Positions 1 to 64,000 of a stretch of 64,000 nucleotides of DNA are shown here, in pieces. The notes beneath the pieces were generated by a model. It saw only the letters and a list, made by a program, of their open reading frames with translations, had not been told where the DNA came from and did not search any database. The translations under genes and the position numbers were made by a program. Origin of the DNA: Acidobacteriota bacterium (GTDB taxonomy: Bacteria; Acidobacteriota; Thermoanaerobaculia; Multivoradales; Multivoraceae). Location of the stretch: NCBI GenBank assembly GCA_003388555.1, contig QQVD01000050.1, positions 204,673 through 268,672 on the forward strand. Direction: 5' to 3'. Numbering within the stretch: the stretch's first letter is position 1; every line of letters begins with the position of its first letter.

Positions 1-1258
1 GCAGGGTGCCGAGTGAGGCCCGGTAGCGTGGGTTGTGCGTCCGCAGGCCTTCGAGCTCGGCGTGGAGGCGCCGCCAGCGCATTCGCCTGAGGTAGTAGGG
101 GAGCGCGTCCAGGCCGTGCCCCACCACACTGTCGCCGTCGACCCCGGTGAGCAGCGTGCGACAGCCCGCCTCGCTCGCCGCCGCGTACAGGGCGGCGTTG
201 ATGTACGCGTTGGGGCTGACGTTGGGGGCTTCGAGCGCCCTTTCGATCTCGTCCCGGTGCGAGAGTGGGCTCAGCTCGTCGGCCCGCACCGTGACCGCCG
301 CGATGCCGGCCTTTCGCACGACCGCGTCGACGTAGCGCCGTTCGTCCGTCGACGGGGCATGCTTGGCGATCGACGGGAAGGTCGCCGAGACGGCGAGCAG
401 GCGCTCCGGATCGACGGCGATCTGCGCGGCGGCGATGGTCACGGCCGACGAGTCGAGACCGCCGCTGAGGCCCGTCGCGATCGGGAACGACGAGCGCATC
501 CGGCAGCGCACCGCTTCGAGGAAGAGCTCACGGAAGCCCTGCTCGGCGTCGTCGTCGGTGAGGCGCAGGTCCTTGGTTTCGGGTCGCCAGAAGGTGCGCT
601 GTCGCACTTTGCCCCGCGGGTCGACCCGGAGCACCGCGCCGGCCGGAAGGCGACGGACTCCGCGTACCGGAGTGCGGTCGAGATCCTCGACCAGGAGTGC
701 CCACTGCAGCGCGCCGGCGATCCAGTGTTCGTCGATCTCGCGAGGGACCTCGGGTGTCGCCAGGAGGCACGACAGACGCGATGCCACCGCGAAGCTGTCG
801 CCGTGCGACAACCAGTAGGCCTGTCGCGCGCCCATCGGGTCGCGCGCGACGACGAGGTCGCCGGTGCGCGGATCCCAGGCGGCGAAGACGAAGTCGCCGA
901 TCAGCCGCTCGACGCAGGCGGCGCCCCAGCGCTCGAAGCTCCGCGCGATGATCTCGCAGTCGCTCGCACCGCGGGAGTCCTCGTCGAGCGGCAGTTGATC
1001 GATGAGCTCCGAGCGGTTGTCGATCCGGGCGTCGGCGACCACGACCACGCCCGATCCCTCGAGGCGGATCGGCTGCCGCTCGCCGACCGACTCCGGCTGG
1101 TTCTCGAAGACCTTCGCCCCGAGCCCGATCCCTTCCTGGCAGAAGCCGTCGGAGCCTCCGCCCGGAAGCTCGGCGAGCGTCTCGGCCATCGAACGCAGGC
1201 CACGCTCGATCTCGTGCAAGGGCCGGTGGGGGCTCAGCCAGGCGTAGAGGAAGGACAC
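1..1258 (-). CDS. Asparagine synthetase-like (lasso cyclase-like) amide synthetase; 3' end truncated by left window edge
   Basis: My reverse-strand translation from GTG at 1258 reads (V/M)SFLYAWLSPHRPLHEIERG..., with GATase-like REIDEHWIAGALQ and an SGGLDSSA PP-loop in the synthetase domain. Residue 2 is Ser, not the catalytic Cys of Gln-dependent AsnB. Start lies directly next to the stop of the upstream gene. Confidence 0.85.
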   Translation of the reverse strand, partial: MSFLYAWLSPHRPLHEIERGLRSMAETLAELPGGGSDGFCQEGIGLGAKVFENQPESVGERQPIRLEGSGVVVVADARIDNRSELIDQLPLDEDSRGASDCEIIARSFERWGAACVERLIGDFVFAAWDPRTGDLVVARDPMGARQAYWLSHGDSFAVASRLSCLLATPEVPREIDEHWIAGALQWALLVEDLDRTPVRGVRRLPAGAVLRVDPRGKVRQRTFWRPETKDLRLTDDDAEQGFRELFLEAVRCRMRSSFPIATGLSGGLDSSAVTIAAAQIAVDPERLLAVSATFPSIAKHAPSTDERRYVDAVVRKAGIAAVTVRADELSPLSHRDEIERALEAPNVSPNAYINAALYAAASEAGCRTLLTGVDGDSVVGHGLDALPYYLRRMRWRRLHAELEGLRTHNPRYRASLGTL

Positions 1259-1259
1259 C

Positions 1260-2435
1260 TCAGGTCTCGAGCTCTCTGGTGGTCTCCCTGCTCGAACGCT
1301 TCGGCCACAGGGGCGAAGCGGCGAGGCGCAGAAGGCGCACCGGATAGTAGAGGGCGAACAGGCTGTCCGGCAGGTCGACGAGGGCGAAGTCGCTCGGCGT
1401 CGGGCTGACGATCAGATCGAGGCCCCGGCGCAGGCGCAGGCGCTGCCGGTCGAGGCTCCACAGGAAGAGCCGCGCCTTGTCACGGTCGGCGGCCCACGGT
1501 CCGCTGGCGCGGTCGTGTGAGCGACGGATCATGTCGACGCGCAGCTCGAGGGCCGCGTCGCGGCCCGGGCGGGAGAACGCCGACGGGAACGGTGCCGCGA
1601 AGAGCTCGGCGGCGAGAGTCAGGGCCAGACGGCACATCCGCACCATCCCCGCGCGCTCCGCCCAGGCGGACAGCTCGTCCCAGCGCAGCTCGGCGACTCG
1701 CTGCAGGGTCGCGATGTCGTGGATCCAGAGGAGGCGCTGCCAGCGGTGTTTGGTGCCGTGCACCACCAACGCCAGGAAGAGGTCCTCGGAGGAGAGCACC
1801 TGGACGCTCCTGCCACCGAGGCGGACGGCGGTGGTCCGGTGCGCCATGTCGAGGAACGGGGGCGTCAGGCCGAGCCCCGGCAGCGAGACCTCCCAGTGCA
1901 GATCGACGAACGGGCCGGCGGGGCTCCTGGCCAGCGTCGCCTTGTACGAGCTCTGGCGCAGATGGCGCTCGCGTCGCGGACTGCCCTCGGGCTTCTGCAG
2001 GTAGCCGATCGTCGCCAGTGCCCTGAGCGCGACGTCGACCTGGTCCCGGCGCACGATGACGTCGACGTCGGAGTACGGCCGGAGAGCGATCTCTCCGTGC
2101 AGCCGCTGCGACAGGCTCGGTCCCTTGAAGGGAACGGCGCGCACGTCCTCCGCCTCCAGGGTCGAGAGCACGCGGAGGAGCTCCTTGAGCAGGTGCAGGC
2201 CGGATCTGGCGTACTGGCCCACCAGAGGCGCGAGGCCGTCTCGCAGCGCCTCGCTCTCGGCACCGCCCGCTGTGCTCTCTCGAAGGCGCTCGGCCGCCAG
2301 CGCCGCGAGGCCATGGCGGTGGGCGAGGCGCACGAAGCGTTCGCCATCGAGACCGGCGGGTCGCGGCCGGGACGGCTCGGCGAGCAGCGAGAGGAGGGCC
2401 TCGAGCTCGCGGCTTGGTGCCGACTCCTGGCTCAT
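1260..2435 (-). CDS. Nucleotidyltransferase family protein (PF14907-like)
   Basis: ORF MSQESAPSRELEALLSLL...VPFKGPSLSQRLHGEIALRPYSDVDVIVRRDQVDVA...; PFKGxxL and R.YSDVDVIV motifs; 4-bp overlap with the upstream gene. Confidence 0.85.
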   Translation of the reverse strand: MSQESAPSRELEALLSLLAEPSRPRPAGLDGERFVRLAHRHGLAALAAERLRESTAGGAESEALRDGLAPLVGQYARSGLHLLKELLRVLSTLEAEDVRAVPFKGPSLSQRLHGEIALRPYSDVDVIVRRDQVDVALRALATIGYLQKPEGSPRRERHLRQSSYKATLARSPAGPFVDLHWEVSLPGLGLTPPFLDMAHRTTAVRLGGRSVQVLSSEDLFLALVVHGTKHRWQRLLWIHDIATLQRVAELRWDELSAWAERAGMVRMCRLALTLAAELFAAPFPSAFSRPGRDAALELRVDMIRRSHDRASGPWAADRDKARLFLWSLDRQRLRLRRGLDLIVSPTPSDFALVDLPDSLFALYYPVRLLRLAASPLWPKRSSRETTRELET

Positions 2436-3343
2436 GATCCGAGATCGCCTTCCACTCGCCGCGCGACGTCGGTCAACCGGCCCAGCTGGCGCGGCACGAA
2501 GACCCTCCTGCAATCGACCGCGCCAGCGATACGCCCCGCGAGGTCGAGGATGTTGTCGAGCCCGACGAGGCGGCGTCCGATGCTGGGCAGTCCGAAGTAG
2601 TTGCTGACCAGCAGGGTGCAGGCGGCGCTCGGCGAGACCTCCTCGATCGAGCAGTCCGAGCCCTCGGCCGGCGAAAGGAAGTAGATGCGCGCCATCGGGA
2701 GGGCGGCTTCGACGAAGCGCGAGGCCAGCCGCAGGACGCGCTCCTCGGAGCCGGGGAAGGGACGCACGGAATCGAACGGCGGGGAAGTCGCTGCGACGAC
2801 CTCGCGGCTGACCTTGAGCTCGGGATGGGCCGGCTCGACGACCGGCTGGTCGGGCCTCGAGATCGCCGCTATGTCGTCGGCGACGAAGTGATGGCCGGCG
2901 GCGACGAGAGCGGCGGCGAGGCTCGACTTGCCGGCAGTCGAGCCGCCGACGAACGCTGCCGCGCGACCCTCGATCGCGACCGCGCTCGCGTGCAGCGGGA
3001 AGCCGCCGCGCAGGCTCACCAGGAAGGGGAGCACGCGGCCGATCAGGTAGGGCTCGAGCAGAGGATGCCCGGGAGCGACCTGGTGGCGGATCAGGATGCG
3101 CGAGAGCGTGGCCTCGAAGCAGGCCAGACCGCGGACCTCGAAGCGGCCACCCTCGGGGCTCAGGTCCGTCCAGGCGACATGGGCAGACGCGCTCGCGGCG
3201 GTTCCGACCGCGGCGGCGAGCGGCTCGAGCTCGACCCGCACGTCGACCGGGCCGGTGTGCTCCACCGGAGCGAGCAGCGGCATGGTGCTGTCGATGCCCA
3301 GTCCGAAGGCCTTGTAGCCCCTGTGGCGTCTCTCGGCGTGCAC
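2432..3343 (-). CDS. HPr kinase/phosphorylase-like protein
   Basis: P-loop in HASAVAIEGRAAAFVGGSTAGKSSLAAALVAAGHHFVADDI. GTG start at 3343, 2 bp after the stop of the ABC transporter. Confidence 0.82.
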   Translation of the reverse strand: MHAERRHRGYKAFGLGIDSTMPLLAPVEHTGPVDVRVELEPLAAAVGTAASASAHVAWTDLSPEGGRFEVRGLACFEATLSRILIRHQVAPGHPLLEPYLIGRVLPFLVSLRGGFPLHASAVAIEGRAAAFVGGSTAGKSSLAAALVAAGHHFVADDIAAISRPDQPVVEPAHPELKVSREVVAATSPPFDSVRPFPGSEERVLRLASRFVEAALPMARIYFLSPAEGSDCSIEEVSPSAACTLLVSNYFGLPSIGRRLVGLDNILDLAGRIAGAVDCRRVFVPRQLGRLTDVARRVEGDLGS

Positions 3344-3345
3344 GT

Positions 3346-5175
3346 TCAGGTGTCGCTGCCGTGCGCAGCCGTCTGTCTCGTGCCGGCTGCCGGCACGGTG
3401 AGGTGGCCGACATCGTCCGTGCACCCGCCGAGGCGGCCGAGGTCGAGCCGCTTCACCGAGGTGGCCAGCCCGATCGGCGCCGGGCGATGGGTGACGATCA
3501 ACGCGGTGGCCTCGGCGAGGTGGTCCCGCATGCGGCGCAGCCATTCCTGCTCGCTCCACGGGTCCATCGAGCTGGTGGGCTCGTCGAGGAGGAGGAGGGG
3601 CGCCTGGCGGTAGAAGGCCCTGGCCAGTGAGATGCGCTGCCACTGACCTCCGCTGAGCTGATGACCTCCCACGTAGGTGCGCCCGAGCTCGGTGCGGTAT
3701 CCGTCGGGCAGGGCGCGCAGGAACTCGTCGGCTCCCGAGGCCTCGGCGGCCCTGTGGACGAGCGCCTCGTCGGGCCCGCGGACGAGATCGCCCAGCCCGA
3801 CGTTCTCGGCGGCCGTGCCGTGGAAGAGGAGTGGCGTCTGGAAGAGCACCGCCAGCCGCCGGCGATAGTCCTCCAGATCGAGCTCGCGCAGGTCGACACC
3901 GTCGATCGTGATCCGCCCTTCGCTCGGGTCGTAGAGGCGGCAGAGGAGCTTGAGCAGGGTGGTCTTGCCGGCTCCGTTGGGGCCGACGAGGGCGGTCACC
4001 GAGCCCTTGGGCAGCTCGAGGTCGATGTTGCGCAGCACGAGGGCTTCGGTGCCGGGGTAGCGGAAGCTGACGTTCTCGAAGCGGATGGCGTCCTCGAAGC
4101 GGAAGGGCTTGGGGTCGGCGGAGCGGGTGACCACGGAAGGCTCGAGATCGAGGAACGAGGTGAGGTTGCCGACGAAGAGCAGGTCGACGTAGAGGCGGCG
4201 CAGGCGGGCGACGAGCTGCCTGACGCTGCTCTGGCCGCGCTCGAAGGCCTGGTAGAAGAGCGCCAGGTCGCCGAGGGTGAGGGCGCCGGCGAGGAATCGG
4301 ATGAGGGCGAAGAGGCAGGCGACGCCGAGACCGAGCAGCCCGAACAGCCCGAGCAGCAGCTGCCCCCACGCCTCCTTGCGGCCGAGGGCGAAGCGCTCGT
4401 CGCGGATCGTGCGGCGGATCGACTGGTAGGCGTCGCGGAAGGCGTCGCCGAGATCGAAGACGCGGATCTCGGCGGCGCTCTCCTCGGCGGTCAGCAGGTA
4501 GTCGTAGTAGAAGGCGCGCCGCTCCTGCGGCGTGATGCGGGCTGCCCACCGATGCCGGCGCACGCTCTCGTGCAGCAGCAGGAAGACGCCGGGCACCGCG
4601 GTGACCAGCAGCAGCAGCGGGATCCACAGGGTGTAGCTGGCGAGCAGCAGCACCATCGACAGCGCGGTGACACCGGCCTGCAGCAAAGTGGCGCACGAGT
4701 CGAGCATCTGCGCCGGCCGCACCCGCGCGTCCTCCTTGGCGCGGTGCAGCTGGTCGTAGTAGGCGGGTGTCTCGTAGAAGGAGAGATCGGCCTGCACCGC
4801 CTTCTCGTGCACCAGGCCGGCGAGATGGTCGCGCACGATCTCGCCCTGGGTCTCGCCGACCCACCCCGAGACCGACTTGAGCAGCTCGGCCAGCCCGATC
4901 AGGGCGACCAGCGCGCCGCCGAGCACTAGCAGATCGCGGCGCGCCAGCAGCTCGGCGCCCGAGAGCCCTCCCGAAGCGAGCAGATCGATCAGCGAGCGGG
5001 TTGCCAGCACGATGCCGAGGGGGATCGCGCCCTGCAGCACGACGAGCGCCACACGCAGCGTGGTCCAGCCTGGGGAGGCGCGGTAGACGAGGCCGAGGAT
5101 GCGCGGCACGAGAGGCAGCTGGCTCAACGCGTAGCGCAGGCCGCGAGAATGCCGATCGCCTTCCGCCTGACTCAC
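3346..5175 (-). CDS. ABC transporter, fused permease/ATP-binding protein
   Basis: 609 aa: N-terminal TM domain, Walker A GPNGAGKTTLL, signature LSGGQWQRISLARAF, Walker B LLLLDEPTSSMD. Confidence 0.92.
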   Translation of the reverse strand: MSQAEGDRHSRGLRYALSQLPLVPRILGLVYRASPGWTTLRVALVVLQGAIPLGIVLATRSLIDLLASGGLSGAELLARRDLLVLGGALVALIGLAELLKSVSGWVGETQGEIVRDHLAGLVHEKAVQADLSFYETPAYYDQLHRAKEDARVRPAQMLDSCATLLQAGVTALSMVLLLASYTLWIPLLLLVTAVPGVFLLLHESVRRHRWAARITPQERRAFYYDYLLTAEESAAEIRVFDLGDAFRDAYQSIRRTIRDERFALGRKEAWGQLLLGLFGLLGLGVACLFALIRFLAGALTLGDLALFYQAFERGQSSVRQLVARLRRLYVDLLFVGNLTSFLDLEPSVVTRSADPKPFRFEDAIRFENVSFRYPGTEALVLRNIDLELPKGSVTALVGPNGAGKTTLLKLLCRLYDPSEGRITIDGVDLRELDLEDYRRRLAVLFQTPLLFHGTAAENVGLGDLVRGPDEALVHRAAEASGADEFLRALPDGYRTELGRTYVGGHQLSGGQWQRISLARAFYRQAPLLLLDEPTSSMDPWSEQEWLRRMRDHLAEATALIVTHRPAPIGLATSVKRLDLGRLGGCTDDVGHLTVPAAGTRQTAAHGSDT

Positions 5176-6353
5176 GCCGCCACCAGGCGTCGGTAGATCT
5201 GGTCGAGCTCGGTGGTCATGCGCTCGACGCTGTGGTCCGCTCGCACCCGCTGTTGCCCGAGGCTCGCCAGCACGGCGCTCCGCTCCGGGTGATCGAGACG
5301 TTCGAGCACCCGCGCGGCGAGTGCGTCGGCGTCACCGAGCGGGCAAAGGCTCTCCGCGAGATCCCCTCGCAGCACCTGGGGGATGCCGCCGGCCGCGGTC
5401 GCCACCACCGGTACCCCGGCCGCCATCGCCTCGAGCAGCGCCAGAGGCAGCCCCTCGAAGTCGGAGGAGATCAGGAAGACGTCCATCAGCGCCAGGTGGC
5501 CGGTGATGTCGGGCTGCAGCCCCGGCAAGCGCAGCGCCGACTCGAGGCCCAGCTGCCGCGCCGTGGCCTCGACTTCCGACAGCAACGGGCCGTCGCCGAC
5601 CAGCAGGAAGCGGGTCTGCGGGCGCCGTCGGTGGATATGGGCCGCCGCCTCGAGCCAGAGGTCGAGCCGCTTCTGCCGGCGGAAGACGCAGGCGGCGCCG
5701 ATCACCGGCGCCCCCTCTTCGAGCCCGAGCTCGGCCCGCAGCTCGGCGCTCGCCGTGGCGGCGGCGAAGCGCTCGACGTCGATGCCGTTGAGCACCACCT
5801 GCACCGGCACCCGGTCGCCCAGGTGCTGGCGGATCGATGCGGCCACCTCTTCGGAGACGGCGACCACCTGGTCCTGGAGTCCCCAGGTGGTGCGGCTGAG
5901 CGCGCGGGTGGCGCGGCGGTAGCGCGGCTGCAGGTTGTGCTCGGTGTAGACGAGCGGCACTCCCAGTCCACGCGCGGCGAGGCGGCCGGCGACGCCGGCC
6001 AGCGGCAGGTGGCAGTGCAGCAGGTCGAGGCCGCTGGCCCGGATCCATCGCCGCACGCGGCCGGCCCGCAGCAGCAGGCCGAGGCTCGAGCGCGCCCCGA
6101 GGCACTGCACCGGCGCGCCGCTGGCGGCGATCTCAGCCACGAGAGCGTCCTTCCAGGGTAGGAAGTAGGCCACCGCGCAGGAGTGTCCGAGCTCCCGCCC
6201 GGCACGGATCTGCGGCGCCAGCAGCCCCTCGGCGCCGCCCCGACCGAGGCTCTTGATCAGGTGGCCGACGCGCAGGGTCGTCGCCGCGCGCTGCGTCGGC
6301 GATGCGGAGCGTGGCTCGTTCCCGGGCGAGAGGGTGGAGACGAGGGCGGTCAT
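5172..6353 (-). CDS. Glycosyltransferase family 4 (GT4)
   Basis: MTALVSTLSPGNEP...LRVGHLIKSLGRGGAEGLLAPQI...; C-terminal FLISSDFEGLPLALLEAMAAGVPVVAT typical of GT4. 4-bp overlap with the ABC gene. Confidence 0.9.
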   Translation of the reverse strand: MTALVSTLSPGNEPRSASPTQRAATTLRVGHLIKSLGRGGAEGLLAPQIRAGRELGHSCAVAYFLPWKDALVAEIAASGAPVQCLGARSSLGLLLRAGRVRRWIRASGLDLLHCHLPLAGVAGRLAARGLGVPLVYTEHNLQPRYRRATRALSRTTWGLQDQVVAVSEEVAASIRQHLGDRVPVQVVLNGIDVERFAAATASAELRAELGLEEGAPVIGAACVFRRQKRLDLWLEAAAHIHRRRPQTRFLLVGDGPLLSEVEATARQLGLESALRLPGLQPDITGHLALMDVFLISSDFEGLPLALLEAMAAGVPVVATAAGGIPQVLRGDLAESLCPLGDADALAARVLERLDHPERSAVLASLGQQRVRADHSVERMTTELDQIYRRLVAA

Positions 6354-6441
6354 GCGAAGGTGTGGGTCGCGGGTTGCGGCGGCGGAGCACCAGCGGGCCC
6401 CCGCCGATCGCACGATTTCTGTCGGTGGGTTGGCGATGAAG

Positions 6442-7635
6442 CTAGCAGCTCGGGGCCTTTGACGGACCCGCCAGCGTGTCTCGGCAGAAGCGGGCCACGG
6501 CCTCCTGCACCCGCCGTCTGTCGTAGCGCTGACGGATCGAGCTCTGCAGCAGCGCGCCGCGATCGAGCCGGTCCTGCGGCGACATCGCCTGCTCGAGCGC
6601 TGCGCCGAGACCTGCAGGGTCGCGGGCCGCGAAGACGAAACCGTGCCGGTCGTCGCCGAGCGCCTCGCGGTTGCCGGCGATGTCGGAGCACGTCACGGGT
6701 CGGCCGAGGGCTCCCGCCTGCAGCACCACGTTGGGGACGCCTTCACGGTGGCTCGGGTGCACCAGGGCGTCGCAGGCGAGCAGGCAAGGCCGCACGTCGT
6801 CGACCCAGGGCAGCCTGTGCAGCCGGTCGAGGGTTTCGAGGCGCTCGAGAGTCGGCGGGTCGAGCGGATCGAGGCGGGGCTCGGTGTCGCCGACCAGCAG
6901 CAGGTGGCAGCGAGGGTCTCTCTGGCTCAGCGTCTCGAAGGCCGCGAGCAGCTCCGCGATGCCCTTGTCGGCGACCAGGCGGCCGAGGTAGAGGAAGAGA
7001 GTCGCGTCGGCGGGGACGCCGAGACGCGAGCGCCGGTCGGCACGCTCCTCCTCGTCACCGGCTCGGCGCGAGAAGCGCTCGAGGTCGACCCCGTTGGTCG
7101 AGCCGTCCGCCAGCACCAGGGCGTCCGTCGTGACGCCCAGCTCGGCCAACTTCTGCTGGAGGTGCCGGCTGTTGGCAAGATGATGCGTCGCCCAGCGCGC
7201 GGTCAGGCGCTCGGTGGCGAGCAGCAGCCGGCGGCGCGCTCCGGTGCTGCCCTCGAGCCTGAGCCCGCCCCAGCAGTGGATGCGCACCGGGACACCCAGC
7301 TGGCGCGCCGCGAGCATGCCGAGCAGACCGGCTTTGGGGGTCTGGGTGAAAACGACGTCGGGCCTGAAGCGCCGCATCACTCGGCGGAGGCGGAGCAGCG
7401 CCGGCAGGTCGCGCAGCGGCGCGATGCCGCGAGGGATCGCGACCGCGCGGTGGTCACAACCCTCGCGCTCGATCACCGCATCGCGCCGCGCTCCGTCGGC
7501 GCTGCACATCAGCACCTCGAATCCGGCCTCGCGCAGCGCCCGCATCTGGCCCTCGAGCAGCTTGTCGAGCGAGACCAGCGCGGTGGTGATGCGCAGCAGG
7601 CGCGGGCGCCGTTCCGAGGAGCTGGAGGTCTGCAT
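6442..7635 (-). CDS. Glycosyltransferase family 4 (GT4)
   Basis: MQTSSSSERRPRLLRITTALVSLDKLLEGQMRALREAGFEVLMCSADG...; C-terminal DALVHPSHREGVPNVVLQAGALGRPVTCSDIAGNREAL. Longer in-frame start exists at 7812. Confidence 0.88.
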   Translation of the reverse strand: MQTSSSSERRPRLLRITTALVSLDKLLEGQMRALREAGFEVLMCSADGARRDAVIEREGCDHRAVAIPRGIAPLRDLPALLRLRRVMRRFRPDVVFTQTPKAGLLGMLAARQLGVPVRIHCWGGLRLEGSTGARRRLLLATERLTARWATHHLANSRHLQQKLAELGVTTDALVLADGSTNGVDLERFSRRAGDEEERADRRSRLGVPADATLFLYLGRLVADKGIAELLAAFETLSQRDPRCHLLLVGDTEPRLDPLDPPTLERLETLDRLHRLPWVDDVRPCLLACDALVHPSHREGVPNVVLQAGALGRPVTCSDIAGNREALGDDRHGFVFAARDPAGLGAALEQAMSPQDRLDRGALLQSSIRQRYDRRRVQEAVARFCRDTLAGPSKAPSC

Positions 7636-7819
7636 GGGAGACGTCGACGATCGCGAGTCGGAGGTGAGCCCGGCGCGAGAGTCGAAGGCGAGATTCGGGC
7701 CGTCTCGATCGGCGGGAGTGCTGGAATCGGCCTCCGGGGGGACTGGACTACAGTCTATGGACCGAGGGGCCGAAGGCGACCTCGGGCGGCACCGATTCGG
7801 CAGGACCGACAACGACGCG

Positions 7820-8269
7820 ATGACGAGAGAAGCGCCACCCGCAGCCGCGGCACCGCCACGCAGGCCGGCGCGTCGCGCTGCCCTCCTGGTGCAGAGCGGC
7901 TTCCTGCTGCTCGTGGCGCAGGTGTCGCTGCGCCTGATCGGCTACCGCAGGACCCGCGGCCTGCTGGGGCGCCTGGGCTGGCTGACGCGCGGAGGCCGCT
8001 CGCGCGGGCTGCGTAGCATCTCGTGGGGCGTGCAGCGGGCGGCCCAGCTGCTGCCGAGCAGGCCGCAGTGCCTGCCTCAGGCGTTGGTGGCGGAGCGGCT
8101 CCTGGTGGCTGCGGGCCACTCCGCAGAGCTGGTGCTGGGCGTGCGCGATCCGGGGGATCGATTCGCCGCCCACGCGTGGGTGAGGAGCGGTGGTCAGCTC
8201 GTGGTCGGTGGCGACGTGTCGGGGTATCGGGTGCTGCAGCCGGTGGAAGGCGATCCTGGCTCGCGCTGA
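7820..8269 (+). CDS. Lasso peptide biosynthesis B2-like protein (Transglut_core3 fold)
   Basis: MTREAPPAAAAPPRR...WGVQRAAQLLPSRPQCLPQALVAERLLVAAGHSAELVLGVRDPGDRFAAHAWVRSGGQLVVGGD: Cys / His / Asp triad layout of the McjB-type protease. In-frame ATGs at 7634 and 7757 are alternative starts. Confidence 0.8.
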   Translation: MTREAPPAAAAPPRRPARRAALLVQSGFLLLVAQVSLRLIGYRRTRGLLGRLGWLTRGGRSRGLRSISWGVQRAAQLLPSRPQCLPQALVAERLLVAAGHSAELVLGVRDPGDRFAAHAWVRSGGQLVVGGDVSGYRVLQPVEGDPGSR

Positions 8270-8286
8270 GCGAGCTGCGCTTTCGG

Positions 8287-9030
8287 TCAGTCGGCGGGGG
8301 AGGTCGGGGAGTCAGCGCCGACTTTCCCGGGCGTCCGTCGCCTGAGCTGGCGCGCCAGGAACGGGCTCTGTGGCTCCGGAAGACCGGGCACGAGCCGCCA
8401 CGGCGAGGAACCCGGCACCAGCACCAGCACCGCGGTGGCCAGCAGCACCCGCAGGTCGAGCCAGAAGCCGCGGCGCTCCTGGTACCAGAGCTCGAGCTCG
8501 CCCTTGAACGGCAGGATCTCCTCGCGGTAGACCTCCCGAGCCTGGCGCCCCTGTGCGGCGCCGGCCGAGACGATCGCCTCCTCGTCGCGGAAGACGAGCG
8601 AGCCGACGCCGGTGACACCCGGCTTCATGGCGACGATACGACGCTGGATCTCGGGCGGGTAGTCGGCGAAGCTGCGCGGCACCAGCGGCCGCCAACCGAC
8701 CAGGCTCATGTCACCCCGGAGCACGTTGAGGATCTGCGGCAGCTCGTTGAGCTTGGCCATGCGCAGGAAGCGGCCGACCGGGAGTACCCGTGGGTCGCCG
8801 CGCAGGGTGATGTCGCGGTTGCCGGTGGTCTCCGAGTCGGCGCGCATGGTGACGAACTTGAAGATGTGGAAAGGCTCACCGCGATGGCCGACGCGCTGCT
8901 GCAGGAACCAGACCTTGCCCTCGCCGGTGAGGCGGAGGACCAGCATGATGAGCAGGAAAGGGATGGCCAGCAGCGCCAGCGCCAGACTCGCGACGAGTAC
9001 GTCGAGCAGCCGTTTCAGCGACCCGCTCAC
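8287..9030 (-). CDS. Bacterial sugar transferase (PglC/WcaJ-type phosphoglycosyl transferase, PF02397)
   Basis: VSGSLKRLLDVLVASLALALLAIPFLLI...WFLQQRVGHRGEPFHIFKFVTMRADSE...KLNELPQILNVLRGDMSLVGWRPLVP. GTG start at 9030, 4-bp overlap with the upstream gene. Confidence 0.93.
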   Translation of the reverse strand: MSGSLKRLLDVLVASLALALLAIPFLLIMLVLRLTGEGKVWFLQQRVGHRGEPFHIFKFVTMRADSETTGNRDITLRGDPRVLPVGRFLRMAKLNELPQILNVLRGDMSLVGWRPLVPRSFADYPPEIQRRIVAMKPGVTGVGSLVFRDEEAIVSAGAAQGRQAREVYREEILPFKGELELWYQERRGFWLDLRVLLATAVLVLVPGSSPWRLVPGLPEPQSPFLARQLRRRTPGKVGADSPTSPAD

Positions 9031-10280
9031 ATCTTCTGGTCCAGGTTCCTCTCCTCGACGCGGTGGGCGAAGGGGAGGGTGCGGTGCATGAGGTCGAGGA
9101 GCTGCGGCTGGGTCCAGGTGCGGGATTCCAGCAGCCTGTCGAGCTCGGTGAGGAAGGCGTCGAGGGTCTCGCGGTCGACCTTGGGGTGGTTGGTGACGAT
9201 GCCGATCTCGGCGAAGCGCTCGAGGTCGACGCTCTCCCCGTCGGCGAAGAACTCCTCTTGTTCCTTCTCGCCGGAGGTGTCTGAATCGAAGCGGTGGATG
9301 GGCCACCAGGGGGCGTCTTCGGGGCGCTCCGCGGCGAGGGCGCGGGCCTCGTTCTCGCTGGCGGCTTCGCGGGGCTCGAGGCCCTGGGCCTCGAGGAAGC
9401 GCAGCAGCAGGTCGCCGAAGTTGACCAGGTGGCGGGCGGGATCGAGGCGGGGGAAGAAGATCTCGCGGTCCTGGCCGAGCAGGGTGGAGAAGAGGCAGAG
9501 CAGCCCGGCCTCGCGCTCGACGACGAAGTAGCGGCGCACGTCGCGCGGCGCCACCAGGGGCTGGCCGCGCGCCTGGCGACGGCGCCACGAATCGGGCAGC
9601 GAGCCGTCGGAGAAGAGCACGTTGGCGAAGCGCGCGGTGGAGATCGGCACCCCCTGGCCGCGGTGCACCAGCAGCGACTCCATGACGCTCTTCGAGGCGC
9701 CCATCACGCTCACCGGGTTGGCGGCCTTGTCGGTGGAGACGCAGAAGTACTTGGTGGCGCCGCAGCGGCGGGCGAGCTCGAGCGTGCGCGAGGTGACCAG
9801 CAGGTTGACCCGCAGCATGCGCATCAGGGTCAGCGGGTCCTTCTCGCTGCGCACGTGCTTGAGGGCGGAGAAGTTGAGCACCACATCGTACGGCTTGGTG
9901 TGCGACTGCGCACTCTCGAGCGCTGCGAGCTCGGGGCCGAGGGCGTCGAAGCAGTAGGCCTGGAAGTCACCGCCCTGCGCGAGGTAGCCGAGTGAGGAGC
10001 GCAGGTCGCGGACCAGCTCGGCGAGGCCGTTCTCGCTCAGGTCGACGACGTGCAGGGCCGCCGGCTGGCGCTTGAACAGCTCGCGCACCACCGCGCGGCC
10101 GATCGAGCCGGCGCCGCCGACGACCAGGAAGCGCCGGTCGCGCACCCCTGCGTCGAGCTCGGCGGCGTGGCGCTGCAGGTCGTTCTCGAAGAGCAGCCTG
10201 TCGCGGCCGACGAGCGCCAGGTCGCGCCGATCGCGCAGATCGCGCGCGGTCTGCGAGGCGGCGTCGTCGACGGCGCTCAT
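9027..10280 (-). CDS. UDP-N-acetylglucosamine 4,6-dehydratase-like (CapD/PglF family, PF02719)
   Basis: MSAVDDAASQ...FLVVGGAGSIGRAVV...NFSALKHVRSEKDP...FCVSTDKAANPVSVMGASK; MxxxK catalytic arrangement of FlaA1/PglF. Confidence 0.9.
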   Translation of the reverse strand: MSAVDDAASQTARDLRDRRDLALVGRDRLLFENDLQRHAAELDAGVRDRRFLVVGGAGSIGRAVVRELFKRQPAALHVVDLSENGLAELVRDLRSSLGYLAQGGDFQAYCFDALGPELAALESAQSHTKPYDVVLNFSALKHVRSEKDPLTLMRMLRVNLLVTSRTLELARRCGATKYFCVSTDKAANPVSVMGASKSVMESLLVHRGQGVPISTARFANVLFSDGSLPDSWRRRQARGQPLVAPRDVRRYFVVEREAGLLCLFSTLLGQDREIFFPRLDPARHLVNFGDLLLRFLEAQGLEPREAASENEARALAAERPEDAPWWPIHRFDSDTSGEKEQEEFFADGESVDLERFAEIGIVTNHPKVDRETLDAFLTELDRLLESRTWTQPQLLDLMHRTLPFAHRVEERNLDQKM

Positions 10281-10948
10281 CGTCCGTGCCCTCGCATCGA
10301 GCGGGCCGGCACTCCGGCGACGCGCTGGTCGTCGTCGACGTCGCGGATCACCACCGCTCCCGCCGCCACCAGGGCGCGGGCGCCGATGCTGACCCCCTGG
10401 ACCACCGAGCAACCGGTGCCGAGGTGCGCCCCCTCACCGATGTGCACGTTGCCGCTGAGGATCACCCCCGGCGCCAGGTGCACGAAGGCGCCGAGGCTGG
10501 CGTCGTGGTCGACCCTGGCGCCGGTGTTGACGATGCAGTGAGCACCGATCGTGGCACCGGGTTGCACGATGGCGCCGGCGAGGATCTGGCAGCCGGCACC
10601 GAGGTTGATCGGCGCGCAGACGAGAGCGGTGGGATCGATGACCGTCGCGAAGCGGAATCCACGCGCCTGCCAGTGGGCGACGATCTCGGCGCGTCGGGGC
10701 GAAGGGGCAATCGTGCCGACACCGAGCGCCAGCTCGACGCCCTGCGGATCCATCGCCTCGGCATCGGCGCCGGGGCGGATGGCGAGGTGGTCGATCCGCT
10801 GCCGCGCGCCGGGAGTCGGCAGGCCTGTCGCGAAGAGCACCTCGCGCCCGGCGCGACGCAGCGCTGAGAGCAGCACCCGGGCGTGGCCGCCGGCGCCGAG
10901 CAGGATCACCGGCCTCTCGTCGACGCCGCTCTCCGGCTGTTCGCTCAT
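10277..10948 (-). CDS. NeuD/PglD family sugar acetyltransferase
   Basis: MSEQPESGVDERPVILLGAGGHARVLLSALRRAG..., followed by left-handed beta-helix hexapeptide repeats ending GVSIGARALVAAGAVVIRDV. Confidence 0.9.
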   Translation of the reverse strand: MSEQPESGVDERPVILLGAGGHARVLLSALRRAGREVLFATGLPTPGARQRIDHLAIRPGADAEAMDPQGVELALGVGTIAPSPRRAEIVAHWQARGFRFATVIDPTALVCAPINLGAGCQILAGAIVQPGATIGAHCIVNTGARVDHDASLGAFVHLAPGVILSGNVHIGEGAHLGTGCSVVQGVSIGARALVAAGAVVIRDVDDDQRVAGVPARSMRGHGR

Positions 10949-12207
10949 GGGCGGGAACCGTTGGCGTCGTCGGAGGGCGGGCGCTGCGGCGGCGCGCTCA
11001 CCTCGCCGACCAGCGAGGCGCTGCTCGGAGGATTGATCACGCGCGCGTGCAGCGACTCGGTGACGGGGAGCGGACCGCGCGGTGCGTCACGGTACGGTGC
11101 CAGCAGGTGCAGCGGCTTCCACACCGGGCGCGACTGCAGGCCGGCGTCGGCGAGCGCCGCGAGCAGCGCATCGCGCAGCGCCATGTCGGGAGCGTCGAGC
11201 ACCAGGGCGACCAGCCACTCGTTGCGCCGCGTGCCGGCGGGCTCGGGGAAGACCGAGATCCCGTCGAGGCCTTCCAGGGCCGCCACGTAGCGGTTCGCCA
11301 GCGTGCGTTTGAGCTCGAGCAGCTGGTCGAGCACCTCGAGCTGGGCGCAGCCGAGGGCTGCGTTGGGGTTGGGCAGGCGGTAGTTGTAGCCCACCGCGTC
11401 GTGCTCGTACTCCCACGGGTGGGGGCGCTTGGCGGTGGTGCTGAGGTGCCGTGCGCGCCGCGCCAGCTCGGGGTCGTGGGTGATCAGGGCGCCGCCACCG
11501 CCGGTGCTGACGATCTTGTTGCCGTTGAAGCTGAGGATGCCGACCCGCCCGAAGAGGCCCGGGTGGCGACCGTCGCGCCACGAGCCGAGCGCCTCGGCCG
11601 AATCTTCGACGACCTCGAGACGCCAGCGCGCGGCGATCTCGACCAGCCTCTCGATCTGGCACGGATTGCCGAACACGTGCACCGGCACCAGCGCCTTGAG
11701 GCGTCGGCCGGTGACGCGGTTGCGGCAGCCGTCCCGCTGCAGCTCGGCGACTTCCTCGAGCCGGCGCTCCAGCGCCTCCGGGTCGAGCCCCAGCGTGCCC
11801 TCCTCGACGTCTACGAAGTGGGGCAGGGCGCCGGCGTGGCGGATGGCGTTGGCGGTGGCGACGAAGGAGATCGCCGGGCACAGCACCTCGTCGCCCGGCT
11901 CGACGCCGCCGACCTCGAGCGCCAGGTGCAGGGCGCAGGTGCCGTTGACGACGGCGACCGCGTCGGCGGCACCGGTGATCTCGGCGAGCTGCCGTTCGAA
12001 GCGCTCGACGAACGCGCCGGCGGTGGAGATCCAGTTGCTGTCGAGACACTCGCGGGTGTACTCCCAGGCGCGGGTGCCGCGCAGGCTGGGCTCGTGCAGC
12101 AGGGCTGGCCGCCGGTCCTCGGGCACCACCCCCTGCAGGCGCGAGATCACCTCGGCGACGAGGGCCGTTCCGGCCTCGGAGAGTGGCGGCGGTGCAACGG
12201 GGCTCAT
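10945..12207 (-). CDS. LegC/PglE-type DegT/DnrJ/EryC1/StrS family aminotransferase
   Basis: 420 aa with WEYTRECLDSNWISTAGAFVERFE, GTCALHLALEVGGV, VVEDSAEALGS, SFNGNKIVSTGGGG (PLP Lys). Confidence 0.92.
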   Translation of the reverse strand: MSPVAPPPLSEAGTALVAEVISRLQGVVPEDRRPALLHEPSLRGTRAWEYTRECLDSNWISTAGAFVERFERQLAEITGAADAVAVVNGTCALHLALEVGGVEPGDEVLCPAISFVATANAIRHAGALPHFVDVEEGTLGLDPEALERRLEEVAELQRDGCRNRVTGRRLKALVPVHVFGNPCQIERLVEIAARWRLEVVEDSAEALGSWRDGRHPGLFGRVGILSFNGNKIVSTGGGGALITHDPELARRARHLSTTAKRPHPWEYEHDAVGYNYRLPNPNAALGCAQLEVLDQLLELKRTLANRYVAALEGLDGISVFPEPAGTRRNEWLVALVLDAPDMALRDALLAALADAGLQSRPVWKPLHLLAPYRDAPRGPLPVTESLHARVINPPSSASLVGEVSAPPQRPPSDDANGSRP

Positions 12208-12268
12208 GGCGGTCGGGGCTGGCGATGTCGAGAGCGGTCGCGGGCCGGGCCGGCGGCAGCTCGGTCCC

Positions 12269-13930
12269 TCAGGGCGCCGCCGGCGACCTGCCCATGCGGA
12301 CGTCCGCGGCTGGGGCTTCGAACGTGAGGGTCTGGCGCACGACGCCCGGCAGCTCGTGGTCGGCGCACTCGCTCTGTACCTGGATCCGTTGCACGCCGCG
12401 CTCGAGCGCGTCGCAGAGCCGCTCGAGCAGGATGTAGTGCTCGCCGGGATCGTGTTCCCGGGCGCCGAACAGGTCGTCTCCGGGGTCCACGCTCGGCTCC
12501 AGCACCGCGATGAGCTGGCCGATCGTCTCGCCAGACACGCGGATCTCGCGCGTCCAGCGCACCAGGCGATCTCCCGGTTGGCGGCTCGGGCTCACCGGCG
12601 CGGTGAGGGGGATGCGCCGCACCGCGGCGAGGCCGTCGGCCAGCTCGAGCTCGAGATGGCGGATCGGCAGCTCTGCCACGGCGCGGCCCAGCTGGTGCTG
12701 GATGGCGCGCAGGCTGCCCGGGGCCGGGATCTCGGTCGACAGGCCCTTGAGCGAGCGGTGGAACTCGCGGTTGCGCCGCCGGGTCTGCGGCATGTGGGGC
12801 CCGAGCACCTCGCGGGCGTAGCGCGAGCGGTGCACGACGAGGAAGACGACGACTCCCGACAGCACCAACGCCAGGGTCGTCGACAGCCGGCCGTCGACGT
12901 TGGCGAGTAGCGCCAGCGCGGTGAACGCCGAGGCCAGCAGGTAGAGGGTGAGCACCGCGTCGCGGTGCGACAGGCCGAGGTGCATCAGCCGGTGGTGCAG
13001 GTGGCCACGGTCGGCGCTCATCAGCGGCAGCCCGCGCGCCCGCCGTCGCAGCACCACCAGCAGCGTGTCGAGGATCGGCACCCCGAGCGCCAGCAGAGGC
13101 ACCAGCACCGCCACCGCGGCCTGGTTCTTCTGGTTGCTGGCGATCGCCGCCGCGGCCAGCACCAGGCCGAGGAGGTGCGAGCCGCTGTCGCCCATGAAGA
13201 TCGAGGCGGGGTGGAAGTTGAACACCAGGAAGCCGAGCAGGGCGCCGACCAGGGTGACCATGGTGAGGATCAGCATCGCCTTGCCGGCGAGCACCGCGAC
13301 CACCAGCAGCGGCAGGATGGCGAACAGGGCGATGCCGGCGGCGAGCCCGTCGAGCCCGTCGATGAGGTTGAGCGCGTTGATCACGCCGACGAACCAGAGC
13401 ACGGTGATGGGCAGCGCCAGCCAGCCGAGCGGGATCGGGTCGCTGTCGAGCAGGCGGATGGCGTGCACCTGGTAGCCGCACACCCACATCACGCCGGCGA
13501 TGGCGATCTGGCCGCCCAGCTTGCTGAACGCCGTCGAGCCGCGCAGGTCGTCCCAGAAGCCGAGGCCCAGCGCCATCAGGCCGCCGAGGAAGAGGCCGAA
13601 GGTCTGCATTGCAGACTGGCGCAGCAGCGGCGCGAAGCTGTTCTGGGTCAGCAGCAGGCCGATCAGGGGCACGTAGAACGCGACGGCGATCGCCAGTCCG
13701 CCGACCCGCGGCGTCGGCCTGCCGTGCACCTTGCGCGAGGAGTGGGCGTTGTCGAGCCAGCCGCGTCGGATCGCCGTCGCCCTCACCCAGGGCGTTGCCA
13801 GCAGGGCGCAGAGGAAGGCCGTGCCGAGGGCGACCGTGTAGCTGATCGAGATGCTCAAGGCTCGAGCCCCTCGACGAGCGGAGTCAGGACGGACGAGAGC
13901 AAACGGGATCCCCGCGAAGTGGTTTGCCAT
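12269..13930 (-). CDS. WecA/MraY-family undecaprenyl-phosphate glycosyl-1-phosphate transferase with C-terminal extension
   Basis: Multi-TM PNPT with VHGRPTPRVGGLAI, NALNLIDGLDGLAAG, FNFHPASIFMGDSGSHLLG, followed by about 200 aa of soluble C-terminus. Exact start uncertain (13930 or 14002). Confidence 0.88.
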   Translation of the reverse strand: MANHFAGIPFALVRPDSARRGARALSISISYTVALGTAFLCALLATPWVRATAIRRGWLDNAHSSRKVHGRPTPRVGGLAIAVAFYVPLIGLLLTQNSFAPLLRQSAMQTFGLFLGGLMALGLGFWDDLRGSTAFSKLGGQIAIAGVMWVCGYQVHAIRLLDSDPIPLGWLALPITVLWFVGVINALNLIDGLDGLAAGIALFAILPLLVVAVLAGKAMLILTMVTLVGALLGFLVFNFHPASIFMGDSGSHLLGLVLAAAAIASNQKNQAAVAVLVPLLALGVPILDTLLVVLRRRARGLPLMSADRGHLHHRLMHLGLSHRDAVLTLYLLASAFTALALLANVDGRLSTTLALVLSGVVVFLVVHRSRYAREVLGPHMPQTRRRNREFHRSLKGLSTEIPAPGSLRAIQHQLGRAVAELPIRHLELELADGLAAVRRIPLTAPVSPSRQPGDRLVRWTREIRVSGETIGQLIAVLEPSVDPGDDLFGAREHDPGEHYILLERLCDALERGVQRIQVQSECADHELPGVVRQTLTFEAPAADVRMGRSPAAP

Positions 13931-14439
13931 GAGGCTCCCAGCCGCGGGTCGGGTGGAAGCGCCAGTGGACGCCAGGGACGTCGTTCGAGGAGATGGCGTC
14001 ACTGTAGCACGGCCGGCGTCGCCGGAAGTGACGACCTGTCAGTGGTTTCGGCACAGCTCCGAGCCTCTCCGGAGAGCACGGGTCGATCGCTGTCCGGGCA
14101 CGCCGCGAGCCTCGGCAACGCAAGGACACCTCCTCGGTGCCGCCGACCGGCGGCCCGATCGACGAACCGATGCTCGCCGCTCTGCTCGTGGGGATTCCGT
14201 GAAGGTGCTGGCCGGGTGGTGGGGCAGGAGGCCGTCTCGGGCGGCCCTTCACACCCGCTCGGGCCTGTTCCGGGCTCAGACCGGGATCAGCCGGCACCCG
14301 GCTCCGAGCTCTCCCGCGTCGGGCGCACAGGAGACGTGGGACCGGGAGCGGGAATCCGTCGCCAGGGGCGTGGCGAAGTGCCGAGTGGTACCCCCGCCAG
14401 CCGAGACCGCCACTTCCCTGCCCGAGGAGCTCGCCCGCG

Positions 14440-16905
14440 ATGAGATCTCGCCTCCCGACCGTACGACTCTTCGGCCAGCTCGCCGGCGATCTCGCCCATG
14501 GTGTCCGCCGCCTGCGCCGCGCGCCGGCTTCCGCGGTGGGGGCGGTGGTGATGTTGGCGATCGGCCTGGCCGCCGTGGCGGCCATCTCGACGCTGATCCA
14601 GCACGCGCTGCTGCGTCCGGTGCCGCTCGACGGCTTCGACCGGGTGGTGCAGATCGGCACCGTGCCGTGGGCCGCGGGCGGAGCGGAGTCTTCCGGCGAA
14701 CGTTCGCCGATCGTGGCGCCGATCGAGCTCGCCGCCTGGCGTGACGCACCCGGGCTGCTCGAGGTCGTCGCGCCGGTGCTGCCGGACGGCGCCGTCACCC
14801 TGGTCGACGGTCTGCCCGAGCGGGTCGCGACGGTGCAGGCGGGAAGCGGCTTCTTCGACCTCTTCGACCTCCAGCCGCTGCGCGGTCGTCGCTTCGAGGC
14901 CGACGACCCGGCCGATCGCGAAAGCGTGCTGCTAGCCCACTCGTTCTGGCAGCGCGCCTTCGCTGGCGCGGCGGAGATCGTCGGGCGCACGATCCTGGTC
15001 GACGGCAGGCAGCGCCAGGTGGTCGGTGTGCTCGGTCCGGAGCTCGAAGCGGTGTTCGAGGATCTCGATCTGCTCGAGCCGCTGCCGCTGAGCCCCGAAC
15101 AGCTGACCGCCCGGGCCGGCTACCTGCTGGTGCTCGGTCGCAGGGCGCCCGGTGTCTCGCTCGACGAAGCCGAGGCGGCCCTCGCCCCGGCCCAGGAGCG
15201 GCTCAACCAGGAGCTCCCGGTCGACGAGCGCTCGCAGGTGGCGATGGTGACTCTGCGTTCGGCTCTGGTCGGCGATCTCGGCGCGCGGCTGTGGCTGCTG
15301 CTGGCGACGGCCGGTGCAGTGCTGCTGATCGCCTGCTCCAACGTCGCGCATCTGCTGTTGGCGCGCAGTCTGGCGCGCACCGAGGAGCTGCGGGTGCGCA
15401 TGACGCTCGGCGCGTCGCGGCGGCGCATCGTCGCCCAGCTCCTCGGCGAGAGCCTGGCCATCGGGCTCCTTGCGGCGACGCTGGCGGTGGTGCTGACGAC
15501 GGTCGGCATGCAGCTCGCGCGGGGCCTGCTCGCCGACATGGGCGGCGCCCTCGAGGGGGCGCGCGTCGAGCCCTCGGTGGTGCTGTCGTGTGCCGTCGCG
15601 GGTGCGCTTTCCGTGCTCGCCGCGGGTCTGTGGCCGGCGCGCGCCGCGGCGCGCAGCAGCGTGCCCAGCGTCGTGCGCGGCCCTCTCTTCGACGGCGGCT
15701 GGTTCCGGCGCGGCCTGGTGACGTTGCAGGTCGGCGTCACCGTGGCGCTGCTCGGCTCTGCCGGGCTGATGATCCGCTCCTCGATCCTCGAGAGCGGCGT
15801 CGAGCGCGGTTTCGAGACCGGCGGCCGCCTGTCGGCGCTGCTCTCGCTGCCGCAGGCGCGCTACGGCAGCGCCGAGGCGGTGAACGAGGCCTTCGAGGCT
15901 CTGCTGCGCGACCTGCGGGCACTGCCCGGGGTCGAGGCGGTGGGCCTGTCGAACCGCATCCCGCTCGCCGGCTCGAGCCTGGGCCTCGAGTACAGCCCGG
16001 CCGACGATCCGCAACGCACGGTCGCGGCGGCGCTGCAGATCGCCAGTCCCGGCTTCGACGTCGCGGCGGGGATGCGGCTGCTGCGGGGACGCTGGATCGC
16101 CGCCGAGGACCGCTCCGGGTCGACCGCGGTCGCGGTGGTCAACCGTTCCTTCGCCGAGAGCCTGTGGGGCACCGTCGACGTGGTGGGGCGTTCGCTGCTG
16201 CCCCGCAATCAGGCCTACGCTCCGGCCGAGGACGGTGATGTGGCGGTGCTCGAGATCGTCGGCGTGGTCGAGGACGCGCGCCTCGGCGGGCTGCGCCAGG
16301 CGGCGAGCCCGGCGGCGATCGTGCCGCTGGCGCAGGTGCCGCCAGGCCCACTGTCGTGGATCGGCAACACGATGAGCTTCGTCATCGCGGGAGGCCTGGA
16401 CGCCGAGACGATGGCGCGCCAGGTGCGCGCCGAGGTGGCACGCTTCGACCCCGGGCTGGCTCTCTTCGGCATCGAGACGCTCGATCGCAGGTTGCGGCTG
16501 TCGCGCCGGGTCGGCGAGCTCAACGTGACGCTCTTCTCGCTGCTCGGCGGCATCGCGCTGCTGCTCGCGGCCGGTGGCATCTACGGGCTGACGGCGTCGC
16601 TGGTGGCGCAGCGTCGTGCCGAGCTCGGTCTGCGTCTCGCCCTCGGCGCCACCCTGCGCCGCCTCGTGCTGCGCGTGGTGCGCTGGGTCGCGGTGCCGAT
16701 CGCCGGCGGAGCCCTGCTCGGCATCGCCCTGCTCCTGGTCGCCGGCCGCTCGCTGCGCTCGCAGCTCTTCGGGGTCGACGTCTACGACCTGCCGAGCGCC
16801 CTGGGAGCGCTGCTGGTGCTCGGCGTGGTCGCCTCGGTGGCCGCCTTCGGCCCGGCGCGTAGGGCCGCGGCGGTCGATCCGGTGGAGACGCTGCGCGCCG
16901 ACTGA
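14440..16905 (+). CDS. ADOP-type FtsX/MacB-like ABC transporter permease
   Basis: 821 aa: N-terminal LRRAPASAVGAVVMLAIGLAAVAAISTLIQHALLRPVP, periplasmic domain, duplicated FtsX domains (EELRVRMTLGASRRRIVAQLLGES; RRAELGLRLALGATLRRLVL). Confidence 0.92.
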   Translation: MRSRLPTVRLFGQLAGDLAHGVRRLRRAPASAVGAVVMLAIGLAAVAAISTLIQHALLRPVPLDGFDRVVQIGTVPWAAGGAESSGERSPIVAPIELAAWRDAPGLLEVVAPVLPDGAVTLVDGLPERVATVQAGSGFFDLFDLQPLRGRRFEADDPADRESVLLAHSFWQRAFAGAAEIVGRTILVDGRQRQVVGVLGPELEAVFEDLDLLEPLPLSPEQLTARAGYLLVLGRRAPGVSLDEAEAALAPAQERLNQELPVDERSQVAMVTLRSALVGDLGARLWLLLATAGAVLLIACSNVAHLLLARSLARTEELRVRMTLGASRRRIVAQLLGESLAIGLLAATLAVVLTTVGMQLARGLLADMGGALEGARVEPSVVLSCAVAGALSVLAAGLWPARAAARSSVPSVVRGPLFDGGWFRRGLVTLQVGVTVALLGSAGLMIRSSILESGVERGFETGGRLSALLSLPQARYGSAEAVNEAFEALLRDLRALPGVEAVGLSNRIPLAGSSLGLEYSPADDPQRTVAAALQIASPGFDVAAGMRLLRGRWIAAEDRSGSTAVAVVNRSFAESLWGTVDVVGRSLLPRNQAYAPAEDGDVAVLEIVGVVEDARLGGLRQAASPAAIVPLAQVPPGPLSWIGNTMSFVIAGGLDAETMARQVRAEVARFDPGLALFGIETLDRRLRLSRRVGELNVTLFSLLGGIALLLAAGGIYGLTASLVAQRRAELGLRLALGATLRRLVLRVVRWVAVPIAGGALLGIALLLVAGRSLRSQLFGVDVYDLPSALGALLVLGVVASVAAFGPARRAAAVDPVETLRAD

Positions 16906-16983
16906 CCAGGCCGGCGGCGGTCGAGGCGAGACCGGTTCGAATCGAGTCGGAGCGAGCCGGATGTCTGGAGCTCCCCCTCCCAG

Positions 16984-17003
16984 CCTCCCCCTGAAGGGGG
17001 AGG
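16984..17003. repeat. Dispersed 20-bp palindrome CCTCCCCCTGAAGGGGGAGG
   Basis: Read directly; same 20-mer (or its reverse complement) at 17173-17192, 54424-54443 and 54817-54836. Confidence 0.9.
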
Positions 17004-17093
17004 GGTCGGAGGGCGTAGCGCCTGGGAGGTCGCGGCGACTACCCATCGTCGCGGCATCCCCGCGCTCGACGGAGGATCCACGCATGGCGAGTC

Positions 17094-17300
17094 GTGGCTA
17101 CGGTTCGAGTGGTGGGGAGCCGGTCCGGGCAGACACCGGAACATGGTCGCTACACGAGACACCCCCTCCCAACCTCCCCCTGAAGGGGGAGGGGGCGGAA
17201 GGGCGTGGCTACGGCACGAGAGGCGAGGAGCCGGTCCGGGTAGACACCGGAACATGGTCACGACACGTGAAACCCCTTTCCAACCTCCTCTGCAGGGGTG
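17094..17300. repeat. About 111-bp imperfect tandem repeat (about 2 copies) carrying the REP-like palindrome
   Basis: gtggctacgg...gagccggtccggg(c/t)agacaccggaacatggtc...acacg(a/t)ga(c/a)acccc occurs from 17094 and again from 17205 (period 111). Confidence 0.85.
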
Positions 17301-17477
17301 CGGGGTCGGAGTGGGTGGCGGAGTCACGGCCCGACACGGGCGAAACGGTAGGCTGTGCCGCCACGTCCGAGGCGGCGCGGCGGTCCGCCGTCGGCGGTTC
17401 GCTCGCTGGGTCTTCGCCCGTGGCCCGATCCGCCGTGATCGCCTGTCTTCTTCTCCAAGGTCCCTGAGGAGCTCCGC

Positions 17478-20400
17478 ATGCCGTCCGTCCCGCCGTCTCC
17501 GCTCGCCTCTTCGCTGCGCCGCTTGGGCATCGTGGCGGTTCCCTCCCTGCTCGCTGTGCCGCTGCTCACTCTCGTCGCCAGCGCCGCTGCTGCAGCGGGT
17601 TCGAACGTGGAGGAGGGCGAGGGCGACGAGACGACGGCGCTCGATCGGCTGCTCGGATCGCTCGAGTACCGCCCCGTCGGCCCCTCCCGCGGCGGTCGGG
17701 TGACCGCGGTCGCCGGCCACGTCGAGACGCCGTACACGTTCTTCATGGGCAGCACCGGCGGCGGCGTGTGGCGCACCACCAATGCCGGTATCAGCTGGGA
17801 GAACGTCACCGACGGTTATCTCGGGGTCGGCTCGGTGGGCGCGGTGGCGGTGGCGCCGTCGGACCGCAACGTGGTGTACGTCGGAACCGGCTCGGCGTGC
17901 CCACGCGGCAACGTCTCGATCGGCGACGGCGTCTACCGCTCGCGCGACGGCGGTGACAGCTGGCAGCACGTCGGTCTCGAGCGTGCCGGGCTGATCGGGC
18001 GCATCCAGGTGCACCCCGAGGATCCCGATCTGCTCTGGGTGGCGGTGCTGGGGCAGATCTTCGGCCAGAGCGAGGAGCGCGGCGTCTACCGCTCGCGCGA
18101 CGGCGGCGACAGCTGGGAGAAGGTGCTGTACGTCTCCGAGCGAGCCGGCGCCGTCGAGCTGTCGATGAACCCGGCGAACCCACGCCAGCTGTTCGCCGCC
18201 ATCTGGGTCGCCGAGCGCAAGCCGTGGACGCTGATCGACGGCGGCGAGGAGAGCGGTCTCTACCGCAGCGAGGACGGCGGCGACAGCTGGGAGAAGCTCG
18301 AGGCCGGACTGCCGACGGGCGTGGTGGGACGCATCGGCGTGTCGGTGTCGGCCGCCGACCCGGACCGGGTCTACGCCCTGTTCAGCGCCGACGAGGACCG
18401 CGGCGGCGTCTTCCGCAGCGACGACAGCGGCGACACCTGGCGGCGTACCTCGCGCGACCGCAACACCCAGCAGCGCGGCTGGTACTACAGCCACATCCAC
18501 GCCGACCCCGGCGACGCCGACACGGTGTGGGTGAACAACGTGCGCATGCTGCGCTCGATCGACGGCGGCGCCACCTTCGAGCAGGTCGACACGCCGCACG
18601 GCGACAACCACGACCTGTGGATCAACCCCGAGCGGCCGCACCTGATGGTGCAGGGCAATGACGGGGGCGCCAACGTCTCGGTCGACGGCGGTCGCAGCTG
18701 GTCGGAGCAGAACAACCAGCCGACGGCGGAGTTCTACCGCGTCACCGTCGACCACCGCTATCCGTATCGGGTCTACGGCGCGCAGCAGGACAACACGACG
18801 ATCTCGGTGCCTTCCGACGCGATGCCGGGCCTGACCCCGCAGCAGCACTGGTACGCCGTCGGCGGTGCGGAGAGCGGCCACATCGCGGTACAGCCCGACG
18901 ACCCCGACGTCGTCTACTCGGGCAACTACCTCGGCCGCATCGACCGCTACGACCACGACACCGGCTACTCCCGCAACGTGCTGCTCTACCCCCAGATGCA
19001 GGACGGCACGGCGCCGCGCGACCTCAAGTACCGCTTCCAGTGGAACGCGCCGATCCTCATCTCGCAGCACGACCACCAGCTCGTCTACCACGCCTCGAAC
19101 TACGTGCACCGCACCCGCGACGGCGGCCGCACCTGGGAGACGATCTCGCCCGACCTGACCCGCGACGATGCGGAGAAGCAGGGGCTGCCGGGCGGTACCG
19201 TGCAGTACGACCACACCGGCGTCGAGGTCTACAACACCGTCTTCGCGCTCGCCGAGTCGCCGCGCGACCCGCAGATCCTCTGGGCCGGTGCTGACGACGG
19301 TCTGGTGCACCTGTCGCGCGACCGCGGCGCCACCTGGGAGGACGTGACGCCGCCGCAGATGCCGCTCGACGCGACGGTGAACTCGATCGACGTGTCGCAC
19401 CACCAGGACGGCGCGGCGATCGTCGCCGCCTACCGCTACCGGATGGACGACTTCCGTCCCTACGTCTTCGCCACCACGGACCACGGCGCGACCTGGCGCT
19501 CGATCACCGACGGCATCCCGGAGGGCTATCCGGTGCGGGTGGTGCGCGAGGACCCGCAGCGCCAGGGTCTGCTCTTCGCCGGCACCGAGTTCGGGATCTT
19601 CGTCTCGCTCGACGGCGGTGGGCAGTGGCAGCCGCTGCAGCTCGATCTGCCGCGCACTCCGATCACCGATCTGGTGATCCACCGCGGCGACCTGGTGGTC
19701 GCCACCCAGGGTCGCTCGTTCTGGATCCTCGACGACCTCGAGCTGCTGCGGGATCTGCCGGGGACCGCGAACGAGCAGCAGCTCGACGAGCTGATGGCGC
19801 GTCCGCTGCACCTCTTCGAACCGACCGACGCGGTGCGCAACGAGCAGCGCGGCGGCGGGGGAGGCGGCCTCGAGCCGGGGCCTCGCGGCGCCGTCGTCTG
19901 GTTCTGGCTCGGCGAGGACGCGCTGCCTGCGGCCGACGACGGGGCAGGGGACGGCGACGACGTGGCGCCGGTGCGCCTCGACGTCCTCGACGCCTCCGGC
20001 GCGCCGGTGCGTCGCTTCGCCACCGAGCTCGACGCGGCGCAGGAGCGCGATCCGCTCTGGCACGAGCTCGAGGTCACCGAAGGCATGAACCGCTTCGTCT
20101 GGGACCTGCTGATGGCGCCGCCACGGCTCGTCGACGGTGCGGTGATGTCGCTCGCCTACACCGGCGGTGCCTTCGTGGTGCCGGGGACCTACCGGGTGCG
20201 GTTGCAGGTCGGTGACCAGACCGAGGAGCGCTCCTTCGAGGTGGTGAAGGACCCGCGGCTGGACGATGTGACCCAGGAGGATTTCGAGGCGCAGCGCGAC
20301 CTGGTGGTGGAGGTGCGCGACCGCCTGACGGCGATCCACGACCGCGTGCGTCAGCTGCGCGAGGTGCGCGAGGACACCCGGCGCACCCTCGAGCGGCTCG

Positions 20401-20771
20401 GCCGCAGCCGTGTCGATGGCGAGACCGCGTCGACGATCGTCGATCTCGGCGAGCAGCTCGTCGCCGACATCGACGAGGTGGAGTCGTCGCTGATCCAGAC
20501 CAGGAACGAAGCGGGCCAGGATCCGATCAACTTCCCGCCGCAGATCGACGACCAGTACGCCTACCTCTACAGTCACGTGGTCTCGAGCCTCGGTCGCCCG
20601 ACCCCGGGCAGCCGCGAGCGCTTCGACGATCTGGAGCTCGAGCTGGCGCCGAAGCTGGAGCGCGCCGCGGAGCTGCTCGGCGCCAGGCTCGAGGCCCTCA
20701 ACCGGCAGCTGGCGGCGGCGCAGCTGCCGGCCGTGGTGGTGCTCGATCCGGTCGGCACCGCGACGCCGTAA
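17478..20771 (+). CDS. Secreted VPS10/sortilin-like BNR-repeat protein
   Basis: 1097 aa with signal sequence and repeated GVYRSRDGGDSW / GLYRSEDGGDSWEKL Asp-box motifs. Confidence 0.9.
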   Translation: MPSVPPSPLASSLRRLGIVAVPSLLAVPLLTLVASAAAAAGSNVEEGEGDETTALDRLLGSLEYRPVGPSRGGRVTAVAGHVETPYTFFMGSTGGGVWRTTNAGISWENVTDGYLGVGSVGAVAVAPSDRNVVYVGTGSACPRGNVSIGDGVYRSRDGGDSWQHVGLERAGLIGRIQVHPEDPDLLWVAVLGQIFGQSEERGVYRSRDGGDSWEKVLYVSERAGAVELSMNPANPRQLFAAIWVAERKPWTLIDGGEESGLYRSEDGGDSWEKLEAGLPTGVVGRIGVSVSAADPDRVYALFSADEDRGGVFRSDDSGDTWRRTSRDRNTQQRGWYYSHIHADPGDADTVWVNNVRMLRSIDGGATFEQVDTPHGDNHDLWINPERPHLMVQGNDGGANVSVDGGRSWSEQNNQPTAEFYRVTVDHRYPYRVYGAQQDNTTISVPSDAMPGLTPQQHWYAVGGAESGHIAVQPDDPDVVYSGNYLGRIDRYDHDTGYSRNVLLYPQMQDGTAPRDLKYRFQWNAPILISQHDHQLVYHASNYVHRTRDGGRTWETISPDLTRDDAEKQGLPGGTVQYDHTGVEVYNTVFALAESPRDPQILWAGADDGLVHLSRDRGATWEDVTPPQMPLDATVNSIDVSHHQDGAAIVAAYRYRMDDFRPYVFATTDHGATWRSITDGIPEGYPVRVVREDPQRQGLLFAGTEFGIFVSLDGGGQWQPLQLDLPRTPITDLVIHRGDLVVATQGRSFWILDDLELLRDLPGTANEQQLDELMARPLHLFEPTDAVRNEQRGGGGGGLEPGPRGAVVWFWLGEDALPAADDGAGDGDDVAPVRLDVLDASGAPVRRFATELDAAQERDPLWHELEVTEGMNRFVWDLLMAPPRLVDGAVMSLAYTGGAFVVPGTYRVRLQVGDQTEERSFEVVKDPRLDDVTQEDFEAQRDLVVEVRDRLTAIHDRVRQLREVREDTRRTLERLGRSRVDGETASTIVDLGEQLVADIDEVESSLIQTRNEAGQDPINFPPQIDDQYAYLYSHVVSSLGRPTPGSRERFDDLELELAPKLERAAELLGARLEALNRQLAAAQLPAVVVLDPVGTATP

Positions 20772-20829
20772 GGGCCTGCGCAGTGGGCTCGTCGCACTCT
20801 GGGCAGTAGCCGCCAACCGCAAAGCGTGG

Positions 20830-20850
20830 ATCCCGGGTCAAGCCCGGGAT
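20830..20850. repeat. Intergenic palindrome ATCCCGGGtcaagCCCGGGAT
   Basis: 8-bp perfect stem with 5-nt loop, 59 bp after the stop of the VPS10-like gene. Confidence 0.75.
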
Positions 20851-20950
20851 GACGCGTAGATGGGAGTCGCTGCGAGGCTCACCAGTCTCGAGGCGCTGCT
20901 GCGGACTCGCCCCTCACTTCGGCCGGGGCTCCCCTGATACGGGCCCCAGG

Positions 20951-20985
20951 TGCAGTTTTTTTCGCATCATGCTAAAAAAGTTGCA
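20951..20985. promoter_or_regulatory. 35-bp near-perfect dyad; candidate BlaI-family operator
   Basis: TGCAGTTTTTTTCGCATCATGCTAAAAAAGTTGCA; 14 of 17 positions symmetric about 20968; AT-rich island upstream of the BlaI-like gene. Confidence 0.65.
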
Positions 20986-21100
20986 TCTTTCCCCGGAGGG
21001 CTGCGTAGAGGACTCCCGAGGCAGTGATGGCCGGGGCCGACCCGGACACCACCGTGCCGCCGAGCCTTCCGAACCCGAACGGCAGCGAGGCCAACCAGCG

Positions 21101-21577
21101 ATGACTCCAGCGAGACGAGACCAGACCCGGGAACCCGAGAAGGCCGAGAAGGCGCGGGGCGTCCCGGGAACAGCGGACCAGCCACCCGACCAGGCGCCCG
21201 AGCCGGGTGAGCTGAGCCGCCGCGAGCGCCAGATCCTCGACCTGCTCTACCGGCTCGGCAAGGCCACGGCGGCGCAGGTCAGGGAGGAGCTGCCCGACGC
21301 ACCCTCCTACTCGGCGGTGCGCGCCCTGCTGCGCATCCTCGAGGAGAAGGGCCACGTCGAGCACTCCCAGGAGGGGCCGCGTTACGTCTACCGGCCCACG
21401 GTGCCGCGACGCGCCGCCAGCCGCTCGGCGCTGCGCCATCTGGTCGAGACCTTCTTCGCCGGCCGACCGAGTGACGCGATGGCGGCGCTGATCGATCTCG
21501 AGGCCGATCAGCTCGACGGCGAGCAGCGCCGGCGGCTGATCGAGCGCATCGAGTGCGCCGAGGAGGAGGGACGATGA
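21101..21577 (+). CDS. BlaI/MecI/CopY-family transcriptional regulator
   Basis: LSRRERQILDLLYRLGKATAAQVREELPDAPSYSAVRALLRILEEKGHVEHSQEGPRYVYRPTVPR is the canonical BlaI winged helix. ATGA overlap with the next gene. Confidence 0.93.
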   Translation: MTPARRDQTREPEKAEKARGVPGTADQPPDQAPEPGELSRRERQILDLLYRLGKATAAQVREELPDAPSYSAVRALLRILEEKGHVEHSQEGPRYVYRPTVPRRAASRSALRHLVETFFAGRPSDAMAALIDLEADQLDGEQRRRLIERIECAEEEGR

Positions 21578-24018
21578 TCTGGACAGGTCTCGGGAGTCTG
21601 GCGGTCGAAGCGATCCTGCGGGTGAGCCTGTTGCTCGGCTGCGCGGCGGCCCTCGTGTGGCTGCTGCGGCGCCGGAGCCTCTGGGCGGGGCTGCGATCGT
21701 CGATCCTGTCGTTGGTCGCGGCGGCAGCGGTCGCCCTGCCGCTGGCGCTGGTGTCGGTGCCTCGTCTCGAGGTGCCGATGCCGCCGGGTCTGTCGTGGCT
21801 CGCGCCGCCTGCCGAGACGGTCGCGTCGACGCCCGCCTCGACGCCTGCGTCGACGCTGGAAGTCCAGGCGGCGCACCTCGAGACGCCGCTGCAGAACGGG
21901 GCGCAGAGCGCGGCGGTGCGATCGGTCGGCGCCCGGGACGCCAGCAGCGGGACGATCGGCGCGCCAGCCGAGCCCGCGGCGCCCGCAGCCGGGGATGAGG
22001 CCTCGGGCTTCGCCCAGGCGCGCGCGATCGCCTCCTCGTCGCGCCAGCCGTTGCTGCCGTACGTGCTCCTGGCTTCGTGGATGCTGGTCGCGGCAGCGCT
22101 GCTGGCGCGGCTGCTCTGGGGCCTCGGCCTGGCCGAGAGGCTGCGGCGGTCCGCACATCCTCTCGACGGCGAGGCGGCGGGCGCCTTCGATCGAATCGCC
22201 GCAAGCGCAGGGCTGGGTCGGGTGCGTGCCGGCTGGTCGCCCCGGCTCGAAGGGCCGGCGGTGCTCGGGGTGCTGCGCCCCCAGGTGCTGCTGCCGGTCT
22301 CGGCGCGCGAGTGGTCGGCGGAACGCCTCGAAGTGGTGCTGACGCACGAGCTGCAGCACGTGCGGCGGCACGACCTGCTCTGGCGCCTGGTGGCGCACCT
22401 CGCCTGCGTCCTCTACTGGTTCCATCCCGGCTTCTGGTGGGTGCGCAGACGGCTGGTGCTGGACCAGGAGCGGGCCTGCGACCAGGCGGTGCTCGCCGGC
22501 GGCACCAGACCGTCGTCCTACGCCCGCCACCTGCTCGATCTGGCGCACGGCAGCGAGCGCCTGCGTGCCGTGCCAGCCGTTCCGTTCGCTCGACCCAACG
22601 ACCTGGAGACCCGTCTCATGGACCTGCTCGATCCCCGCATGATCCGCCTGTCGCGCCGCGGCGCCACCGGAAGTCGCGAAGAGGCGCGGCGCTCGGCGCC
22701 GTGGCTGCTCGGCATGACGGTCGCCGCTCTGGCGGCCGCTCTGCTCGCACCGGCTGGTGCTCAGCCCGGCAGCCGCGCCGCCAGCGGCGAGCCGTCGCGC
22801 CCGGTCTCCGAGGTGCTGCGCGACATGCGCGCGGTGGAGGAGCGCATGGAGGGCGTCGAGGCGCGGCTCGAGGCGGCCGAGGAGGAGGCCGAGACCCTCG
22901 CGGGCGAAGGCGACGTCGAGCTCGAGGCAGCGATGGAGGAGTACGAGAGCCGCATCGAGGCGCTCGAGGACGAGCTGCGTCCCTTCGAGGAGCGCATGGA
23001 GGAGGTCGAGCGCGAGTACGACGCGCTGGAGACCTCGCCCGAGCAGGAGCGTGCGATGGAGGCGTTCGAGGCGGAGATGGAGCTGCTCGAGCAATCGCTC
23101 GAGCCGCTCGAGGACGAAATGGAGGCTCTCGCCGACTCGCTGGAGCCGCTCGAGCAGCAGCGTGAGGAGCTGGAGCGCCGCGCCGAGCCTTTCGAGGAGC
23201 GGATGGAGGCGCTCGAGGACCAGCTGGAGCCGCTCGAGGACGAGCTCGACGCCCTGGAGGACGAGCTCGACGAGGCTCGGGAGCGCGGCGACGAGGCACG
23301 TGAGCCGGCCCTGCGAGAGGAGATGCGCCAAGTGCGCGAGCGCATGGAGCCGATCCGCCAGCAGCAGCGCGAGCTGGGCCACGAGCTCCGCGAGGTCTTC
23401 CGCGACATGCCGCGCTTCGAGCCCGATCCGTCGACGCTCGAGGCGATGCGCGAGGTGCAGGAGCGGATGCGGCCGATCCACGAGGAGATCCAACGCCGCG
23501 TGGAAGCGGCGAGGCCGCAGTTCGAGGCTCTGGCGGCGAGGAGCGCCGAGCTGACCCTCCCCAGGGAACGAATGGAGTCGATCCACGCCGAGATGGAGCC
23601 GGTGCTCGAGCGCCTGGAGGCGGTGCAGGAGGAGATGAGACCGCGGCTGCAGGAGATGGCACGACGGCATGCGGCGGCCCGGCCCGCCTACCAGCGGCTC
23701 GGCGAGATCGCGCGCGAGATGGGGCCCTTGGGCGAGGAGATGGGGCGGCTCGGCAGGGAGCTGCGGCGCGCCATGGCCGACGAGATCGTCGCGGTCCTGC
23801 AGTCCGAGCTGGGCGCCTCCTACGATCGCTCGCGGCTCGAGCAGGTGGCCTCAGAGCTGCTCCGCGGGGCCGACATCGACGGCGACGGCGACCGGTTGGA
23901 GCTCGACGAGGACGCCGAGACGCTGCGGCGGAGGCTCGACGAAGGGCTGCCTGAGGCCGACGCGGCCGTGCGCCAGCGCCTGGCCGAGCGCCTGAGCGGG
24001 CACGTCTTCGGAGGCTGA
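21574..24018 (+). CDS. BlaR1-like M56 family metallopeptidase with long Glu-rich coiled-coil C-terminus
   Basis: TM segments, VVLTHELQHVRRHDLLWRL (HExxH), then about 400 aa of heptad-like EAxEEELRPFEERMEEVE sequence and a DIDGDGDRLELDED segment. Confidence 0.9.
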   Translation: MIWTGLGSLAVEAILRVSLLLGCAAALVWLLRRRSLWAGLRSSILSLVAAAAVALPLALVSVPRLEVPMPPGLSWLAPPAETVASTPASTPASTLEVQAAHLETPLQNGAQSAAVRSVGARDASSGTIGAPAEPAAPAAGDEASGFAQARAIASSSRQPLLPYVLLASWMLVAAALLARLLWGLGLAERLRRSAHPLDGEAAGAFDRIAASAGLGRVRAGWSPRLEGPAVLGVLRPQVLLPVSAREWSAERLEVVLTHELQHVRRHDLLWRLVAHLACVLYWFHPGFWWVRRRLVLDQERACDQAVLAGGTRPSSYARHLLDLAHGSERLRAVPAVPFARPNDLETRLMDLLDPRMIRLSRRGATGSREEARRSAPWLLGMTVAALAAALLAPAGAQPGSRAASGEPSRPVSEVLRDMRAVEERMEGVEARLEAAEEEAETLAGEGDVELEAAMEEYESRIEALEDELRPFEERMEEVEREYDALETSPEQERAMEAFEAEMELLEQSLEPLEDEMEALADSLEPLEQQREELERRAEPFEERMEALEDQLEPLEDELDALEDELDEARERGDEAREPALREEMRQVRERMEPIRQQQRELGHELREVFRDMPRFEPDPSTLEAMREVQERMRPIHEEIQRRVEAARPQFEALAARSAELTLPRERMESIHAEMEPVLERLEAVQEEMRPRLQEMARRHAAARPAYQRLGEIAREMGPLGEEMGRLGRELRRAMADEIVAVLQSELGASYDRSRLEQVASELLRGADIDGDGDRLELDEDAETLRRRLDEGLPEADAAVRQRLAERLSGHVFGG

Positions 24019-24140
24019 GCGCTGCCGCGGCTGCACCGCTGTGCGCTTCGAAGTGGCGGTGCGCAGCGGACTCGGCGCGGTCGCGCGTCGTCGTCCTTCG
24101 GCTGGGGCCTCTCGGGACTCGGAAGAGTTGAAGATCGGAC

Positions 24141-24179
24141 TTGCGGCGTCGATCTCGGATGGCTATGCTGTAGCAGCAT
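24141..24179 (+). promoter_or_regulatory. Candidate sigma70-like promoter overlapped by a 15-bp perfect palindrome
   Basis: TTGCGG (24141-24146), 17-nt spacer, TATGCT (24164-24169); ATGCTGtagCAGCAT palindrome at 24165-24179. Confidence 0.5.
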
Positions 24180-24316
24180 TTTCCTTCTGAGAACAGGCGC
24201 CTCTGCCGCTGCCGCCCAGCCTCCTGCGCGGTGGGGTGCCGGAGAGAGCGCTCGGACCTCAGCCGCACGACGACTCCGGAGCCAGACGACTCCGAAGCAG
24301 ACGAGGAGTGAGCCCC

Positions 24317-25894
24317 ATGCCCCACGGTTCGCGCAGCGCAGCGCCGTCCAGCCTCCGATCGCCCTCGAGGCCGCCGAGGCCGACGCGATCGCTCCGGGTC
24401 GCCCCCGGCGTCGCCCTCGCTCTCACGCTGCTGACGCTCGCTGGCGCGGCGGTCGCCACGGCCACGGACTTCCCCGACGGCGCAGCGGTGGTCTCCAACG
24501 TCGACGACTGCTTCCCCTGGGCGCCGGACGTCGCGTCGCATCCCGACGGCGGCTCGCTGGTCGCGTGGCAGAACCAGACCGCGATCGAGCGCCGGCTGCT
24601 GGATCGTGACCTGGCCGCCGGTCAGGAGCGGCGCCTGCTGAGCAGCGGCCTGCCGGTCTACGAGCCCGCCGTGGCGGTGCGCGCCGACGGCAGCGCGGCG
24701 GTGGCGTGGGCTGTACCCCAGCAGGACGCCATCCGCGCCGTCGTGGTCGACGCGGACGGTTCTCTGCACGCGGGCTTCTTCCTCCAGCCGTTCGACGGCC
24801 TCGAGGTCGTCGACCTGGGGCTCACCCTGGGCGAGGATGGCGAGAGCTTCCTCGCCTACCAGCGCGTCTCGCTCGATGCGGTGCGCTTCGACGAGGACGG
24901 CGTGCTCGAGGTGATCGACTTCGGCGACGGCGGCGACCGGGTCTCGCTGGTCGAGCACGCTGGCGTCTTCTGGCACGCCTGGGTGACCCACCTGCCGACC
25001 TCGCCGCCGTCGGCCAGCGTGACGCTGCACCGTCGCTCGCTCGACGGCACCAGTCTCGGAGGGCTCGCCGGTTCGATCGAGTTCGGGACCATCACCGACA
25101 CCGCGCTGGCGGTCGACGGTCTCGGCCGCGTCTGGTTCGCCTGGTCTTCACCCGGCGACGGCCTGCGGGTGCGCGTCTTCAGCGCCGAGGGTGACCCGAT
25201 CAGCGGTCCGATCGAGGTCGCCGGTGGCAACCGCTCGATCGACCATCTCGACTTCGCCGTCGATGCAGGCGGCAACGCCATCGTCGTCTGGGAGCAGTAC
25301 GTCGGTGGCTTCGGATTCTCGGACCTCAACGTCTGGGGGCGGCGGCTGCGGGCCTCCGGTGCGCTCGGCCTGCCCTTCCTGATCGCCGACGGCGAGCGCG
25401 ACGCCGGATCGGTGGGGTTCTCCTACCAGCAGCCGGCGGTGGCGGTTTCCGGACCGGGCGAAGCGACCGTCGTCGCCTCGACCTGGCGCCCGGTGATCGT
25501 CGATCCGCCGCCCTGCGGCTCCGAGGCGCTCGGAGCCTTCGCGGTGCAGGTGCCGCTAGGCGAGCCGACCGACCTGTTGCTGCAGGACGGCAGGTTCCGG
25601 GTGTCGGTCGACTGGGTCGCTCCGGGTGGCGCCGTCTCCGCCGCCAACGCGGCGCCGGGCAGCGATCTCAGCGGCTCCTTCTGGTTCTTCCAGGAGGAGA
25701 ACAAGGAGCTCGAGGTCAAGGTGCTCGACGGCAGCGCGATCAACGGCCACTTCTGGATCTACGCCAGCGCCCTGACCGATCTCGCCTTCGAGCTGCGGAT
25801 CGTCGACCAGGCGACTGGCGACGCGCGCAGCTACACCGCGACGGCGGGCGAGGTCTTCGTGCTGCGCGACGTCGAGGCCTTCGACGCGCCGTAG
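24317..25894 (+). CDS. Secreted protein with repeat-rich N-terminal region and conserved C-terminal beta domain
   Basis: Signal-like N-terminus (VALALTLLTLAGAAVATA); C-terminus LLLQDGRFRVSVDWV...GSFWFFQEENKELEVKVLDGSAINGHFWIYASALTDLAFELRIVDQATGDARSY. Confidence 0.8.
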   Translation: MPHGSRSAAPSSLRSPSRPPRPTRSLRVAPGVALALTLLTLAGAAVATATDFPDGAAVVSNVDDCFPWAPDVASHPDGGSLVAWQNQTAIERRLLDRDLAAGQERRLLSSGLPVYEPAVAVRADGSAAVAWAVPQQDAIRAVVVDADGSLHAGFFLQPFDGLEVVDLGLTLGEDGESFLAYQRVSLDAVRFDEDGVLEVIDFGDGGDRVSLVEHAGVFWHAWVTHLPTSPPSASVTLHRRSLDGTSLGGLAGSIEFGTITDTALAVDGLGRVWFAWSSPGDGLRVRVFSAEGDPISGPIEVAGGNRSIDHLDFAVDAGGNAIVVWEQYVGGFGFSDLNVWGRRLRASGALGLPFLIADGERDAGSVGFSYQQPAVAVSGPGEATVVASTWRPVIVDPPPCGSEALGAFAVQVPLGEPTDLLLQDGRFRVSVDWVAPGGAVSAANAAPGSDLSGSFWFFQEENKELEVKVLDGSAINGHFWIYASALTDLAFELRIVDQATGDARSYTATAGEVFVLRDVEAFDAP

Positions 25895-25928
25895 CTCGCG
25901 CCGAGGCCGGGCTTCCCCACGAGAGGTC

Positions 25929-26240
25929 TCAGATGCCGATCGAGGCCAGCCGCCGCACCAGGTCGCGTGCGGTGGCGGCGAGAGTCGGATGCTCCGCCTC
26001 GAACTCGGCGGCGTACTCCTCGAGCCGGTCGAGCAGCCTCTCGTCCTCGTCGTCGTCGGTCGGCGGCGCCGGGCCTTCGACGTCCCCCGCCTCGACCAGC
26101 GCCGCCTGGCGGCTCTCGATGCGGTGGATCTCCTGCTGCAGGGCCCGCAGCTTGCGCCGCACCTCGGGCTGGGCGTCGTCGATCTCGGCGAGCTGCTGCT
26201 GCAGGCTGCTGAGCTGGCGGAGGAGGTCTCGTCGGGGCAT
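25929..26240 (-). CDS. DUF4404 family protein
   Basis: 103 aa MPRRDLLRQLSSLQQQLAEID...EYAAEFEAEHPTLAATARDLVRRLASIGI. Confidence 0.8.
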   Translation of the reverse strand: MPRRDLLRQLSSLQQQLAEIDDAQPEVRRKLRALQQEIHRIESRQAALVEAGDVEGPAPPTDDDEDERLLDRLEEYAAEFEAEHPTLAATARDLVRRLASIGI

Positions 26241-26306
26241 GAAGCTGCGGGTCTCCGGTCGAAGGTCTCCGTGTGCCGGCCGTCCGGCACCTCGGTCACC
26301 GCGATC

Positions 26307-27323
26307 CTACTGCCTGTGGTCGGTGCGGGCGCTGGCGGGCGCCCTCCCCGCCGGCCGCAGCCAGCCGCGACGGTGCAGCAGCACCAGCAGACCGGCGACC
26401 ACGAGCACCATGGCGCCGAGCAGGAAGAAGTAGCCGTAGCGGAAGCCGAGCTCGGGGATGTACTCGAAGTTCATGCCGTAGATGCCGGCCATGAAGGTGA
26501 TCGGCACGAAGATCACCGTGACGATGGTCAGCGTCTGCATGATCTGGTTCAGGCGGTGCGCCGACAGCGACAGGTAGCCGTTGACCAGATCGTCGGTGAC
26601 GTCGTAGTAGAGCCGCGCCAGGCTGAGGTGACGGTCGAGCTGGTCGAGCACGTCGATCAGCTCGTGTTTGTGGCCGGCGAGCTCGGGAGGCGTGGAGCCC
26701 TTGGCCTCGGCGAAGATCTGCGCGTGGTACTGCAGGATGCGCAGCATGCGGCGCAGGTCGCCCTTCTGCCGCACCAGCTCGGCGAGCAGCGCGTCGGTGG
26801 GACTGTCGAGCATCTCGGCTTCCATCTGCTCGAGCCGGTTCTCCACCGCCAGCAGGGCGGGCAGGAAGCGGTCGCAGACGGTGCGGCAGACGCGCAGCGC
26901 CAGCTCGGCGCGCGAGGTGTCGGGCGGCAACTGGCCGTCGTGCAGCTCGCCGAGGGTCTTGGCGACGCTCGGTGACGGCCCGGAGCTGCGGGTGACCAGG
27001 AAGCGCTCGCCGACGAACAGGGCCAGCTGGATGGTCTTGAAGTCGATCGTCTGCGAGCGGGCGTCGAGCGCCTTGAGGAGCAGGAAGCTGTTGCCCTCGA
27101 AGGCCTCGATCTTGGGCGGGTGACGATCGCGCTGTGCATCGGCGACGGCGTGGCGGTGCAGGCCGAAGGTCTCGCGCAGCAGCTTCGACTCGGTGGCCGG
27201 ATCCTCGTCGGTGGTGGCGACCCAGATCAGCGCGTCGCGTGAATCGCGCCAGCGCTGCACGAGCTCGGGACCGCCGCGCAGCAGGCGGGCCTCGGCGGGG
27301 TCCCAGAGGGTGACGTCGATCAT
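26307..27323 (-). CDS. corA: CorA-family magnesium/cobalt transporter
   Basis: MIDVTLWDPAEARLLRGG...; C-terminal FVPITFMAGIYGMNFEYIPEL (GMN motif) and two TM segments. Confidence 0.92.
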   Translation of the reverse strand: MIDVTLWDPAEARLLRGGPELVQRWRDSRDALIWVATTDEDPATESKLLRETFGLHRHAVADAQRDRHPPKIEAFEGNSFLLLKALDARSQTIDFKTIQLALFVGERFLVTRSSGPSPSVAKTLGELHDGQLPPDTSRAELALRVCRTVCDRFLPALLAVENRLEQMEAEMLDSPTDALLAELVRQKGDLRRMLRILQYHAQIFAEAKGSTPPELAGHKHELIDVLDQLDRHLSLARLYYDVTDDLVNGYLSLSAHRLNQIMQTLTIVTVIFVPITFMAGIYGMNFEYIPELGFRYGYFFLLGAMVLVVAGLLVLLHRRGWLRPAGRAPASARTDHRQ

Positions 27324-27636
27324 CTGCAGAGCCTGAGGTTCGTTCGAGTCCGTGCGCGAGCAGATCGCGCGCCGAATGCCGCGATGCCGTCGCACTGTAG
27401 CCGACCGGCGGCCGGGACCGCGAAGTCACCCGGCCAAGCGGGGCCGCCCCAGCTCGACGGGGCCCCGGCCCGGCCTGGGAGCGCAGGAGAGAGGCTGAGA
27501 ACACCACTCGGCCTCGGCACCGGCCCGCGCGCCGGCGGCAGATCGAGCCGCGACGGGTGCCGCCGCGAGAACCCTCGCGATGCCGCCTCCGTATCTCTCG
27601 CAAACGATCCCCACATCGCTGGACGGGAGTGAACCG

Positions 27637-30339
27637 ATGAGTCGACCGCGACGACCTCCGTCGAAGAGCCGCCTCGACGAGCGGCCCGGCACCCTGCCCG
27701 ACGGCCTGCGGCTCGATGGGCTGCGGCTCGATCTGCGCTACAGCCTGCGCTCGCTGCGCCGACGCCCTCTGCCGTACCTGCTCGCCACCCTGTCGCTGGG
27801 CCTCGGCATGGCGGCGACGCTCTCCGTGCTGGCGACCTTGAGCTCGCTCTTCCTGCAGCCGCTCCCGGGCGTCGATGCGCGACTCGAGCGGGTGAACCTG
27901 GTGGTGCGCGACGCGCGCACCGACTCCCCCGAGTTCGCTTCGTACCCCGAGTACCGCGAGCTCGCCGAGCTCGAGGGCTGGCGCACGCTCGCCGGCTTCC
28001 ACGGCACCACCGCGGCGCTCGGGCTCAGCGCCGACGCCGACACCGAGCTGGTTCCGGTCAAGGCGGTGAGCAGCGACTACTTCGGCGCGCTGGGCGTCGA
28101 GGTGGCGAGGGGCCGAGGTTTCCAGCCCGAGGAAGAGGAGCTGGCCGCCGAGGTGGCGGTGGTCAGCGAGCGCTTCTGGCGCGAGCGCTTCGGCGCGGCG
28201 GCGGCGCCGGGCGGCGAGCGGATCTGGATCAACGGGCGCCCGCTGCAGGTCGTGGGAGTGGTCGCGGGCGGTTTCCGGGGTCACTTCAAGGGCTTCCCGT
28301 TCGACGTCTTCGTGCCCTTCGGCGCTGCCGAGCTGCTCGATCTGCCGGGGCCCTCCGAGCGCGCCGATCCCGAGCGCCGCTGGGTGGAGCTGGTGGGTAC
28401 CCTGGCTCCGGGCGCCGAGCTCGAGTCGATGGCCGCTGGGGTGCAGGTCGCCGCCAGCCGGATCGCCGAGCGCCGGCCGCCGGGAGCGCAACAGGTGGAG
28501 TACGCGCTGGAGCGCTCCAGCGGGCTCGACGCCGATCTGCGCGGCGGCCTGCTCGTGTTCGGCCTCGGTCTGCTCGGCATCGCCTTCCTGCTGCTGCTGG
28601 GTGGCAGCGTCAACGCCGTCAACCTCACCCTGGCGCGACTGGCGGCGCGTCGCGGTGAGCTGCGGGTGCGCGCGGCGCTCGGGGCACCGCGCACCCGGAT
28701 CGCCCGCCAGCTCTGCGTCGAGGCATCGCTCGGAGCGCTCGCGGCACTGGCGGTCGGCCTGTCGGTGGCCTGGTGGGCGACGGTTCGCGTCGGCGAGCTC
28801 TTCTCCAGCCTCGACGGTCGGGTGCACCTCGACGTCGGCCTCGACGGTCGCACGGTGGCGGCAGCGGTGCTGCTCACCGTGCTGGTGGTGTTCGTCTCGG
28901 GACTGCTGCCCGGCCTGCGCGCCGGCCGGCGTTTCGCCGACGGAGGTTTCTCGAGCCGGGCGGCGGCGCTCGGCGGGGGCTCCGGGCAGCGCGCCCGGCG
29001 GACCCTGGTGGTGGTGCAGGTCGGCCTGTCGTTCGCGATCCTGGTGGGCGCCGCGCTCTTCCTGCGCGCGCTGGGTGCGGCAGCCGCGCTCGACCCCGGC
29101 ATCGAGGTCGACGGGGTGGTGGCGATGGAGGTCGACGCGGCGCGGGCCCTGGTCACCGGCACCGAGGTGGCCTCTGCCGGGATGGCCGACGGTGGCCCGG
29201 CGGAAGGCGAAGTCGGCGGCGCAGGCGCGGAGAGTGGCGTGGCGGAGGAGCTGGAGGAGCTGGAGGAGGCGAGCCGGCGCCTGCGTGCCGGCCTCTTCCT
29301 CGATGAGCTGCTGCGGCGAGCGCGGCAGGTTCCCGGCGTCGATGGCGCCGCCTTCGTCTCGCGGGTGCCGCTGACGCTGGGAGCGCGCTTCTTCGCCAAC
29401 CCGGTCGACGTGGTGGTGCCCGGCGAGACCGAGGTCCAGGACGGGCGCGGCGACGCGGTGGAGCATGCTGTGGTCTCGCCCGAGTACTTCCGCACCCTGC
29501 GCATCCCGCTGCTCGCGGGGCGGGTGCTGGCGCCCCGCGACCGGGCCGATGCGGCTCCGGTGGCGGTCGTCTCGCGGGCGTTCCTCGAGCGCTACCCGGC
29601 ACTGGCAAGAGGCCCGGTCGGCGAAGCCGGATCCGATCCGGCGTCCGCCCTCGGCGCCACGCTCGAGATCGACGGCCGCCGCCACGAGATCGTCGGTGTC
29701 GTCGGCGACGTCCGCGTGCGACGTCTCGACGAGACGCCGCAGCCGATGCTCTACCTTCCGCTGGCGCAGGCGCAGCGTACGCGGATGACCCTGCTGGCCC
29801 GGGCCGAGGGTGCACCAGGATCGGGCGGCCCCGACGCCGTGGCCGGGGCACTGCGCGAGGTGCTGCGCGAGATGGCGCCGAGCCTCCCGGTGAGTCCCCC
29901 GACGCCGCTCGAGAAGCTCCTCGCGGCGTCGCTGCTGCCGCAACGCGTCGGCAGCTCCGCTGCCGGAGCTCTCGGCGCGATGGGGCTGCTGCTGGCGGCG
30001 ATCGGGCTCTACGGCGTGCTGGCGCAGTGGGTGCATCAGCGCCGCGCCGAGCTCGGCCTGCGCCTCAGCCTCGGTGCGCGTCCCGTCGAGCTGCTCTGGA
30101 TGGTGGTGCGCCAGGGCGTCGTACTGGCGGCCCTCGGCATCGCCTGCGCGCTACCGCTGGCGGCGCTCGGCTCGCGCTTCCTGGGCGGCTTCCTCTACGG
30201 CCTCTCTCCCCTCGACCCGCTGAGCTACGGCGCGGTGGCGCTGGTGCTCGCCGCCTGTGCCGCTCTGGCGTCGCTGCTGCCGGCGCGCGTCGCGGCCGCC
30301 ACCGACCCGATGAGCTCGCTGCGCGCGCTCGGCGACTGA
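27637..30339 (+). CDS. ADOP-type FtsX/MacB-like ABC transporter permease
   Basis: LRYSLRSLRRRPLPYLLATLSLGLGMAATLSVLATLSSLFLQPLP...; paired FtsX domains (GELRVRAALGAPRTRIARQL; RRAELGLRLSLGARPVELLWM). Confidence 0.92.
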   Translation: MSRPRRPPSKSRLDERPGTLPDGLRLDGLRLDLRYSLRSLRRRPLPYLLATLSLGLGMAATLSVLATLSSLFLQPLPGVDARLERVNLVVRDARTDSPEFASYPEYRELAELEGWRTLAGFHGTTAALGLSADADTELVPVKAVSSDYFGALGVEVARGRGFQPEEEELAAEVAVVSERFWRERFGAAAAPGGERIWINGRPLQVVGVVAGGFRGHFKGFPFDVFVPFGAAELLDLPGPSERADPERRWVELVGTLAPGAELESMAAGVQVAASRIAERRPPGAQQVEYALERSSGLDADLRGGLLVFGLGLLGIAFLLLLGGSVNAVNLTLARLAARRGELRVRAALGAPRTRIARQLCVEASLGALAALAVGLSVAWWATVRVGELFSSLDGRVHLDVGLDGRTVAAAVLLTVLVVFVSGLLPGLRAGRRFADGGFSSRAAALGGGSGQRARRTLVVVQVGLSFAILVGAALFLRALGAAAALDPGIEVDGVVAMEVDAARALVTGTEVASAGMADGGPAEGEVGGAGAESGVAEELEELEEASRRLRAGLFLDELLRRARQVPGVDGAAFVSRVPLTLGARFFANPVDVVVPGETEVQDGRGDAVEHAVVSPEYFRTLRIPLLAGRVLAPRDRADAAPVAVVSRAFLERYPALARGPVGEAGSDPASALGATLEIDGRRHEIVGVVGDVRVRRLDETPQPMLYLPLAQAQRTRMTLLARAEGAPGSGGPDAVAGALREVLREMAPSLPVSPPTPLEKLLAASLLPQRVGSSAAGALGAMGLLLAAIGLYGVLAQWVHQRRAELGLRLSLGARPVELLWMVVRQGVVLAALGIACALPLAALGSRFLGGFLYGLSPLDPLSYGAVALVLAACAALASLLPARVAAATDPMSSLRALGD

Positions 30340-30394
30340 GGCCCTGCCGCGCCCGGGGCCGCCGGGTGAGAGGTCCCGTCCCGTCGCCGCGAGG

Positions 30395-33262
30395 TCAGCT
30401 GCAGCCGCTGGTGGTGCCGCAGTTGCGGCAGCTGTAGCAGGAGCCGTTGCGCACCATGATCGAGCCGCAGACCTGGCAGCCGGGGGCGTCCTGGTCGTTG
30501 GCGAAGGGCAGCTCGACGTCGGGGCCGGCGGCGAAGCGTGGTGCCGCCTGCGGGGCGCTGTCGGCCGAAGAGCTCTGGCTCTCGGGCTCGGGCCGGATGC
30601 CGAGTGCCGCCTGGTCCTCGGCGGAGAGGAACTTCGAGCCCAGCCAGCGAGCGATGTAGTCGATCGTCGACTTCGCCATCGGGATGCGCCGGTTGGAGGT
30701 GAAGCCAGAGGGCTCGAAGCGCACGTGGGAGAACTTCTCGATCAGGGTGCGCAGCGGCACGCCGGACTGCAGAGCGATCGAGAAGGCGGTGGCGAAGGCG
30801 TCGGTGAGGCCCGAGACGGTGGAGCCCTCCTTGGCCATGACCAGGAAGATCTCGCCCGGCTGGCCGTCTTCGAACAGCCCGACGGTGACGAAGCCCTCGT
30901 GACCGCCGACCGAGAACTTGTGGGTGATCGCCTGGCGCTCGTCGGGCAGCTTGCGGCGGTGGGTCGGGGGGCTGGGGTCGGCGACGACGGTGGCGGTGGC
31001 GGAGTCGGTCTCCGTCTCGGTGCTGTCGGCGCGGTTCTTCCGACGGTCGAGGCTCAGCGGCTGGCTGCGCTTGCAGCCGTCGCGGTAGATCGCCACCGCC
31101 TTGAGGCCGAGGCGCCAGGCCTCGACGTAGGCGTCGCGGATCTCCTCGACCGTGGAGTGCTCGGGCATGTTGATCGTCTTGCTGATCGCGCCGGAGACGA
31201 ACGGCTGCACCGCCGCCATCATCCGCAGGTGGCCGCGGTAGCCGATCGAGCGCTCGCCGCTGGCCGGCTTGAAGGCGCAGTCGAACACCGGTAGGTGCTC
31301 CTCGGCGAGGTGCGGCGCCCCCTCGATGGTGTCGTGGGCCTCGATGTAGTCGAGGATCTCGCTCACCTGCTGGGGCGGGTAGGCGAGGCGGGCGAGGGCG
31401 GGAGCGACCGTCTGGTTGACGATCTTCATCAGGCCGCCGCCGACCAGCTTCTTGTACTTCACCAGGCCGATGTCGGGCTCCACCCCGGTGGTGTCGCAGT
31501 CCATCATGAAGCCGATCGTGCCGGTCGGCGCCAGCACCGAGATCTGGGCGTTGCGCAGCCCGGCGCCGCGCGCCGAGGAGTCGACCGTGTCGTCCCAGGC
31601 CCGCTGCGCCGCCGCGGCGATGCTCTCGAACGAGCTCTCGAGGGCGTCGTCGTCAAAGCTGGCGCTCTCGCGCAGGGCGTCGAGCGCGGCGCGGTGCTGG
31701 CGCATCACCCGCGTCGTCGGCTCGCGGTTCTCGGCGAAACCCTCGAACGCTCCGTGCACCTCGGCGAGGCGCGCCGACTGGGCGTAGGCGGCGCCCGAGA
31801 GCAGCGCGGTGATCGCGCCGGCGAAGGCGCGCCCCTCGTCGGAGTCGTAGGGCAGGCCGTTCGCCATCAGCAGCGCGCCGAGGTTGGCGTAGCCGAGGCC
31901 GAGAGGTCGGAAGCGGTGCGAGTTCTCGGCGATCGTCGGCGTCGGGTAGCCGGCGTGGTCGACGAGGATCTCCTGCGCCGTGATCACGATCTCGCAGGCC
32001 CTGGTGAACGAGGCGACGTCGAAGTCGCCCTCGGCGTCGCGGAAGCGCATCAGGTTCAGCGACGCCAGGTTGCACGCCGTGTCGTCGAGGAACATGAACT
32101 CGGAGCACGGGTTGCTGGCGTGGATCGGCGCCGTTTCGGCGCAGGTGTGCCAGGCGTTGATCGTGGTGTCGAACTGCATGCCCGGGTCGCCGCAGACCCA
32201 GGTCGAGGCGGCGATGGCGTCCATCAGGTCGCGCGCCCGGTGGGTCGAGGCGACCGATCCGTCGAGACGCGCCCGGGTCGACCATTCGCCGTCCTGCTCC
32301 ACCGCGCGCATGAACTCGTCGGTGGCGCGCACCGAGTGGTTGGCATTCTGGAAGAAGACCGAGTCGTAGGCGCCGCCGTCGACGTTGAAGCCGCCGTCGT
32401 AGCCGGCCTCGATCAACGCCCAGGCCTTGCGCTCCTCGAGCTCCTTGCAGCGGATGAACTCCTCGATGTCGGGGTGGTCCATGTCGAGGATGACCATCTT
32501 GGCGGCACGCCGGGTGCGGCCGCCGCTCTTCACCACACCGGCGAAGGCGTCGTAGCCGCGCATGAAGGAGATCGGGCCTGACGACGTGCCGCCGCCCGAA
32601 AGCGGCTCGCGACTGCCGCGCAGCGTCGACAGGTTGGTGCCGGTGCCGGAGCCGTTCTTGAACAGCATCGCCTCGGTGCGTGCCAGGCCCATGATCGAGT
32701 CCATGCTGTCGACCACCGAGTTGATGAAGCAGGCCGAGCACTGCGGCTGTGCGCGCACCCCGAGGTTGAACCACACAGGCGAGTTGAACGCCGCCATCTG
32801 GTGCAGCAGCAGGAAGCAGAGCTCGTGCTCGAACGCCTCGCGGTCGGCGGGGTGGGCGAAGGTGCCGCCCTCGGCGCCCCAGGCGCCGATCGTGGTGACG
32901 ACGCGGTCGATGACCTGGCGCAGGCTGTGCTCTCGCTCGTCGCTGCCGAGCTGGCCGTAGAAGTACTTGCTGGCGACGATGTTCACCGCGGTCTGCGACC
33001 AGGCGGTGGGGAACTCGACCCCGCGCTGCTCGAACACCACGTTGCCCTCGGGGTCGTGGATCACCGCGTCGCGCAGGCTCCACTCGACCTGGTCGAAGGG
33101 GTGGCGGCCGGGGGTGGAGAAGTGACGGCCCCAGTGGAGGGCGGCGGAGCTCGTGGCCGCGGAGCCGGGCGCGTCGACGCCGCTCGGCTGGCGCCCGGCG
33201 GCGTCGGCGTCGAGCTCGCGGTCTGCCTGATCGGTGTGCGTGGCGTCGGTGTCGCGGATCAT
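30395..33262 (-). CDS. nrdJ: Vitamin B12-dependent (class II) ribonucleoside-diphosphate reductase
   Basis: FNSPVWFNLGVRAQPQCSACFINSVVDSMDSIM, GSGTGTNLSTLRG, C-terminal PGCQVCGSIMVRNGSCYSCRNCGTTSGCS. Confidence 0.95.
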   Translation of the reverse strand: MIRDTDATHTDQADRELDADAAGRQPSGVDAPGSAATSSAALHWGRHFSTPGRHPFDQVEWSLRDAVIHDPEGNVVFEQRGVEFPTAWSQTAVNIVASKYFYGQLGSDEREHSLRQVIDRVVTTIGAWGAEGGTFAHPADREAFEHELCFLLLHQMAAFNSPVWFNLGVRAQPQCSACFINSVVDSMDSIMGLARTEAMLFKNGSGTGTNLSTLRGSREPLSGGGTSSGPISFMRGYDAFAGVVKSGGRTRRAAKMVILDMDHPDIEEFIRCKELEERKAWALIEAGYDGGFNVDGGAYDSVFFQNANHSVRATDEFMRAVEQDGEWSTRARLDGSVASTHRARDLMDAIAASTWVCGDPGMQFDTTINAWHTCAETAPIHASNPCSEFMFLDDTACNLASLNLMRFRDAEGDFDVASFTRACEIVITAQEILVDHAGYPTPTIAENSHRFRPLGLGYANLGALLMANGLPYDSDEGRAFAGAITALLSGAAYAQSARLAEVHGAFEGFAENREPTTRVMRQHRAALDALRESASFDDDALESSFESIAAAAQRAWDDTVDSSARGAGLRNAQISVLAPTGTIGFMMDCDTTGVEPDIGLVKYKKLVGGGLMKIVNQTVAPALARLAYPPQQVSEILDYIEAHDTIEGAPHLAEEHLPVFDCAFKPASGERSIGYRGHLRMMAAVQPFVSGAISKTINMPEHSTVEEIRDAYVEAWRLGLKAVAIYRDGCKRSQPLSLDRRKNRADSTETETDSATATVVADPSPPTHRRKLPDERQAITHKFSVGGHEGFVTVGLFEDGQPGEIFLVMAKEGSTVSGLTDAFATAFSIALQSGVPLRTLIEKFSHVRFEPSGFTSNRRIPMAKSTIDYIARWLGSKFLSAEDQAALGIRPEPESQSSSADSAPQAAPRFAAGPDVELPFANDQDAPGCQVCGSIMVRNGSCYSCRNCGTTSGCS

Positions 33263-33300
33263 GGTCGGCTCCCGGTGCGCAGTCGTCGGGTGGGGATCGA

Positions 33301-33348
33301 GCACTATATCTTGTGGTGTCACCTCGTGCAAGACACTGTATGAGGTGC
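33301..33348 (-). promoter_or_regulatory. Candidate tandem NrdR boxes upstream of nrdJ
   Basis: gcaCTATATCTTGTGg (33301-33316) and acaCTGTATGAGGTGc (33333-33348), box starts 32 bp apart, just upstream of the nrdJ start at 33262. Confidence 0.7.
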
Positions 33349-33653
33349 TCTGGGGCCTCCTGGGCCGAGCGCGGGAGGTCGGTCTCGGAGGCGCCGGCGG
33401 CGATGTCCGCCCGCCGGCCGGGGTGTCCCGGGAAGAGGGGCACCGGCGGCGCTCCGTCGTCGATCGCCGGTGACGTCGAAGGGGGCGGTTCGACTCACCG
33501 GGACGCCGCCGTGGACCGGTGGCCGGGCGTCGTCGGCGCCACGCGGGATACATTCAGGGCGAGAGCGCCCGCCGCAAAGTCCGGGGTCCAGCCTCCGAAG
33601 AGGCGAATGAGGCCGGGACGGTGCGGACGGAACTGGCGCTGAGGAGGGAAGCC

Positions 33654-34964
33654 ATGCCGAGCCTGAGCCGCCGGAGCCTGCTCTCGATCCACGCACCCGC
33701 CAGCCTCGCCGTGCTGCTGGGAGCCGGCGCCGCCGGCGCCTCCCGACCGGCGCGCGTGGCGGCGTTGCTGCCGCGGTCGCCGGAGGGGCGTCCGGCGGAG
33801 GAGGTGGCGCGCGACGAGTCGTACTGGTTCGAGGTGCAGCAGGCCTTCACCATCGACCGCTCGATCGTCAACTTCAACAACGGCGGGGTGAGCCCGGCGC
33901 CGCGGGTGGTGCAGGAGGCGCTGGCGCGCAACCTGGCGTTCTCCAACGAGGCGCCGGCCTACACCATGTGGCGGGTGCTCGAGCCGCAGAAGGAGGCGGT
34001 GCGCCAGCGGGTGGCGCGCGCCTTTGGCTGCGACGCCGAGGAAATCGCCTTCACCCGTAACGCCTCGGAGAGCCTGCAGATCTGCCAGCTGGGGTTCGAT
34101 CTCGCGGCCGGTGACGAGGTGCTGTGCACCACCCAGGACTATCCCCGCATGGTCACCACCTTCGAGCAGCGGGAGCGGCGCGACGGCGTGCGCCTGGTGC
34201 AGTTCCCGATCCCGATCCCGGCCGAGGATCCCGCGGAGGTGGTGCGCCTGTACACCGAGCGCATGACCGAGCGCACCCGCCTGGTGCTGATCTCCCACAT
34301 GATCAACATCACCGGCCAGATCCTGCCGGTGCGCGAGGTGGTGCGTGCGGCCCGCGAGCGCGGCATCCCGACCATCGTCGACGGCGCCCACACCTTCGCC
34401 CACTTCCCCTTCACCCGCGACGACCTCGACTGCGACTTCTACGCCAGCAGCCTGCACAAGTGGCTCTTCGCGCCGATCGGCACCGGCCTGCTCTACGTGC
34501 GGCGCGAGCGCATCGCCGACCTGTGGCCGCTGATGGCCGCCAAGGAGGTGCAGGACGGCGACATCCGCAAGTTCGAGGAGATCGGCACCCACCCCTGCCC
34601 GCACTACCTGGCGATCGCCGACGCGCTGACCTTCCACCAGGGCATCGGCCCGGAGAACAAGGCGGCGCGCCTCGTCTACCTGCGCGACCGCTGGGCGAAG
34701 CGATTGCGCGAGCTGCCGGCCGTGCGCCTGCACACCAGCCTCGAGCCAGGCCTGGCGTGCGGCATCGCCACCCTCCAGATCGACGGCGTCGACTCGGCAG
34801 CGCTGGCCGACCACCTGTGGCAGGCGCACCGCATCTTCACCGTCGCCATCCAGCACCCCGAGTTCGAGGGCGTGCGGGTCTCGCCCAGCGTCTACTCGAC
34901 GCTCGAGGAGGTCGACCGCTTCGCCGACGCGGTCGAGCGGGTGGCGCGCCGCGGCCTGGCGTGA
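33654..34964 (+). CDS. Class V aminotransferase (isopenicillin N epimerase-like), predicted Tat substrate
   Basis: MPSLSRRSLLSIHAPASLAVLLGAGAAGA twin-Arg-like signal; VDGAHTFAHFPF and SLHKWLFAPIGTGLLYVRRE (PLP Lys). Confidence 0.88.
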   Translation: MPSLSRRSLLSIHAPASLAVLLGAGAAGASRPARVAALLPRSPEGRPAEEVARDESYWFEVQQAFTIDRSIVNFNNGGVSPAPRVVQEALARNLAFSNEAPAYTMWRVLEPQKEAVRQRVARAFGCDAEEIAFTRNASESLQICQLGFDLAAGDEVLCTTQDYPRMVTTFEQRERRDGVRLVQFPIPIPAEDPAEVVRLYTERMTERTRLVLISHMINITGQILPVREVVRAARERGIPTIVDGAHTFAHFPFTRDDLDCDFYASSLHKWLFAPIGTGLLYVRRERIADLWPLMAAKEVQDGDIRKFEEIGTHPCPHYLAIADALTFHQGIGPENKAARLVYLRDRWAKRLRELPAVRLHTSLEPGLACGIATLQIDGVDSAALADHLWQAHRIFTVAIQHPEFEGVRVSPSVYSTLEEVDRFADAVERVARRGLA

Positions 34965-34986
34965 GGCGCGTCGCCCGGGCTCCGGC

Positions 34987-35550
34987 TCAGACCGCCGGCC
35001 ACAGCCAGGCGAAGCTGCCGGCGGTGAGCAGGCCGTAGATCAGCCCGTCGACGACGTTCTTCAGCGTCGCGCTCCACTTGCGGGCGTAGAAGATCGACGC
35101 GATCGGCTCGGAGCCGGCGTAGGCGAGGAAGGCCACCGTGCCGACGATCTGGAAGACGTCGAGGTAGGCGGCGCCGGGCGCCACGCTGCGGCTCGCCAGG
35201 TAGGCGACGAAGACGCCGACGACGACGATGTAGAAGAACCACTGGGTGAGGCTCTTGCCCATCTTCGGCACGCCGCTGGGATACAGGGTGAGGAAGCCCA
35301 CCGGCCCGGCCTCGAACTTCTTCTGCATCTCCGGCGAGCGCATCTCCTTCTCGCTGGGCGCGAAGGGGAAGCGGTAGTTGCCCGGCGGCACGCCGGCAGT
35401 GCGGATCGGACCGGTGACCGCTTCCTCGTCGGGCAGCGGATCCTGGTCGCGCCAGTGCCAGTTGAGCACCGCGTGCAGCACGAAGCTGGCGAAGAAGACC
35501 AGGAGCGTGGAGACGAGCACGGGCATTGCGAGATCGATCATGGCGACCAT
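34987..35550 (-). CDS. Conserved membrane protein of unknown function
   Basis: 187 aa, about 4 hydrophobic segments, MVAMIDLAMPVLVSTLLVFFASFVLHAVLNWHWRD.... Confidence 0.75.
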   Translation of the reverse strand: MVAMIDLAMPVLVSTLLVFFASFVLHAVLNWHWRDQDPLPDEEAVTGPIRTAGVPPGNYRFPFAPSEKEMRSPEMQKKFEAGPVGFLTLYPSGVPKMGKSLTQWFFYIVVVGVFVAYLASRSVAPGAAYLDVFQIVGTVAFLAYAGSEPIASIFYARKWSATLKNVVDGLIYGLLTAGSFAWLWPAV

Positions 35551-35975
35551 CGTCGGTACCCTCCTCCGGCCGCGGAAGCCGGACTAGATTTTCGGGATGG
35601 TTCGAGGATAGCCGACGGTGGCCGGGTGGGGCGATGGCGCCAGCAGGCGAGCCGGTTGCGGCCAGCAGAGGGTCCTCGGTCCGACCGCGAAGCGAGGCAA
35701 TCGCTTCTTGCGTGAGATGCTGATCCACGGCGCCCGGAGGGCTGAACAGATCAAGGCGAGATCCGAGCGCGATCACACCCGCCTCGAGACGTAGGGCCGT
35801 CTGCCTCGCCGCGAGGAAGCGCTACGACGAGCCGTCCTCTCTCGATCAGAGGAAGGACACGAAGAAGCTCGACGACGAGGAGGGGTCCAAGCACGACGGT
35901 GGTCTGGAGGATGTGTCGAGGCGCCGCGGCTGAGCCCTCTGGTACCCTTCCGGATCCTTCGACGGTGCTCCACCC

Positions 35976-37238
35976 ATGCGTCTCCTGCTGCTTTCGCAGT
36001 TCTACTGGCCCGAGCAGCGTTCGGCGCCGATGACTCTCTCCGCGGTGGCGGAGCACCTGGTGGCCGGTGGTCACGAAGTGACGGTGGTGACCGGCTTTCC
36101 GAACCACCCGTTCGGCAGGATCTACGACGGTTACCGGTTGCGCTGGCGGCAGTGGGAGCAGCTCCGCGGAGTTCGAGTCCTCCGCCTGCCCCTCTACGCG
36201 GACCACAGCCTCTCGCCGCTGCGGCGCGGATGGCACTATGCGTCGTTCGCCCTGTCCGCCGGCCTTCTCGGGCCGCTCCTGACGAGAGGGTTCCGCCCCG
36301 ACCTCCTCTTCGTCTACCTGCCTCCGCTGACGAACTGGCTCCCTATCCGGACCCTGCGGGCTTGGCATCGCGTCCCTGCGGTGTACTGGGTGACCGATGT
36401 CTGGCCGGAGGCACTCGAGGCGACGGGAGTCGGCCTTCCGCGCTGGGCGAGCCGAGCGCTCGGGCGACTCGACCGGATGGTGCTCGGAGCGGCGGTGAGG
36501 ATCTGCGTCAATTCCCCGGGCCTGGCCGGGCGAATGGAGTCGGTGGGCGTCGACCCCGCCAAGCTCGAGGTCGTTCCGGATGCGGCGAAGCAGTCGCACT
36601 TCCGTCCAGTGGAGCCGGATCCCGCTCTGGCGGAGGAGCTCGGACTGCGTGGGACCTTCAACTTCGTCTACGGGGGGAACTTCGGCCCGGCGCAGGGACT
36701 GGGCACCTTGCTGGATGCCGCGGCGCGGGTCCGGGATCTGAGCGACGTCCGGCTCGTCCTGATCGGGGGAGGGGAGGAGGAGGAGCGGCTGAAGCAGAGG
36801 GTTGTGGAGGAACGACTCGACAACGTCGTCGTCGTTCCGCGTCAGCCGATGGAGGAGATCCACCGCTTCTACGCCCTGGCCGACGCGCTCGTCGTCCACC
36901 TGCTCGCCGATCCGTTGTTCGACCTGCAGGTTCCCTCCAAGACGATGGCCTACATGGCCTGTGGCAAGCCGATTCTCTGCGCCGCCGGTGCGTCGGCTGC
37001 GCAGATCGTGATCACCGCCGGGGCGGGTTGGACGTCCGCGGCCGGAGATGCCGAGGCGCTGGCACGCTCCTTTCGTGAGACCAGGGCGCTCGATCGCGAG
37101 GTCCTGAGGGACTGTGGCCGGAACGCGCGCCGCGCCTATCTTCGCGACTACACCGAGACCGCCCAGGTTCGTCGGTTCGAGGAGATCCTGCTGCGCGAGT
37201 GCCGAGAGCGCGGCGCAGGTCCGTCAGACCACGCGTGA
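35976..37238 (+). CDS. Glycosyltransferase family 4, WbuB-like
   Basis: MRLLLLSQFYWPEQRSAPMTLSAVAEHLVAGGHEVTVVTGFPNHPFGRIYDGY...VPSKTMAYMACGKPILCA. Confidence 0.92.
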   Translation: MRLLLLSQFYWPEQRSAPMTLSAVAEHLVAGGHEVTVVTGFPNHPFGRIYDGYRLRWRQWEQLRGVRVLRLPLYADHSLSPLRRGWHYASFALSAGLLGPLLTRGFRPDLLFVYLPPLTNWLPIRTLRAWHRVPAVYWVTDVWPEALEATGVGLPRWASRALGRLDRMVLGAAVRICVNSPGLAGRMESVGVDPAKLEVVPDAAKQSHFRPVEPDPALAEELGLRGTFNFVYGGNFGPAQGLGTLLDAAARVRDLSDVRLVLIGGGEEEERLKQRVVEERLDNVVVVPRQPMEEIHRFYALADALVVHLLADPLFDLQVPSKTMAYMACGKPILCAAGASAAQIVITAGAGWTSAAGDAEALARSFRETRALDREVLRDCGRNARRAYLRDYTETAQVRRFEEILLRECRERGAGPSDHA

Positions 37239-37501
37239 GGTTCAGCGACCCGATCACGCGCTCTTTCCATCGCGTCCTCGCCTCGGGAAGATCGGCAACC
37301 GTGCTCGCTGGCTCCGTGGTCGGGGCGGCACGAGGAGAAAGGCCGAGGTCCAACAGCGGACTGAGGGATCAGGGACCTCGTCCCGTGGGACCGGCCCGCG
37401 GCCGGTAGCGCATGGTGCGGACCTCGGGGATCCGGTAGCGCCGACCGAATCCGCCGATCTGTGATCCCGGGCGACCGGACTCAGCAGGGGAATCGTCGAG
37501 G

Positions 37502-38446
37502 TCAGCTCCCGACGATCTCGTTCCACATTTCTCCGAGACCGGCCGCGAGCTCGACCCTCGGCTGGTATCCCAGAGCTCGCGCGGCGCGGGAGATGTCGGC
37601 TTGGCTGTCACGGACCTCTCCCCGTCGAGGCGGAGCGTGCAGCACCTCCACATCTCGTCCGGTGATCTCGATCATCGTCGACGCGAGCTGACCGATCGTC
37701 GATCTGGTGCCCGAGCCGATGTTGTAAGCCTCGCCCGGAGATCCGCCGAGGGCGGCCAGGAGGTTCGCCTCCACGACGTCGCTGACGTAGACGAAGTCTC
37801 GGGACTGCGAACCGTCGCCGTAGATCGTCAGATCCTGCCCTCGGCGCAGCTGCTCGAAGAAGATCGAGATCACGCCCGTGTACTCGTTGCGCTCCATCGG
37901 GAGGCCGTAGACGTTGAAGTAGCGAAGGCAGACCGTGGGAACGCTCCACAGCTCGGCGGCGAGTCGCGCATAGTGCTCGCCGGCCATCTTGCTCAGCGCG
38001 TAGAAACTCTCCGGACGCTGGGGGTGATCCTCGGCCACGGGAAGCGAGACCGCCTCTCCGAACATCGCGGACGAGCTCGAGTAGACGACCTTCTCGACCT
38101 GGGAGTCTCGGCAGCTCTGGTACAGCCGGATCGAGCCGATTACGTTCGTCGAGGCGTCGGTCGTGGCGTCCTCGATCGACTTGAGGTTGCCGACCTGTGC
38201 CGCGAGGTGGAAGACGAAGCGCGCGTCGCGAACCAGGTCCGCGAGCCCGTAAACCGTCGCCAGATCGGCCTCGACCAGAGTCAGGCGCGGATGGCTCGGG
38301 AGATTCGCCGCCTTCCCGGTCACCAGGTTGTCGAGAACGGTGACCTCCGCACCGAGGTGCAGTAGCCTCCGAACCAGGTTGCTGCCGATGAAGCCCGCGC
38401 CACCGGTGACCAGGCAGCGGGCGTTCTCGAATCGCTCGTGGGCCAT
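37502..38446 (-). CDS. NAD-dependent epimerase/dehydratase (extended SDR, UDP-hexose 4-epimerase-like)
   Basis: MAHERFENARCLVTGGAGFIGSNLVRRLL...YSSSSAMFGE...YALSKMAGEHYARL...NVYGLPMERNEYTGVISIF. Confidence 0.92.
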   Translation of the reverse strand: MAHERFENARCLVTGGAGFIGSNLVRRLLHLGAEVTVLDNLVTGKAANLPSHPRLTLVEADLATVYGLADLVRDARFVFHLAAQVGNLKSIEDATTDASTNVIGSIRLYQSCRDSQVEKVVYSSSSAMFGEAVSLPVAEDHPQRPESFYALSKMAGEHYARLAAELWSVPTVCLRYFNVYGLPMERNEYTGVISIFFEQLRRGQDLTIYGDGSQSRDFVYVSDVVEANLLAALGGSPGEAYNIGSGTRSTIGQLASTMIEITGRDVEVLHAPPRRGEVRDSQADISRAARALGYQPRVELAAGLGEMWNEIVGS

Positions 38447-38530
38447 CTCTGAATCCGATCGGTATAGGGGTCCTCGGCTTCGCGAGCCCAGCGGCGCGGT
38501 CGGAGCCGGGAAGATAGCATCGCTCTCTCC

Positions 38531-40000
38531 GTGTCGCTGGTACGACGAACTCTCGTTGGAGTCCTGTGGTCGGGTGCCGGCCAGTTGGGCTCGAACGTGG
38601 CGCGCTTCGCAACGATCGCGCTGCTCGGCCTGTGGCTTCCTCCTCCCGTCTTCGGGCTGTTCGCCTTGGCGGTCCTGGTCGTTGGATCGGCCCAGAAGGT
38701 CTCCGAGCTGGGTCTGCTGGCGGCCGTCGTCCAGAAACCGGAGGCGGACGAGCCGACCCTGAGCACCGCCTTCTGGATGAACCTGGCGATGAGCGTCCTG
38801 CTGGGCCTCGTGGTCTTCAGTGCGTCCGGACCGGTCGCCGGGCTCTTCGGGGACCAACGCCTCGAGCCGATCGTGGAGGCTCTGGCGTGGGTCTTCCCCC
38901 TGGATGCCCTGGCAGTCGTGCCGAGGGCGATGCTCACGCGCGATCTCCGGTTCCGGGATCTTTCGGTCCGCCTGCTGCTGGGGGAGTTGGCCTTCGGGGC
39001 CGTCGCGATCGGCGCCACTCTCGCGGGTCGCGAGATCTGGGGCCTCGTCGCGGCCTTGATCCTCCAGAGGCTCGTACTCACCGGCTCGCTGTGGTGGCTC
39101 GTGCCGTGGCGACCTCACTGGGTCTTCGACCGGACGAGTGCCGCGAAGCTGCTCCTGTTCGGTGGGCCGTTCCTCGCCAGCGCCCTGGTCCTCCAGCTGG
39201 CCGGTTTCTTGGACCACGCGATCGTCGGGGTGTGGCTGGGGACGGCCGGACTCGGGTACTACCACTTCGCGGCACAGACCTCCATCGTCCCGCTGCAGCG
39301 CCTCGTCGGACTGGTCGCGCGCGTCGTTTTTCCCGCGATGTCCCGGGTCCAGGCCGATCCGACACGCCTCGCGAGGGCGTTCCAGGCCGGCACGCAGCAT
39401 CTGCTCGCGGCCATCCTGCCGGCCGCGATGCTCGCGATCTTCGTCGGCCCCTGGTTCCTGCGCGCCCTGTACGGTCAGAAGTGGGAAGCGTCGACGGAGC
39501 CTCTCCGGATCCTCAGCGTCGGAGGCGCGTTCTTCGCCTTCGATCTCGCGCAGGCCTACTTCCTCGCGATCGGCCGGCCGGGCGTTCGGCTGGGTCTCCA
39601 CCTGCTGAGGCTCGCCGGCTTCCTGGCTGGGCTCGCCGTCTTCGCTCGAGTCTGGGGTGTGACCGCTTCGAGCGTGGCGGCGGCCGTGTCGCTCGGCATC
39701 GTGGTCCACGCCCTGGTGGGCTGGGTTCTCGCAGCTCGTCGCCTCGGCATACCGGTGGGTTCGCTCGGCGCTGTGGCGGCACCCGCGATCCGCGGCTGTG
39801 CCGGCGCGCTCGTCCCGGTCGTCGCCTACGAGCTGTCGGGCTCGCCGGGGAGTCCCTGGGTCGCGACTCTCGGTCTTCCGATCGCGATGGCGGTCGGCTA
39901 CCTCGCTGCGACGACTGGTGAGTACCGTGCTCTCGCGGGGCGGGTCGCAGGGCGTGTCGCCCGCGGCGTGTCGGTACACTCCGGGCGACGGAGCGGCTGA
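38531..40000 (+). CDS. Wzx-type polysaccharide flippase (MOP superfamily)
   Basis: 489 aa multi-TM: GQLGSNVARFATIALLGLWLPPPVFGLFALAVLVVGSAQKVSELGLLAAVVQKPEADEPTLSTAFWMNL...; GTG start. Confidence 0.9.
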   Translation: MSLVRRTLVGVLWSGAGQLGSNVARFATIALLGLWLPPPVFGLFALAVLVVGSAQKVSELGLLAAVVQKPEADEPTLSTAFWMNLAMSVLLGLVVFSASGPVAGLFGDQRLEPIVEALAWVFPLDALAVVPRAMLTRDLRFRDLSVRLLLGELAFGAVAIGATLAGREIWGLVAALILQRLVLTGSLWWLVPWRPHWVFDRTSAAKLLLFGGPFLASALVLQLAGFLDHAIVGVWLGTAGLGYYHFAAQTSIVPLQRLVGLVARVVFPAMSRVQADPTRLARAFQAGTQHLLAAILPAAMLAIFVGPWFLRALYGQKWEASTEPLRILSVGGAFFAFDLAQAYFLAIGRPGVRLGLHLLRLAGFLAGLAVFARVWGVTASSVAAAVSLGIVVHALVGWVLAARRLGIPVGSLGAVAAPAIRGCAGALVPVVAYELSGSPGSPWVATLGLPIAMAVGYLAATTGEYRALAGRVAGRVARGVSVHSGRRSG

Positions 40001-40026
40001 GGCTCCCGAGAGACCGAGACCTTCCG

Positions 40027-41049
40027 TTGCTGTCGACCCGCCAGATCCTCAAGCACGACCGCGACGTCGGCTGGGTCTTCGTTCCCGGGATCAGGGCGCG
40101 AGTGTCGAGCGGGAGTCGTGCGTACCTGCTGCGCACGAACGAATCCGGCTTTCGGTGTGCGCATCCGTTCGCTCGCGAGCGCCCGCCGGGCAAGCGCAGG
40201 GCTCTTCTCTTCGGAGACTCGTTCACTGCAGGCGACATGGTCTCGGACGGGAGACGGTTCGGAGACCTGCTGGAAGGCGCGATTCCCGACCTCCAGGTCC
40301 TCAACTTCGGACTGCCGGGAACCGGCACCGATCAGCAGCTCGTGGCCTACCGGAAGTTCGCCTCGCGGCTCGAGGGTGATCTTCTCGTCGTCGCCGTCCA
40401 GGTCGAGAACGTCCGGCGCCTGTTGACGCGGGCGCGGGCGCTTCGCGACGAGCGCGGCGTTCGATCGATGTTCCCGAAGCCGTACTTCGAGCTCGAGGAC
40501 GGGCGGCTCGTTCTGCGCAATGTCCCCGTTCCCCGCCGGCTGCCTCCGGGGGAGGAGTCGACCTCGGAGGTGGAAGCCTCGCGGGTTCGAGGCGGGAGGT
40601 ATCCGCGCCTCCGGTCTCTCGCTGATCGCCTGGGCCTGCGCGAGATCGTTCAGAGGGTGGCCCGTCCACAGCCGCTTCCCGAGTACCGCAGCCCCGAGGC
40701 TCCGGGCTGGATGCTCCTGCGGGCCATCCTCGAGAGTTGGTTCGCCGATCACGACGGACGGGTCCTGCTCGTTCCGCTCCCGCTCTACCACTACGTCGAG
40801 GAGATCGCCGATCCCTCCGACTATCGTGAACGCTTCCGCGAGGTGAGCACGAGCGTCGGTTGCGCCCTTCACGATCCGCTCGACGATCTCCTCGCGCTTC
40901 CCGTCGAACGCCGTCGAGGGCTGCGGTTCGAGGGGGATCCGCACCCGAACGAGGAAGGACATCGGGCCCTCGCCGAGTCCCTGGCCCCGGTCGTCGAGCG
41001 TCTGCTGTCGACGGCGGAGGAGCAGCGCACGGACGGAGGCGCGGTCTGA
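40027..41049 (+). CDS. SGNH/GDSL-type hydrolase
   Basis: DVGWVFVPGIRARV, LLFGDSFTAGDMV (GDS), and C-terminal DPHPNEEGHRALAESL. Start codon uncertain (TTG). Confidence 0.8.
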   Translation: MLSTRQILKHDRDVGWVFVPGIRARVSSGSRAYLLRTNESGFRCAHPFARERPPGKRRALLFGDSFTAGDMVSDGRRFGDLLEGAIPDLQVLNFGLPGTGTDQQLVAYRKFASRLEGDLLVVAVQVENVRRLLTRARALRDERGVRSMFPKPYFELEDGRLVLRNVPVPRRLPPGEESTSEVEASRVRGGRYPRLRSLADRLGLREIVQRVARPQPLPEYRSPEAPGWMLLRAILESWFADHDGRVLLVPLPLYHYVEEIADPSDYRERFREVSTSVGCALHDPLDDLLALPVERRRGLRFEGDPHPNEEGHRALAESLAPVVERLLSTAEEQRTDGGAV

Positions 41050-43223
41050 CTACCTGGATCCTCGGGATCTCGGCTCTCCACCACGACTCCGCGGCTGCCA
41101 TCGTGCGCGACGGAGAGGTGATCGCAGCCGCCCAGGAGGAACGCTTCTCCCGCAAGAAGCACGATCCGAGGTTTCCGGCCGGTGCGATCAGCTACTGCCT
41201 CGAGGAGGCGTACCTGGAGGGCTCGGATCTCGACGCCATCGTGTTCTACGAGAATCCGCTCGAGTCGCTCGATCGCGTCGTCGAGAGCTGTGGCGCGGTC
41301 GGACCCGAGGCGGCATCTCACTTCGAGCGGGCGATGGAGACCCTGCTCGGAGTCGAGTTCCGACTGGAAGAGCAGGTCGAGCGGTGTCTGGGCTCGCTGG
41401 GTCGAGCCGGTCGGATCCTCTATGTCGGGCACCACCTCGCGCACGCGGCCTCCGCCTTCCTGCCGTCGCCGTTCGAAGAATCGGCGATCCTGACCCTCGA
41501 CGGGGTCGGCGGCTGGGCGACGACGACGCTCGGGCACGGATCGGCCAGTGCCATCGAGCTGTCTCACCAGATCTCCTACCCCCACTCCCTCGGGCTGCTC
41601 TACAGCGCGATGACCCACTACTGCGGGTTCCGCGTCAACTCGGGCGAGTACAAGCTGATGGGGCTGGCTCCGTTCGGAGAGCCTCGGTACGTGGATCGGA
41701 TCCTCGACCACCTCGTCGACGTCCGGGACGACGGGTCCTATCGTCTGGACACGGGCTACTTCGGCTACCCGCGAGGCGACGTGATGACCAACGAGCGGTT
41801 CCACGAGCTGTTCGGCGGCCCTCCCCGCGAACCGGAGTCGTCGCTCACCCGCCGTGACGCGGATCTTGCCGCGTCGATCCAGAGGGTGATCGAGCTCGTG
41901 GTCTTCCGGCTGGCGGCCTTCGCCCGACGCGAGACCGGGAGCGCGAACCTGTGCATGGCGGGTGGTGTGGCGCTGAACTCCGTCGCCAACGGAAAGCTAC
42001 TGCGCTCCGGGATCTTCGACCGGATCTGGATCCAGCCGGCGGCGGGGGACGCCGGCGGGGCACTGGGAGCGGCTCTCCTCGCCCACAACACCTGGTTCAC
42101 CGGCTCCAGGGTGTCCTCTCGCCGTGCCCGAGAAGGACTTCAGAAGGGCAGTCGGCTCGGGCCGAGCTACGGTTCGCAGGAGGCCCGCGCCTTCCTCGAT
42201 CGGCTCGACTGCCCGTACGAGGTGGTGACCGACGAAGCCGAACGGGCGGTGCGCGTCGCGGAGGCCCTGGCGGAGGGAAGCGTCGTGGGCCTGCTCTCGG
42301 GGCGCATGGAGTTCGGACCACGAGCGCTCGGCGCGCGTTCGATTCTCGCGGATCCCCGCGACCCCAGGATGCAGCACGTGCTCAACTCGAAGATCAAGTT
42401 CCGCGAGTCCTTCCGGCCCTTCGCTCCCGCGTGTCTCGTCGAGGACGCCCCGGTCCACTTCGAGCTCGCGGTCGAGAGCCCCTACATGCTCCTGGTCGCC
42501 CACGTGCGCGAAGCACTGAGACTCGATTCGGAGCCGGTCGACCCGGAACGAGACGACGACTTCGTGAGGAGGATCGGCGAGGTCCGCTCCGTGCTCCCTG
42601 CCGTGACGCACGTCGACTACAGCGCTCGGGTGCAGACGGTGCATCCGGAAGATGATCCCTTCTTCCATCGTCTGCTCGTCGCGTTCCGCGATCTCACAGG
42701 CTTCGGCGTCCTCGTCAACACCTCGTTCAACGTGCGGGGCCAGCCGATCGTCTGCTCACCTCGCGACGCGTTCGACTGCTTCTGCCGGACCGGCATGGAT
42801 CTCCTGGTTCTCGAGGATTGCCTCGTGTGGTCCAAGCCAGCTCCAGAAGCAGAGGTCCGCGACTCCTCGCCTCGGGTCGCCAGGAATGCGGGTCGCGGCG
42901 TTCGGCGCCGCATGCGCCGCCTCTTTCGGAGGGTCGTCGAATCGACACGGCCGGATGTTGAAGGGATCTACACGAGTGGCCCCGAGCCGGATCTCGAGTC
43001 TTACTTCCTGCGGCGACGGGTGGCTGCCGAACGCGAGGAGATGGAGATCCCGGGTCTCCAGGCAGACGGAGATCTCGCGGAGTGCCTTTGCCGGATGTGG
43101 CGGCGGGAGGGCCGCGACGAACGCCTGGGTCTGGCCCGCGAGATCGCCGATCTCGCCTCGCGGCTCGAGCTGCCGGAGAACCCCGCCGGCGAGGTTCCGA
43201 CGACGATCTACGCCATGTTCTGA
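41046..43223 (+). CDS. NodU/CmcH-family carbamoyltransferase
   Basis: TTWILGISALHHDSAAAIVRDGEVIAAAQEERFSRKKHDPRFP...GHHLAHAASAFLPSPFEESAILTLDGVG...; no ATG/GTG/TTG at the N-terminus, apparent CTG start. Confidence 0.9.
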   Translation: MTTWILGISALHHDSAAAIVRDGEVIAAAQEERFSRKKHDPRFPAGAISYCLEEAYLEGSDLDAIVFYENPLESLDRVVESCGAVGPEAASHFERAMETLLGVEFRLEEQVERCLGSLGRAGRILYVGHHLAHAASAFLPSPFEESAILTLDGVGGWATTTLGHGSASAIELSHQISYPHSLGLLYSAMTHYCGFRVNSGEYKLMGLAPFGEPRYVDRILDHLVDVRDDGSYRLDTGYFGYPRGDVMTNERFHELFGGPPREPESSLTRRDADLAASIQRVIELVVFRLAAFARRETGSANLCMAGGVALNSVANGKLLRSGIFDRIWIQPAAGDAGGALGAALLAHNTWFTGSRVSSRRAREGLQKGSRLGPSYGSQEARAFLDRLDCPYEVVTDEAERAVRVAEALAEGSVVGLLSGRMEFGPRALGARSILADPRDPRMQHVLNSKIKFRESFRPFAPACLVEDAPVHFELAVESPYMLLVAHVREALRLDSEPVDPERDDDFVRRIGEVRSVLPAVTHVDYSARVQTVHPEDDPFFHRLLVAFRDLTGFGVLVNTSFNVRGQPIVCSPRDAFDCFCRTGMDLLVLEDCLVWSKPAPEAEVRDSSPRVARNAGRGVRRRMRRLFRRVVESTRPDVEGIYTSGPEPDLESYFLRRRVAAEREEMEIPGLQADGDLAECLCRMWRREGRDERLGLAREIADLASRLELPENPAGEVPTTIYAMF

Positions 43224-43702
43224 GGGCTCGAGGCTGCTGATCCAGGCCTAGGGCCACGTCCTGTTCCTGGTATCTTGCGGGGCTCGATCGCGGTCACGGC
43301 CGCCCGGCCCCGACCGCCGAGCGGAAGCCAACCGACGACGACCGGAGCCCGCATGTCCCGCGCCCTGGACCATCCGTACGGCAGGAAGAGGCCTCGCATC
43401 GGCATCGTTCCCGCGCCTCCCGGTGACGTTCCGGCCCGGGGATGGGCGGTCCAGAACGGCTGTCGCGGCGATGGGCAGCCCGTCCGGAGGTTCGGTCTCG
43501 GCCTCCTCTGCGCCGTGCAGTACGCAGCAGGGGGCGGCGGCGTCGGGTCTGTCGGTTCTCTCTCCGGTCCGTTGCCCGGTGGTCGGGAAGTCGTCGCCTA
43601 CGCTCCGCTGGCGAGGAGGCCCTCCCGGTCGCTCGCGCCGGGGAACTGCCGGCTCTCCGCGCAGTCGGTGCTGCGGCCGGTCATCTGTTTCCAGCCCGAG
43701 TC

Positions 43703-44956
43703 GTGAGGGGTTTTCGGCGCGCTGCGAAGCTCCTCGTCGCGGTGACCACTCTGGGTCTCTGTCTCGGGGCCGCGGAGCTCGCACTTCGGGGTCGCTTCCC
43801 CGACCGCACCGGCGTGGGGACAGAGCACCGCGTTCCGCATCCGCGCCTCGGTTGGGTGCTGGAACCCGGCGCGCGCTTCAGCCACCGGATCGATGGACGA
43901 GACGTCGACGTCGCTTACAACTCGGCCGGCTTCCGGGACGTGGAGCGTCGTCCCGAGTCCAAGCAGCGGCCACGCGTTCTGGTTCTGGGTGATTCCTTCG
44001 TGGAGGCCTACTCGGTGCGTTTCGAGGAGTCGTTTCCTCGGCTCCTCGAGGAGTCCCTCGGGGACGAAGGCGTCGATGCCGAGGTGGTCAACCTCGGCGT
44101 CGGCGGGTACGGGACCCTGCAGGAGTATCTGCTCTACCGAGAGGTCGGCCGTGCCTACCGACCCGATGTCGTTCTTCTCGGTTTCTACACCCAGAACGAC
44201 GTTCGGAACAACAGTCGCGAGCTGGAGCAACGGCTCCGTCGAAACTCGCTGAAGGGATCTTCGCGGCCCTTTCTTGTGGCCGGTCCCGACGCGGGTTGGA
44301 CGGCGTCTCCGGTCGACTACGAGCTCGCGTGGGAGCACTACTCCGCAGCGACGGAGCGAAGACGGTCCCTACGATCCCGCCTCCATCGGGGCTCTGCTCT
44401 CTACCGAGCGTTGCGAGCGGCGATCGGTGGTCGAGGAGATCGTCGCGACGACCTGGAGGTCGTGCCTCGGGAGGGTGCGGACGATCTCCTGCAAGAGCGA
44501 TTCGAGGCGCTCTACGGAGTCGGGGCGTGCGATGAGTCGCCGGCGTTCCGAGACGCCTGGGCCCGCACCGCGGAGATCCTCGGGAGACTGGGGAAGGAGG
44601 TCGAGGCCGAGGGAGCCCGACTCGTCGTCTTCAGCGTGCCGGCGGCGGAAGAGGTCGATCCGGACCTCGTGGCGAGGTGGCCGGCCGCCTACCAACAGCT
44701 GGCTGAAGGGCTCTGTCTGCGGGAGGGCGTCGCCGAGCGGCGACTGGAGGCTTGGCTCGAGGCGCTGGGGATCCCGTTCATCGGTCTGCTGCCCGAGTTC
44801 CGACGGGAGCTCGAGACGGAGGAGACGAGGCTGCATTCCGAGCAGGATCGGCACTGGACCCCCGCGGCACACGCGCTGGCGGCCGAGGTCGTTGCCGCTC
44901 GGATCGCGAGATCCGGGATCCTGGCGAGCTCGTCGCCTCAGGAAGGCAGCTCGTAG
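43703..44956 (+). CDS. SGNH/GDSL-type hydrolase with N-terminal membrane anchor
   Basis: GTG start; hydrophobic LLVAVTTLGLCLGAAELALRG; VLVLGDSFVEAYSV; C-terminal DRHWTPAAHALAAE. Confidence 0.82.
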   Translation: MRGFRRAAKLLVAVTTLGLCLGAAELALRGRFPDRTGVGTEHRVPHPRLGWVLEPGARFSHRIDGRDVDVAYNSAGFRDVERRPESKQRPRVLVLGDSFVEAYSVRFEESFPRLLEESLGDEGVDAEVVNLGVGGYGTLQEYLLYREVGRAYRPDVVLLGFYTQNDVRNNSRELEQRLRRNSLKGSSRPFLVAGPDAGWTASPVDYELAWEHYSAATERRRSLRSRLHRGSALYRALRAAIGGRGDRRDDLEVVPREGADDLLQERFEALYGVGACDESPAFRDAWARTAEILGRLGKEVEAEGARLVVFSVPAAEEVDPDLVARWPAAYQQLAEGLCLREGVAERRLEAWLEALGIPFIGLLPEFRRELETEETRLHSEQDRHWTPAAHALAAEVVAARIARSGILASSSPQEGSS

Positions 44957-45768
44957 CGGTCGACCCAGCGGCGGTCTTCTTCGTATCCGAGGCGGACCAG
45001 CAGGTCGCCCGCCAGGTGGTCGAAGACCTCGGCGGCCTCCCGGTTGAACGCGTTGCGCCAATCGCCCACGACTCCCTTTCGCAGGTGCTGCGTCGGATCG
45101 GCCTCGCCCGGCTCTCGGCCCGCCTGACGCCGCATCGACATCTTCTCGACGGTGGTCTCGAGCCGCCACGGATCGATCTCCTCGTCGAGCAGGTCCTCCA
45201 GGGCTCTGCGAAGCGCGGCGGCGCAGTCGGCCCGCAGATCCTCGTAGGTCAGGAACACGACGTCCGGGGAGCCTTCGAGCGCGAGCCACTCCTCGACGTG
45301 GTCCTTCCAGTTGACCCGGGCTCCGAGCCCGGGATGTCGGAACTCGTAGTCGAGGAACCGCGGCATGTTCGAGACGATCTCGGACGCGTCGAAGTCGCGT
45401 CCGAACAGGCGCTCGAGCCGGCGGCCGACGCGGTCACGTCCGGGTCGGTCGCTGTGGGTGAGGACGCGGAAACGCTGGTAGTAGAGTGACGTCAGCACGT
45501 CACGCCCGTCCCGGTACAGGTAGAGGACTCGCCGGAGGCGGCGATCGGCACGCCAGTGATTCTGGATCACGGACTCGAAGGTGATCGGGAGCAGGCTGTA
45601 CTGGGGAAACGGGATCTGGAGGTAGTCGCCCACCATTCTGGCAAGCCACGTTCCGCCGGACTTCGGATACTCGGAGACGTAGGTGAAGGGGAACCTCTCT
45701 CCCGCGTGCAGTCCGATCCACCGGGTCGCCAGCGCTGCGACGCTCTCGGCGAGTCCTCTCGGGTTCAT
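44938..45768 (-). CDS. Sulfotransferase domain-containing protein (PF00685-like)
   Basis: TYVSEYPKSGGTWLARMVGDYLQIPF (5'-PAPS loop), VLYLYRDGRDVLTSLYYQR (3'-phosphate motif), HLRKGVVGDWRNAF. Confidence 0.92.
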   Translation of the reverse strand: MNPRGLAESVAALATRWIGLHAGERFPFTYVSEYPKSGGTWLARMVGDYLQIPFPQYSLLPITFESVIQNHWRADRRLRRVLYLYRDGRDVLTSLYYQRFRVLTHSDRPGRDRVGRRLERLFGRDFDASEIVSNMPRFLDYEFRHPGLGARVNWKDHVEEWLALEGSPDVVFLTYEDLRADCAAALRRALEDLLDEEIDPWRLETTVEKMSMRRQAGREPGEADPTQHLRKGVVGDWRNAFNREAAEVFDHLAGDLLVRLGYEEDRRWVDRYELPS

Positions 45769-45791
45769 GGTCTGCTGTGCCGAGCTTCTCG

Positions 45792-47144
45792 ATGAGTGAC
45801 GTGGAACCCGAGGCACGATCCGAACCGATGCCGCGCACCGATCCGGAGCTTATCCCCGGAGGAACTGTGGCGGCTGACCGCGGCCGACCCGGGCCTGCGG
45901 CGAACTGGCTGTTGGTGCTCGCCTTCGTCCACCTCTGCGTCGTCTCGCTCTTCACCTACCTGCCGCAGGTGCTCCATCAGGTCAGCGCGGGCACGGTCGC
46001 TCGAATGCCGCGGCTGGGCGACCTCGAGTTCTATCTCTTCCGTGTACCGCGGGAGGCGCTGTACGTGGTGCTGCTGGGCTGCGTCGTCTTCGGCTTCGCG
46101 CGCGGCGGGGGGCCTCGCCTCACGCGGACGACGCTCGCCTTGCTGGTCGGCGCCGTGACCTGGGTCGCCATCTGCTTCGCTCACACGGTCTTCGTTCGAG
46201 AGCTTCCCCCCGTCGTTCCGCTCCTCGGCCTGAAGTCCTTCCAGGCTTCCCTCTATCTCGCTGCTGGTGTGCTCTTGGCTTGGCGAGGGGGCGACGCTCT
46301 GCTTCTCAGGTTCGCGGACTGGCTTCGCTGGTACGTCCTGGTCATCGTCGTGACAGGGCTCGCCCAGGTCCCGTTCGGGGCCGGAAAGTCGACGGTGTTC
46401 GGGGTCCGCGCTCTCGGACCCTTCTCGAACTACAACGCCTTCGGAGGCGCGCTCTTCGCTTGTGCGCTCTGGTTTCTATGTGCCCGCATCGCCCGCCACC
46501 GCGTCGACGCATCGTGGCGCTACCTTGGCTGGATCCTCCTCTGCGCCGCGACGAGTCTGACGACGGGCTCTCGCGCCGGCATCATCGTCAACCTCCTCGT
46601 GGTGGCTGCTGCCTGGTTCGTCCGTTTCCGTGGTCGTTGGCTGCGGATCCTCTGGATCGCCCTCAGTGCGCTGATGGTGGCGATCCTGCCCTTCCTCCTC
46701 ACCAACCGGGCTCTGACGGGCAAGGACCCGATACGGTCGTCCGAGAAGCGGCTCGAGGCCGCGCTGGAGGTCGTCGATCGGCTGAGCGAGCCGAGTGCCT
46801 TCGTCTTCGGAGGTGGCCTCGGGCTCTTCTCGAAGGCTCCGGTCGTCCTGTTCGGGCGCGACGCGTTCCCCGGTCAGATGGGCGGTCCCTACTCGACGTA
46901 TCTCGAGGTCGCCGGGAGCTTTGGAGTACCGGGGTTGCTGGCGTTCCTCGCGTTCATGGCCGTCTCGGTCGTCCGGGGACGGCGCCCGGAGGCCCTGTTG
47001 ACCGTCGGGATCGTCGGGATCTACGGCGTGCAGTCCAATCTGTGCTCCAACTTCCCGGTCGACGGGCTCGTCCTGCTCCTCTGGGGGCACCTCCTGTTTG
47101 GACCCGGCGATCCGAAGACCGGCGTGGAGCACGCCGCGACGTGA
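45792..47144 (+). CDS. O-antigen ligase/polymerase family membrane protein
   Basis: Multi-TM with ALGPFSNYNAFGGALFACALWFL...SLTTGSRAGIIVNLLVVAAAWFV; alternative start at 45777. Confidence 0.83.
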   Translation: MSDVEPEARSEPMPRTDPELIPGGTVAADRGRPGPAANWLLVLAFVHLCVVSLFTYLPQVLHQVSAGTVARMPRLGDLEFYLFRVPREALYVVLLGCVVFGFARGGGPRLTRTTLALLVGAVTWVAICFAHTVFVRELPPVVPLLGLKSFQASLYLAAGVLLAWRGGDALLLRFADWLRWYVLVIVVTGLAQVPFGAGKSTVFGVRALGPFSNYNAFGGALFACALWFLCARIARHRVDASWRYLGWILLCAATSLTTGSRAGIIVNLLVVAAAWFVRFRGRWLRILWIALSALMVAILPFLLTNRALTGKDPIRSSEKRLEAALEVVDRLSEPSAFVFGGGLGLFSKAPVVLFGRDAFPGQMGGPYSTYLEVAGSFGVPGLLAFLAFMAVSVVRGRRPEALLTVGIVGIYGVQSNLCSNFPVDGLVLLLWGHLLFGPGDPKTGVEHAAT

Positions 47145-48364
47145 CCAAGAGTCCGGTCCGACTGGCGGTGTCGGCAGGTTGGTTCCGCCCCGGATTTCGG
47201 GCGGGAGGCCCGATCCGCTCGCTCGACGAGCTCTGTCGGGCACTCGGCGACGGGTTCGAGGCCTTCGTGCTCGCTCGCGACCATGACCTGGGTGGAAGCA
47301 GCTACCCCGAGGTCGAAAGGGATCGGTGGGTCGACTGGGAGGGAGCTGCCAGCGTCTGGTACTTCTCGAGACACAACCTCGGCCTTCAGCAGGTGCGCGA
47401 CGTCCTTGCCGGCATCCGGCCCGACTGCATCTACCTGAACAGCGTCTTCTCGATCCCGTTCACCGTCCTCCCTCTGCGGGCCTCTGCGAGTCTCGCTCCG
47501 AGACCTCGCATGGTTCTCGCTCCGCGCGGGTCCCTGCATCCGGGAGCGCTCCGCACGAGAACGCTGAAAAAGCGCCTCTACCTCCTCGGGATGAAGCTCC
47601 TCGGCGTGCATCGGGATCTCGTCTTCCACGCGACCGACGAACGCGAGGCCGACGACATCCGGCGGATCTTCGGGAGCGGTGCCGAGGTCCACCGGATCCC
47701 GAATCTCGCTCGGGCCTCGTCGGGCTTCGTGGATCCGCCTTCCAAGACTCCCGGGAGGCTCGAGGTCGGCGTGCTCGGCCGGATCGTTCCGAAGAAGAAC
47801 CTGGCCTACCTCCTCGAGCGGGTCGGTGCCCTCCGCTCGGAGGTGACGGTTCGGGTGGCAGGACCGGAGGAAGACTCCGGATACGTCCAGCGTTGTCGAC
47901 GAATCGCTCGCGGGCTACCTCCTCACGTCCGGGTCGAGTGGCTGGGCCCGGTGGCGCCCGAGGACGTCGGTTCCTTCCTCGGCCGCAACCACGTGATCGC
48001 TCTGCCGACCCTCGGTGAGAATCACGGGCACACCGTCTTCGAGGCACTGAGCGTCGGTCGACCGGTGCTGATCAGCGATCAGACCCCGTGGCTGGACCTG
48101 GAGCGCCGGAATGCGGGATGGGACCTGCCGCTCGATCGGCCGGAGGCCTTCCAGCGGACGCTGGAGAGGCTGGCGAGCATGGACGGTGAGGCGTTGGCGG
48201 TCTGGTGTCGAGGAGCCCGCCGCTTCGCCGAGGATCGGGAGCGGCTGAACCGCGGGGCGATCGATCGGTCCCGTGACCTCTTCCGAGCCGGAAACGATGC
48301 CAACGCGCCGCCTCGGGCTCGCCGCCTGTCGGCCGCGTTCGATCACGGGTCGGTGGTCTCGTGA
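47141..48364 (+). CDS. Glycosyltransferase (GT4-like)
   Basis: GTG start in GTGA overlap with the preceding stop; RLAVSAGWFRPGFRAGGPIRSLDELCRAL...GVLGRIVPKKNLAYLLERVGAL...ALPTLGENHGHTVFEALSVGRPVLIS. Confidence 0.9.
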   Translation: MTKSPVRLAVSAGWFRPGFRAGGPIRSLDELCRALGDGFEAFVLARDHDLGGSSYPEVERDRWVDWEGAASVWYFSRHNLGLQQVRDVLAGIRPDCIYLNSVFSIPFTVLPLRASASLAPRPRMVLAPRGSLHPGALRTRTLKKRLYLLGMKLLGVHRDLVFHATDEREADDIRRIFGSGAEVHRIPNLARASSGFVDPPSKTPGRLEVGVLGRIVPKKNLAYLLERVGALRSEVTVRVAGPEEDSGYVQRCRRIARGLPPHVRVEWLGPVAPEDVGSFLGRNHVIALPTLGENHGHTVFEALSVGRPVLISDQTPWLDLERRNAGWDLPLDRPEAFQRTLERLASMDGEALAVWCRGARRFAEDRERLNRGAIDRSRDLFRAGNDANAPPRARRLSAAFDHGSVVS

Positions 48365-49290
48365 CGGGCTCGTTCGTTCCCCTGGTGATCCTCGGCGCTC
48401 CGCGCTCTGGCACCAACATGCTTCGGGACGCGCTGTGCCGCCTTCCGGGGTTCGGCACCTGGCCCTGCGACGAGATCAATGCGATCTGGAGGCATGGGAA
48501 CACCTCCCATCCGACGGACGAGCTCGGCGCCGATCTGGCGACACCGGCAGTCGAGAGATTCGTTCGAAGGCGCTTCGAGGCTCGCGCTCGGCGGGATCGG
48601 CTCGATGTCGTCGTCGAGAAGACCTGCGCCAACTCGCTGAGGGTGGCTTTCGTCTCCGCCGTCCTCCCCGAGGCCCGGTTCGTCCTCCTCCATCGGAATC
48701 CCGTGGACGCTGTCTCTTCGGCGATCCTTCGGTGGCAGCGTCCGTTCGACCTGCGCTACAGCCTGGCGAAGGCACGGTTCGTACCGCCCTCCGACCTTCC
48801 GGCGCTGATTCTGCGCGCGCTGCGGAATCGATGGGCGAGATACGGCGAGCGGCAGCGCCGGCTGGCCCCGTGGGGGCCGGTCTTCGAGGGAATCGACGAG
48901 CTCCTGGCCCGGGGTTCGCGCCTCGAGGTGTGCGCACACCAGTGGGTCGCGTGCGTCGAGCGGGCTGTCGACGACCTGGAATCGATGTCGCCCGACGACT
49001 ACCGCGTCCTCGCCTATGAAGACTTCGTGGCGAGGCCGGCCGACGGCCTCGCCGAGCTGGCGTCCCTCGTCGACCGGGAACCTCGCAGTGAAGAGTTCGA
49101 GGAGGCCTCGCGCCCGGTTCGGCGGAACAGCGTCGGCCGGGGAGGGGCGACGCTGGAAGGGCCGGAGGTGGAGGTCGTCGAGGAGATCACGGCGCCGGGG
49201 GTGGAGGCGTTGAACCGTCTCACGTCTCGGGCCGGGCACCCACAGGCTCGCGCCAGACGCGCTCACGGACGTAATCGACGTAGCTCGTGA
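48361..49290 (+). CDS. Sulfotransferase family protein (PF13469-like)
   Basis: VILGAPRSGTNMLRDALCRLPG (PAPS loop), ARFVLLHRNPVDAVSSAILRWQRPF; GTG start in GTGA overlap. Confidence 0.87.
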   Translation: MTGSFVPLVILGAPRSGTNMLRDALCRLPGFGTWPCDEINAIWRHGNTSHPTDELGADLATPAVERFVRRRFEARARRDRLDVVVEKTCANSLRVAFVSAVLPEARFVLLHRNPVDAVSSAILRWQRPFDLRYSLAKARFVPPSDLPALILRALRNRWARYGERQRRLAPWGPVFEGIDELLARGSRLEVCAHQWVACVERAVDDLESMSPDDYRVLAYEDFVARPADGLAELASLVDREPRSEEFEEASRPVRRNSVGRGGATLEGPEVEVVEEITAPGVEALNRLTSRAGHPQARARRAHGRNRRSS

Positions 49291-50374
49291 TGATGCGCAC
49301 GACCTTGCGCGAGACGTCGGACGGCGCGTAGTCGTCGACGTCGCGGAAGGACCGTCGCGGACGTTCGTCGTGGTCGAGGACGAGGTCGACGGCCCGAAGG
49401 ACCCGCTCCGGCTCCAGTCCCGCCATCACGACGGCACCGACGTCCATGCCTTCCGGTCGCTCGTGGACGTCGCGGAGCATGACGGCCGGGAAACTCAGGA
49501 TCGAGGACTCCTCGGTGAGAGAACCGCTGTCCGAGACGACGCAGCGGGCGTTCTGCTGCAGGTGGACGTAGTCGAGGAGCCCGAGCGGGTCGACGAACCG
49601 GACGCCCGGTATCGAGCCGTCGAAGTCCGGTAGGCCTTCGAGGCGGCGCCGGGTCCGAGGATGGGTGGAGAAGACGACCGGCAGGCCTTTCACGGTCAGG
49701 GCCGCGAGCGTGCTGAGGAGGGTCCGGAGCCTCGCAGGCGCGTCGACGTTCTCCTCGCGATGCGCGCTGACGACGAAGTACCTCCCGCTCTCGAGGCCGA
49801 GCCGCCCGAGGACCCCTGACGCCTCGATTCCAGGTCGGTAGTGCTCGAGGACCTCGCGCAGCGGCGAGCCGGTCTTGATCACGCGATCGGGCTCGAGACC
49901 CTCACGCAGCAGGTACCGCCTCGCGTGCTCGGTGTAGGTGAGGTTGATGTCGGAGATGTGGTCGACGACACGACGGTTGATCTCTTCCGGTACCCGTTCG
50001 TCGAAGCACCGGTTGCCGGCTTCCATGTGGAAGATCGGGATCCGTCGTCGCTTGGCGGCGAGAGCGCTGAGGCAGCTGTTGGTGTCTCCGAGGAGCAGGA
50101 CAGCGTCTGGCTCGACCTCGGCGAGGGCACGGTCGGACCTCTCGATCACGCGAGCTATCGTCTCCGCCGGAGTCTCGCCGGCAGCCTCGAGAAAGCGATC
50201 TGGTGGACGGATCTCGAGGTCGCGGAAGAAGACGTCGCTCAGCTCAGCGGCCCAGTTCTGACCGGTGTGGATCAGGACGTGTTCGGTCTGGCGATCGAGC
50301 TCGGCGATCACCCGGGAGAGCTTGATGAGCTCGGGCCGGGTCCCGACGATCGTGGCGATCCGTAGCGAAGGCAC
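49220..50374 (-). CDS. wecB: UDP-N-acetylglucosamine 2-epimerase (non-hydrolyzing)
   Basis: IATIVGTRPELIKLSRVIAELD...HMEAGNRCFDERVPEEINRRVVDHISDINLTYTEHARRYLLREG...SAHREENVD...SDSGSLTEESSILSFP. Confidence 0.92.
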   Translation of the reverse strand: MPSLRIATIVGTRPELIKLSRVIAELDRQTEHVLIHTGQNWAAELSDVFFRDLEIRPPDRFLEAAGETPAETIARVIERSDRALAEVEPDAVLLLGDTNSCLSALAAKRRRIPIFHMEAGNRCFDERVPEEINRRVVDHISDINLTYTEHARRYLLREGLEPDRVIKTGSPLREVLEHYRPGIEASGVLGRLGLESGRYFVVSAHREENVDAPARLRTLLSTLAALTVKGLPVVFSTHPRTRRRLEGLPDFDGSIPGVRFVDPLGLLDYVHLQQNARCVVSDSGSLTEESSILSFPAVMLRDVHERPEGMDVGAVVMAGLEPERVLRAVDLVLDHDERPRRSFRDVDDYAPSDVSRKVVRIITSYVDYVRERVWREPVGARPET

Positions 50375-50377
50375 GGT

Positions 50378-51487
50378 TCAGCTCGAGAGGCGTCCGCTCG
50401 GCTGCTCGGAGGCGCTTCCGGCGAGACCTCCGCGCGACGGGCCGGGATCGGGCACCAGGCCGTTCTCGCGAAGGAGTCGAAGGGTGTCCTCGAACGAGAG
50501 CGGAGAGTCGGCGGAGCTGTACTCCTGCTCCAGGACGGGATCCAAGCGCGTCGCATCGCGCAGCTCCGGGACGAGGGGAAGGATGACGTAGTGCGCTCCC
50601 CGTCGTTCGACGTGGCGGCACTCCTCCTCCGAGACGAGGATCTCGTGGACCTTCTCCCCGGGGCGGGTACCGACTTCGACCAGCTCGATGTCGTCGCGCC
50701 CATCGAGCATCGCCCGGGCGATGTCCAGCACCCTCGCGGAACGCACGATGGGGACGAGCGTCTCACCTCGACGACTGGCGCGAATCGACTCGAACACGAC
50801 GTCGACCGCTTCCTCGAGGGTCAGGAGAAAGCGGGTCATCCGCGGGTCGGTGATCGTGACCGGTCCACCGGCCTCGATCTGGCTTTCGAACAGCGGGACG
50901 ACGGAGCCCCTGGAGGACAGGACGTTGCCGTAGCGGACGCAGGTGAAGCGAGTCTCGGGGACGAGGACGTTGGCGGCGATGAAGATCCGCTCTTGAATCG
51001 CTTTCGTCATCCCCATCACATTGACGGGCTTGCACGCCTTGTCGGTGCTGACTCCGACCACGGTCTCGACCGGATATCCGTGGTCGCGGATCGCGCGAAC
51101 GATGTTCTCGGCGCCCAGGCAGTTCGTCGCGACGGCCTGGGACGGGAAGTACTCGCAGGTCGGCACCTGCTTCAGTGCGGCTGCGTGGAGGACGATCTCG
51201 GCGCCACGGAGAACCGAGCAGACGTCGTCGAAGCACCGGACGTCGCCGATCCTGAGCTCGAGAGTGTTGGCGAAGTTGTGGTAGAGGACCTCGTCGGTCG
51301 AAGAACGGAGATTCAGGTACCAGTTCCTCATCTCGTGCTGCTTCGCTTCGTCGCGAGACAGGACGATCACCTTGTGGGGACGGCCTTCCTCTCCGGTGAG
51401 GATGCGGCGCACCAAGGCCTGGCCCAGGGAGCCCGTCCCTCCAGTCACGACGACCGCCTTGTCCTGGAAGACCCCCTGCTCGGCCAT
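50378..51487 (-). CDS. UDP-GlcNAc 4,6-dehydratase/5-epimerase (CapE/WbjB/WbvB family)
   Basis: VVVTGGTGSLGQALVRRIL...VLSRDEAKQHEMRN...HAAALKQVPTCEYFPSQAVATNCLGAENIVRAI...GVSTDKACKPVNVMGMTKAIQERIF. Confidence 0.93.
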   Translation of the reverse strand: MAEQGVFQDKAVVVTGGTGSLGQALVRRILTGEEGRPHKVIVLSRDEAKQHEMRNWYLNLRSSTDEVLYHNFANTLELRIGDVRCFDDVCSVLRGAEIVLHAAALKQVPTCEYFPSQAVATNCLGAENIVRAIRDHGYPVETVVGVSTDKACKPVNVMGMTKAIQERIFIAANVLVPETRFTCVRYGNVLSSRGSVVPLFESQIEAGGPVTITDPRMTRFLLTLEEAVDVVFESIRASRRGETLVPIVRSARVLDIARAMLDGRDDIELVEVGTRPGEKVHEILVSEEECRHVERRGAHYVILPLVPELRDATRLDPVLEQEYSSADSPLSFEDTLRLLRENGLVPDPGPSRGGLAGSASEQPSGRLSS

Positions 51488-52392
51488 CAGGCGGATCTCC
51501 CGTGCGCAGCCGCCGGAGCGCAGGTGGACTCATGCCGGAGGCGTTCCAGCATCGTTCTCCAGGAGGGAGCCGAATAGCCGGTCGCGGCGGTGAACCGGTC
51601 CATCCTCAAGCTGAGGTCGATCTGTGGCTCCTCGACGCTCTCGATCTCGATGTCCAGATCGAAGACCTCTCGGACGAGGCGCAGGAGCGCGTCCTTCGAG
51701 ATCGGCTCCGACGCGAGGTGGTAGAGGCCGCGCAGGTCGGGATGGTGTTCGATGACGTCGAGGACGACTCCGGCCAGCTCCAGTGCCGTCAGACCGGAGT
51801 AGATCGCCCGGGAGAAACCACGGACCCTTCCTCCTTCGTTCTCGAAGAACCACTCGAGCAGGCCGTGACGTCGGCGACCGAGCTCCCGTCCCACGAACGA
51901 GGTCCGCAACGTGATCGCTGCCTCTTCCCACGGCAGCGTGTCGCCCAGCGCCTTGGTCCTGCCGTAGAGATCCGTTGCGTTGGGGACGTCCATCTCCAGG
52001 TAGCCTCCTCGGCGACCGTCGAAGACGCAGTCCGTGCCGATGTGGACGAGACGGGCGCCGTGGTCCGCAGCCCAACGCGCGAGCCGGTGGGGCAGGAGGG
52101 AGTTGATCGCGATGCAGAGGCAGGGATCCTCCGCTTCGGCGCGCTGCTTGACGATGCCGACGCAGTTGACGATCGCGTCGGGCTCCACCGCGTCCAGGAC
52201 GCCGAGAAGTCGCGACTCGTCGAGCACGTCCACCGACTCGAGCAGCTCAACCTGCGGAAGGACGCGCTCGAGGCGGGAGCGCTCGGGACCGGAACCACGG
52301 AGGGTTCCGAAGACGTGGTGCCGGGTCGCGCCTCGCCCGCACACGTGGTGGCCGAGGAGGCCGCCGGCTCCGAGGACGAGGATCTTGCGCAT
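51487..52392 (-). CDS. RmlD-like SDR sugar-nucleotide reductase
   Basis: MRKILVLGAGGLLGHHVCG...DAIVNCVGIVKQRAEAEDP...VHIGTDCVFDGRRGGYLE...DLYGRTKALGDTL. Confidence 0.9.
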   Translation of the reverse strand: MRKILVLGAGGLLGHHVCGRGATRHHVFGTLRGSGPERSRLERVLPQVELLESVDVLDESRLLGVLDAVEPDAIVNCVGIVKQRAEAEDPCLCIAINSLLPHRLARWAADHGARLVHIGTDCVFDGRRGGYLEMDVPNATDLYGRTKALGDTLPWEEAAITLRTSFVGRELGRRRHGLLEWFFENEGGRVRGFSRAIYSGLTALELAGVVLDVIEHHPDLRGLYHLASEPISKDALLRLVREVFDLDIEIESVEEPQIDLSLRMDRFTAATGYSAPSWRTMLERLRHESTCAPAAAHGRSA

Positions 52393-52493
52393 CTGGTTCG
52401 GGCGGCGAGTGTAGCACCCGCTCCACGAGAGACCACGCGCCGCGGCCCCTCGTCGCGCGGTCCTCTCGACGGGCTGTCGTACTCTCTCGGTCG

Positions 52494-54371
52494 ATGCGGC
52501 TCCTGATCGCGTTCGTCCACTCCGTCGTCGCCGTGCTCGCGATCTGGGTTGCCGTGTTCCACACGGGCCTACTGTTGAACTGGTCCGTCGGGCGCGTGCT
52601 CGGACTCTTCCTCCTGGCGTCCGTCGTCGCGTCCGTCGTCGTGGCGGTCATCTGGCTCGGTCGCCGCCGAACCCGCCGGTCGTCGCTGAGCGCGGGCGAG
52701 ATTCGCTGGCTCCTCGCCCTTCTCGGACTCGCTCTGCTGCTGGGAGCGCTGGTGCTCACGGCTTCGCGACCCGACGCCGACGACGTGGGATACCTGCACG
52801 GCTACCTCGTCGACGTACAGGACCTCGGCGCTCCGTTCGGGGCGCCCGAATTCCGGACGCCGATCGCAGGGCGCATGTCGACGATTCCGGGGCTGCTCGA
52901 GGCCGACTCCTATGAGGCCCTGGTCGCGGGGGTGTCGGCGCTCGCGGGATTGGACCCCATCCTGATGTACCACGACGTCCTCGCCGTGGTCGCGGTCCTT
53001 CTCTGGGTGGCCACCTACGCACTGCTCTTCCGTCGACTGCGTTTCGGACGTGCTGCCTCGCTCGTCGGCATCGTCGGCGCGGCAGTCTTCCTCCTGCTCG
53101 ACGGCAACCTGCACCGGTCGCTCGGGAACTTCTCTTTCGTCCGGATCTGGCAGGGCAAGGCCATCGTCTACAGCATCTTCCTCCCGCTGTTCTTCTGGGG
53201 CGTTCTGCGGGCCCTGGGGCGGCCCAGTCCCCGCCGGCTCGCCTTCCCGCTGGTGCTCGGCCTCGTCTCCCTCTCGATGAACCGGTCGTCTTTCTTCATG
53301 TTGCCGATCTTCGCTCTCGCGATCGGTGTCACCTGGTTCGGGAGCTTCGGGATTCGCGGCCGGAGCTCTCGTCGGCTGCTGCTGCTCTACGGTATCGCCA
53401 CCGCGATTCTGGGCGGGTTCGGCGCCTACGTGGCGTTTCGCGTCGCGGCTCCGATGTGGCAGGGCGGGCAGGGTCTCGAAGGCATGCTGGACCTCCTGCG
53501 CAGCGCCACCGACCGCAGCGGGCGCGGTTGGTGGGAGGCGCAGAGCGCGATGCTGTTCGGGGGCTCCGCGGTGCCCGTTCGGGACCTGTTCCTGATCCTG
53601 GTCGTACCCTGGTTCGCGGTGGCGGCTCCAAAGCGCCGCCTCCTCCCGATGCTCGGAGGTGTGTTGGTCGGCCTGGTCTTCCTGCCCTGGACAGGGAGCC
53701 TCTGGTTCTACTTCGCCGCGAATATCTCCTGGCGTCTCTACTACGTCTTCCCTGTGGCTCTTTGCGCCGGTCTCGCTCTCACGCTCTTCTTCTCTCGGCG
53801 CGGTTCCCCGGCCAGACGTAGATTGCAGAGCACTGCCGTCGGCGCCGTCGCGGTGCTGCTCGCCGGGGTCGCGTACGAGCGCTCCACGCTCTCCGCCGAC
53901 AACGGGGTGACCTGGAAGCGCCCGGGAGAGCCGCGATTCGATCCCGTCGCTCTCGAGTTCTGTCGCGAGGCACGCCCGCTGCTGGAGGGAAAGCGCGTGC
54001 TGGCAACCAACCCGGTCGCCAACGTGCTCTCGCTGCTGGCGCCCGGAGATCCCGAGCTGGTCTACGCGCGCACCTCGTGGACCCCGGTCGAGCGAGCGTT
54101 GTCGACCTGCCGTGTCGGGGGACCTTCCGGGCCTGCCCTGATCGCAGAGCTGGAGAATGTCGATGCGGTCGTCCTCGTGCCGTGCTCGGCGGAGCTTCGC
54201 GAGCGCCTCCTGGAAGGGGTCGCCCCGATCCGACTCGAGGAGATCGCGGTGACACCGGATCGCGACGACTTTGTCCTCTTCGAGGTCCGGCAGCCAGCTG
54301 CCGAGCCCGGAGCCGCCGCTGCGGCCGCGGAGTCCGGACCGGAGCAGGAATCACGGAGCGCTGTTCGGTAG
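52494..54371 (+). CDS. Large multi-TM membrane protein of unknown function, glycan-locus associated
   Basis: 625 aa with >10 hydrophobic segments; DADDVGYLHGYLVDVQDLGAPFG...; no family recognised with confidence. Confidence 0.75.
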   Translation: MRLLIAFVHSVVAVLAIWVAVFHTGLLLNWSVGRVLGLFLLASVVASVVVAVIWLGRRRTRRSSLSAGEIRWLLALLGLALLLGALVLTASRPDADDVGYLHGYLVDVQDLGAPFGAPEFRTPIAGRMSTIPGLLEADSYEALVAGVSALAGLDPILMYHDVLAVVAVLLWVATYALLFRRLRFGRAASLVGIVGAAVFLLLDGNLHRSLGNFSFVRIWQGKAIVYSIFLPLFFWGVLRALGRPSPRRLAFPLVLGLVSLSMNRSSFFMLPIFALAIGVTWFGSFGIRGRSSRRLLLLYGIATAILGGFGAYVAFRVAAPMWQGGQGLEGMLDLLRSATDRSGRGWWEAQSAMLFGGSAVPVRDLFLILVVPWFAVAAPKRRLLPMLGGVLVGLVFLPWTGSLWFYFAANISWRLYYVFPVALCAGLALTLFFSRRGSPARRRLQSTAVGAVAVLLAGVAYERSTLSADNGVTWKRPGEPRFDPVALEFCREARPLLEGKRVLATNPVANVLSLLAPGDPELVYARTSWTPVERALSTCRVGGPSGPALIAELENVDAVVLVPCSAELRERLLEGVAPIRLEEIAVTPDRDDFVLFEVRQPAAEPGAAAAAAESGPEQESRSAVR

Positions 54372-54423
54372 GGTTCCTACATTCGTATCGACCCGCTCTC
54401 GCGGCAGACACCCCCACCTCGAT

Positions 54424-54443
54424 CCTCCCCCTTCAGGGGGAGG
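54424..54443. repeat. Dispersed palindrome, reverse orientation (CCTCCCCCTTCAGGGGGAGG)
   Basis: Reverse complement of the 20-mer at 16984. Confidence 0.9.
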
Positions 54444-54501
54444 AGGTCGGAGGCTCGCGGCTTCGGCGCAGGTTCGTGGTCGCGCTCCGCAGCCACCTCA
54501 T

Positions 54502-54519
54502 TTCCCGCGAAAGCGGGAA
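54502..54519. repeat. Intergenic palindrome TTCCCGCgaaaGCGGGAA
   Basis: Perfect 7-bp stem with GAAA loop, read directly. Confidence 0.75.
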
Positions 54520-54603
54520 TCCACGCTTGACGGGATGCGGAGACGTCGCGCCTTGCGACGAGGCAGGCGGCATCCGGAGGGGAACGCTGAACGCGGTCGC
54601 TTG

Positions 54604-54950
54604 ACGAGACACCCCCGGTGCCGAAGCGAGCGCACCGCGCGAGCTGAGCCGCAAGAGCGGCAGTGCGAGCGAGCGAACACTGGCGCTGTATTCCTGCCCT
54701 CCCCCTGAAGGGTGTTCGCTTCACGAGACACCCCCACGCCGAAGCGAGCGCGCCGCGCGAGCTGAGCCGCAGGAGCGGCAGTGCGCGCGTAGCGATCACT
54801 GACGCTGTTTCCCTGCCCTCCCCCTGAAGGGGGAGGGTTTGGCGCTCGCGTGGTGGTGACGGCTCTACGGCGTGGATGAAGTCCACGCCGTGAGGTCTCC
54901 GCCTCACGCCGAAGCGAGCGCCGTGCGCGAGCTGAGCCGCGAGGAGGGTG
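54604..54950. repeat. About 119-bp tandem repeat (two copies plus a partial third) containing the dispersed palindrome
   Basis: acgagacaccccc..cgaagcgagcgc(a/g)ccgcgcgagctgagccgc(a)..ctccccctgaagg begins at 54604 and 54723; partial copy tcacgccgaagcgagcgccgtgcgcgagctgagccgc at 54903. Confidence 0.85.
54868..54890 (-). terminator. Stem-loop CGGCGTGGAtgaagTCCACGCCG downstream of the S8 protease gene
   Basis: 9-bp perfect stem with 5-nt loop, 65 bp past the protease stop; no clear T tract. Confidence 0.4.
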
Positions 54951-54954
54951 GCAC

Positions 54955-57294
54955 CTAAGGAGTGGTCGCAGACCAGGACGAGGTGTCTCCAGCCTCAAAT
55001 CCGTCGGTGAACAGCCCACCGACGCAGTTGACGCAGAAGAGCGCGAAGTCCTGGTCGGTGCTCGAGCCGACGCCGGGCACTCCGTCGTCGGGCACGTCGG
55101 TGGCGCGTACGCGGACTGTGATCGCGCTGCGGCCGGGGTCGGCGTCGAGGAAGACGCCTTCGGTGTTGTTGCGGTCGTCGGCGGTGCCGCCGGTTGTGGA
55201 GAAGCCGTCGGGGCCGAAGACGTTGCCGAGCAGGGTGTCGGCGCCGTCGACGACCTCGAGGTCGAGGTCGTTGTTCCACGCCGGGGTGCTGCCGCCGAGG
55301 CCGTGGCCGGGGGCGTCGGTCCACACCAGCATCAAGCGCACCGGCTGCGCCGGATCGTCGACCTGGAAGACCCGCTCGAACACTCCGCCCGAGCCTTCGA
55401 AGCGGTGGCTCTGGTCGATCCAGGCGACCTCGGTGGCGGGGTCGAGCAGGGCGGCGGGCGCGGCGCGGCCCCAGCCCTGCTTGCTGTCGAACGGGTGTCC
55501 GAGGGTGCCGCCGTTGGCGTCGAGGTTTCCGGCCAGGCTGCGCGCGGTGGCGAGCAGCGCCGCCTTGATCAGCGCCGGCGACGGGTCGACGCCGCCGTAC
55601 AGGCCCCGGAACTGCTCGACGAAGAGCGCCACGGTGCCGGAGACGTGCGGCGACGCCATGCTGGTGCCGCACTTGAGGCCGTAGCCGCCGCCGAAGGTGT
55701 CGGTGGAGTCGACCGAGCAGCCGGGCGCGACGATGTGGGGGATGGTGCGGCCGTCGAGCGCCGGGCCGTGCGCGGTGTTGCCCGAGAGGTCGTCGATGTC
55801 GGTGATCTGGGTCGTCGAGCCCGTCTGCATCTTGGTCGAGCCGACGTTGATCAGGTTCTTCGCCTCGTCTGGCGTTCCCTGGGTCGAGGTGCCGCCGTTG
55901 CCGTTCATGAACGACAGCACGTAGGTGAACTCCTGGTTGCCGGCGGTGCCGGGATCGGCGTCGCGCACCCCGATGTCGACCTGCATCGTCTGGTTGTCGT
56001 AGCCCTGCGGCGAGCCCGAAGGGCCCCAGCTGTTGCCCGACAGCGCCGCGCCGTTGGTCTGCGAGTCGGCCATCAGCAGCAGCATGCCGCCGGGCTGGTT
56101 CATGAAGGGTAAGTAGACCTGCTCGATCATCGTCGCGCCCGGGGCGACGCCGAGGCCGCGCAGGAAGGTGCCGTGCGGTGTATTCACGGTGACGCCGCTG
56201 GCGCCGTCGGCCGCCATGATGCCGGCGGTGTGGGTGCCGTGGCTCGACGACGTGCTGCTGCAGGTGGTGCCGGTGCAGGACACCATGCGGCCGACGAGGT
56301 CGGCGTGGCTCTGGTTGACGCCGCCGTCGACGTTGGCGATCAGCACGCCGTCGCCGTCGACGCCGACGCTGGCGAGCCAGCCGAGGTAGTCGGGCAGCGC
56401 CAGGCTGGTCGCCAGGCTGACGTTGCCGGCGTGCACCTGGGCGCTCATCTCGCCGCGCAGGCCTCCGTCGGTGGGCACCTGGTGCACCGCATAGACGCCC
56501 GGCAGCGCCGCCACCCGAGGCAGCAGGTTGCCGGGGATGCGCAGGCCGAGCTCGGCGAACGAGCGGTCGAGCGTGCGGCGCAGGCCCACCTCGCCGCCGA
56601 GGCTCTCGAGGGAGCTGCGCAGGGTGGTGGCGTCGAAGGAGCGCACCACCAGCAGGCGCAGATCGGCGATTTCGCCTCCGAGTGAGCGCAGCGGCGGCAG
56701 CAGACGGAACTCGGGAGAGAAGAGGCCGACGTGGCGCAGCCAGGCCTCGGCCGTCGGTGCCCGCGTCGCGGCGACGTCGCCCCAGACGATGAGGGCGAAG
56801 GGATGCAGGGCGCGCAGCACCTCGAGGCCGGCGTCCTCGAGCTCACGCCGCCACTCGGCGCGGATCGGCGCCGCGAACTGCAGCAGGTGCAGCCGGTCAC
56901 CTGGGGCGGCGTTCGACCAGCTCGGGAAGAGAGCGGCCGAGGGCGTCGCGGCGTCGGTGGCGGGATCGAAGCGCCGGCCGCCGAGCTCGAGCTCGTAGCC
57001 CAGCGCGGTGGCCGCCACGTCGGCGTTGCGCCACGGCGCCAGGTCGGCCACCAGGGCGACCTCGAAGGCGCCGTAGTCGAGGCGCAACGGCGCCGCGGCG
57101 AGCAGATCGTCGACCGCCCCGGCGTCGCGCTCCAGTACGCGCACGGGGTGCAGCGAGGCGTCGGCCGTCGGCTGCAGGGCCGGAGCAGACGCAGCGACGG
57201 CGACGAGCAGGATCAGGATCGCGGCAGCGGTCGGCGCGACGGAGCGGAGAGGGCGGGCAGGGCGAACAGGGCGAACAGGATCGGCTTGGGGCAT
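54955..57294 (-). CDS. Secreted S8 (subtilisin-like) serine peptidase
   Basis: DGVLIANVDGGVNQSHADLVGR, SHGTHTAGIMAADG, CGTSMASPHVSGTVALFVEQ (Asp/His/Ser motifs); signal-like N-terminus; C-terminal DGFEAGDTSSWSATTP. Confidence 0.93.
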   Translation of the reverse strand: MPQADPVRPVRPARPLRSVAPTAAAILILLVAVAASAPALQPTADASLHPVRVLERDAGAVDDLLAAAPLRLDYGAFEVALVADLAPWRNADVAATALGYELELGGRRFDPATDAATPSAALFPSWSNAAPGDRLHLLQFAAPIRAEWRRELEDAGLEVLRALHPFALIVWGDVAATRAPTAEAWLRHVGLFSPEFRLLPPLRSLGGEIADLRLLVVRSFDATTLRSSLESLGGEVGLRRTLDRSFAELGLRIPGNLLPRVAALPGVYAVHQVPTDGGLRGEMSAQVHAGNVSLATSLALPDYLGWLASVGVDGDGVLIANVDGGVNQSHADLVGRMVSCTGTTCSSTSSSHGTHTAGIMAADGASGVTVNTPHGTFLRGLGVAPGATMIEQVYLPFMNQPGGMLLLMADSQTNGAALSGNSWGPSGSPQGYDNQTMQVDIGVRDADPGTAGNQEFTYVLSFMNGNGGTSTQGTPDEAKNLINVGSTKMQTGSTTQITDIDDLSGNTAHGPALDGRTIPHIVAPGCSVDSTDTFGGGYGLKCGTSMASPHVSGTVALFVEQFRGLYGGVDPSPALIKAALLATARSLAGNLDANGGTLGHPFDSKQGWGRAAPAALLDPATEVAWIDQSHRFEGSGGVFERVFQVDDPAQPVRLMLVWTDAPGHGLGGSTPAWNNDLDLEVVDGADTLLGNVFGPDGFSTTGGTADDRNNTEGVFLDADPGRSAITVRVRATDVPDDGVPGVGSSTDQDFALFCVNCVGGLFTDGFEAGDTSSWSATTP

Positions 57295-57661
57295 CGGATC
57301 TCGTCTGAGTTCGAGCTCGGGCCATCGCATCGGATCACGGCGGATCTGCGCGGGCTGGTCGGCGGAGCTTGGTTGGCGGAGGAGAGCGGCGACGAGAAGT
57401 AGGAGCGGAGCTTCGCCGGAGCCTCGAGGTGCTCCCGCGATCGCGAACTGTCGGTCGTGGCGCCACCGCGGATGCCGCCTGCGCTGCTGCGGTTGCGGAG
57501 GTATCGGGAGGGTGCTTCGGAGCGTGGCTTCGGGCGCGGCCTCTCCCATTCCGCGGAGGCGCTTCGAGTCTGCCAGATCCGGCGCTCCTGCGTTTCGGAG
57601 CGTCGGCTGCCCTGCTCGGTGAGGTGGCTCCAGGGGTGGTGAGATCTGGCGCGCCAGGTCG

Positions 57662-58384
57662 TCAGGGCTGTCCGGGGCGGTGGTCCTTGCCGAGATACCC
57701 GCGCAGGTCGAGCATCGGCGCTCGGATCGCGGCGATCGCCTCGGCCGGCCGGGTCTCCGCCTTGGCGGCGAGATCGAGGAGGTGGTCGCTGAGCAGCTGG
57801 TAGGCGCTGGCGGTGGTCTCGATGCGCGCCGTGGCGGCCTGCGAAGAGAAGCGGCTGGCGAGGTTGCGGAAGGCGGGCGCGGCGTTGCGGATGCCGTCCC
57901 GGAGCAGGAGATTGTGCTGCCGGTCGAGGCGGAGCAGCTCGAGCGCGAGGCTGCGGAACTCGTGCGCCAGCGCGACGAGCGCCCACTGGTCCAGCGAGCT
58001 GAAGATCGCCGCGACGCGCTGCGCCTCCGGGTCGAGGGTCGCCGTCACGTCGCCCTGGGTGATCACCACCGGCTCGGCTCCGGGTCGGCCCGGCGGGGCC
58101 TTCGAAGGCCGCGGCTTCGGCGCCGGATGATCGATGCGCACGTAGTCCTCGCGCGCCACCTCCTGGCCCGCGGCGCGGCTGGCCTCGAGATCGACCAGGC
58201 TGGCGCGGATCGCCGCCAGGTTGCCGTGCTCGTCGGTGTAGACCACCTGACGACCGCGTTCCTCCCAGGGGCCGCGGGTCTGGATCCTCGCCCCGTCGAT
58301 GAGCACCAGGACCTCGGCGATGGCGGGGGTTGCCAGAACCAACAGGGCGAGAGTCAGTGCGAGCGCGGTGGCCAGACGCGTCAT
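57662..58384 (-). CDS. Secreted hypothetical protein
   Basis: 240 aa; MTRLATALALTLALLVLATPAIAEVLVLIDGARIQTRGPWEERGRQVVYTDEHGNLAAI. Confidence 0.78.
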   Translation of the reverse strand: MTRLATALALTLALLVLATPAIAEVLVLIDGARIQTRGPWEERGRQVVYTDEHGNLAAIRASLVDLEASRAAGQEVAREDYVRIDHPAPKPRPSKAPPGRPGAEPVVITQGDVTATLDPEAQRVAAIFSSLDQWALVALAHEFRSLALELLRLDRQHNLLLRDGIRNAAPAFRNLASRFSSQAATARIETTASAYQLLSDHLLDLAAKAETRPAEAIAAIRAPMLDLRGYLGKDHRPGQP

Positions 58385-58643
58385 GTGCTGCTCCGGCAGA
58401 GGATGTGCTTCGGTGCACCGGGGCGCAGCGCCGTGGCTGAGCCGCCGTCGAAGTCAGGAGGAGGATCCAGGCTAGCAGCCACAAGGAATGCCGGTCGTCG
58501 CGGCAGTGCCCAGGTAGCCGCCGGAGAGCCGGCGGGCTGGCTCGGAGGCGACCACCGATGTGGTCCGGAATCGGCCGCTCACGGCCTTCCAGCCGAGGCA
58601 GACGGTGATCGGGGAAGTGGCCCGTGGGGCGTGAGTCGCCGAG

Positions 58644-61190
58644 CTACGCCAACCCCGGCCGCACCAGCTCGAGCGGCCCCGAGCGCTCGTACTTGCGCGC
58701 CGGGTTGTTGACGATCGCGGCGAGCGGCGCGGCGTCGTAGGAGGTGGCGACGCGCTCGGCGGGCGGCGTGCCGTAGGTGGTGGTGCGCTGTCGGGGCTCG
58801 CGGCCGCAGCCTCGGATCAGCTCGTCCATCTGCTCGGGCGGCAGCTCCTCGCCCCAGGAGGCGCCGGCGGCGCGGGTGATGCTCTCGTTCATCAGAGTGC
58901 CGCCGAGGTCGTTGACGCCGGCGCGCAGGCAGGCGGCGACGCCCTGCGGCCCCATCTTCACCCACGACGCCTGCACGCTGGGGAAGTGCGGCGCCAGGGC
59001 GAGGCGGGCGACGGCGTGCATCAGCACCGCCTCGCGGAAGGTGGGGCCCTTGCGGGCGCGGTTCTTGAGGTAGATCGGCGCCTCCATCGGCACGAAGGGC
59101 AGCGGCACGAACTCGGTGAAGCCGCCGCTGCGCTGCTGCAGCTCGCGCAGGCGCAGCAGGTGGCGGGCCCAGTGCACCGGCTGCTCGACGTGGCCGTACA
59201 TGATCGTCGCGGTGGTACGGATGCCGAGCGAGTGCGCGGTCTGCATCACCTCGAGCCACTGCGCGGTGTTGATCTTGTCGGGGCAGAGCACGGCGCGCAC
59301 CTCGTCGTCGAGGATCTCGGCGGCGGTGCCGGGCAGCGTGCCGAGGCCGGCCTCGCGCAGCTGCTCGAGGTAGTCGCCGAGCGGCAGGCCGAGGGTCGCG
59401 GCGCCCTGCCACACCTCGAGCGGCGAGAAGGCGTGCACGTGCATCCCGGGCGCCGCCTGCTTCACCGCGTGCACGATCTCGAGGTAGGTGGCGCCGGTGT
59501 AGTCGGGGTGGATGCCGCCCTGCATGCACACCTCGGTGGCGCCGCGCTGCCACGCCTCGCGCACCCGGCGCTGGATCTCGGCCGGCTCCAGGTCGTAGGG
59601 CCTGCCGCGCAGGTTCTCGGTCAGCTTGCCCTTCGAGAAGGCGCAGAACTGGCACTTGAAGTAGCAGACGTTGGTGTAGTTGATGTTGCGGTTGACGACG
59701 TAGGTCACCGCGTCGCCGTTCATCTCGCCGCGCAGCGCGTCGGCGGCGTCGCAGACGGCGCGGAAATCGCTACCGCGGGCGGCGAAGAGCGCCACCAGGT
59801 CGGCCTCGCCGAGAGCCTCGCCCTGCTCGCGCCGGCGCAGGATCTGCTCGACCTCGGAGGAGACGGGTCGATTCGGCCTCGCCGCGGGGACCTGGTCGCC
59901 GGTCGTCGTGCCGACCTCGAGCAGCGCCACCTCGCGCTCCGGCAGGCCCTCGAGGGCGCCGGGCGTCCAGCTCTCGCAGCGCGCGTAGCCGCTGGCGTCG
60001 ATGCGCTGCAGCACCGCGCCGCGCAGAGCCGGGTCGACCCAGTGCTCGGCGTCGAGCGCGTAGCGCGGATAGATCGTCAGCCGCTCGAGCAGCTCCTTGC
60101 CGGCCGCCTCGGTGCGTCGGCGCAGCTCGTCGAGCTGGGGCCAGGGCGCCTCGGGGTTGACGAAGTCGGGTGTGATCGGCGAGACGCCGCCCCAGTCGTT
60201 GATCCCCGCCTCGACCAGCCGCTCGAGGGCGCCGGAGCCGAGGTCGCTGAGGTTGGGCGGCACCTGCAGGCTCATCTCGGGTCCGAGAACGAGGCGCGCC
60301 ACCGCGACGGTCCACAGCAGCTCCTGCTCGGAGGGCTCCGGTGCATCGGCCATGCGGGTGTCGGGCTTGGCGCGGAAGTTCTGGACGATGACCTCCTGCA
60401 GGTGACCGTAGGCGCGCTGCACCGCGGCGAGGGCGAGCAGGGCCTCGAGACGTTCTGCGCGCGTCTCGCCGATGCCGATCAGCACCCCGGAGGTGAACGG
60501 CACCCGGGCCTCGCCGGCGAGGCGCAGGGTCTCGACCCGGGCTGCCGGGGCTTTGTCGGGGCAGCCGTAGTGCGCCTGGCCCTTCTCGAGCAGGCGCTCC
60601 GAGACGCTCTCGAGCATGATCCCCATCGACGGCGCCAGGGGCCGCAGGGTGCGGAGGTCCTCGGCGGTCATCAGGCCGGGGTTGAGGTGCGGCAGCAGCC
60701 CGGTCTCGCGGAAGACCAGCTCGGCCGCCTCGGCGAGGTAGCCCAGAGTGGTCTCGTGGCCGAGCGCCGCGAGGCCTTCGCGCGCCGCCTTCCAGCGCAG
60801 CTCCGGCTTGTCGCCGAGGGTGAAGAGCGCCTCCTTGCAACCGGCCTCGGCGGCGGGTCGGGCGACCTGGAGCAGGCGCTCGGGCGACAGGTACGCTGCC
60901 TCGCCGGGCTTCGGCGGCTGTGCGAAGACGCAGTAGTGGCAGATGTCGCGGCAGAGGTGGGTCAGCGGCAGGAAGACCTTCTTCGAGAACGAGACGCGCT
61001 CGCCCCAGCCCTGGTCGCGAAGGGCCGCGGCGCGGTGCAGCAGCTCGGCGAGGGGAACCGCGTCGAGCCGTCGCGCCGCCTCGGCGACCTCGGAGCGCCA
61101 GGCGGCGGCGGCGAGATCGGCCGGATCGAGGGACTGCACCGCATCGGTGAGGGCGCGCAGCCGCTGTTCGAGGGAGAGCAGGTCGCTCAT
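58644..61190 (-). CDS. fbiC: Fused 7,8-didemethyl-8-hydroxy-5-deazariboflavin (FO) synthase, CofG-CofH
   Basis: Two radical-SAM motifs: CRDICHYC in the N-terminal half (FSKKVFLPLTHLCRDICHYCVFAQPP) and CYFKCQFC in the C-terminal half (NRNINYTNVCYFKCQFCAFSKG). Confidence 0.94.
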   Translation of the reverse strand: MSDLLSLEQRLRALTDAVQSLDPADLAAAAWRSEVAEAARRLDAVPLAELLHRAAALRDQGWGERVSFSKKVFLPLTHLCRDICHYCVFAQPPKPGEAAYLSPERLLQVARPAAEAGCKEALFTLGDKPELRWKAAREGLAALGHETTLGYLAEAAELVFRETGLLPHLNPGLMTAEDLRTLRPLAPSMGIMLESVSERLLEKGQAHYGCPDKAPAARVETLRLAGEARVPFTSGVLIGIGETRAERLEALLALAAVQRAYGHLQEVIVQNFRAKPDTRMADAPEPSEQELLWTVAVARLVLGPEMSLQVPPNLSDLGSGALERLVEAGINDWGGVSPITPDFVNPEAPWPQLDELRRRTEAAGKELLERLTIYPRYALDAEHWVDPALRGAVLQRIDASGYARCESWTPGALEGLPEREVALLEVGTTTGDQVPAARPNRPVSSEVEQILRRREQGEALGEADLVALFAARGSDFRAVCDAADALRGEMNGDAVTYVVNRNINYTNVCYFKCQFCAFSKGKLTENLRGRPYDLEPAEIQRRVREAWQRGATEVCMQGGIHPDYTGATYLEIVHAVKQAAPGMHVHAFSPLEVWQGAATLGLPLGDYLEQLREAGLGTLPGTAAEILDDEVRAVLCPDKINTAQWLEVMQTAHSLGIRTTATIMYGHVEQPVHWARHLLRLRELQQRSGGFTEFVPLPFVPMEAPIYLKNRARKGPTFREAVLMHAVARLALAPHFPSVQASWVKMGPQGVAACLRAGVNDLGGTLMNESITRAAGASWGEELPPEQMDELIRGCGREPRQRTTTYGTPPAERVATSYDAAPLAAIVNNPARKYERSGPLELVRPGLA

Positions 61191-62020
61191 CGGCTCACCT
61201 CGAGCGCCTGGGCCGAAGCGTCGGCCGGCCCAGTGAGCGGACCGGCGGAGAAGCGCTCGAGCAGGAAACGCGCGGCGCGCGATCCGTCCCCCGGCGCGCA
61301 GCGGCCTCCGGCGCGCAGCCGTTCGAGGACCAGCTCGAGGTCGTCGGGGTCGTCGAGGTCGAGGCCGAGGCGCTCGTCCCTGTAGCGCGTCACCGCGCCG
61401 GGCGGCGCGGCAGCGAGGTGGCGGCGCGCGCTGCCGGCGCCGAATGCCGGCGCGATCGCGGTCGGCGGCTGCAGCACCAGCGCGTTGGTGCCGTCGCCGT
61501 GGCGGTCCTCGGCGACGAGTACCCGCGCCGAGGTGGCGACGTCGTCGAATGCGGCGAGCAGGTGCTCGATGTCGGCGCCGCGCACCAGCGGCAGATCGAT
61601 CGGCAGGATCAGCAGACGCTCGGCGCCGCCTCGCTCGAGCTCGCGGGCGGCGGCGGCGAGGGCGGCGTTGAGGCGCGGCTCGGCGCCGTCGTGGCGGACG
61701 GCAGCCGGCTCCCGGTGCTCCGGCTCGGCGATCAGCAGCGCCTGCCATCGCGCCGCGGCGCCGGAGGCGGCCGGAGCGTTGCTGACCAGGGCGATGCCGG
61801 CGAGCACACCACGTTCACGCAGCACGGCGAGCTGTGCCAGACGATCCTCGAGCAGGTGCCGCGCGAGCAGCTCGCGCTCGGCGTCGTCGAGCACGGTCAG
61901 CCGGCTCTTCGACCGGCCCGGCCGTTTGACCGGCAGCAGTGCCCAGGTCGCGGCGGGACCGTGGGCGACGTCGCGGCCGGCGCTGGATGGCTCGTCGATG
62001 GCTGGCGGGGCTTCGCTCAT
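61187..62020 (-). CDS. cofC: 2-phospho-L-lactate (or phosphoenolpyruvate) guanylyltransferase, CofC/FbiD family
   Basis: TWALLPVKRPGRSKSRLTVLDDAERELLARHLLEDRLAQLAV...; 4-bp overlap with fbiC. Confidence 0.88.
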   Translation of the reverse strand: MSEAPPAIDEPSSAGRDVAHGPAATWALLPVKRPGRSKSRLTVLDDAERELLARHLLEDRLAQLAVLRERGVLAGIALVSNAPAASGAAARWQALLIAEPEHREPAAVRHDGAEPRLNAALAAAARELERGGAERLLILPIDLPLVRGADIEHLLAAFDDVATSARVLVAEDRHGDGTNALVLQPPTAIAPAFGAGSARRHLAAAPPGAVTRYRDERLGLDLDDPDDLELVLERLRAGGRCAPGDGSRAARFLLERFSAGPLTGPADASAQALEVSR

Positions 62021-62237
62021 GGTGGCCAAGGGGCTGGCGGGCGGGAGCGGCCGCCGTGAAGGCGGATCCCGCCGTCGACCGGGAGGCACAGTGTAGCGCC
62101 CAGCGGTGGCGCTGACTGCAGGGCCGAGGGGACTGCTTGGCCGCCGCTATGATCCGCCACGCCCGACGTCGAGCCGACCGGACCGCAGCGTCCGCGGAGC
62201 GCCAGGCAGCGTCGCGAGCTCGGGAGGCAGAGCGCCG

Positions 62238-63806
62238 ATGACCATCGATCCCAGGACTCCCGTCGTCGTCGCGGTCGGGCAGCACACCCAGCACCAGCTG
62301 CCGGCGGAGCTGCCGGAGGGCCGCGCGCCGTCGGCGGTCGACCTGATGGCGGAGGCGGCACGCGCCGCGCTGGCCGACAGCGGTGTGGAGCCCGGCGGAC
62401 TGGCCGCGGCTCTCGACGGACTGGTGGCGGTGCGCACCTTCCCCGATTCGACGGTGCGGCCGCTGCCCGAGAAGCGCGCCACCAACCCGCCGCGCTCGGT
62501 CGCCCGCCGCATCGGTGCCGATCCACGCTGGGCGGCGTACACCACCGCCGGCGGCGACGTGCCGCAGCGGGTGCTCGGCGAGCTCGCCGGGCGGATCGCC
62601 GCGGGGGAGCTCGACAGCGCTCTGCTGGTCGGCGGCGAGATCCTGGCGACGGCGAAGCACGCTGCGCGGTTGGGAGTGGAGCTCGACCACTCGGAGGACG
62701 TGCCAGGGCAGCTCGAGGATCGCGGCTTCGGCACCCTGTGGCTCGACAAGAGCGACATCCAGCAGCGGCTCTACCGGCCGATCGACATCTACCCGCTGTT
62801 CGAGACCGCGATCCGCGCCCGCCGCGGCGTCAGCGTGGAACGCCACCTGCGCAGCATGGGCGAGCTCTTCGAGCCCTTCTGCGAGGTCGCGGTGACCAAC
62901 CGCTACACCTACCGTTCACGGCTGCTCTCGGCGGAGCGCATCGCCGACCCGAGTGGCCGCAACGGCTTCATCGGCCACCCCTACACCCGGGCGATGAACG
63001 CCCGCGACACGGTGGACATGGCGGCGGCGGTGATCGTGACCTCGGTGGAGAAGGCGCGCGCCCTGGCGGTCGCGGAGGATCGTTGGGTCTACCTGCACGG
63101 CTGCGGCGCGCTGCGCGACGCGCTCTACCTGCGCGACCGGCGCGACTTCCACTCGTCGCCGGCGATCGAGCGTCTCGGCGAGCGGGTGCTGGGCGCGTCC
63201 GGGGTCGGCATCGACGACGTCGAGCACATCGACCTGTACAGCTGCTTCCCGTCGGCGGTGGAGATCGCCTGCGAGGCGTTGGGCCTGCGCGAGGACGACC
63301 AGCGGGGGCTGACCCTGACCGGTGGCCTGCCGTTCTTCGGCGGCCCGGGCAACGACTACTCGCTGCACGCGATCGCCGAGGCGGTGGGCCGTTGCCGCCT
63401 GTCACCCGGGTCCTACGCCCTGGTGAGCGCCAACGGCGGCAGCGTCACCAAGCACGCGATAGGGGTCTACTCGACGCGGCCTAGGCAGGGCGCCTGGAAG
63501 CTGCTGGACCTCGCCGAGGATCAACGAGAGATCGACACCATCGCCGGGCCGCCGACGGTCGACGCGCCCGAGTCGGGGCGCGCCGAGCTCGAGACCTGCA
63601 CGGTGGTGCATTCCGAGGGGCAACCGGTGTCGGGCTTCGTCATCGCGCGCAAGGCGGAGGGCGCTGACCGCGGCGCCCGCTTCATCGGCCGGGTGCCGGC
63701 GGATGGCGGCCTCGAGGAGCTGATGGGCGACGACGCCGTGGGGCTGGAGTGCCGGGTGGAGGTGGACGGCGAGGGGATGAATGTGGTGCGGATAGGCAGG
63801 GGCTAG
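62238..63806 (+). CDS. Thiolase-fold acetyl-CoA acetyltransferase-like protein
   Basis: TPVVVAVGQHTQHQLP...VDLMAEAARAALADSG...DLYSCFPSAVEIACEALGL...TGGLPFFGGPGNDYSLHAIAEAV. Confidence 0.88.
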   Translation: MTIDPRTPVVVAVGQHTQHQLPAELPEGRAPSAVDLMAEAARAALADSGVEPGGLAAALDGLVAVRTFPDSTVRPLPEKRATNPPRSVARRIGADPRWAAYTTAGGDVPQRVLGELAGRIAAGELDSALLVGGEILATAKHAARLGVELDHSEDVPGQLEDRGFGTLWLDKSDIQQRLYRPIDIYPLFETAIRARRGVSVERHLRSMGELFEPFCEVAVTNRYTYRSRLLSAERIADPSGRNGFIGHPYTRAMNARDTVDMAAAVIVTSVEKARALAVAEDRWVYLHGCGALRDALYLRDRRDFHSSPAIERLGERVLGASGVGIDDVEHIDLYSCFPSAVEIACEALGLREDDQRGLTLTGGLPFFGGPGNDYSLHAIAEAVGRCRLSPGSYALVSANGGSVTKHAIGVYSTRPRQGAWKLLDLAEDQREIDTIAGPPTVDAPESGRAELETCTVVHSEGQPVSGFVIARKAEGADRGARFIGRVPADGGLEELMGDDAVGLECRVEVDGEGMNVVRIGRG

Positions 63807-63885
63807 GGGTCAGGGGTTGGGGGTCAGGGGTCAGGGGTCAGGGATCAGGGGTCAGGGGTTAGGGGTTAGGGAAAAGGGAAAAGGA
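63805..63885. repeat. Degenerate telomere-like heptad repeat (GGGGTCA/GGGGTTA)n followed by GGGAAAA units
   Basis: taggggtcaggggttgggggtcaggggtcaggggtcagggatcaggggtcaggggttaggggttagggaaaagggaaaagga. Confidence 0.92.
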
Positions 63886-64000
63886 GGGCAGAGGGCAGAG
63901 GGCAGAGGGCAGAGGGCAGAGGGCAGAGGGCAGAGGGCAGAGGGCAGAGGGCAGAGGGCAGAGGGCAGAGGGCAGAGGGCAGAGGGCAGAGGGCAGAGGG
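63886..64000. repeat. Perfect heptanucleotide tandem repeat (GGGCAGA)n, about 16 units, continuing past the right edge
   Basis: Uninterrupted gggcaga units from 63886 to the window end. Confidence 0.97.

Follow-up and report, generated by a model that had tools for sequence, protein, structure and literature searches.

An N-terminal ring is the defining feature of lasso peptides. Among described systems, an Asp or Glu at core positions 7–9 serves as the lasso definition (PMC9266682), leader positions −17 to −12 have been described (PMC10368454), and paeninodin-type kinases require His, Lys, Asp and Asp residues (PMC9266682). Paeninodins were reported as restricted to Bacillota in a 2026 paper on linear polyphosphorylated peptides (LPPs; PMC13381572). 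Clusters that combine a WxxP leader, an HPrK-like kinase and a nucleotidyltransferase nevertheless occur outside Bacillota, in Acidobacteriota and Cyanobacteria, and the one described here lies beside polysaccharide genes. The present study analyzes this locus in an Acidobacteriota genome of 6.8 Mb. The window is the whole stretch of DNA that was analyzed, 64,000 nucleotides corresponding to C4:204673-268672; window coordinates are contig C4 coordinates minus 204672, with negative values to its left. The genes at one end, comprising A, B1, B2, C, an HPrK-like kinase, a nucleotidyltransferase and an ABC exporter, almost certainly make up the full complement of a lasso-type RiPP cluster, including tailoring genes of the paeninodin kind. 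Residue patterns further suggest, tentatively and at a little below even probability, that the cyclase closes its ring between a Lys and an Asp. The features are as follows.

B1 (PqqD-like), −1335..−982 (L010:6665-7018), wholly left of the window, plus strand; PF05402 83.9 bits.
Precursor A, −903..−715 (L010:7097-7285), wholly left of the window, plus strand; 62 aa, identified by GC3, leader model and motif.
C, AsnB-like macrolactam cyclase of 645 aa, −679..1258 (L010:7321-9258), of which 1..1258 lies in the window, minus strand; PF00733 147.5 bits, NF033535 402.7 bits.
N, PF14907 nucleotidyltransferase (PsmN-like), 1260..2435, minus strand; 170.3 bits, conserved KG and D-x-D.
K, HPrK-like kinase with GTG start, 2432..3343, minus strand; PF07475 30.8 bits, TIGR00679 E 1.4e-7.
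D, ABC exporter with membrane and ATPase parts fused, 3346..5175, minus strand; PF00005 123.4 bits, MsbA-like.
GT4 glycosyltransferase 1, 5172..6413, minus strand; PF13692/PF00534, overlapping D by 4 bp.
GT4 glycosyltransferase 2, 6442..7812, minus strand; PF13692/PF13579.
B2, transglutaminase-like leader peptidase, 7820..8269, plus strand, divergent from the glycosyltransferase gene; PF13471 77.4 bits, NF033537 79.2 bits.

Reading from left to right, B1 and A come first, on the plus strand; C-N-K-D-GT-GT follow on the minus strand and converge on B1-A, and B2, again on the plus strand, closes the set. Neighbors from C through N, K and D to the first glycosyltransferase overlap or almost touch, in agreement with the coupled minus-strand series proposed in the original prediction. 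Polysaccharide genes flank the set on both sides (a PF02397 sugar transferase, Polysacc_synt_2, a DegT aminotransferase, a hexapeptide transferase and PF00953), and the locus holds three GT4 enzymes in total. The two GT4 enzymes of the set may serve the peptide or the surrounding polysaccharide locus; nothing found links them to the former, as had been suggested earlier. Among the cluster genes and proteins examined, no signal-peptidase-like gene, extra peptidase or ATP-grasp ligase was identified.

Family assignments largely bear out the original prediction, which had proposed a lasso-like RiPP set resembling paeninodin-type clusters: B1, B2, cyclase and a leader-bearing precursor have all been identified, and the HPrK-like kinase, the PF14907-like nucleotidyltransferase and the fused exporter are all present. 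It had recognized neither B1 nor a precursor and had suggested that both might lie left of position 1; both sit there, within 1.4 kb, which is why neither occurs inside the window. The best NCBIfam matches of B1 are lasso-PqqD models and its nearest PDB chains are lasso RREs (9x90, TbiB1), while a sequence search of the PDB found no lasso cyclase structure. The best NCBIfam match of C is the lasso cyclase model NF033535, at a score under its curated cut-off of 525. Working glutamine amidotransferases carry a Cys at residue 2. Full-length C begins M-S-F and therefore lacks this Cys, as had been claimed for the AsnB-like enzyme, and its SGGLDS motif is intact. An exosortase/EPS amidotransferase had been named as an alternative for this protein, but C scores 150 bits against TIGR03108, far under that model's cut-off of 816.9 and outside membership, as against about 403 bits for the lasso model. 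B2 scores above the cut-off of 33 for NF033537, “lasso peptide biosynthesis B2”. The Cys/His/Asp triad claimed for it holds for Cys84 and His118, which are invariant in 46 aligned sequences, and is unsupported for the Asp, since a nearby Asp, though present, lies in a column that is not conserved. The Hpr_kinase_C match of K (E 2.5e-7) falls slightly below the Pfam cut-off of 33.3 bits; with H118, K139, D156 and D157 invariant in 46 aligned sequences, K is by its sequence a divergent HPrK-like kinase. The KG and D-x-D positions of N are conserved.

Precursor A reads MHELKAWKPPKVEDLGTVVELTA followed by the core GVDVCATGMGLKAQGVNDDFNTVDAQWYCSSDAETPTPL; an in-frame ATG at −921 would lengthen it to 68 aa, and a GAGGGGG lies directly upstream of the second ATG. 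The frame is coding-like, with GC3 of 0.87 and GC2 of 0.46. Its leader, WKPPKVEDLGTVVELTA, carries W−17, P−14, V−12, G−8 and T−2, every spacing matching the lasso consensus, and it scores 18.0 bits against the lasso leader model NF033521, whose cut-off is 19. The core departs from what had been expected: it begins GVDVCATGMG and has T7, G8 and M9 where an Asp or Glu at 7–9 had been predicted. Because that acidic residue is missing the core is a non-standard lasso core, and for the same reason we do not class the product among lasso peptides, even though the machinery is lasso-type. The core ends in TPL, its sole serines being Ser30 and Ser31, and so differs from the paeninodin type with its C-terminal Ser. 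It does contain the motif KAQGVND (−801..−781; K12-A-Q-G15-V-N-D18 of the core), placing it in a KxxGxxD group with Lys six residues before Asp, Gly midway and a free distance from the leader. It could be argued that this small frame is no precursor, the maturation enzymes having been recruited for glycan work with no peptide made, since sugar genes fill the locus and a search of 60 related genomes turned up no close homologue of A (the L014 and L015 matches are chance ones inside larger coding frames). This is highly improbable given that the frame lies between B1 and C and matches in leader as well as core motif, and given comparable precursors in homologous clusters; the combined pattern, a W/YxxP...G...T leader followed by KxxGxxD, has a single occurrence in 80 kb of real sequence and none in 60 copies shuffled by triplets, in which the leader pattern by itself arose 0.47 times per copy.

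Related cyclases were sought in 149 genomes of the same class, in 396 of the same phylum and, by alignment, across 84,980 species. A single-protein scan of genome contigs and viral contigs for the closest relatives returned nothing, whereas the alignment scan succeeded, and loci were recovered from Acidobacteriota, Cyanobacteria, Chloroflexota, Rokubacteria, Rhodothermota, sulfate-reducing Desulfo- lineages and archaea. Most have B1, B2, K and D, and many also have N. Other Acidobacteriota carry homologous clusters with B1-B2-C-A-K-D-N as one run, and in Cyanobacteria, Rokubacteria and haloarchaea, too, related cyclases have genes of these kinds around them. A second C-like gene in the same genome (contig C21) was considered as a partner cluster and rejected, as it adjoins no B1, B2 or precursor and its SGGLDS reads SGDLDS.

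Two kinds of precursor were found beside these cyclases. The first has mostly Y leaders and an Asp at core position 8 or 9; the second has mostly W leaders and K-x-x-G-x-x-D at a variable distance from the leader, as in GSPQGTG[KNLGFGD]DI, QCTPPGCKP[KVRGLGD]DF, QSKL[KQPGSQD]DF, NKT[KNLGSSD]A, AGCDT[KVFGSED]GF and the core of the present locus, GVDVCATGMGL[KAQGVND]DF (motif in square brackets). The L041/L044 precursors read GSPQGTGKNLGFGDD... In a quick cyclase tree, Lys-type systems fell on several branches, including that of the present locus and a haloarchaeal one. Arg or Lys at cyclase position 515, which ranked near the top as a candidate marker of Lys-type systems, was rejected, as Arg occurs in other acidobacterial cyclases, some of them beside ordinary precursors; since these share the Arg, the position probably tracks ancestry.

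The spacing between Lys and the acid was compared with within-core shuffles that ignore relatedness, first in 113 precursors less than 70% identical (21 with W leaders, 92 with Y/F leaders). A Lys six residues before an Asp or Glu was present in 18 of 21 W-leader precursors against 2.6 expected and in 19 of 92 Y/F-leader precursors against 5.0 expected, and in neither set did any of 2000 shuffles reach the observed count. Spacings of 7 and 8 from Lys rose mildly, in the W set only. When all 162 combinations of residue and spacing were ranked in the W set, Lys at 6 came first and Gly at 3 second, while in the Y/F set Gly at 6, which is the ordinary ring with Gly3, ranked first and Lys at 6 second. 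A curated set of 106 non-redundant precursors beside lasso-type cyclases, with spurious frames removed, spans Acidobacteriota, Cyanobacteria, Chloroflexota, Rokubacteria and haloarchaea. Here Lys preceded Asp by six in 36 precursors against 6.2 expected (maximum 13 in 500 shuffles, relatedness again ignored), and Arg did so in 4 against 3.2 expected; because Arg at this spacing is near expectation, Lys itself is what is kept, beyond its positive charge. The acid was Asp in 36 of the 37 curated motifs, with Gly midway in 24, and one of the 37 (L101, K13-D19, with an ordinary Asp/Glu at 9 in the same core) is probably a chance match. The Lys-acid pair was found in 22 of 30 precursors that lack Asp/Glu at 7–9, versus 15 of 76 others.

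The distance from the N-terminus to the Asp, on the other hand, ran from 7 to 18 and differed even among the precursors of one cyclase. At loci where one cyclase serves several precursors, the Asp shifts in Lys families with Lys-Asp spacing constant (10/12 in L027, 13/15 in L063, a cyanobacterial locus with two precursors, and 7/8 in L124), whereas in ordinary families it stays at 9 or 8, with one D10 exception (L108). Among pairs of Lys-set cyclases at least 45% identical, Asp position differed in 59 of 75. Seven precursors retrieved once the motif had been defined, from Cyanobacteria, Rokubacteria and haloarchaea, fit it: three with W leaders (K5-D11 twice and K8-D14), alongside one ordinary W-leader precursor with Asp8, and four with Y leaders from haloarchaea and Rokubacteria (K3-D9 three times and K4-D10). 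The one-cyclase loci, the close cyclase pairs and the newly fetched genomes are less exposed to shared ancestry than the shuffles are. A side-chain bond would require just this pattern of fixed Lys-Asp spacing with free N-terminal distance. A ring from the N-terminal amine to the Asp at any distance, of 18 residues here, would leave both the nucleophile at the N-terminus and the cut after Thr in use and would be in keeping with the conserved Asp, but its size would have to range from 7 to 18 even among related cyclases. In studied lasso systems a one-residue change in ring size sharply lowers production (PMC13352647), and this sensitivity, together with a fixed Lys spacing that such a ring leaves unexplained, makes it quite improbable.

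There were exceptions to the pattern. L046 has R..G..D, Asp10 stands without a Lys in L108 and L207, and an ordinary Asp8/9 follows a W leader in L099, L154 and L209. Members with K3-D9, K2-D8 or K1-D7 are also compatible with an ordinary ring, and because several members fit both, the most serious rival to Lys-Asp closure is an ordinary N-terminal ring set up by a hidden leader cut, or by trimming that follows the Thr cut; the new end would fall either eight residues ahead of the Asp, for a constant 9-residue ring xxKxxGxxD (GLKAQGVND here), or immediately ahead of the Lys, for a 7-residue ring K1-D7. Known chemistry would be retained, and members of those three types suit the normal Thr(−2) cut (L051b, L053, L054, L091, L124, L179, L213, L214). 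Thr(−2), however, stands at a fixed distance from the W or Y in nearly all precursors, so that a second cut site would have to move over as many as 11 residues, and no conserved site is visible where it would be needed; the Asp positions do not cluster at 9, the cluster genes examined supply no additional peptidase, and the retention of Lys but not Arg would be left unexplained. We consider a hidden cut unlikely. Returning to the Lys-Asp bond, it is possible, at somewhat less than even probability, that in a widespread lasso-type branch, spanning Bacteria and haloarchaea, the Lys side chain takes the place of the N-terminus in ring closure.

The genes, the leader, the missing acceptor at 7–9 and the family-wide Lys-Asp spacing are observations, from which we infer each chemical step. 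B1 would bind the WxxPxV leader and present the precursor, and B2 would cut after Thr-Ala to release a 39-residue core beginning GVDVCATGMGLKAQGVNDD. C would then join the Lys12 side chain to Asp18 in a macrolactam of 26 atoms (by residue-geometry arithmetic, Lys 7 + 15 + Asp 4 for Lys to Asp(i+6)), leaving 11 residues as an N-terminal extension and 21 as a C-terminal tail, which may pass through the ring. By the same arithmetic ordinary rings from the N-terminus to Asp8, Glu8 or Asp9 have 25, 26 or 28 atoms, and as 26 lies within 25–28 the same cyclase fold could close a Lys-Asp ring, possibly around the tail. Two Cys flank the motif in this core and likewise in both L027 precursors, which belong to the same family, suggesting a disulfide, here Cys5-Cys29, that could link extension to tail. 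K would phosphorylate Ser30 or Ser31, N would attach a hexose to that phosphate, as happens in pseudomycoidin, and D would export the product, roles expected by analogy with PadeK, PsmK and PsmN (PMC9266682) and with LPPs (PMC13381572). Taken whole, from lasso-type cluster and Lys12-Asp18 closure to phosphate/hexose tailoring and export, this scheme stands just short of evenly balanced.

Two further points count against Lys-Asp closure. Thr(−2) and B2 are retained, though a ring closed by Lys chemically needs no freed N-terminus, and the conserved K-G-D could instead be a recognition signal. In the latter case KxxGxxD would be a recognition or folding motif, C would amidate the Asp, do something else or be idle, and the product would be linear, phosphorylated and LPP-like. 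LPPs of Bacillota do use a B1-HPrK-nucleotidyltransferase-exporter cassette without a cyclase in capsule loci (PMC13381572), and the sub-cut-off score of C would be in keeping with such a role. A cyclase is nevertheless present at these loci, with SGGxDS intact in the copy examined here, and the encoded protease is B2 rather than a signal peptidase, making this reading decidedly unlikely.

If Lys does close the ring, one cyclase family would make two kinds of ring, the N-terminus would be free to vary in sequence and to take part in disulfides, and many clusters that standard rules would treat as broken would be functional. The product would be lasso-like with a free N-terminal extension plus a tail, missed by mining rules that demand an N-terminal ring and Asp/Glu at 7–9. 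The claim hinges on one residue pair. No description of a Lys-closed lasso or of the KxxGxxD motif was found in literature whose scope excluded bioRxiv and most subscription journals.

Compared with known systems, the cluster shares with paeninodin and pseudomycoidin (PadeK, PsmK; PsmN) discrete B1 and B2, an AsnB-like cyclase, an ABC exporter, a WxxP leader, an HPrK-like kinase with His-Lys-Asp-Asp, a PF14907-type nucleotidyltransferase and a frequent polysaccharide-locus setting, but its host is outside Bacillota and its core has KxxGxxD without Asp/Glu at 7–9 and does not end in Ser. With LPPs (PMC13381572) it shares an RRE, HPrK-like kinase, nucleotidyltransferase, MsbA-like exporter, polysaccharide context and Y/WxxP leader; it differs in having a cyclase and B2 and in a leader without the FETxxS part, and so falls outside the LPPs. 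Class II lasso peptides have the same leader, B1, B2 and cyclase family, and in some cases an exporter, whereas the present core lacks the standard acceptor position. Graspetides would share the Lys-to-Asp side-chain type of linkage proposed here, but the enzyme at this locus is AsnB-like, the leader is lasso-type, and the ligase in graspetides is of the ATP-grasp kind.

Left of the window, the flank encodes a two-part protein whose N-terminal half is formyltransferase-like, by a weak match, and whose C-terminal half matches GINT1_N, the glucosamine inositolphosphorylceramide transferase domain. Elsewhere the source genome holds another AsnB protein that resembles lasso cyclases; it shares 42-44% identity with the cyclase of the window and has SGDLDS as its PPi-loop rather than SGGLDS. 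The genome also has two more PqqD-like domains.

L010:4851-6491 (window -3149 to -1509), minus strand: two-part protein
C21:82359-84281 (L026:8359-10281): second lasso-cyclase-like AsnB protein
C25:67709-67921 (L011): further PqqD-like domain
C16:28411-28605 (L012): further PqqD-like domain

Protein-kinase and TPR genes surround the lone cyclase-like gene on C21, and no B1, B2 or precursor lies beside it. One of the PqqD-like domains adjoins an HPrK-like gene and the other lies within a 682-residue open frame; both possibly represent other RRE-dependent systems.

Clusters of the same type as the window's occur in haloarchaea (L078, L104, L120, L213 and L214), where the cores keep Lys six residues before Asp (for example, NDKIGNGEDQYSGATSLTGSIV) and most show a TGS-like tail pattern. 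Precursors from Anaerolineales, with one cyclase adjoining, are K1-D7 or K2-D8 and carry a GGGSF-type tail.

L124:11891-12886: five precursors in tandem

A Rhodothermus ORF (L077:2678) bears a leader and a His/Gly-rich core, GWGHHWGHHHPHHGPCP, with no acidic residue until its far end; the precursor next to it is of the KxxGxxD kind and carries Ile at -2 of its leader. Cores with the ordinary acceptor form a big family in cyanobacteria (L067, L086, L113 and further loci), with VLGNPTRGDF-like sequences, Asp9 and Gly3; these clusters often have two or three precursors in tandem, with long tails, several containing Cys.
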